A stretch of DNA of 25,871 nt from IMG/VR virus record IMGVR_UViG_3300023179_000456, positions 1 to 25,871 of that record, one strand, 5' to 3'. The notes beneath the pieces are model-generated. The model saw only the letters and a program-made list of their open reading frames with translations. It was not told where the DNA came from and searched no databases. The number at the start of each line of letters is the position of its first letter. Position 1 is the first letter of the stretch. Both the position numbers and the translations under genes were made by a program. This DNA comes from a virus. Below are positions 1 to 25,871 of the stretch, piece by piece.

Positions 1-1727
1 CCATTAGTTGAGATGGCTACTTGGTCTGCACCAGGGGAGTAGATGCCAGTGTTGGTATCGCCGGTAAAACTGATGCTAGGCGCAGCAGCAGTACCAAGGG
101 CTGCACTAAAAATGCCGGTGGTCTGAACTGTTTGGCTGCCAAAATCTGGTGCTATTTTTGTGCCAGCAATCGCAGCGCTAGCATTAACATCGGCATTAAC
201 GATTGTGCCATCCAACAACATCGTGCTAGTAACAGTACCCGTATCTCCTACTGTGACAACGTTGCTGCCGCTTTTGGTCAGCGCACCAGTCACGGCAACG
301 GTGCTATCAAACACCGCCGCGCCGGTTACATCCAGCGTGCCAGGAATATCAATGTTGCTAGTCCATTCAACGCCAGTGCCAGCAACATCTGTTTGTAGCA
401 ACTGACGAGCTGCACCATCAGCCAATTTGCTGACAGCAATCTCGGCATTGGCATTAACGTCTGCGTCAACAATTACACCAGCAGCAATTGATGTAGCATT
501 GCCGCTTGATGTAACATCGCCAGTAAGATTGGCATTGGTGGTGACAGTTGACGCATTACCTGCCAGTGTCGCTGTAATTGTGCCAGCACTAAAATTGCCA
601 CTTGCATCCCTAGCAACAATTGCGCTAGCGGTGTTTGCGTTGGTTGCCGTGGTTGCGCTATTAGATATTTTTCCAGCAGTAGTAATGGTTGCTAAATAGG
701 TATCAGCAATTGCCGTACCATTCCAAGTGCCAGAGCTGATCGTACCAACGCTAGTTAAACTGCTACTGACAACCGCACTGCCAAGGCTTGTTGCATCTAA
801 AACTTTAGTGCCTCCAATCCTGTACTCTTTAGCGTTAGCAATATTTACATGTTCACTAAAGGTCCAAGCATCTGTGCTATCAATCCAGTTAATTGTTTTA
901 TCTGTAGTTCCCTTAAGCGTTATTCCGCCGCCATCAGCCGTTACATCAGTAGGGGTTGCAACAACGCCCATTTCAATGTTTTTATCTTGAACAACTAATG
1001 TTGTAGAATTTATTGTTGTTGTTGTACCATTAACCGTTAAATCACCTGGTATCGTAACAAGACCAGTGCTATCAATGGTTAGTCTTGTAGTTGGATTAGA
1101 ACTACCATTAGCACTTGTTGCAAATATTAATTTACCAGGCATATCAGTAGTATCGCCAGCAGTGCCAGGTTCGCCATCAACTAACGCATAAATTACAGCG
1201 CCTCGTTGAAAATTAGTATTGTAACCATAAAAATTTATTTCGCCCATGTAATCACCATTTACAACAATGGCAGGGCTTGCTTGTGTGTTCCTAGCGCGTG
1301 CTAGATCTATTGTTGCGGGATAGTATGTGGCAGTGCTATTAAACGCATAAGTTTGTAATGTTGTTGCGGAATTAGATGCAAGCTGAAAATTGCCAGCGCC
1401 GCTGTAACTTGTGCTAAGTGAAGTTGCTGTGCCAAATAATCCGCTGCCAGTTGTAATTACAGATTGCGCACCAAAATTTGGGCTGATCTTAGTGCCAGCA
1501 ATAGCAGCAGCCGATGCAACGTCAGCATTAACTATTGGATATGCGCTAATTTGGCTCCATGGCGTATAGCTCAGCGAAGTCCATGCTGTGCTACCATTGC
1601 CAATTTTAATTTTGTTAGTATCCGATTCAATCCCAATTTCGCCTGCTAATAGCGTTGGGTTAGCTCCTGTCCAGTTAGCAGCAGTATCGCGCCGTTGCTT
1701 TTGTAGTGCTGTTAAATTAATTGTCAT
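1..1727 (-). CDS. Phage tail fibre / receptor-binding shaft protein, 3' end outside window
   Basis: This frame is open from the ATG at 1727 to the left edge (575 residues seen, no stop), so the gene is truncated only by the window. Residues about 8-54 form a short glycine-rich domain resembling the N-terminal domain of Mtd-type phage fibres (RRDTAANWTGANPTLLAGE, then a GNGSTAW motif). The rest is low-complexity Ser/Thr/Ala/Gly sequence typical of trimeric beta fibres. A motif of the form ADVNAxAxIAGTKI recurs three times, and NTGIYSPGADQVAIS near the visible end is a phrase I associate with cyanophage fibres. Its start overlaps the stop of the upstream tail gene by 4 bp (ATGA), and it is the last visible gene of the tail operon. 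It probably forms the host-binding fibre or its shaft; the receptor-binding tip is not in the window. Confidence 0.85.
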   Translation of the reverse strand, partial: MTINLTALQKQRRDTAANWTGANPTLLAGEIGIESDTNKIKIGNGSTAWTSLSYTPWSQISAYPIVNADVASAAAIAGTKISPNFGAQSVITTGSGLFGTATSLSTSYSGAGNFQLASNSATTLQTYAFNSTATYYPATIDLARARNTQASPAIVVNGDYMGEINFYGYNTNFQRGAVIYALVDGEPGTAGDTTDMPGKLIFATSANGSSNPTTRLTIDSTGLVTIPGDLTVNGTTTTINSTTLVVQDKNIEMGVVATPTDVTADGGGITLKGTTDKTINWIDSTDAWTFSEHVNIANAKEYRIGGTKVLDATSLGSAVVSSSLTSVGTISSGTWNGTAIADTYLATITTAGKISNSATTATNANTASAIVARDASGNFSAGTITATLAGNASTVTTNANLTGDVTSSGNATSIAAGVIVDADVNANAEIAVSKLADGAARQLLQTDVAGTGVEWTSNIDIPGTLDVTGAAVFDSTVAVTGALTKSGSNVVTVGDTGTVTSTMLLDGTIVNADVNASAAIAGTKIAPDFGSQTVQTTGIFSAALGTAAAPSISFTGDTNTGIYSPGADQVAISTN

Positions 1728-2227
1728 GTGGCACCAGGGGATAAAATGGCGTATGTTCTGGCAGGGCTTGCCGATGCAGCGCCAGCATCTAAAATATACT
1801 CCCGCGCGGGCGCTGCCGCCGCTAATCCTGCACTAAATACTAAATCACCAATATCGATTGGAACCGTTTCTAGCTCAACTTCAATATTCCACCGCTCAAA
1901 TGTCCCATCCTTGAATACTGGCGCACCAGTATAACGCCACGCATAATCACTCAGCAATGGTACTGGCGGCGTAGTATAACCACTCCATATCTCAGCAGAT
2001 AAAAAGAAAATATCAAAACTACCGTACTGATTATCGTAATGATTGCGAATTGTTGTAACATCAGCTTCTGTCCGTTGCTCAAAACTTAAACTTAGCGTTT
2101 GTTGAATGCGTCGGTTGCCACCCCTAAAACCAGTCACTTCACCAGTTAAACTAGTTTGCAATGATCGTGGCACTCCACCTGGCGTATACGTACGAACAGA
2201 TGGCACTAAAGATGGGAAAGCACTCAT
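1724..2227 (-). CDS. Small tail protein B, paralogue of the preceding gene with Ala-rich C-terminal extension
   Basis: 167 aa. The first ~125 residues align along their length with the 123-aa protein encoded just upstream: FPxLxP near the start, QxLSLSF, TEA, HYxxQxGS, LSAxxWxGYT, PV, YxWRY and VTVPI/ETVPI at the end. The last ~40 residues are an extra tail of two imperfect repeats containing PAREYIL and PARTYAIL. I do not recognise a named family. Its position after the tip/hub gene and before the fibre suggests a distal tail or fibre-attachment role. Start ATG overlaps the upstream stop by 1 bp and its stop overlaps the fibre start by 4 bp. Confidence 0.75.
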   Translation of the reverse strand: MSAFPSLVPSVRTYTPGGVPRSLQTSLTGEVTGFRGGNRRIQQTLSLSFEQRTEADVTTIRNHYDNQYGSFDIFFLSAEIWSGYTTPPVPLLSDYAWRYTGAPVFKDGTFERWNIEVELETVPIDIGDLVFSAGLAAAAPAREYILDAGAASASPARTYAILSPGAT

Positions 2228-2598
2228 TAGATCGGTACTGTAACCAGCTCAATAGTTGCATTATATCTAGCCGGTGCGGTAGTTTCAACTTGAAACGTGT
2301 CTACATATCGCCATTCATAATCAACTGCTGCTACTGGCACGACCGTATAACCGGCCCATACGTTAGCCGATAGCTCAAATGAGATTAATGATCCTTGCTG
2401 CTTTTCATAATGATCTAAAAGTAACTGCATTTCAGCTTCTGTTAAAAATTGATAGCTTAAACTCAAGCGTTGCATTACTCGGTCTGAGCCATATCTAAAC
2501 CGTACATTACTGCCGCTGATTGCTTCATGTGTACCTTGTGGATAATCGCCATAACTAAGCGATCTTTCGTTTGGTGTTAAAGCAGGGAATGTAGCCAT
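2227..2598 (-). CDS. Small tail protein A, paralogue of the following gene
   Basis: 123 aa, no signal peptide or membrane segment. It shares the full-length pattern described for its downstream neighbour (QRLSLSY, TEA, HYxxQQGS, LSANVWAGYT, YEWRY, ELVTVPI) and ends where that neighbour's extension begins, so the pair looks like a tandem duplication that has diverged. It lies between the tip/hub gene and its paralogue, with 1-bp overlaps on both sides. The likely role is a structural component of the tail tip or fibre-attachment site. This is inferred from position only. Confidence 0.75.
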   Translation of the reverse strand: MATFPALTPNERSLSYGDYPQGTHEAISGSNVRFRYGSDRVMQRLSLSYQFLTEAEMQLLLDHYEKQQGSLISFELSANVWAGYTVVPVAAVDYEWRYVDTFQVETTAPARYNATIELVTVPI

Positions 2599-4628
2599 TA
2601 GCCAACCACCTGGAAGGTGCCGTTTATTACTTCATTGCTAATTTTAGCAATATCACTACCATCAACAGGGAAATGAGCAGCTTGAATTGTTGTAATACCT
2701 GAACTGCTATGTTTTACATGAAGTACTTGATACCATTCGATTTCACTGCGGTTGTCACCTCTACTGCTAATTCGCTGCCGTTCAATTTTTATAATTTGTG
2801 TTGGTATTAAATTAATTGTGAGTAATGGCGTAGCAAAAGCAATTACATGAGTAGAAAACTTACGCCTTGCCAATTCATATTTACCAAATGTTGTAGCATG
2901 TGCAGCGGTTGTACAAAAATCAGTCATATCAAATTGTAAAACTGGTGCATCGCTTGCAGTGGTTGAATATCGAATTGATATTGTGCGTTGAATGCCAATA
3001 GATATTGGATCAGCTTCACGCCAAATTAAAGATATATTTACAGCACGGCGTTCATCTGCATTATCGTATTGCTTCTGGAAGCTACCAGGCAAAATATCAT
3101 CTTCGGTAAATGTTGCCGTTGGCGTTAAAGGCGTCACTTTAATTCCGTTGTTTGCATCAATAGGCATTAATGGTTGCAGGCTGTAGCGGCCATTACTAGA
3201 TATAAAAGACAATAAGAAAAAAGGCGCTATTTTAGAAATATACTCAATTGCATTGACTGATTCTTCAATAATCCCATTAAAGAATAAACCAACTGTAGTG
3301 CAAAAAGCTGCTAGCGATTGCAAATTACTTACATCTATTGGCGATGAAATAGGCGCAGTGTTAGCGCCATCAGCACGTTTTATTAAGTTAAATAAGTGCA
3401 TTGCTAAATCAACAAATTGATTACTTGCGCCAGTTGCATAAACGTTATTTACTAAACCTTGACTATACAAATCAACTGTTATGCCATTTTCATAAAAAAC
3501 TGATATTTGACGTGTTGTTGTTGGAAAATCTTCATTGTCTGAAACATCATAAATATTGCCATTAATTTGCAAAAATGTAATATCAGCAAAAGTTGTAAAA
3601 TCTATGTTGTTTGGTGGTGATGCAGGATTACTATATGGACTTAAAGCATATTCAAGCTCAAGCCCATATAATGTACCAGTAGATGGTGGATTACTTGGAT
3701 TTGCTTGATTGTTTACTACGCCCGCACCGCTTATATATGTAATTGGCCCAGTTGCGCCGTAGCGTGAAAAAAATATTGGATTTGGCGCTTGATAAGCATT
3801 TTCACTACCTCTTAAAAAGTTAATTGTACCAACAGTTCTGCCGCCAATTAAAGTATTGCCAGAATAGACCCCATTTGCAGTTGATGATGTGTTGGCTGGG
3901 TTAATACCTAAATAAGCCCAATAACTAGCAGTTATGTCAGCACCAGTTTTATTATCGTAAATAACATCATTAGAATTTTGAAAAATAAGAACTGAGTTAC
4001 TTGTATCGCCTACTCCTCTAGTAATATCTCTAATTTTTGCATAATAAGTTGTTAAATCAGCATAACTATAAATATCTTCTTTTGTGCTACTCCAATATCC
4101 CATTTTGTAAGAATAGGCATCATAATCACAAAATATCTGTCCGCCACTTAATGGACATACATTTTTAGCCGCTTCCATTGTTGCAGAAGAAGCATAGTAA
4201 TGCGTTAAAGTAATTGAAGCAGAATTGCTTAAAGTATTTATTGATCGAGTGCCGAGCCAAGCATAATGTTTAAGGGGATTGCTAACCATACTACCTTGAC
4301 TTATTGCATATAAAAAACTTCCTACAAATGAATTTGAAGCTGTTTTTACTAAAGATGGCTGAACCCAAATACCACCAATGGCATTAGCACGTTTGCCAAA
4401 TACAATTGGTATAGTATCGCCAGCTATCGCTAATATTTGTTGCTTACCAATATCACCTTGTGGTTTTTTTGATTTAGCCGGTGTTGCATCACTTCTGGTT
4501 GCAACTGTGCCTATGTTTGCTTTTGGTTGTGGTTTTGGATTATCTCTAGCATATAGCAAGGCAACGTATGTACGCTGCGCTTCACCTTTTAATAAATTGG
4601 CGTAAAGTATTTCAAATGCAGATGCCAT
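2598..4628 (-). CDS. Tail tip/hub protein (tip attachment protein J-like)
   Basis: 676 aa. Residues about 60-95 (IGKQQILAIAGDTIPIVFG, then GGIWVQP) and about 448-489 (LFFNGIIEESVNAIEYIS, then FLLSFISSNGRYSLQPLMP) match the pattern of phage hub proteins, in which the second segment belongs to a gp27/J-like baseplate-hub fold. The stretch of about 110-330 is rich in Tyr, Ser and Asn with little conservation apparent, as expected of an exposed insertion. It follows the tape-measure and minor tail genes, the usual place for the protein that closes the tail and contacts the cell. It is shorter than lambda J (about 1130 aa), and fibre functions seem to sit in separate downstream genes. Confidence 0.78.
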   Translation of the reverse strand: MASAFEILYANLLKGEAQRTYVALLYARDNPKPQPKANIGTVATRSDATPAKSKKPQGDIGKQQILAIAGDTIPIVFGKRANAIGGIWVQPSLVKTASNSFVGSFLYAISQGSMVSNPLKHYAWLGTRSINTLSNSASITLTHYYASSATMEAAKNVCPLSGGQIFCDYDAYSYKMGYWSSTKEDIYSYADLTTYYAKIRDITRGVGDTSNSVLIFQNSNDVIYDNKTGADITASYWAYLGINPANTSSTANGVYSGNTLIGGRTVGTINFLRGSENAYQAPNPIFFSRYGATGPITYISGAGVVNNQANPSNPPSTGTLYGLELEYALSPYSNPASPPNNIDFTTFADITFLQINGNIYDVSDNEDFPTTTRQISVFYENGITVDLYSQGLVNNVYATGASNQFVDLAMHLFNLIKRADGANTAPISSPIDVSNLQSLAAFCTTVGLFFNGIIEESVNAIEYISKIAPFFLLSFISSNGRYSLQPLMPIDANNGIKVTPLTPTATFTEDDILPGSFQKQYDNADERRAVNISLIWREADPISIGIQRTISIRYSTTASDAPVLQFDMTDFCTTAAHATTFGKYELARRKFSTHVIAFATPLLTINLIPTQIIKIERQRISSRGDNRSEIEWYQVLHVKHSSSGITTIQAAHFPVDGSDIAKISNEVINGTFQVVG

Positions 4629-4858
4629 TAGGGATTATCCTCTCTATATTTTTCAATTGCATGTCCAATAAACATTATGTTTTGAACAAAATTACCTGCA
4701 TCTATTGTAATTACTTTTTTATTGCTATAAAGTTCCAAGCCATCTTTAGTTACATAAATTGTTTTATTATTAATTATTTTCATTACTACGCCATCATGCT
4801 TTGAACCGTCTGCGCATGTAACGCTTAAATCAATTGCTAGCAAAATTTCGTTTTCCAT
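4628..4858 (-). CDS. Hypothetical small protein in tail-tip operon
   Basis: 76 aa, unrecognised. It looks like a short mixed alpha/beta domain: beta-like segments at the start (ILLAIDLSVTC) and middle (KTIYVTKDGLELY) and a helical C-terminus (IMFIGHAIEKYRED). No cysteine pair, membrane helix or signal is evident. It sits between the minor tail gene and the tip/hub gene with 1-bp overlaps at both ends, so it is very probably translated and either structural or a tail-assembly factor. In lambda the genes between M and J (L, K, I) occupy the same interval; I cannot assign it to one of them. Confidence 0.65.
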   Translation of the reverse strand: MENEILLAIDLSVTCADGSKHDGVVMKIINNKTIYVTKDGLELYSNKKVITIDAGNFVQNIMFIGHAIEKYREDNP

Positions 4859-5358
4859 TATTTTTGCCTAATTAGCATGTTTGCTGTTACTTTACGTGTT
4901 GGCACCTGCGGCTTTAACTTATTAATTGCTGGGTTAATTGTCCAGCTAATGCTTTCATCACTTAAGCTAGCGCCTTCTATGCTGCCAATATACCGGCTAA
5001 TTAATTGTGCGCTAGCACCATGGAATGCATCTTGCCCGGGATTTTGTATGTAAAGCGATGCAATCACTAAATTGTTAGCGGCAATTGCTGCATCAGTTAC
5101 ATCTACTATATCACTGATGGCAGCAATGTTAACTGATAAATCATTTAAACTAGCTGCACTGGTAGAACCAAAGCCGTCAATATCAAATGCTAAATAGCCA
5201 TAAACACCACCAACATTGCCATCAACACTTAAAACTTGCGGTACTTGATAGAAATTTTGCCATTGTCTAGTAGGTACTCGTAGTGCAGTTGCAGGATTAA
5301 TTACATTATCCCGATCTGCATAATATTCAAGAAAACACATGATATCATAATTTGTCAT
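4858..5358 (-). CDS. Minor tail protein, lambda M/L or DUF1833-like
   Basis: 166 aa. Directly follows the tape measure, the position of lambda minor tail M/L. The sequence is mostly beta in character (VGGVYGYLAFDIDGFGS, SLYIQNP) and ends in a basic PTRKVTANMLIR motif that recalls the C-terminus of DUF1833/minor tail L-type proteins. Start and stop overlap neighbours by 1 bp. The likely role is to link the tape measure/tube end to the tip. The family assignment comes from general pattern and gene order and is moderate. Confidence 0.6.
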   Translation of the reverse strand: MTNYDIMCFLEYYADRDNVINPATALRVPTRQWQNFYQVPQVLSVDGNVGGVYGYLAFDIDGFGSTSAASLNDLSVNIAAISDIVDVTDAAIAANNLVIASLYIQNPGQDAFHGASAQLISRYIGSIEGASLSDESISWTINPAINKLKPQVPTRKVTANMLIRQK

Positions 5359-7343
5359 TATGCTATACCTATTGATGAACGAATGTTAATGTTGCCACCG
5401 ATCATAGCAAGCGTTTGATTAACGCCTGCTTGCACTGCACGCGCCATTTGTTGCGTCGTTACATAGTTGGTGTTGTTCATTTGCATTACAGGTCCAGTTT
5501 GAATGCTGATCTGTGGGTTCGCTGCTTTATGACTTGAGCTGCCTACAACACCGCCATTAGCGAATGCTGGTATCACTGCCCTACCGCGTGCGCCGTTCAT
5601 ATAGTTAGCGCTTGCAGCAGCCATCTTAGACTCAGGAATAATATACTCGCGCTCGCCGCCTTCGCCTACCATCGCAAGAGTAGGACCATTTATAACGCCG
5701 CCTTTAGCAAATTTAGGCAATTGAGCTTGAGGTAAATAAGCAATTTGTGGCAAACCTAAATTTGCTAATGCTTGGTTAGCCCCTTGAATTACATTATTGA
5801 TTGCTATTACTACACTGTTTATAGCATAACCAATACCATTTAAAATATTGTTTACTATGCCTTTCATTGTTTGCATAGCAATTTCAAATGGTTTTGTAAT
5901 TGCATCTTTAATTGATTGAAACGCAATACCAATATTTTTTATCATGTCGTTTATCGTATTTTGCACCGGCTTAACAAATTTTTCACTTATAAAAGTTGTA
6001 ATTGCTATAAATATATTCTTAGCTGGCTCAATAAAATTTGTATTAATATATTGATATGCCACAGTTGCAAAATTTGATATAGCCGTTGTCGTTGGCTTAA
6101 TAAAATTTTCAAGAATATATTGCGTTAACGCTGCGTGAGCGTCCATATAAGGCTTGATAAAATTATTGTATATCATTATAAAAAATTGTTTATACAATTC
6201 AACAATGGCATTAATTGCTGTGCCAACTTGATCTTTAAAAGCATAAATTGCAACGCCCGCTGCTATTAACAATGCTGCCCAACCTACTGGCCCTGTAAAT
6301 ACACCAACCAAAATAGTCCCTAGTCCACTTAATGCACTACCGATAGCAGCCACTACAGGGCCTAATGCACCAAGTGACCCGGCAATTGTGGCAAACACGC
6401 CGCCGCCAGCAAACAAACCGCTTAGTGCCGTAAAGATTGCAACAATTGCATTTATGGCTGGCGCTAAAACAACAAAAGCAGCCGCTAGTGAACCAATAGC
6501 AACAATAAGAGTTTGCAGTGGGGCGGGCAATGCTGAAAAACTATTTAATAACTGCGACGCAAATTGCACTAAAGGCGTAAGAGCTGGCAATAACTTAGTT
6601 CCAATTTCAGTTTGCAAATCAGCTAATGCAGCTTGAAATTTTTTATAAGCGTCAGGAGGTGGTGGTTTTTGTTGTGATAATTTAGCTAAAGCTTGAAGCA
6701 AAACATCAGATGTAATTTTGCCTTGAGATGACATCTCTTTCAACCCTGCTACGTTAGTACCAAGAACATCCGCAACAGCTTGACCAATAGAAGGCAATTG
6801 CTCCATGACACTACGGAATTCATCACCTTGCAATTTGCCAGAACCAAGTGCTTGGCTTAATTGCAGCATTACATTGTCAGTTTGACCTGCGGTTAAATTC
6901 ATAGCAGCAGCAGCATTATTTACACCAACAAAGGCTGTTTTGATTTGTTCTAAAGATGTGCCAGTTGGCCTAAGCCGAGCATATAAATCTGTAACCGCAT
7001 TTTTTGCTTGCGTTTGGCCAATGCCATAGGTTTTTGCAGCTTGTGTTGCAAAATTCATTATAGATGTAGTTTCTTTTAATGGGCCAGCCAGATTCGCAAT
7101 TCGCTTGTTAGTTCTTTCCGCATCAATGCCAGCCGCTGCAAAACTATTTGCAACGGCCCCAATACCGATTGAAGCAAGTACACCACCAACAGTTTTACCA
7201 GCATTGCCAAGGCGTTGAAATGCGCCGCTTAAGCCAGTAACTTCTTTATCGACTCGATTAAGACTTTTTTGTAATCCTTCAATAGAAGCCAGGCCATCTA
7301 CTGTAGCTATTATTTTTACTGCTGCCTGCATATCTAAAGCCAT
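5358..7343 (-). CDS. Tail tape measure protein
   Basis: 661 aa. Residues about 45-220 match the conserved tape-measure N-terminal domain (NKRIANLAGPLKE, LQLSQALGSGKLQGDEFRSV, LPSIGQAVADVLG, GLKEMSSQGKI). Residues about 275-370 are a long hydrophobic glycine/alanine-rich segment expected to insert in or cross the host membrane during DNA ejection. Residues 385-465 carry four NFIKP-like motifs. Near the C-terminus are GGVINGP and GGEREYIIPESKM, common at the end of tape measures. At roughly 1.5 angstrom per residue the tail would be near 100 nm, a siphovirus length. A GGGAGG-type Shine-Dalgarno lies 5 nt before the ATG, stronger than that of most genes here. Confidence 0.93.
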   Translation of the reverse strand: MALDMQAAVKIIATVDGLASIEGLQKSLNRVDKEVTGLSGAFQRLGNAGKTVGGVLASIGIGAVANSFAAAGIDAERTNKRIANLAGPLKETTSIMNFATQAAKTYGIGQTQAKNAVTDLYARLRPTGTSLEQIKTAFVGVNNAAAAMNLTAGQTDNVMLQLSQALGSGKLQGDEFRSVMEQLPSIGQAVADVLGTNVAGLKEMSSQGKITSDVLLQALAKLSQQKPPPPDAYKKFQAALADLQTEIGTKLLPALTPLVQFASQLLNSFSALPAPLQTLIVAIGSLAAAFVVLAPAINAIVAIFTALSGLFAGGGVFATIAGSLGALGPVVAAIGSALSGLGTILVGVFTGPVGWAALLIAAGVAIYAFKDQVGTAINAIVELYKQFFIMIYNNFIKPYMDAHAALTQYILENFIKPTTTAISNFATVAYQYINTNFIEPAKNIFIAITTFISEKFVKPVQNTINDMIKNIGIAFQSIKDAITKPFEIAMQTMKGIVNNILNGIGYAINSVVIAINNVIQGANQALANLGLPQIAYLPQAQLPKFAKGGVINGPTLAMVGEGGEREYIIPESKMAAASANYMNGARGRAVIPAFANGGVVGSSSHKAANPQISIQTGPVMQMNNTNYVTTQQMARAVQAGVNQTLAMIGGNINIRSSIGIA

Positions 7344-7344
7344 A

Positions 7345-7650
7345 TCAACCTCCCTTTTTGCTCAAAGCTGCTAGCACTTCTTGCTCGATAACTTGAATGT
7401 CATCCAACATGGCGGCTGCATCAATATCTTCTTCTATTGTAACCAGCCACGCAAGCGCATTGTAATCTAGCCCAACAACACCATTTGGGCCTGTGCGCCA
7501 TTGCGTTTGGCAACGCAAAAATAATTTTACCGCCGGCCATGCTTCTGGTTCCACTTCAAAATACTCAGGTTTTGGATCTGGTATTTCTATCCCAAATACT
7601 GCTGCATCATCTTGGGTATCATCGACAACGCCACCTTGCACCCAATACAA
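7345..7650 (-). CDS. Tail assembly chaperone C-terminal (T-like, DUF1799) frame, reached by -1 frameshift
   Basis: 101 codons from the first possible initiator, a TTG that is probably not used. The sequence (YWVQGGVVDD, PEYFEVEPEAW, LRCQTQWR, LDYNALAW) fits the DUF1799 family, short tail-assembly proteins encoded between the G-like chaperone and the tape measure. The frame is open without a stop back to the slippery site at 7665-7671, five codons upstream of the TTG, and lies in -1 relative to the upstream gene. Expected product: a fusion of about 232 aa, the counterpart of lambda gpGT, which coats the tape measure and recruits tube protein. Confidence 0.8.
   Translation of the reverse strand: MYWVQGGVVDDTQDDAAVFGIEIPDPKPEYFEVEPEAWPAVKLFLRCQTQWRTGPNGVVGLDYNALAWLVTIEEDIDAAAMLDDIQVIEQEVLAALSKKGG
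7349..7354 (-). promoter_or_regulatory. Strong ribosome-binding site of the tape measure gene
   Basis: GGGAGG on the minus strand, 5 nt upstream of the ATG at 7343. It also overlaps the last codons and lies next to the stop of the chaperone extension frame, so tape-measure initiation is independent of where the chaperone ribosome terminates. Confidence 0.7.
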
Positions 7651-7661
7651 AGCAGCGTCTT

Positions 7662-8042
7662 TTAGTTTTTTGTTTTCACTCCAGCAAGACTTTCAAAATA
7701 AGCCACAATAATTGCAGATGCTACTGTTGGAATATCAAGCAGTTGTTGCTTAACGGCTTCTGAGAACGTCACAGCGTCGCCATCGCCATCTACTACACCG
7801 TCCCATCCGATCAATAATTCATCGGCAATTGACTGATCGTTGATGCCACCTTCTAACGGTTCATTGCGTTCTGCTGCTTTAATACGTGTTTGCACATCAA
7901 CTTGAATTTCATTAATGCGTGCTTGTGGCAACCGTTTAAATTGAGCATCAAAAGTTTGTTTTTCAAATTTACCGCCATCAGCCGGTAACTTAACGGTAAC
8001 CGGCCAGCTATAGCTGCTGGATTGCTTTAATACAAATGCCAT
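7662..8042 (-). CDS. Tail assembly chaperone (lambda G-like)
   Basis: 126 aa. Starts with MAFVLKQSSSYSWPVTVKLP and continues with FDAQFKRLPQARINEI, a pattern typical of siphovirus tail chaperones whose N-terminus resembles a tube-protein strand. It sits between tail tube and tape measure. Its last codons, ACA AAA AAC TAA, contain a canonical slippery heptamer, so a minority of ribosomes should bypass the stop and make the longer form. The function is to hold the tape measure soluble while the tube polymerises; it is absent from the finished virion in lambda. Confidence 0.82.
   Translation of the reverse strand: MAFVLKQSSSYSWPVTVKLPADGGKFEKQTFDAQFKRLPQARINEIQVDVQTRIKAAERNEPLEGGINDQSIADELLIGWDGVVDGDGDAVTFSEAVKQQLLDIPTVASAIIVAYFESLAGVKTKN
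7665..7671 (-). promoter_or_regulatory. Programmed -1 ribosomal frameshift slippery site A AAA AAC
   Basis: Read on the minus strand with zero-frame spacing A_AAA_AAC, immediately followed by the UAA stop. Slipping back by one base gives CTA AAA GAC GCT GCT TTG, which joins the DUF1799 frame without a stop. X_XXY_YYZ heptamers of this kind are the standard signal at this position in siphoviruses. I see no convincing stimulatory hairpin by eye. Confidence 0.83.
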
Positions 8043-8050
8043 TGGATAGT

Positions 8051-9211
8051 TTAAGCAAAGGTTAATGAAACTTCGTCATTGCCTGCGCTAGTAGGAATAG
8101 CAGCAAATGGCAAGCTTAGCATTTGAATGCCATCGCTATCTTCGTATGAAGGGTTGCCAATGTCAACCTTTGGCGCCAATAGCGTAACGCGATTGCCAGC
8201 AGTTGTACCATGCAACATGCTTAAAATGCCCGTAGAATTATCATTAGCAATAGTAAAGAAATCTTTTTCTGCAATTGTCGGCGCTTCAATCATGCAAGTG
8301 CCTTCAACAGCACGGTTAGTAATAATTACTGATTTATCACAACCAACCAATTCTCGATAAACAGTTTCATTTGCCATATCAAGTTCAAGTGACATCAAGC
8401 AACCGCTGTAACCCAAAATTGAAAATGCGGTAGTATTACCAGCTTTAAATATCAATGGTGTCGCTTGGTTGCTGTAGGTAACGGCTGGAGCAGCAGTATC
8501 AGTAGGCGCATTGTAAATACCAAGCATTGTAAATTCAATAGTTGGTATCTCGCCTACTTCAGCATTTAATACAAATGTACCGCGTGCGCCTGTAATAACA
8601 TGCAGCACGCCATCATTATTAAAGTAAATTGATGCACTATCAAAGCTTGCACTAACTGGTTTGTAACCTACGTTAGCTGCAATGCTATAAGTGCTAGAAG
8701 CACCTGGAGTAAATGTTGCGGTTGATTTTTGTACCGTTGCAACTTTAGTGCTACCTACATAATCAGTAATTACGCCAACGCCACCGCTACCAGTGCCGCC
8801 TGTAATTGTAATAATCATGCCGTTATAAATATCATTTGTAGCGCTAGCTCCTGCTGCAAGCGTAATGCTGCCAGCAGAACCCGCTTGCGCGGTGCCGGTA
8901 ATAGCAGCAGCAGTTGTGGTTTCAGCCATTCCACATGCCTTTAGCAAGCTGCTAAAACGTGGTGCTGTTGCCGCTGCGCCAGAACCTGCTAACTCAACTT
9001 GGAACGTAATGCTAACGCGAGTATTAGCCAATAATTGATCGCTATTGCCAAGATAAGGCCGAATCAAATCACGGCTTACAACATCAGCCTCAATCGGGGT
9101 AATCTCTAACTCCTTTACCAGAATGGCGTCAGTTCCGACGGGGCTTGAATCCGTCCCGTAGGTTGTTTCCGTCTTCGCCAGAATCAGGCGTTTGCGAGTT
9201 AGTAGGACCAT
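8051..9211 (-). CDS. Major tail tube protein with inserted beta domain
   Basis: 386 aa. The N-terminus (RKRLILAKTETTYGTDSS, then DAILVKELEITPIEADVVSR) and the segment PVSASFDSASIYFNNDGVL followed by HVITGARG are typical of siphovirus tail tube subunits. Residues about 102-178 are a Gly/Ser/Thr-rich insert (ITLAAGASATNDIYNGMIIT, then VITDYVGSTKVATV) of a kind that recurs in many phage structural proteins and probably forms an exposed decoration domain. Upstream GAGG lies about 9 nt before the ATG. It is downstream of the tail terminator and upstream of the chaperones, as usual. Confidence 0.87.
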   Translation of the reverse strand: MVLLTRKRLILAKTETTYGTDSSPVGTDAILVKELEITPIEADVVSRDLIRPYLGNSDQLLANTRVSITFQVELAGSGAAATAPRFSSLLKACGMAETTTAAAITGTAQAGSAGSITLAAGASATNDIYNGMIITITGGTGSGGVGVITDYVGSTKVATVQKSTATFTPGASSTYSIAANVGYKPVSASFDSASIYFNNDGVLHVITGARGTFVLNAEVGEIPTIEFTMLGIYNAPTDTAAPAVTYSNQATPLIFKAGNTTAFSILGYSGCLMSLELDMANETVYRELVGCDKSVIITNRAVEGTCMIEAPTIAEKDFFTIANDNSTGILSMLHGTTAGNRVTLLAPKVDIGNPSYEDSDGIQMLSLPFAAIPTSAGNDEVSLTFA

Positions 9212-9299
9212 TGTTCAGTTCCTCAGTGATTGGCTTGCGGGTGCCGGTGATTGGGTCTAGGACGTAAGAACCGCCTACACCTTGGTATTCATCAATCAT
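9129..9299 (-). CDS. Small conserved-looking phage protein overlapping the tail tube gene
   Basis: 56 aa from ATG at 9299 to TGA at 9129-9131. It fills the otherwise empty 99-bp gap between the tail terminator and the tail tube and overlaps the first 83 bp of the tube gene in another frame. The opening MIDEYQGVGGSYVLDPITGT followed by RKPIT is a phrase I recognise from short hypothetical proteins in tail operons of other phages. The C-terminal half is Asn/Asp/Gly-rich and looks dictated by the overlapped gene. No predicted fold or function. A coding role is likely but not certain. Confidence 0.5.
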   Translation of the reverse strand: MIDEYQGVGGSYVLDPITGTRKPITEELNNGPTNSQTPDSGEDGNNLRDGFKPRRN

Positions 9300-9310
9300 T
9301 CTAGCAAGTG

Positions 9311-9736
9311 CTAAGTGGATAAATTGGCAACGCTTGTGCGATACCTAATCAGATAATCGCATGAAATAACGCCAGCCGGTTGGTCAGCTTCTTGCATGTC
9401 AAAATCAACAGCAATTGGCTGAATATCTATAGCATAACCACCAAGCGTCAAATCAACCATCATCTTGGCATGTAAGCTTTCAACAATTGGGTCCGCTACT
9501 TGATCTGGTATTGCGCCCCGTACAATTACTGCAACACGTACAGTTAAACTCCAATCCAATGTCGGCAACGCCGTATTCTGTTGCGCGGTATCACTAAGCG
9601 GTTCAACCACAATTGCAGGTGATTCACCGCGTGCAATAGGTTCTACCCTACTGCGATAAATTCTAGTACTAACTCCTGTGGTGCCAGCCAGCGTAGATAT
9701 GATGGCCGCCAAAATTGTTTCGCGGCGTGTTGCCAT
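9311..9736 (-). CDS. Tail terminator / tail completion protein (gpU-like)
   Basis: 141 aa. Pattern of minor tail protein U family: an N-terminal helix (RETILAAIISTLAG), a strand with arginines (STRIYRSRVEPI), ESPAIVVEPLSD, a central strand (WSLTVRVAVIVRG), a helix (ADPIVESLHAKMM) and a beta C-terminus ending in YLIRYRT. Members form a hexameric ring that stops tube growth and joins the tail to the head. Its position between head-tail joining genes and the tube gene fits. It overlaps the upstream gene by 1 bp. Confidence 0.75.
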   Translation of the reverse strand: MATRRETILAAIISTLAGTTGVSTRIYRSRVEPIARGESPAIVVEPLSDTAQQNTALPTLDWSLTVRVAVIVRGAIPDQVADPIVESLHAKMMVDLTLGGYAIDIQPIAVDFDMQEADQPAGVISCDYLIRYRTSVANLST

Positions 9737-10353
9737 CAGAGCACCTCGCTTGCCACAAGGCGGCCACGCTTAAAGTCAATATTATCAGTGCCCGAATGGT
9801 TAGCGACAAATAACGCCACTTCAGCATTGTTGGCTACGCTGATCATCCAATTGGTAACCAGTTTGGCATCTTCATTTGAACCGCCGGTAAAAGCGCGGCA
9901 TTCAGTCGCATCAATAACCACACCATTTAATGCCAATTTAATACCAAGGATTTTATTATTACCGCTAACAGTGCGGGCATCAATGCTGCCATAAAAGCGA
10001 AATAGCTTTGTGCTACCGCTTGTGTTCTTGAGTGCAAATGTATTGGTGCTGCCAAGGGTCATGCCTTGAGCCGTTCCTGCATCAAGCGTTGCAGTCAGTC
10101 CGGTGCTGACGTAGGTGCCTTGAGTTGTAATGTTGATTGTGCCGGAGTCCATTTTGCTGCATTGGCCGCGAACCATGGTGGCAGTGCTGGCTGGGTAGTA
10201 GCTCAGCGTTGACCATGCAGTCGTGCCATCGCCTGCCTTGAGCTTGCGCGTATCGGTTTCAAGGCCGACCTCGCCGTTTAGCAACACCGGGTTGGCGGCT
10301 GTCCAATTAGCGGCTGTATCACGCCTCAATCGTATGCGGGCTGTACTGCTCAT
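9736..10353 (-). CDS. Fibre-like protein with Mtd-type N-terminal domain, in the connector region
   Basis: 205 aa. Residues 7-53 (RLRRDTAANWTAANPVLLNG, then GDGTTAWSTLSYY) are the same domain as at the N-terminus of the tail fibre at the left edge. Residues 60-205 look like a compact beta-sandwich (FALKNTSGSTKLFRFYGSID, LALNGVVIDATECRAF, VALFVANHSG, ending KRGRLVASEVL). Such a protein is expected at the distal tail, yet the gene lies between the head-tail joining and tail terminator genes, with 4-bp and 1-bp overlaps. It may be a neck whisker, head fibre or accessory adhesin. It is richer in GC-ending codons than the tail fibre copy. Confidence 0.68.
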   Translation of the reverse strand: MSSTARIRLRRDTAANWTAANPVLLNGEVGLETDTRKLKAGDGTTAWSTLSYYPASTATMVRGQCSKMDSGTINITTQGTYVSTGLTATLDAGTAQGMTLGSTNTFALKNTSGSTKLFRFYGSIDARTVSGNNKILGIKLALNGVVIDATECRAFTGGSNEDAKLVTNWMISVANNAEVALFVANHSGTDNIDFKRGRLVASEVL

Positions 10354-10787
10354 GCTGCGCCACCATCAAAGTCGTTGCCGTTAAGGTAGCTGCTCAAAGC
10401 GCTACCGCCATCAATTTCAGGGTCAAGCTGTTCGATGCCTTCATCAATCACAAAGCTGTCGGCGTCATTACCATCAAGCGCTGTTGTTGCAGTAATAGAT
10501 GGCACGTCAATAGATCTCTGCAAAGCGATTTGAACAAACTTGCCGTCATCAATCAGTTGAGTCTCGCGCACAGTGTAGGCCACGCCATTTACATTAATTT
10601 GCGACCCATAGAGCAAATCGCCAAAATCTGTAGCTTTAGTTGTCAGCGTGTAATCAGTGCTAATCACCATTCCATCGCTAATTATTTGACTAGGCATGTC
10701 CAAAATGCCCAAAGCAGTAACGGCGCCAGCAGTACAACTGACGCCGAAATCTGCAAGGAAGATGCTTAGGTCTTCCGTAAATGCCAT
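10350..10787 (-). CDS. Head-tail joining protein (lambda FII / Phage_attach-like)
   Basis: 145 aa. Begins AFTEDLSIFLADFGVSCTAG, and residues about 50-95 (TTKATDFGDLLYGSQINVNG, then YTVRETQLIDDGKFVQIAL) fit the beta-barrel of lambda gpFII-type head-tail connectors, where a short loop separates two strands. The C-terminus is an acidic, Asp/Gly-rich tail (residues 105-145) without clear structure. It lies after the head genes and before the tail terminator, where connector genes are normally found. Confidence 0.65.
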   Translation of the reverse strand: MAFTEDLSIFLADFGVSCTAGAVTALGILDMPSQIISDGMVISTDYTLTTKATDFGDLLYGSQINVNGVAYTVRETQLIDDGKFVQIALQRSIDVPSITATTALDGNDADSFVIDEGIEQLDPEIDGGSALSSYLNGNDFDGGAA

Positions 10788-11167
10788 TAGCCGTACTTAG
10801 CAGAAGCTAAGCCAATAACAACAACTGCACCGGCACCAGTACCACCTGTAACAGTGGCGGTTGCCTTAACAAATCGCTTTAAGTTAGTTACATTAACAGT
10901 AATCTTTTGCAGCGAAGCAGTGTTAGCGGCAGTGGTGGTAAATGCACCACCGGTTACATCAATGTATGTGCCGCCAGATGTATCTGATTCGGTTAGCTTT
11001 ACCGCATAGGTAATGCCAGCACCGCCAGCTTCAGCATCAAGCAGAACTGCCATATCGCCTTCATAGCCTAGCAAATCAATTGCAGAACCAGTGGCGGTAG
11101 CAGCTACTACATCATTGCGCAGGAGGCCCAAGATCGTAGTCTTGGTGCCAAGATTGTGAATAGTCAT
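10787..11167 (-). CDS. Putative head decoration / structural protein
   Basis: 126 aa, beta-rich and Ala/Thr/Gly-rich with no Cys. The pattern MTIHNLGTKTTILGLL, followed by YAVKLTESDTSGGTY and KITVNVTNLKRFVKATATVT, is common among small structural proteins encoded just after phage capsid genes and suggests a jelly-roll or Ig-like fold. Candidates are a capsid decoration protein or a neck component. Start overlaps the preceding stop by 4 bp (ATGA), stop overlaps the next start by 1 bp. Confidence 0.6.
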   Translation of the reverse strand: MTIHNLGTKTTILGLLRNDVVAATATGSAIDLLGYEGDMAVLLDAEAGGAGITYAVKLTESDTSGGTYIDVTGGAFTTTAANTASLQKITVNVTNLKRFVKATATVTGGTGAGAVVVIGLASAKYG

Positions 11168-11346
11168 GGTTTAGGTTTCCGTTTAGGGGTAGATGGGATA
11201 GAGCAAATTGGCAAGATCGGATCAGATAAAATGGCTTTACCGATGCCAATAAGGAGTTTGGCGTCGGTCAGGGATGCTTCAACAACATCCCCAACACGAA
11301 CAACTTGGCCTGCCAACATTGTTTGCCGTAAGACCTTAATAAACAT
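11164..11346 (-). CDS. Small head-region protein
   Basis: 60 aa. Contains VLRQTMLAGQVVRVGDVVEA followed by TDAKLLIGIGKAI, a short beta-barrel-like motif that recurs in small proteins encoded next to phage major capsid genes, followed by a Pro/Lys tail ending KRKPKP. Two bases separate it from the capsid gene stop, and it overlaps the next gene by 4 bp. The function is unknown; it could be a capsid accessory or connector piece. Confidence 0.6.
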   Translation of the reverse strand: MFIKVLRQTMLAGQVVRVGDVVEASLTDAKLLIGIGKAILSDPILPICSIPSTPKRKPKP

Positions 11347-11348
11347 AA

Positions 11349-13733
11349 TCAGAGTGTGTTGTTGCCACGGCTGAATGATTCAGGGTGACGCACCGCAATG
11401 TCACAATCTTGCATCGCTACAACACGCACAGTACCAGAAGTGCTATGTGTGTATGGGTCAACCATTAAATCCAAGCCAGAGAAGTAGCCAATGATTAAGT
11501 CGGCAAAATTGCCAAACCACAAATCATTAGATGCAACTTGGTTAGAAAGGATACCGCGATAGCCATTAACCAAATCACCTTCCATCACAAATAGACCTGA
11601 GCCAGTGTCCTTGGCCTTGGTTTTAAGAGCGCCGCGCATAGCAGCATTCATCAAATACACAGGGCTGCCGGTCAATGCATTAGCGCCTGCTACATCGCTT
11701 TCTAGTGCTACCACTTCAGCAAATGTAGGAGTGTCAGCAGCAAAATCCTCAGTGCCAACACCAGTTGTTAGCTTGAGGCCTAATGGCTCACTGTTATTGC
11801 CGGTACCATAAAGGCCAGCAACGTCAATCTTAAGTGCCAATACACGGGCAAGATCATTGCGTACCATATTCTCAACGTCGATGCTGGATTGCAGCATCAA
11901 GCGGCGGCTGTAATCAGTAAAAGCTGCAACAGTACGTGGTGTCAGGCTTACTTGATCAACCGTTTGCTGGCTTTCAGTAGGTGCTCCAGACTCAGCTACC
12001 CAATAAGCAGTAGCAGCGCCGGATTGACGTGGGATGGCAACGTTACCAACCAAGCCGGTTAACACGGTGGCACCAGCTTGATCTAGTGCGGATGCATTAC
12101 GCAGCAAATCAATAAAGCTGCCAGCATCCAAATCAGTAGCAACTAAGTTACCGCCAGCAGTAGCAGCACCGACGTTTAAATCACGACGCAGCACATCCTG
12201 AGGAATTGTGATACCGCGTGATTGACGGCCCAATTTGGCAGCCGCAGCATCAGATGCTTCAATTTCAAATGCAGCCGATTCACGCGCAGCGCGGTCGGTT
12301 GGATTTGCTAAATAGTTGATGGCACGCAAAAATGAAAAGCTGCGGCTTTCCTTTTCGCTCATGCCAATGTCGGCAACGCTCATAGTCACAGGCTCCTGAT
12401 AGGTGTTTATTTTGTCTAAAACAGCAGCACGTGCCTCGTCGATTGAACGACCAGATTCGATTAGCTGTTGGCCAAGATCGGCCATTCCATGCTTAGTGCA
12501 TAGAGAATTGATGCTGGAGATGCGTGAGCGTTCAGCCTCAGCGGCTTCAGCCCGCACCACGGCCAGATCGGTGGTGGTGTTTTCCATAGGAGGAAGGGGA
12601 TCAGGGGATGGTGCTGCCGAAGCAGCGGTGGTAGTAGGTAGCAGTGATCTGCCAATCCCTACAGTTTTGTCAGCCGGAATTGAAACCATTGAGATTTCAT
12701 ACGGGCTCCATGCAGTGGCAACAAAGTTGCCGCTGCCTCGCTCTTCCATCTTATCAATGGAATAGCCGAAGGATACATTCCTAAGAATGCCATCCTTCAC
12801 ATCAGCTAAAATTTCTTGCGCAAATTCATTCTTGCTAAACCGAACACGCGCATAACCGCGCCTTGCTTTATCATCAATCCTTGCTGCTTCTACTACACCA
12901 ATAACACGATTTACATCATGATTAAATAGCAATGGTGCGCCATCGTTTAATCGGCTAAGGTCAGCAGCACTAACATCATGGCTTAATACTTCATTACCAA
13001 AATATCTAGCAACTGGATTCTCAGAACTAAAAGGGAACTCATAGGTGCGATCATCCATTTCGGCAAATGCCGTCATCTCTGCGCGGTGGAACTTGCGGCC
13101 TTCCATCCCTCGTAATGTTGCAATCTTCGTAAGCGTAGAAAACTTATGGCCAACCAACGTATCTGTTGCTTCCCAGCCATCTTGACCTTCCGAGTAAATC
13201 CTAATTAATGCCGCTGGGTCTTCAGGTGTTCCTTCAATAGTAAATTCACTCCCAGGCACATTGATGCTGCCTTCGCGTTCTATGCTTTCAATCTTGCCTT
13301 TTGCGGTGCCGCCGCTTGAATCCCACTGCACGAAATCACCATCTTGCAATTCGTCTGGTTCGGCGCGGTTAATTTGCATGAGCGTTCTATCTTGTATCTC
13401 TTTAATTCTACTACCTTTTGCGTTAGACCAACTCTGTCCTGCATCACCGCCCCATGCAGCCCATGCCACACGCCCGGGTGATGGATAGCCATCTTCACCT
13501 GGGTTAAAGCCTTCGCCTTGCTTATCTACTTCATGCCTGGCAAACCATGCCGACATCGCTATGACTGTAGCAGGGCTAAGCTCATCACCGCTTAAAATTT
13601 GGCTGGCACGGCTGGCAGCAACATCAGTGCCGCCTGCATTGCCTTCAGCTTTCCATGCCCGGTAGCGCTTGGCCTCTTCCCTCATACCTTCAGTGGGCAT
13701 AAGGTCTATCTCTTCGCCGTTAATATTTGCCAT
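11349..13733 (-). CDS. Prohead protease-major capsid polyprotein with two extra N-terminal domains
   Basis: 794 aa in one uninterrupted frame. Residues 1-120 form a Trp-rich domain (REEAKRYRAWKAEG, GEDGYPSPGRVAWAAWGGD) of unknown role. Residues 128-205 are a small SH3-like segment (DGDFVQWDSSGGTAKGKIES, DPAALIRIYSEGQDGWE). Residues 209-365 are an HK97/S78-type prohead protease, with His272 in FNHD and Ser321 in NVSFGY as candidate catalytic residues and the family ending EISMVSIPADKTVGIGRS. Residues 385-450 are a helical delta/scaffold-like linker. Residues 465-794 are an HK97-fold major capsid protein (GNVAIPRQSG, SRRLMLQSSIDVENMVRNDL, YGTGNNSEPLGL, ending ESFSRGN). Protease-capsid fusions are known; the enzyme should cut itself and the linker away during maturation. 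It overlaps the portal gene by 14 bp. Confidence 0.88.
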   Translation of the reverse strand: MANINGEEIDLMPTEGMREEAKRYRAWKAEGNAGGTDVAASRASQILSGDELSPATVIAMSAWFARHEVDKQGEGFNPGEDGYPSPGRVAWAAWGGDAGQSWSNAKGSRIKEIQDRTLMQINRAEPDELQDGDFVQWDSSGGTAKGKIESIEREGSINVPGSEFTIEGTPEDPAALIRIYSEGQDGWEATDTLVGHKFSTLTKIATLRGMEGRKFHRAEMTAFAEMDDRTYEFPFSSENPVARYFGNEVLSHDVSAADLSRLNDGAPLLFNHDVNRVIGVVEAARIDDKARRGYARVRFSKNEFAQEILADVKDGILRNVSFGYSIDKMEERGSGNFVATAWSPYEISMVSIPADKTVGIGRSLLPTTTAASAAPSPDPLPPMENTTTDLAVVRAEAAEAERSRISSINSLCTKHGMADLGQQLIESGRSIDEARAAVLDKINTYQEPVTMSVADIGMSEKESRSFSFLRAINYLANPTDRAARESAAFEIEASDAAAAKLGRQSRGITIPQDVLRRDLNVGAATAGGNLVATDLDAGSFIDLLRNASALDQAGATVLTGLVGNVAIPRQSGAATAYWVAESGAPTESQQTVDQVSLTPRTVAAFTDYSRRLMLQSSIDVENMVRNDLARVLALKIDVAGLYGTGNNSEPLGLKLTTGVGTEDFAADTPTFAEVVALESDVAGANALTGSPVYLMNAAMRGALKTKAKDTGSGLFVMEGDLVNGYRGILSNQVASNDLWFGNFADLIIGYFSGLDLMVDPYTHSTSGTVRVVAMQDCDIAVRHPESFSRGNNTL
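12393..12397 (-). promoter_or_regulatory. Possible internal ribosome-binding site for a free major capsid protein
   Basis: AGGAG on the minus strand, 9 nt before an in-frame ATG (codon 451, at 12383) that precedes SVADIGMSEKESRSFSFLRA. This is just where a stand-alone capsid gene could start (344 aa). The ATG at codon 383 has only pyrimidines before it. Internal initiation would supply capsid subunits in excess over protease; direct evidence is lacking. Confidence 0.35.
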
Positions 13734-15249
13734 CTATTTTAGTATCCTCAAATGCTGGCATCGCACCCATCATTGATGTTGCCTGCGAACCACCGCCGCC
13801 GTTCACTTCGCTTGGGTCAGTATCCGTGATAATGTTCATTTCATCAAGCATTGCAAGCTCAGCTTGGCGTGCAATTAATACATCATCCAAATCGCCGCCT
13901 TGTTCTGTTACCACTTGGCGTAATGTTTTGAATCCACACCTAACAGCATCTTTGTATGCACTAACTTCTTTTTGTGGGTCCACCCATTCCCATGTACGTG
14001 GCACCCATTTGCTAGCGGCATAACGCGCGGGATTTGTTTCGTAACCTGGTAGGTTTAGCTCACCACTTAGCACTGCCATCTCAAGCCATTTATCAAATAC
14101 TTGTTGATGGAAATTTTCTATAAAGTAGCGTTGCAATACTCGGTAAGTATCACGTTCTTCAAGTAAGCTAAGTCTGCTGCTGCTATAATTACTCTCCGAA
14201 AAGTTTTTGCTAATACTTTCAAAACTAACACCAATGCCTGCTGCTACAGCACGTAGCATTGCCCGAGTGAATGGTTCCAATTGCCCATCAGGTGCGTTAA
14301 GATCTGGCACGTTTACAGATTCGCCTGGCTGCAAATATTTAAATACACCTGGGGTAAATTCGCTTACACGTTCATTATCATAAACTTCATCACCCATTAA
14401 CTCGCCTTCGGGACTTGATATAAAACCCATCAATGCACTGCTAGCTCTTGCCCGTACAACCTCAGCCTCCTCGTAGCCTTGCAACATATGCATACGCATT
14501 AAAGCAGATGCAAACCACGTAACGCCACGGGTTTGGCCTGGACGTTCTGGCAAAAACAAATGAATTATTTCTTCGGCTGGTATGCGTATCTTTTTGCCAT
14601 TAGTGCGAGTATTGCCAGCATATGTATCACCAGGATGGTTTGCGTAGAAGTGATACGCCTGCGGCCTTAAATAACTATTAACTTCAATGCCCATGCGCAC
14701 AATATTACCTTCTACTGATTGTGATACTTCATCATCAACCAGATAATCAGATTCTAATACTTGCAATGCAAATGGAATCTTGCTATCACCAAATGGTTGG
14801 CGGATCATCCTAATGAATACTTCGCCACTTTCAGCAAGGCTTCTGCATATCAAACGCTCAATGTCGTGAAAGCCTAAAATGCCACTTACATCACAGCGCT
14901 TTTTATTGCTCCAATATTCCCATGCTTCATGGATCTGCTGATTAATTGTTTGGTCTAACTTGCCTCCGCTTTGCATCCTTACTTGACCTTGATGCTTAAT
15001 GCCATGGCCGATTACATTGTTTTGTATTACGCGCAATGCTTGTCTTGCGTAGTCATTATCCCGACACAACTGCCTAGCGCGATTGCGTAATGCCTTAAAG
15101 CTAGATTTAATTTCACTATCAGCGCTGGTGCCGCTGGTAATCCAATCTGCTGTAAGTCTGCTCATTCTGGCGCCTTGATACGCGCGCTGCTGCGGTTTAC
15201 GTATTGGCTCAAATCCCAATTTTTTAAATAGCTCTGTGCGTAATCCCAT
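13720..15249 (-). CDS. Portal protein (lambda gpB family)
   Basis: 509 aa, the usual size. Motifs of the lambda-type portal family are spread along it: RARQLCRDNDYARQALRVIQ near residue 60, GHGIKHQG, LAESGEVFIRM, LESDYLVDD, IHLFLPERPGQTRGVTWFAS, and FSESNYSSSRLSLLEERDTY about 350. It forms the dodecameric ring at one capsid vertex that anchors terminase and later the neck. It is preceded by the gpW-like gene (1-bp overlap) and followed by the protease-capsid gene. Confidence 0.92.
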   Translation of the reverse strand: MGLRTELFKKLGFEPIRKPQQRAYQGARMSRLTADWITSGTSADSEIKSSFKALRNRARQLCRDNDYARQALRVIQNNVIGHGIKHQGQVRMQSGGKLDQTINQQIHEAWEYWSNKKRCDVSGILGFHDIERLICRSLAESGEVFIRMIRQPFGDSKIPFALQVLESDYLVDDEVSQSVEGNIVRMGIEVNSYLRPQAYHFYANHPGDTYAGNTRTNGKKIRIPAEEIIHLFLPERPGQTRGVTWFASALMRMHMLQGYEEAEVVRARASSALMGFISSPEGELMGDEVYDNERVSEFTPGVFKYLQPGESVNVPDLNAPDGQLEPFTRAMLRAVAAGIGVSFESISKNFSESNYSSSRLSLLEERDTYRVLQRYFIENFHQQVFDKWLEMAVLSGELNLPGYETNPARYAASKWVPRTWEWVDPQKEVSAYKDAVRCGFKTLRQVVTEQGGDLDDVLIARQAELAMLDEMNIITDTDPSEVNGGGGSQATSMMGAMPAFEDTKIDGKY

Positions 15250-15815
15250 TAGAACCTCACGAATAAATTGTGGGGGTTGCCCAAGCCATTAGCTATAAGC
15301 TGCGCCTTTTGCTCGCGTTTTACTTCGGCTTTTAATCTGCTTTCACGTTCCATAAGTTCGCTAAGGTCAAGCTTAGTAAATGCTCGGTTGCCAATACTAT
15401 ATTGCTTAGCGCCACCAGCAACAATAGCCCGTATCGCCGTTTGTACTGCCGTCAGATCAATTTCTGCTTGCGTCCGGCCATCAAGAGCGCTTGGGCTACC
15501 GGCATAACTCAGCGCTCTTAGCACCTCAAGCTGGCCAGCACCTAGTGTTATTTTTTCAGTGCTATAAGTCGCAATCGCTTGCCAATACCATTGCCCAGCG
15601 TCAAAGCCAGCGCTGGTGCCAGCCGCAATCGTAAATTCCCAGCCGGTTCCATAAGCTGTACCAACAACTGTAGCGCCTTCACTTGCTGTATTAGTGCGCA
15701 AGTAATAGGTAAGCGTCCATGTGCCACTGCTAATGGTGTTGCCTAAATTATCAACGCCAGCATCATCCCGCCATTTGATGGTGTCGCCTGCCCTGATTTG
15801 TGCTGGAATTTTCAC
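15249..15815 (-). CDS. Head completion protein: beta domain fused to a gpW-like C-terminus
   Basis: 188 aa. Residues 1-100 form a beta-rich domain (IRAGDTIKWRDDAGVDNLGN, WYWQAIATYS). Residues about 110-185 (RTQAEIDLTAVQTAIRAIVA, YSIGNRAFTKLDLSELMERE) match the helix-hairpin-helix pattern of lambda gpW, which fills the portal channel and lets FII bind. gpW proper is only 68 aa, so the N-terminal domain is an addition. The gene lies between large terminase (3-bp gap) and portal (1-bp overlap), exactly where W lies in lambda. Confidence 0.72.
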   Translation of the reverse strand: MKIPAQIRAGDTIKWRDDAGVDNLGNTISSGTWTLTYYLRTNTASEGATVVGTAYGTGWEFTIAAGTSAGFDAGQWYWQAIATYSTEKITLGAGQLEVLRALSYAGSPSALDGRTQAEIDLTAVQTAIRAIVAGGAKQYSIGNRAFTKLDLSELMERESRLKAEVKREQKAQLIANGLGNPHNLFVRF

Positions 15816-15818
15816 GGC

Positions 15819-17678
15819 TTACCAGTTGCGAACGAACTCAGTGCCGGTAGCTACCGGCTTTGGTTTTCTTGATTTTAGCGGTAACTTAGCACCATTATCA
15901 AGTTGTTCTTGTAATTGTTGCCACATCGTAGCACGATTAAATTTGCGGTAGTTCAATTGCAATGCTGCATAAGCGTAAACCGCGCAGTCCAACGCCTCAT
16001 TGCGTGCGCTTGGTTTTTTTACCCATTCCCTAATCGGAAATCCGCGTAGGTAACGCAACGTTTGCTTTTCAGCCGTCAACTGTTCAAAATATTCTCCATC
16101 AGCAGCCATACCAAACCGCAGCCCGCCCGGCCCTTTATCGTTATGTTTCATCCTGCCAAATAATGTAGTTTTAATTGTATCACTGCCAACAATAAACAAT
16201 GTAACACCACGTTTTAATATGCGGCCTTTAGTATTAACATCTACTTTATTGCCTTTACTAACTGCTACACTGCCGCGTTTACTGCTACCTTTAATTGCTA
16301 CCACGCCTTGCCGTATTCGGTCCCGTACATAATTATAAACTTCATGCGTGCAGTGGCCGCCAGAGTCAATAGCCATTTGTGTAATCTTTAATTCCTTATT
16401 GCTTTCAGTAGCCCATGCTGTAACCAATATTTGATCAAGCTGACCCCATACTTCAGTTTGTGTTGGGTCACCCATAATTTCTTGGTGCCATATTAACCAA
16501 CCTGTTTCAGCTTCACCCCATCCCCAAACACTAATCGCTAATCTATTATCCTGCACGTCAACGCCAGCCGTCAGCAGCAACACGCCATCTGGGCATATGC
16601 CAGATGCATAATTCAAACGCTTTGCAATTAATCCATCAGCACTTACCTTGCTTGCGTAATCTTCTTCCCATGTCTCAGCCAATCTAGTATTAACAAAGCT
16701 CTTAAGCATTGGTGCATCAGATTTTGCGCGTAAAAAATCATCAACCAATTGCTCCCAGCTAAGCCATCCAAGCGGGCTATACAAACCACTCAAATGAAAG
16801 CCCGCAGTTTTGCCATTGCTGGGTGCCGTTGCACGCCATTCACCAGCCATTAACATCTGTGGTTTATGGCGTTCCTCAATTTTATTGCCGCATTTCTTGC
16901 ATTCATATCTTGCAGTCTCTGGTTTTAAATCATCCCATTTCAACCGCGACCATTGCAGCCATTGCATCTCACCGCAATTTGGACATGGCACATAATATCT
17001 ACGCTGATCGCTGCGTTGATACTCAGTTTCAATACGGCTGAAATCTTTTACTGTTGGCGTTGAAGTAAGCAGAATCTTACGCCTTGCAAATGTTGTTGTC
17101 CTGCGTTCTGCTAATGCCACCGGATCGCCCTCGCCATCAACATCACTAGGAAATGCATCAATTTCATCCATAAATAAATAACGACACGGCGCTGACCTCA
17201 AACCCGTTGCACTATTAGCGCCAGTAAGCAGCATAATGCCGCCCGGAAATTCTTTACTAAACATTGTGTTGCCACTATCTCTACTGCGAGCCGGTGCAAT
17301 CTTTTCAGCTAATACCGGTGTCTCAGCAATCATACTCTCAAGCCGTTGTTTGCTAAGCCGCTTTGCCATCTCAACCGTGGGCTGCACGCATAGCATCGGA
17401 CCTGGGGCATGATCAATTACATAGCCCAACCAATTACTGCCCGCCTCCGTCTTACCTGTTTGCGCTGCAAATTGCAGCACCACCCGTTGCACCAAGCTGC
17501 TAGTGCTAAGGCAGTCCATTGGCTCTTTTAAATAAGGCGTCCTGCTAGTTCTCCACGGCCCCGGCTCAGCACTTGCTTTGCCGCTTAGCTTGCGGTGTAA
17601 ATCTGCCCATTGGCTTACGGTCAATGGTTGTTCGGGTCTTAATCCTTCAAAAAACCCATCACGCCATGCCTTATCCAT
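15819..17678 (-). CDS. Terminase large subunit (GpA family)
   Basis: 619 aa, the typical GpA length. Residues 66-78 hold the ATPase P-loop region (LQFAAQTGKTEAG; Lys76-Thr77) and 168-176 the Walker B segment (LFMDEIDAF; Asp171-Glu172). Residues 232-263 hold a zinc-finger with CPNC and CKKC pairs. The C-terminal nuclease domain starts near AGVDVQDNRL (Asp374), with later acidic motifs AIDSGGHCTHEVY and EALDCAVYAY. It cuts concatemers and pumps DNA into the prohead through the portal. The GpA type and its gpB-like portal point to cos-type packaging. Overlaps the small subunit by 8 bp. Confidence 0.94.
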   Translation of the reverse strand: MDKAWRDGFFEGLRPEQPLTVSQWADLHRKLSGKASAEPGPWRTSRTPYLKEPMDCLSTSSLVQRVVLQFAAQTGKTEAGSNWLGYVIDHAPGPMLCVQPTVEMAKRLSKQRLESMIAETPVLAEKIAPARSRDSGNTMFSKEFPGGIMLLTGANSATGLRSAPCRYLFMDEIDAFPSDVDGEGDPVALAERRTTTFARRKILLTSTPTVKDFSRIETEYQRSDQRRYYVPCPNCGEMQWLQWSRLKWDDLKPETARYECKKCGNKIEERHKPQMLMAGEWRATAPSNGKTAGFHLSGLYSPLGWLSWEQLVDDFLRAKSDAPMLKSFVNTRLAETWEEDYASKVSADGLIAKRLNYASGICPDGVLLLTAGVDVQDNRLAISVWGWGEAETGWLIWHQEIMGDPTQTEVWGQLDQILVTAWATESNKELKITQMAIDSGGHCTHEVYNYVRDRIRQGVVAIKGSSKRGSVAVSKGNKVDVNTKGRILKRGVTLFIVGSDTIKTTLFGRMKHNDKGPGGLRFGMAADGEYFEQLTAEKQTLRYLRGFPIREWVKKPSARNEALDCAVYAYAALQLNYRKFNRATMWQQLQEQLDNGAKLPLKSRKPKPVATGTEFVRNW

Positions 17679-18189
17679 TTGTTAACTCCATCAATGCTGC
17701 CCGGTGTTCATCTGTTAAAAGCTGATGGATTTTAGTAGCGTCAACCTCACCTGCTAGCTGATGGCTTAACCTATCAGCTAAATTAGCTAGCGCTTCACGT
17801 ATCGATCTCCCTACCTGATACGCTTGCATCTTTACTTCATCAGCAGCAATAAGCTCTTTACGTTGTTGTGCCACCTGTAGTTTCGCCAACTCGGCTTGAT
17901 AATGCTCGCGCCTTGCTCTGCTTTCATTTAACTCTGGTATCGCATCATCAGGTAATGACTTAATAACCTGCTTTAATTGTTGTGGATCTATAGGGTCAGC
18001 ATCTGGTACCTTAGAATTATGTGTCTTTAATGTATTTTTTCGCCATAACTCAAGCGCCATATCGCGATCAAGCCATCGCTTGCCATCTTTTTCAACAACT
18101 GCTGCTGCAATACGGTCCTTAGTCGCATGTGTTACAGCACCACGACTACAACCTTTAATCGTTGCAAATTCTGAGAACGTAACTAGCAA
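17671..18189 (-). CDS. Terminase small subunit (Nu1-like)
   Basis: 172 aa with a TTG start at 18189. An in-frame TAG lies two codons upstream of it, and the helix-turn-helix begins at once (VTFSEFATIKGCSRGAVTHA), so a downstream ATG would delete the DNA-binding part. The N-terminal ~50 residues are the winged helix that recognises the packaging site. The middle to C-terminus (ESRARREHYQAELAKLQVAQ onward) is a long helix/coiled coil, then a segment that should bind the large subunit. It is the first gene of the morphogenesis operon, just downstream of the repeat-bearing gap described below. Confidence 0.82.
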   Translation of the reverse strand: MLVTFSEFATIKGCSRGAVTHATKDRIAAAVVEKDGKRWLDRDMALELWRKNTLKTHNSKVPDADPIDPQQLKQVIKSLPDDAIPELNESRARREHYQAELAKLQVAQQRKELIAADEVKMQAYQVGRSIREALANLADRLSHQLAGEVDATKIHQLLTDEHRAALMELTNG

Positions 18190-18352
18190 CTGCTAAACCC
18201 AAACTAAACACATCTTAAACACCTTTAGGCTTCTTGTGTCTTGCGATATCCAAACTCGTTGCAGCGCAAGGCTTTAGAACGTTTTAATGCTAACGCTAGA
18301 AAATAAACGCGCGCGTGGACTACCCACGGTTAAAAGTAAAAAAAAGGACCCG
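18190..18352. other. Non-coding gap upstream of terminase: candidate cos/packaging site
   Basis: 163 bp with no plausible gene. It holds three TAAAC-headed units with 11-bp spacing at 18194-18226, a 10-bp palindrome ACGCGCGCGT at 18307-18316, a CGTGG/CCACG inverted repeat at 18314-18328 and an eight-base T tract (minus strand) at 18338-18345; a further palindrome, CGTTAACG at 18351-18358, straddles its right edge. In lambda-type phages cos lies just upstream of the small terminase gene and combines symmetric cutting and repeated binding sites, so this is the most likely place for it. A promoter for the terminase operon should also lie here, but I see no good -35/-10 pair. Confidence 0.4.
18194..18226. 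repeat. Three 11-bp phased direct repeats (TAAACMCAWHY-like)
   Basis: TAAACCCAAAC, TAAACACATCT and TAAACACCTTT follow each other without a gap, starting at 18194, 18205 and 18216. The 11-bp period puts each on the same face of the helix. They end 5 bp from the small terminase start codon, which suggests sites for the small terminase or a regulator. Confidence 0.5.
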
Positions 18353-18997
18353 TTAACGTGCGGACGCAATTGCTTTTTGCAAAGATGATTGAAAATAAAA
18401 ATCGAATCGTCTCTGAATTACTTTATTAACTATTTCTTCCATCGGATAACGCGGTTGATATGTAGGTGTTGCAGTAATAAACATAGGAACTAAGCGATCA
18501 CGTCCGGCTCTACCTTGCCGTTGCCATACACCTCGTTCACGATTACCGCCTTTTGGTATACCAATAAATACTGAGCCTTTACCTGTTGCATTAGTAGCAG
18601 CACCAAGCTTTGTAATTGCTGCCTTGGTTGGGTTGCCATATGAGTTGAGTTTAATTGCAGCAGGAACTAATCGACCAAGGCCAAAACGCTGCTCAAATGG
18701 CTTGATGCCACGATTACCACCTTTGATTTCTGTGCGTAGGTATCGACCACGTTTTGATTCAGCACCAACAATACCAATTAAATTAATTTTATTTGCTTTT
18801 TCTACTTGAAAACCTTTTTGTGTAAATGATGTAGGGTTATTAAAATATTGACGTGTTGCGCCACCAAGTGATGTACGTGCATCAAAAGCAGTGGAGTTTA
18901 TAGCATTAGCAGTAGCAAAACGCATTTGCTTTGACATAGCAGCAGCATAGTTAGCTGCTTTATCTAAGTCTGATTTAACTGCAATGTTTACATTCAT
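18353..18997 (-). CDS. Minor tail protein Z-like / neck protein
   Basis: 214 aa. The N-terminal half (AAAMSKQMRFATANAINSTA, ARTSLGG, YFNNPTSFTQKGFQVEKANK) and the centre (RYLRTEIKGGNRGIKPFEQR) follow the pattern of phage minor tail Z-type proteins, which are strongly basic head-tail or tail-completion factors. It is rich in Lys/Arg with no Cys. It is placed before the terminase genes and not among the connector genes, and a 163-bp gap separates it from that operon. Start overlaps the upstream small gene by 4 bp. It could instead be another neck or DNA-binding structural protein. Confidence 0.6.
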   Translation of the reverse strand: MNVNIAVKSDLDKAANYAAAMSKQMRFATANAINSTAFDARTSLGGATRQYFNNPTSFTQKGFQVEKANKINLIGIVGAESKRGRYLRTEIKGGNRGIKPFEQRFGLGRLVPAAIKLNSYGNPTKAAITKLGAATNATGKGSVFIGIPKGGNRERGVWQRQGRAGRDRLVPMFITATPTYQPRYPMEEIVNKVIQRRFDFYFQSSLQKAIASAR

Positions 18998-19185
18998 GAT
19001 GCATCGGCCAGAGCTTCAATGATTTTATCGTAGTCGCGGCTGAAGGATAGTACTAGGTCTAGTGAGATGGGGTGCTGCTCGTCTTGGGCATTATCGCGGA
19101 TGGCATTGGCTATGGCTAGCGCTTCGGTCATTAATGCGTCTAGGCGGTCGATGCAGGGGCGGTTGCGATCAGAAATAATAACCAT
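18994..19185 (-). CDS. Hypothetical 63-aa protein
   Basis: Acidic, almost entirely helical by eye (RLDALMTEALAIANAIRDNA, LVLSFSRDYDKIIEALADA). No recognised domain. It is the first gene after the iteron region and overlaps the Z-like gene by 4 bp (ATGA), so the two are probably co-expressed. A TATAAC hexamer at 19199-19204 (minus strand) could be a -10 giving a very short leader, but there is no matching -35. Confidence 0.6.
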   Translation of the reverse strand: MVIISDRNRPCIDRLDALMTEALAIANAIRDNAQDEQHPISLDLVLSFSRDYDKIIEALADAS

Positions 19186-19506
19186 GCTGTGATTAGGTGT
19201 TATAGGTTAATAGTAACCGATAAGGCTGATTAGGTCTACTTTGCTTAACATTGCGCAATGTGGCGCCGTCTAACCTCGTCTAACCTCGTCCTAACCTCCG
19301 TCTAACCAGACCCATTGGTATGACTGGCCGTCCAACCTCGTCTAACCTATTTACTAAAAAAAGTTTGGAAATAAGAAAAGGAGAGATGTAAGGTCTTTAT
19401 GGAGCAAAAATACGTGATGCAGGGAAAATCCCAAAACTTTGTTGGAAGGTTAGACGGCTAGTAGGTTAGACGGCAAAATCAATTGGTATGACTAAGCCAA
19501 TCCGTC
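19186..19506. other. Non-coding region with iterons and AT-rich centre: candidate replication origin
   Basis: 321 bp without a credible gene on either strand. From left: a GGTTA/TAACC hairpin at 19205-19218, a 14-bp palindrome at 19248-19261, six head-to-tail CGTCTAACCT-type units at 19267-19348, an A/T- and A/G-rich stretch at about 19349-19440 with few cytosines, two inverted units at 19447-19472, and a further direct unit running into the primase stop codon. ATTGGTATGACT occurs at 19314-19325 and 19482-19493. Iterons beside a melting-prone segment and next to the primase-helicase gene are what iteron-type phage and plasmid origins look like. The alternative is a multi-site operator. Confidence 0.6.
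19248..19261. repeat. 14-bp perfect palindrome
   Basis: ACATTGCGCAATGT, which reads the same on both strands, directly left of the first iteron and followed by GGCGCC. Likely a dimeric protein site belonging to the origin or operator region. Confidence 0.55.
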
Positions 19507-19513
19507 CTAACCT
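19267..19513. repeat. Iteron array, consensus CGTCYAACCT (7 direct, 2 inverted)
   Basis: Direct copies at 19267-19276, 19277-19286, 19287-19297 (one extra C), 19299-19307 (lacks final T), 19329-19338, 19339-19348 and 19503-19513 (one extra C; spans the primase stop). Inverted copies AGGTTAGACG at 19447-19456 and 19463-19472. Copies are 10-11 bp, several without spacers, so this is not a CRISPR array. Likely binding sites for the primase-helicase or another initiator. Confidence 0.75.
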
Positions 19514-21501
19514 TTGGAATAGTGCCAGCGACGCCTTCCATGCGGTTCGCGTTGCTTGATGTAACCAAGATCTTTAAGGATGGTGGCGATTTGCATTTGG
19601 TCGATGCGTGTTTGACGCTCGACGGGCTTATTAATGGCTTTGGTCAAAAGCTCTTCTGATGTAAGCGGCTCAACTGATGAACGTGTGGTGAGGTAGGTTG
19701 CAACCACGTCTCGCCATGGCGAATCAATGACATAAGCATCATTTTCGTTAGTTACTAATTGTTCCAAATGAGCTGGTAATCGACTGGTTTCGCCATTGCG
19801 ATAGGCTAATACTGCGGCAGACCAGATAGAATCTCGTTCCTTTTCTAGGCTGTCTGTATCAATTTGGTCTTGGTTTGTTTTGGTTGTTGGTATAACCCAA
19901 AAGCGACGGTTGCCGGTTTCATCTACTAAGAAACCAGCGCTTTTGTTTGTAGTGCCAACGATGATGCCACGACGTGGGAAGTCTTCAACGGCTTTACCGT
20001 ATGGCACACGTAACATATCAACTGGCCGCGACAGAAATGATTTTATATGGCCTGCATGTTTGCGTGATGTTATTTGGTCTAATTCTGCCCATTCCATTAT
20101 CCATGAACGGTGTAATACCATTACATCATCTTTAGAACCTATATCACCAAGAGCATCAGAAAAGAATAAACCGCCAAGTTTGTGCCAAAAGGTAGATTTA
20201 AAACTACCTTGCCCGCCCATTAAAACGCAGGCAGTGTCGTGCTTGCAACCTGGGTTAAATGCACGTGCTACGGCACCGATTAATGTACGTTTTAACATCT
20301 CATCATATATTGTAGGTTCTGGTGTTACAGCATCTTGCGGCCTTAGGTAAGCAGTAGCTAAACGGTCGATATATTTAGGTTTTACTACTTTAGCGCAATT
20401 ATCTAGGTATTCAGTTACAGGGTCATACTGACGCTCGTTAGCAACTTGCACTAGGCAGTCGATTGCTAACTCTTTTGATACTTTAACATTTTGCTCTGCA
20501 AGGGTTAGGTAATAGCGTTCAATGCCAATAAGAGGCTTTTCATTTATTTCAATTTGCCGTGTAAAGGTATTAAAGCGGATGTTATCGGTAGTAGTGCGTA
20601 GGTAAGTTAATAGTTCAAGTGTTTCAAGTTTTGATGGCTTATCAAGTATTGGCTTTGCCTCTACTGGTGGTGCTAATGCTTTTGGTGTAGGTGCTGTAGG
20701 TGCAGACCGGTTGGCTTTTAGGTATGCAGCGGCTTCTGCAATGGACCAGTGTGCATCAGCTAAATCCCATCCTTCAGGCACGTCTGCTGGAGGTGTGACG
20801 ATACGAACCTGAGCGGCGCCAAGGTTAAGTAATTTGGCTGATAATTTATCCATGGCTTGGATGCCAGGTACGTCAGCATCAGGCCATAATGTGCAGTTGC
20901 GACCTATTAGTGGCGCCCAGTCTGCTTTGTCAATAGCTTTACAACCGCTGGGCCAGGTAATGGCCACGGCTGATGGAAATAGTTTGGCGGCTGCGTCTGC
21001 TGTTTTTTCGCCTTCAACTATTAGAACCGGCGCATTAGCTCTGGACGCGATAGCTGCAAGGTTGTATAGCGGGCGCGGTGCAGGTGGCGCTTTCCATAAC
21101 CATTGCGAGCCATCCCACCATAAGGGCCGGATCTTTTTGCCTGAAAAGCGGCAGATAAGAAAATCAGAGCTGTAGTGCCAGATATGCTCAGCGTTTTTGA
21201 TTGGCGGTTCTGGCTTGATGCCTAGATGTTGCTCGATGCGTTTGCAGGCTTCAGGATAAGTGAGACCCGTGCGACGCATTAACATATCCATACCACTACC
21301 GGCGCCGCCGGTATGATCTTTACCGCCACATTGATTGCAAAACCAAGAACCGTTGCCGTCTATGTCATCAAAACGATAACGATCTTCACCACCGCATAAC
21401 GGGCACGGCTGATGCTTGTTAGTAAGTTGCTCTGGTGTCAGGCCAGCAAGCTGCGACAGCAGGTCAGGCCACCTGCCGCGTGCTGCATCGAGGATGGTCA
21501 T
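19507..21501 (-). CDS. Primase-helicase: zinc-binding, Toprim and VapE-type ATPase domains
   Basis: 664 aa. Residues 33-58 carry a primase zinc ribbon (CPLCGGEDRYRF, Cys33/36, and CNQC, Cys55/58). Residues about 157-235 are a Toprim fold, with Glu163 in LIVEGEKTADA and Asp208/Asp210 in LWPDADVPG as metal ligands. Residues about 320-545 are a VapE/D5-like superfamily 3 ATPase, with P-loop GGQGSFKST (Lys435), acidic WIMEWAELDQ near 470 and the sensor-like GTTNKSAGFLVDETGNRRFW. The C-terminus looks like a small winged helix (QMQIATILKDLGYIKQR). It should open and prime the phage origin and unwind DNA ahead of a host polymerase. The iteron array begins at its stop codon, and its start overlaps the ribbon-helix-helix gene by 4 bp. 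Confidence 0.92.
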   Translation of the reverse strand: MTILDAARGRWPDLLSQLAGLTPEQLTNKHQPCPLCGGEDRYRFDDIDGNGSWFCNQCGGKDHTGGAGSGMDMLMRRTGLTYPEACKRIEQHLGIKPEPPIKNAEHIWHYSSDFLICRFSGKKIRPLWWDGSQWLWKAPPAPRPLYNLAAIASRANAPVLIVEGEKTADAAAKLFPSAVAITWPSGCKAIDKADWAPLIGRNCTLWPDADVPGIQAMDKLSAKLLNLGAAQVRIVTPPADVPEGWDLADAHWSIAEAAAYLKANRSAPTAPTPKALAPPVEAKPILDKPSKLETLELLTYLRTTTDNIRFNTFTRQIEINEKPLIGIERYYLTLAEQNVKVSKELAIDCLVQVANERQYDPVTEYLDNCAKVVKPKYIDRLATAYLRPQDAVTPEPTIYDEMLKRTLIGAVARAFNPGCKHDTACVLMGGQGSFKSTFWHKLGGLFFSDALGDIGSKDDVMVLHRSWIMEWAELDQITSRKHAGHIKSFLSRPVDMLRVPYGKAVEDFPRRGIIVGTTNKSAGFLVDETGNRRFWVIPTTKTNQDQIDTDSLEKERDSIWSAAVLAYRNGETSRLPAHLEQLVTNENDAYVIDSPWRDVVATYLTTRSSVEPLTSEELLTKAINKPVERQTRIDQMQIATILKDLGYIKQREPHGRRRWHYSKG

Positions 21502-21683
21502 TTAGTAGCTGGCAGGATGCCGTCGCGGTATAGACGCATGGTTTGCTCTAGCAGGATGCGGATGGCGGTACCTCTGCTCATGCGGTCACCACGCCATGAA
21601 TCCAGCCACTGGAGTAGGTCTGGGCTAAGTCGGAGGCTAAATGGTCGGGCTAATTGCATCGGCGGCGGCTGGTTGCTTGACAC
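21498..21683 (-). CDS. Ribbon-helix-helix DNA-binding protein
   Basis: 61 aa from GTG at 21683, or 53 aa from ATG at 21659. AAGG 7 nt upstream favours GTG; the conserved part starts only at ARPFSLRLSP, so both are possible. The core ARPFSLRLSPDLLQWLDSWR followed by MSRGTAIRILLEQTM has the ribbon strand plus two helices of Arc/MetJ-like repressors. It is the first gene of the minus-strand transcript and faces the helicase-methyltransferase operon across a 63-bp gap that contains a perfect inverted repeat. It likely represses one or both divergent promoters and may also act in replication, being coupled to the primase gene. Confidence 0.7.
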   Translation of the reverse strand: MSSNQPPPMQLARPFSLRLSPDLLQWLDSWRGDRMSRGTAIRILLEQTMRLYRDGILPATK

Positions 21684-21706
21684 AGTGTAGCCTTGGGGAT
21701 TACAAT
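21677..21706 (+). promoter_or_regulatory. Sigma70-like promoter for the helicase-methyltransferase operon
   Basis: TTGACA at 21677-21682 (perfect -35) and TACAAT at 21701-21706 (5 of 6) with an 18-bp spacer. Transcription would begin near 21713, about 34 nt before the ATG at 21747. The -35 overlaps the start region of the opposing ribbon-helix-helix gene. Confidence 0.7.
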
Positions 21707-21718
21707 GCGCAAGGCTAC
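21687..21718. promoter_or_regulatory. Operator-like inverted repeat covering the divergent promoters
   Basis: GTAGCCTTG (21687-21695) and CAAGGCTAC (21710-21718) are perfect 9-bp inverted arms separated by 14 bp. The gap contains the plus-strand -10, and the right arm lies at the predicted start of the minus-strand transcript. The left arm also contains the minus-strand AAGG Shine-Dalgarno. A dimeric or tetrameric repressor bound here would block both directions. Confidence 0.62.
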
Positions 21719-21721
21719 CTA

Positions 21722-21727
21722 ATTATC
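21722..21727 (-). promoter_or_regulatory. Candidate -10 of the ribbon-helix-helix/primase transcript
   Basis: GATAAT on the minus strand (5 of 6 to consensus), 39 nt upstream of the GTG at 21683. No recognisable -35 at 16-18 bp, so this promoter would be weak or need an activator. Confidence 0.35.
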
Positions 21728-21746
21728 GCCATGAAACACGGCAGCT

Positions 21747-24005
21747 ATGACCTACAAAAACTTTCTAGCCTCAAAGTCCACCGCGTGCCTTGCAGTCGGT
21801 TTTAACCCGCTGGAATTCACGGCGCCGCTGTTTCCGTTTCAGCGCGACATCGTTACCATGGCGTGCCGCGTTGGCAAGTTCTGCATCTGGGCTGATTGCG
21901 GCATGGGTAAGACCGCCATGCAGCTTGAGTGGGCACATCAAGTGCATCAGCACACTGGCGGCAATGTACTTGTGCTGGCGCCGCTTGCCGTTGCACACCA
22001 GACCGTGCGCGAGGGCAGCAAGTTCGGCATCCCGTGCAGCTTTGCCGCGACGCAATCCGACGTGCAACTTGGAATTACGATTACCAACTACGAGAAGCTC
22101 AGCCATTTTGATTCGGCAGCCTTTGATGGCGTGGTGCTTGATGAGAGCAGCATCCTAAAAGCGTACACTGGCAAGATCCGCAACCAGATCATCGAGTCAT
22201 TTGCGCAGACGCCATTCCGTCTGGCCTGTTCAGCCACGCCAGCGCCTAACGATCACATGGAGCTGGGCAACCATGCCGAGTTCATCGGCGTGATGACACG
22301 CACCGAGATGCTGGCTATGTTCTTTGTCCATGACGGCGGCGATACCAGCAAGTGGCGACTTAAAGGTCACGCCAAAAATAAGTTCTGGGAGTGGGTATGC
22401 AGTTGGGCGATCACGATCCGCAAGCCATCGGACCTTGGCTACGACGACGGCAACTTTATTTTGCCCGAATTATTTATTCAAGATTGCACTGTCGAAACAC
22501 CACGCGATGCCATAGCAGACGATGCTGGTCAGATGGCGTTATTTGCAATGGAAGCACGCACGTTGAGCGATCAACGGCATGTGCGCAAGGCATCATTGCA
22601 GATGCGTGTTGATGCTGCTGCAGAACTGGCCAACAGCAATAACGAGCAATGGTTGGTGTGGTGTGACCTTAATGACGAATCAAAGGCGCTCACTGATGCC
22701 ATTGATGGAGCCGTTGAGGTATCAGGTAGCGACAGCGATGACCACAAGCGCCATGCTGCGATTGACTTTCAAGATGGCAAAATTCGCGTGTTGGTGAGTA
22801 AGCCCAGCATCTTTGGATTTGGCCTTAACTTTCAAGGCTGCCACAATGTCGCCTTTGTTGGCTTGTCGCACAGCTACGAGTCGTTCTACCAAGCAATCCG
22901 CCGGTGCTGGCGATTTGGGCAACAGCATTCGGTCAATGCGCACATCATCTACGACGTGGCCGAGGGTCGCGTCATTGAAAACATCCGACGCAAAGAAGCG
23001 GACAGCATCGCTATGGCTCAATCAATGGTCACCATCATGAAACAAACCACTATGGAACAACTTAAGAAGATCCAGCGTCAAGTGGCGCCGCACATCACCG
23101 AGCATAAGTCCGGTGACAACTGGGATATGTATATGGGCGACTGCATTGAGAGCATTAAGCAGCTCGACTCAGACAGCATTCACTACAGCATCTTTAGCCC
23201 GCCTTTCGCGTCGCTGTACACCTACTCCAACAGCGATCGCGACATGGGCAACAGTCGCAATGATCAAGAGTTTTTTGATCACTTTGTTTACCTAGCCAGA
23301 GAACTGCATCGGGTGATGATGCCAGGCCGACTCATTAGCTTCCACTGTATGAACCTACCCAGCAGCAAACAGCGCGACGGCTTTATTGGCGTGAAGGATT
23401 TTCGCGGTGACATGCTGCGGATCTTCCAGTCGGCTGGGTTTGTCTTTCATTCAGAAGTCTGCATCTGGAAAGATCCCGTAACTGCTATGCAGCGCACCAA
23501 AGCGATTGGTTTATTGCACAAGCAGATCCGCAAAGATTCAGCACTGAGCCGCCAAGGAATTCCTGACTATCTGGTCACGGTGCGCAAGTTAGGCGACAAT
23601 CCTGAGCCATGCGCTGGACTATTCACTGAGTTTGCCGGTGAGAACGCACCAGCTAAAACCGGCGATCCAATTAAGGACAGCATTAACATTTGGCAGCGCT
23701 ACGCCAGTCCGGTGTGGATGGACATTAATCCATCGGATACGCTGCAATACCGCAGCGCACGCGCTAACGATGATGAGCGGCACATTTGCCCGTTGCAGCT
23801 AGAAGTAATCCGGCGCGGCCTGCAGCTATGGAGCAACCCAAGCGATCTGGTGCTCAGCCCATTCGCTGGGATTGGCAGCGAAGGTTATGTAAGCCTGCAG
23901 ATGGGCCGCCGGTTCGTTGGCTTCGAGCTGAAGCCCAGCTATTTCAACTGCGCCGTCAAGAACCTGCAGCAAGTGGAATCGCACAATCAAGGAGTGCTGA
24001 TGTGA
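21747..24005 (+). CDS. SNF2-like helicase fused to beta-class DNA methyltransferase
   Basis: 752 aa. Residues 28-440 form a superfamily 2 helicase: FPFQRDIV, P-loop CGMGKTA (Lys55-Thr56), LDES (Asp132-Glu133), SAT (162-164) and QAIRRCWRFGQ (motif VI, 382-392). Residues about 458-745 form an amino-methyltransferase with motif IV SPPF (484-487) before motif I SPFAGIGSEG (704-713) and GFELKPSYF after it. That order is beta class, modifying adenine N6 or cytosine N4, with residues about 575-680 as a possible target-recognition region. Motif I has Ser where DPF is usual. It could modify phage DNA against restriction, as the helicase-methyltransferase DarB does for phage P1, or act in replication. 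Start at 21747 precedes FLASKSTACLAVGFNP, a normal beginning for the helicase part; an ATG at 21731 is out of frame. Confidence 0.88.
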   Translation: MTYKNFLASKSTACLAVGFNPLEFTAPLFPFQRDIVTMACRVGKFCIWADCGMGKTAMQLEWAHQVHQHTGGNVLVLAPLAVAHQTVREGSKFGIPCSFAATQSDVQLGITITNYEKLSHFDSAAFDGVVLDESSILKAYTGKIRNQIIESFAQTPFRLACSATPAPNDHMELGNHAEFIGVMTRTEMLAMFFVHDGGDTSKWRLKGHAKNKFWEWVCSWAITIRKPSDLGYDDGNFILPELFIQDCTVETPRDAIADDAGQMALFAMEARTLSDQRHVRKASLQMRVDAAAELANSNNEQWLVWCDLNDESKALTDAIDGAVEVSGSDSDDHKRHAAIDFQDGKIRVLVSKPSIFGFGLNFQGCHNVAFVGLSHSYESFYQAIRRCWRFGQQHSVNAHIIYDVAEGRVIENIRRKEADSIAMAQSMVTIMKQTTMEQLKKIQRQVAPHITEHKSGDNWDMYMGDCIESIKQLDSDSIHYSIFSPPFASLYTYSNSDRDMGNSRNDQEFFDHFVYLARELHRVMMPGRLISFHCMNLPSSKQRDGFIGVKDFRGDMLRIFQSAGFVFHSEVCIWKDPVTAMQRTKAIGLLHKQIRKDSALSRQGIPDYLVTVRKLGDNPEPCAGLFTEFAGENAPAKTGDPIKDSINIWQRYASPVWMDINPSDTLQYRSARANDDERHICPLQLEVIRRGLQLWSNPSDLVLSPFAGIGSEGYVSLQMGRRFVGFELKPSYFNCAVKNLQQVESHNQGVLM
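23989..23994 (+). promoter_or_regulatory. Ribosome-binding site that fixes the helicase start
   Basis: AAGGAG, 10 nt before the ATG at 24005. The same frame is open back to 23786, but that extension is a shadow of the methyltransferase end, so 24005 is the start. Confidence 0.65.
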
Positions 24006-25363
24006 TGCAACTCCGCTCTTATCAACACCAACTGATAACCGACATCCGTTTGCAGTACCAGCTTGGCCATAAATCCGTGCTGGCGGTGCTTCCAACCGGC
24101 GGCGGTAAGACCGTGTGCTTTAGCCATATCGCCCAAGCTGCCGCCCGTAAAGGCAACCGTGTGTGCATCCTTGTCCATCGTGCTGAGCTGCTGGACCAGG
24201 CCAGCAAGGCACTGACTGGCATGGGTGTCAAGCATGGCCGTATTGCTGCAGGTCGCAGCATGGACCTAAGCCATGCGGTGCAAGTGGCAAGTGTGCAGAC
24301 CGTAGCCCGCAGGCTACACAAGCTGCCACGGGATTTCTTTCAGCTTTTAGTGGTGGATGAAGCACACCACACCAATAGCAATACGTGGTCATCGGTGCTG
24401 CAGCATTTCCATAAGGCGCATGTTTTAGGTGTGACAGCAACGCCAGTACGCGGCGATGGATGCGGCTTGGGTGATTATTACCAAGCAATGGTGCTAGGAC
24501 CATCAGCAGCATGGTTGACCAATAACGGTTATTTAGCTAATGCTCGTGTCTTGGCACCGCCGGGATTTGATGCAACCGGCTTACGTAAGCGGATGGGTGA
24601 CTTCGACACGAAACAGGCGGAGCAACGCGTCGGCACCATCATGGGCGACTGCGTTAGCCATTACCGCAAGCATTTAACAGGCCAGACGGCGATCGCGTTT
24701 TGCTGTTCTGTGGCACATGCTGAAGCGGTAGCGCGATTGTTCATGTCTCAAGGTATCGCTGCTGCCAGCATTGACGGCACGATGAGCAATGAGCAGCGCA
24801 GCGACCTATTGCAGGCACTTGGCACTGGTCGCATCAAGGTACTGACCAGTTGCTCACTTATTGGCGAAGGCGTTGATGTGCCTAGCGTCGGCGGCTGTAT
24901 CCTGCTACGGCCTACCAGCAGCGTGGGCTTGCACTTGCAGATGATCGGTCGATGCCTGCGCCCCAGTGGCAACAAGACCGCCGTAGTGTTGGATCACGTA
25001 GGCAACACGCTCAGGCTTGGCCACCACCTAGAAGAACGCGAGTGGACCTTAGACGGTGTTAAAAAGCGTGACCGTGAGCAAGCGCCATCGGTCAAGGTAT
25101 GTCCTGTGTGCTTTGCGGCGATGGCCAGCCAGGTGCGGCAATGCACTGACTGTAGACATGTGTTTGCCCCGCAAGAGACTAGGGAGCTGAAGGTGGTTGA
25201 TGGTGAGCTGCAAGAGCTGACGACACGCCAGCGCAAACGCGAGCAAGGCAGCGCTCAGAGCTTGGAAGACTTACGCCAGCTAGCACAACAACGCGGCTAT
25301 AAACGCGGTTGGGCAGAGCGGGTGTATCAGGCTAGGTTGGCTAAGCGATATGGCATGGTTTGA
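24005..25363 (+). CDS. DEAH-type superfamily 2 DNA helicase with zinc ribbon
   Basis: 452 aa. RSYQHQLI (Q-motif-like), P-loop PTGGGKT (Lys35-Thr36), VVDEAHH (Asp118-Glu119), VTATPVRGDG, and motif VI QMIGRCLRP (312-320) define a type III restriction/UvsW-like helicase core. Residues 366-383 have a CPVC and CTDC zinc ribbon, and the C-terminus RGYKRGWAERVYQAR is a phrase common in phage and prophage helicases of this group. It probably acts in phage recombination-dependent replication or branched DNA processing with the adjacent nuclease. Start ATG overlaps the methyltransferase stop (TGATG). Confidence 0.9.
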   Translation: MQLRSYQHQLITDIRLQYQLGHKSVLAVLPTGGGKTVCFSHIAQAAARKGNRVCILVHRAELLDQASKALTGMGVKHGRIAAGRSMDLSHAVQVASVQTVARRLHKLPRDFFQLLVVDEAHHTNSNTWSSVLQHFHKAHVLGVTATPVRGDGCGLGDYYQAMVLGPSAAWLTNNGYLANARVLAPPGFDATGLRKRMGDFDTKQAEQRVGTIMGDCVSHYRKHLTGQTAIAFCCSVAHAEAVARLFMSQGIAAASIDGTMSNEQRSDLLQALGTGRIKVLTSCSLIGEGVDVPSVGGCILLRPTSSVGLHLQMIGRCLRPSGNKTAVVLDHVGNTLRLGHHLEEREWTLDGVKKRDREQAPSVKVCPVCFAAMASQVRQCTDCRHVFAPQETRELKVVDGELQELTTRQRKREQGSAQSLEDLRQLAQQRGYKRGWAERVYQARLAKRYGMV

Positions 25364-25707
25364 GCGAACAACGCATTCAGCAGGAGATCCGCCTAGCAGT
25401 TAGTCACGGCCCAGTGCGCCTGTATCGCAACAACACCGGCACGCTGCTTGACCAGCATGGCCGCCCGGTGCAGTTTGGTTTATGCAAAGGCTCGGCAGAC
25501 TTGATCGGCTGGACCACACGCACTATCACACCTGAAATGGTCGGCACCCAAGTGGCTGTGTTCACCAGCATCGAGGTGAAGACGCCAACCGGCAGGCTTC
25601 GGCCAGAGCAAAAGCAATGGTTGGATGTGGTACAGGCTGCAGGCGGAATTGCAGGTGTGGCACGGTCAGTTGATGAAGCGTTACGGATTACAACTGACCA
25701 GGGTTGA
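25360..25707 (+). CDS. VRR-NUC domain nuclease
   Basis: 115 aa, the usual size of the stand-alone phage form. Start is TTG at 25360, overlapping the helicase stop (TTGA) by 4 bp; no ATG lies nearby. Motifs: RNNTGTLLDQHGR, CKGSADLIGW (Asp47), SIEVKTPTGRLRPEQKQWLD (Glu72, Lys74, Gln84) and AGGIAGVARSVDEAL. These are the metal-dependent PD-(D/E)XK residues of the VRR-NUC family, some members of which cut Holliday junctions or flaps. Placed after a helicase, it probably resolves branched replication or recombination intermediates; an effector nuclease of a restriction-like system is the alternative. Confidence 0.9.
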   Translation: MSEQRIQQEIRLAVSHGPVRLYRNNTGTLLDQHGRPVQFGLCKGSADLIGWTTRTITPEMVGTQVAVFTSIEVKTPTGRLRPEQKQWLDVVQAAGGIAGVARSVDEALRITTDQG

Positions 25708-25731
25708 CAGCAGCGAATTAGGGTGTAGGAT
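25704..25731 (+). promoter_or_regulatory. Sigma70-like promoter after the nuclease gene
   Basis: TTGACA at 25704-25709 (perfect, overlapping the nuclease stop codon) and TAGGAT at 25726-25731 (4 of 6), 16-bp spacer. It would start transcription near 25738, about 44 nt before the next ATG. A weak TGGG/CCCA hairpin at 25733-25751 lies in the leader. Confidence 0.5.
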
Positions 25732-25781
25732 GTGGGCGTCGGAAGCACCCAATCCGGCATTATCCCTTTGCTTTTATTGCT

Positions 25782-25871
25782 ATGACTATTGAGCAAATTG
25801 AAGAGCTTAATTCATCGCTAATTGATTTGGTAAAATCTTACCATTTGATGATTGATGAATTTACAGAAGAA
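25782..25871 (+). CDS. Hypothetical protein, N-terminus only
   Basis: 30 codons from ATG to the right edge without a stop. Acidic and helical (MTIEQIEELNSSLIDLVKSY), AT-rich compared with the preceding operon. No Shine-Dalgarno. Supported mainly by the promoter in front of it; function cannot be judged. Confidence 0.45.
   Translation, partial: MTIEQIEELNSSLIDLVKSYHLMIDEFTEE

Follow-up and report, generated by a model that had tools for sequence, protein, structure and literature searches.

PICIs invariably have an AT-rich region 3′ of the initiator gene with a set of iterons on each side of it, a layout that has been described as unique to phage satellites, and the pri-rep-ori unit of these elements has been assayed for plasmid maintenance (PMC6092414). 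The C-terminal domains of SaPI Rep and Cch2 recognize iterons directly downstream (PMC7581432; for SaPI, per Ubeda et al. 2007 as cited there). We found a comparable arrangement in the IMG/VR record IMGVR_UViG_3300023179_000456, the entire 25,871 nucleotides of which constitute the window analyzed here. We consider it highly likely that replication of this cyanobacterial siphophage starts within the region at about 19248-19513 and that the protein reading this origin is the VapE-type primase-helicase of the adjacent upstream gene, by way of its C-terminal winged helix. The best reading of the locus is a PICI/SCC-type replicon, i.e., a helicase-initiator with an iteron origin directly downstream, which is housed in whole phages.

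The gene set of this 25.9-kb record is that of a siphophage, with a lambda-type portal, a fused protease-capsid protein, a tail tube, a tape measure and a GpA-type terminase. We accordingly rejected the possibility that it is itself a PICI, as an element encoding its own portal, capsid, tail and terminase proteins is not a helper-dependent satellite. The primase query matched 1,710 phage records, and the nearest isolates by this protein are the Synechococcus phages S-LBS1 (MG271909) and S-H1 (MK105819), from which we infer a picocyanobacterial host. Other products of the window include a helicase fused to a DNA methyltransferase (21747-24005; ResIII/Helicase_C and N6_N4_Mtase), which is 88-92% identical in many relatives, and a prohead protease and major capsid protein in a single 794-aa frame (11349-13733) with a Hva1_TUDOR domain near its N-terminus. 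The protein encoded at 9736-10353 displays an N-terminal Mtd_N domain (major tropism determinant N-terminus, PF18454), and the start of the long protein encoded at 3-1727 resembles this Mtd_N-bearing start.

The 664-aa primase-helicase (19507-21501, minus strand), which we propose to be the initiator, was characterized through Pfam and PHROGs, a PDB match, an architecture survey and a model of its winged helix. It combines a Zn-ribbon and Toprim-like N-half (residues ~1-280), the Toprim-like assignment being based on homology to the S-H1 N-half, with a VapE AAA+ helicase (378-590), the core of which matches PDB entry 7pds, titled 'Similar to D. nodosus vapE', and a C-terminal winged helix (~591-664). 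Primase and helicase-initiator are fused in one protein by virtue of the Zn-ribbon and VapE domains, a feature of the PICI-type replicons. The start of its gene is overlapped by that of a small RHH-type protein (21498-21683, minus strand), which belongs to a transcriptional repressor PHROG. The segment coding for residues 591-664 (19510-19731, minus strand) was analyzed by partial Mantel tests, mutual information, co-change on a tree and AlphaFold, which predicts a winged-helix fold for residues 583-664 (mean pLDDT 85) and places residue 657 in the wing; the AlphaFold model of the C-terminal half is poor in the AAA+ core, and a Foldseek search with the winged-helix model recovered generic winged-helix proteins only, none of them significant. 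The alpha protein of phage P4 is also a fused primase-helicase whose C-terminal winged-helix DNA-binding part binds iterons, and P4 possesses a second distant site (crr) besides ori. The likeness of the window protein to alpha lies in the fusion of primase and helicase with a C-terminal winged helix, and no second array was found within this partial record. A previous sequence-only reading of this DNA drew an analogy to P4 alpha; the nearest precedent is instead the PICI/SaPI/SCC replicon, whose origin directly follows the helicase gene on its 3′ side.

The array comprises nine matches to CGTCC?[CT]AACC (consensus CGTC(C)YAACC) at 19267-19513, seven on the plus strand and two on the minus strand. 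Composition-matched shuffles of the whole window gave a mean of 0.14 and a maximum of 1 such match, and 5000 shuffles of the local segment never gave more than 1; further, the repeat content of the array segment is the highest in the record, exceeding that of all 622 other 360-bp windows scored. These counts bear out the seven direct and two inverted copies noticed in the sequence-only reading, and add that an 11-bp form, CGTCCTAACCT, accounts for two of the direct ones (19287-19297 and 19503-19513). Six direct copies make up the cluster distal to the primase gene (19267-19348), starting at 19267, 19277, 19287 (the first 11-bp form), 19299 (with A as its final base), 19329 and 19339. The second cluster, at the 3′ end of the gene (19447-19513), consists of both inverted copies (19447-19456 and 19463-19472) and the remaining direct copy (19503-19513), which had been placed in the region of the primase stop codon and does contain it (19507-19509; CTA on the plus strand, TAG on the minus strand). 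The stretch described earlier as AT-rich and C-poor is the 98-bp tract between the clusters (19349-19446), with 68% A+T, as against 54% in the window, and 9% C on the plus strand; the innermost iterons of both clusters point inward toward this tract, which we propose to be the melting site, and the same layout is also seen in relatives. The reported 14-bp perfect palindrome, ACATTGCGCAATGT, is likewise present at the outer edge of the array (19248-19261). Elsewhere in the window, which is probably an incomplete record, there are two stray one-mismatch matches to the iteron versus 1.4 expected by chance. An Rfam search found no family at the array, its two weak sub-threshold matches both falling outside of it.

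To place the array in a wider context, we compared 80 viral contigs with a related primase, and further scans with each half of the protein raised the collection to 206 non-redundant loci with enough DNA; a scan of genome contigs contributed one relative, a Cyanobium assembly contig. The sequence-only reading had proposed a search of related phages, with the loss of the repeats beside a retained primase as the outcome that would tell against it; in the contigs that retain the related primase and have enough DNA past the gene, iteron matches are found just 3′ of it. The array begins at the primase stop codon, and this position immediately 3′ of the initiator gene, again a feature of the PICI-type replicons, is conserved, as is the two-cluster layout in representative related loci. 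The clusters surround an A/T- or C/T-biased tract, which in many relatives is C/T-biased with ~52% A+T. A generic repeat-density score ranks the array first in just 72 of the 206 loci, because repeats in coding DNA compete with it, and sequence-specific tests were therefore used. The distant VapE helicases of two unrelated phages, Marinobacter phage PS3 and Corynebacterium phage CL31, are also followed by two clusters, of GGTCACCCC and CTTGTCCCG repeats, respectively, and in both cases the 3′ segment beats every other window of the locus on the repeat score; in the other four of the six distant VapE phages examined (Mica, VarioGold, Haddon and Aval), an array 3′ of the gene is not clearly seen. 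The array is a conserved cis-element.

The two isolates have the gene neighborhood of the window, and their arrays match that of the window in position, immediately 3′ of the primase-helicase gene, and in layout. S-LBS1 has the VapE C-half in common with the window (62% identity) and S-H1 the Zn/Toprim N-half (58%), and the iterons of both differ from those of the window, being TGCCTAACC in S-LBS1 and CCGAACGG/CGTTAGG in S-H1; those of the Cyanobium contig are TTCCAACC. The S-LBS1 record has no origin annotated at the array, and the passages of the accompanying paper on origin and repeat describe none (PMC6157547). A literature search for VapE or cyanophages with iterons likewise returned nothing, a weak sign of novelty as most subscription papers lay outside its scope. 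Within the S-LBS1 array (34237-34641), a stretch of more than 100 bp is directly repeated, which could be a recent tandem duplication or an assembly artefact. Just beyond the array in most VapE relatives is a gene for an RHH (NikA-like) protein and, in the loci inspected, also one for the DNA polymerase III beta-clamp; the window lacks both at this position and has kept the next small gene (63 aa, 18994-19185). As in PICIs and SaPIs, the layout is one of two clusters around a biased stretch 3′ of the gene. It differs from theirs in that the unit resides in whole phages with their own virion genes and not in satellites, the helicase is of the VapE type, the N-half is Zn/Toprim or Prim-Pol, the tract frequently has a C/T bias instead of being plainly AT-rich, and replication is a prediction here. 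Cch2 of SCCmec resembles the window protein in being an initiator-type helicase, the isolated C-terminal domain of which binds short repeats directly downstream of its gene, but it has a separate polymerase-type primase, few repeats and a helicase of another subfamily (PMC7581432).

The survey of architectures revealed three combinations, namely a Prim-Pol N-half with a VapE C-half, a Zn/Toprim N-half with an S-H1-type C-half (80 loci), and a Zn/Toprim N-half with a VapE C-half. The last of these occurs only in the window and in L002 and L003, which are closely related to it, and this makes the window protein a natural chimera of the two families. Its N-half is 87% identical to those of L090 and L091, which have an S-H1-type helicase and GTAACA-type repeats; despite this shared N-half, the window has VapE-type repeats along with its VapE C-half. 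Across the loci, the repeat words are YWACC in the VapE class and GTAACA, CGTTAG and similar in the S-H1-type class. When each locus was assigned to the class of its nearest neighbor by repeated-word profiles, all 193 loci were correctly placed, and 192 of 193 when strictly non-coding DNA was used; barring this single miss on non-coding DNA, the comparison found neither a VapE helicase with an S-H1-type array nor the reverse. The window array has a best similarity of 0.55 within the VapE class as against at most 0.12 to the S-H1-type class. The repeats remain linked to the C-terminal half across exchanged cassettes. In one such case (L015 versus L108), the flanks are 96.7% (2,880 bp upstream) and 96.8% (3,037 bp downstream) identical, with no detectable similarity across the stretch of primase and array, and the right-hand boundary of the exchange coincides with the end of the array. 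In another (L055 versus L085), a stretch that runs from near the array end across the clamp gene and most of the terminase gene is 92.9% identical, and the primases and arrays differ. These pairs show exchange on both sides of a primase-plus-array unit. Matching units of protein and putative origin that can be exchanged are present in more than 100 related viruses of cyanobacteria.

Across 142 VapE loci, array similarity correlates with the identity of the C-terminal 74 residues (r 0.74). In partial Mantel tests on these loci, the correlation for the winged helix persists after controlling for the helicase core and linker (partial r 0.565; 0.54 (0.537) with strictly non-coding DNA), as opposed to partial values of -0.14 for the helicase core and -0.01 for the N-half. 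With the downstream RHH protein, which is encoded on the other side of the array, as a control for linkage, the partial r is 0.71 for the winged helix and 0.21 for the RHH protein. At the level of single residues, 22 of the 25 columns with the highest excess mutual information with the repeat lie in the winged helix, the best being residue 657, and none of 400 simulations on the tree reached the observed mutual information. Parsimony on one tree, from which the winged helix was left out, counts 12 changes at residue 657, of which 10 lie on branches that also carry a change at iteron bases -3/-2 (1.5 expected; P about 1e-8, or near 2e-6 after correction for the 232 columns from which the residue was picked by a scan). 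Residue 657 tops these 232 columns for co-change, followed by its neighbors 658 and 656; the association also holds on non-coding sites only, and with full-length wings alone 10 of 11 changes coincide (P about 5e-10). Joint recombination of the 3′ end of the gene with the array could inflate this signal, although other columns in the domain have far lower scores.

The pairings in full-length wings are suggestive of a simple code, wherein R657 mostly goes with GC at iteron positions -3/-2, Q657 with TG and L657 with TT; for example, S-LBS1 combines R657 with TGCC repeats, and otherwise similar Q657 domains (L257 and L181) are paired with CTGC or TTGC. In the window, the co-changing positions 656-658 are RRR, and the iteron that its C-terminal domain (residues 591-664) is predicted to bind is CGTCTAACC. 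As the window subgroup, with its CGTC repeats, has a wing that is one residue shorter, the R/Q/L code fits the relatives more directly than the window. Together, the conserved place, the tracking of the helicase half and the coevolution with the winged helix strongly support the initiator-iteron pair suggested in the sequence-only reading, and on the strength of the coevolution, the C-terminal domain of the helicase likely recognizes the iterons. That the helicase half and origin form a modular replicon exchanged as one unit by recombination, with origin specificity vested in a few wing residues through the 657 code, we regard as probable, if less assured than the origin itself.

Under the origin interpretation, winged helices would bind directly and dock helicase subunits onto the two iteron clusters, the wing being responsible for the variable repeat bases and the remainder of the domain for the constant YWACC half. 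By analogy with relatives, two hexamers would then form on either side of the tract, the latter would melt so that unwinding begins, and the fused N-terminal primase half would lay the first primers as the origin fires. A turn in GC skew lies close to the array in both the window and S-LBS1, but eight other genomes have no consistent pattern; hence, we do not count it as support. If the modular reading with its 657 code is true, initiation across more than 100 phage origins would follow a protein-DNA code that can be read. The loci furnish a large natural data set on origin reading by a helicase-initiator, with clear in vitro predictions. They also yield specific predictions of where replication starts in S-LBS1, in S-H1 and in many uncultured picocyanobacterial viruses related to them, and they show that the layout ascribed to PICIs only is present in whole phages, of Marinobacter and Corynebacterium as well as cyanobacteria, a point relevant to the ancestry of satellite replicons (PMC6092414 for the satellite-only layout).

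Of the alternatives, the one that best survives, though we deem it unlikely, is that the array serves the primase-helicase chiefly as a regulatory site, for transcription of its own gene or of genes downstream, with the true origin elsewhere: coevolution reveals a reader and its site and not the outcome of binding, and the genes on either side of the array share one reading direction. Against it, the protein is a helicase-primase, and the inward-facing two-cluster layout around a biased tract 3′ of the helicase gene is that of the tested PICI origins (PMC6092414). We rejected as quite improbable a cos/cosB-like packaging site to which the terminase small subunit would bind, notwithstanding the GpA-type (lambda-type) terminase and a small-subunit gene within about 1-3 kb of the array (directly after it in S-LBS1), because the site sequence does not track the terminase. 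CGTC-type repeats also occur with an unrelated Terminase_6-type enzyme, different arrays occur despite 93-97% identity from the array through most of the terminase gene, and it is the helicase half that the array accompanies.

RHH proteins are able to recognize short repeats in both orientations, and such proteins flank the cassette in many relatives; the repeats might therefore be operators or a centromere bound by one of them, and the sequence-only reading had listed the RHH protein as a candidate binder. This explanation, which we hold to be slightly more remote still, was rejected for both RHH genes, as dissimilar arrays occur in phages whose downstream RHH proteins are 97-100% identical and in phages whose upstream ones are 90-100% identical, their partial correlations with the array are 0.21 and 0.07 versus 0.71 and 0.70 for the winged helix, and the window has an array without a downstream RHH gene; the helicase C-terminus, and not the RHH protein, is the likely binder. 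Finally, an attP site with the repeats as integrase arm sites was dismissed as barely conceivable: S-LBS1 does encode an integrase, but its gene is about 10 kb from the array and its proposed att sites are elsewhere (PMC6157547), no integrase was identified among the window genes examined, and the array shows no link to one, its sequence tracking the helicase class instead.

Besides the iterons, the array of the window contains ATTGGTATGACT, a repeat absent from the sequence-only reading, with one plus-strand copy in each cluster region (19314-19325 and 19482-19493), the first being part of an imperfect dyad element within the iteron array. Imperfect dyads of ~16 bp are seen in many arrays (window 19310-19326 and 19478-19499; relatives such as L085, L090, L108 and L110), and those of the relatives carry CCTTGCGCTGCAA-like words in place of ATTGGTATGACT. 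There are 186 dyad-like matches as against 87 in shuffles, an approximately twofold excess. As the dyad is present with both helicase classes, its user may be something other than the iteron reader.
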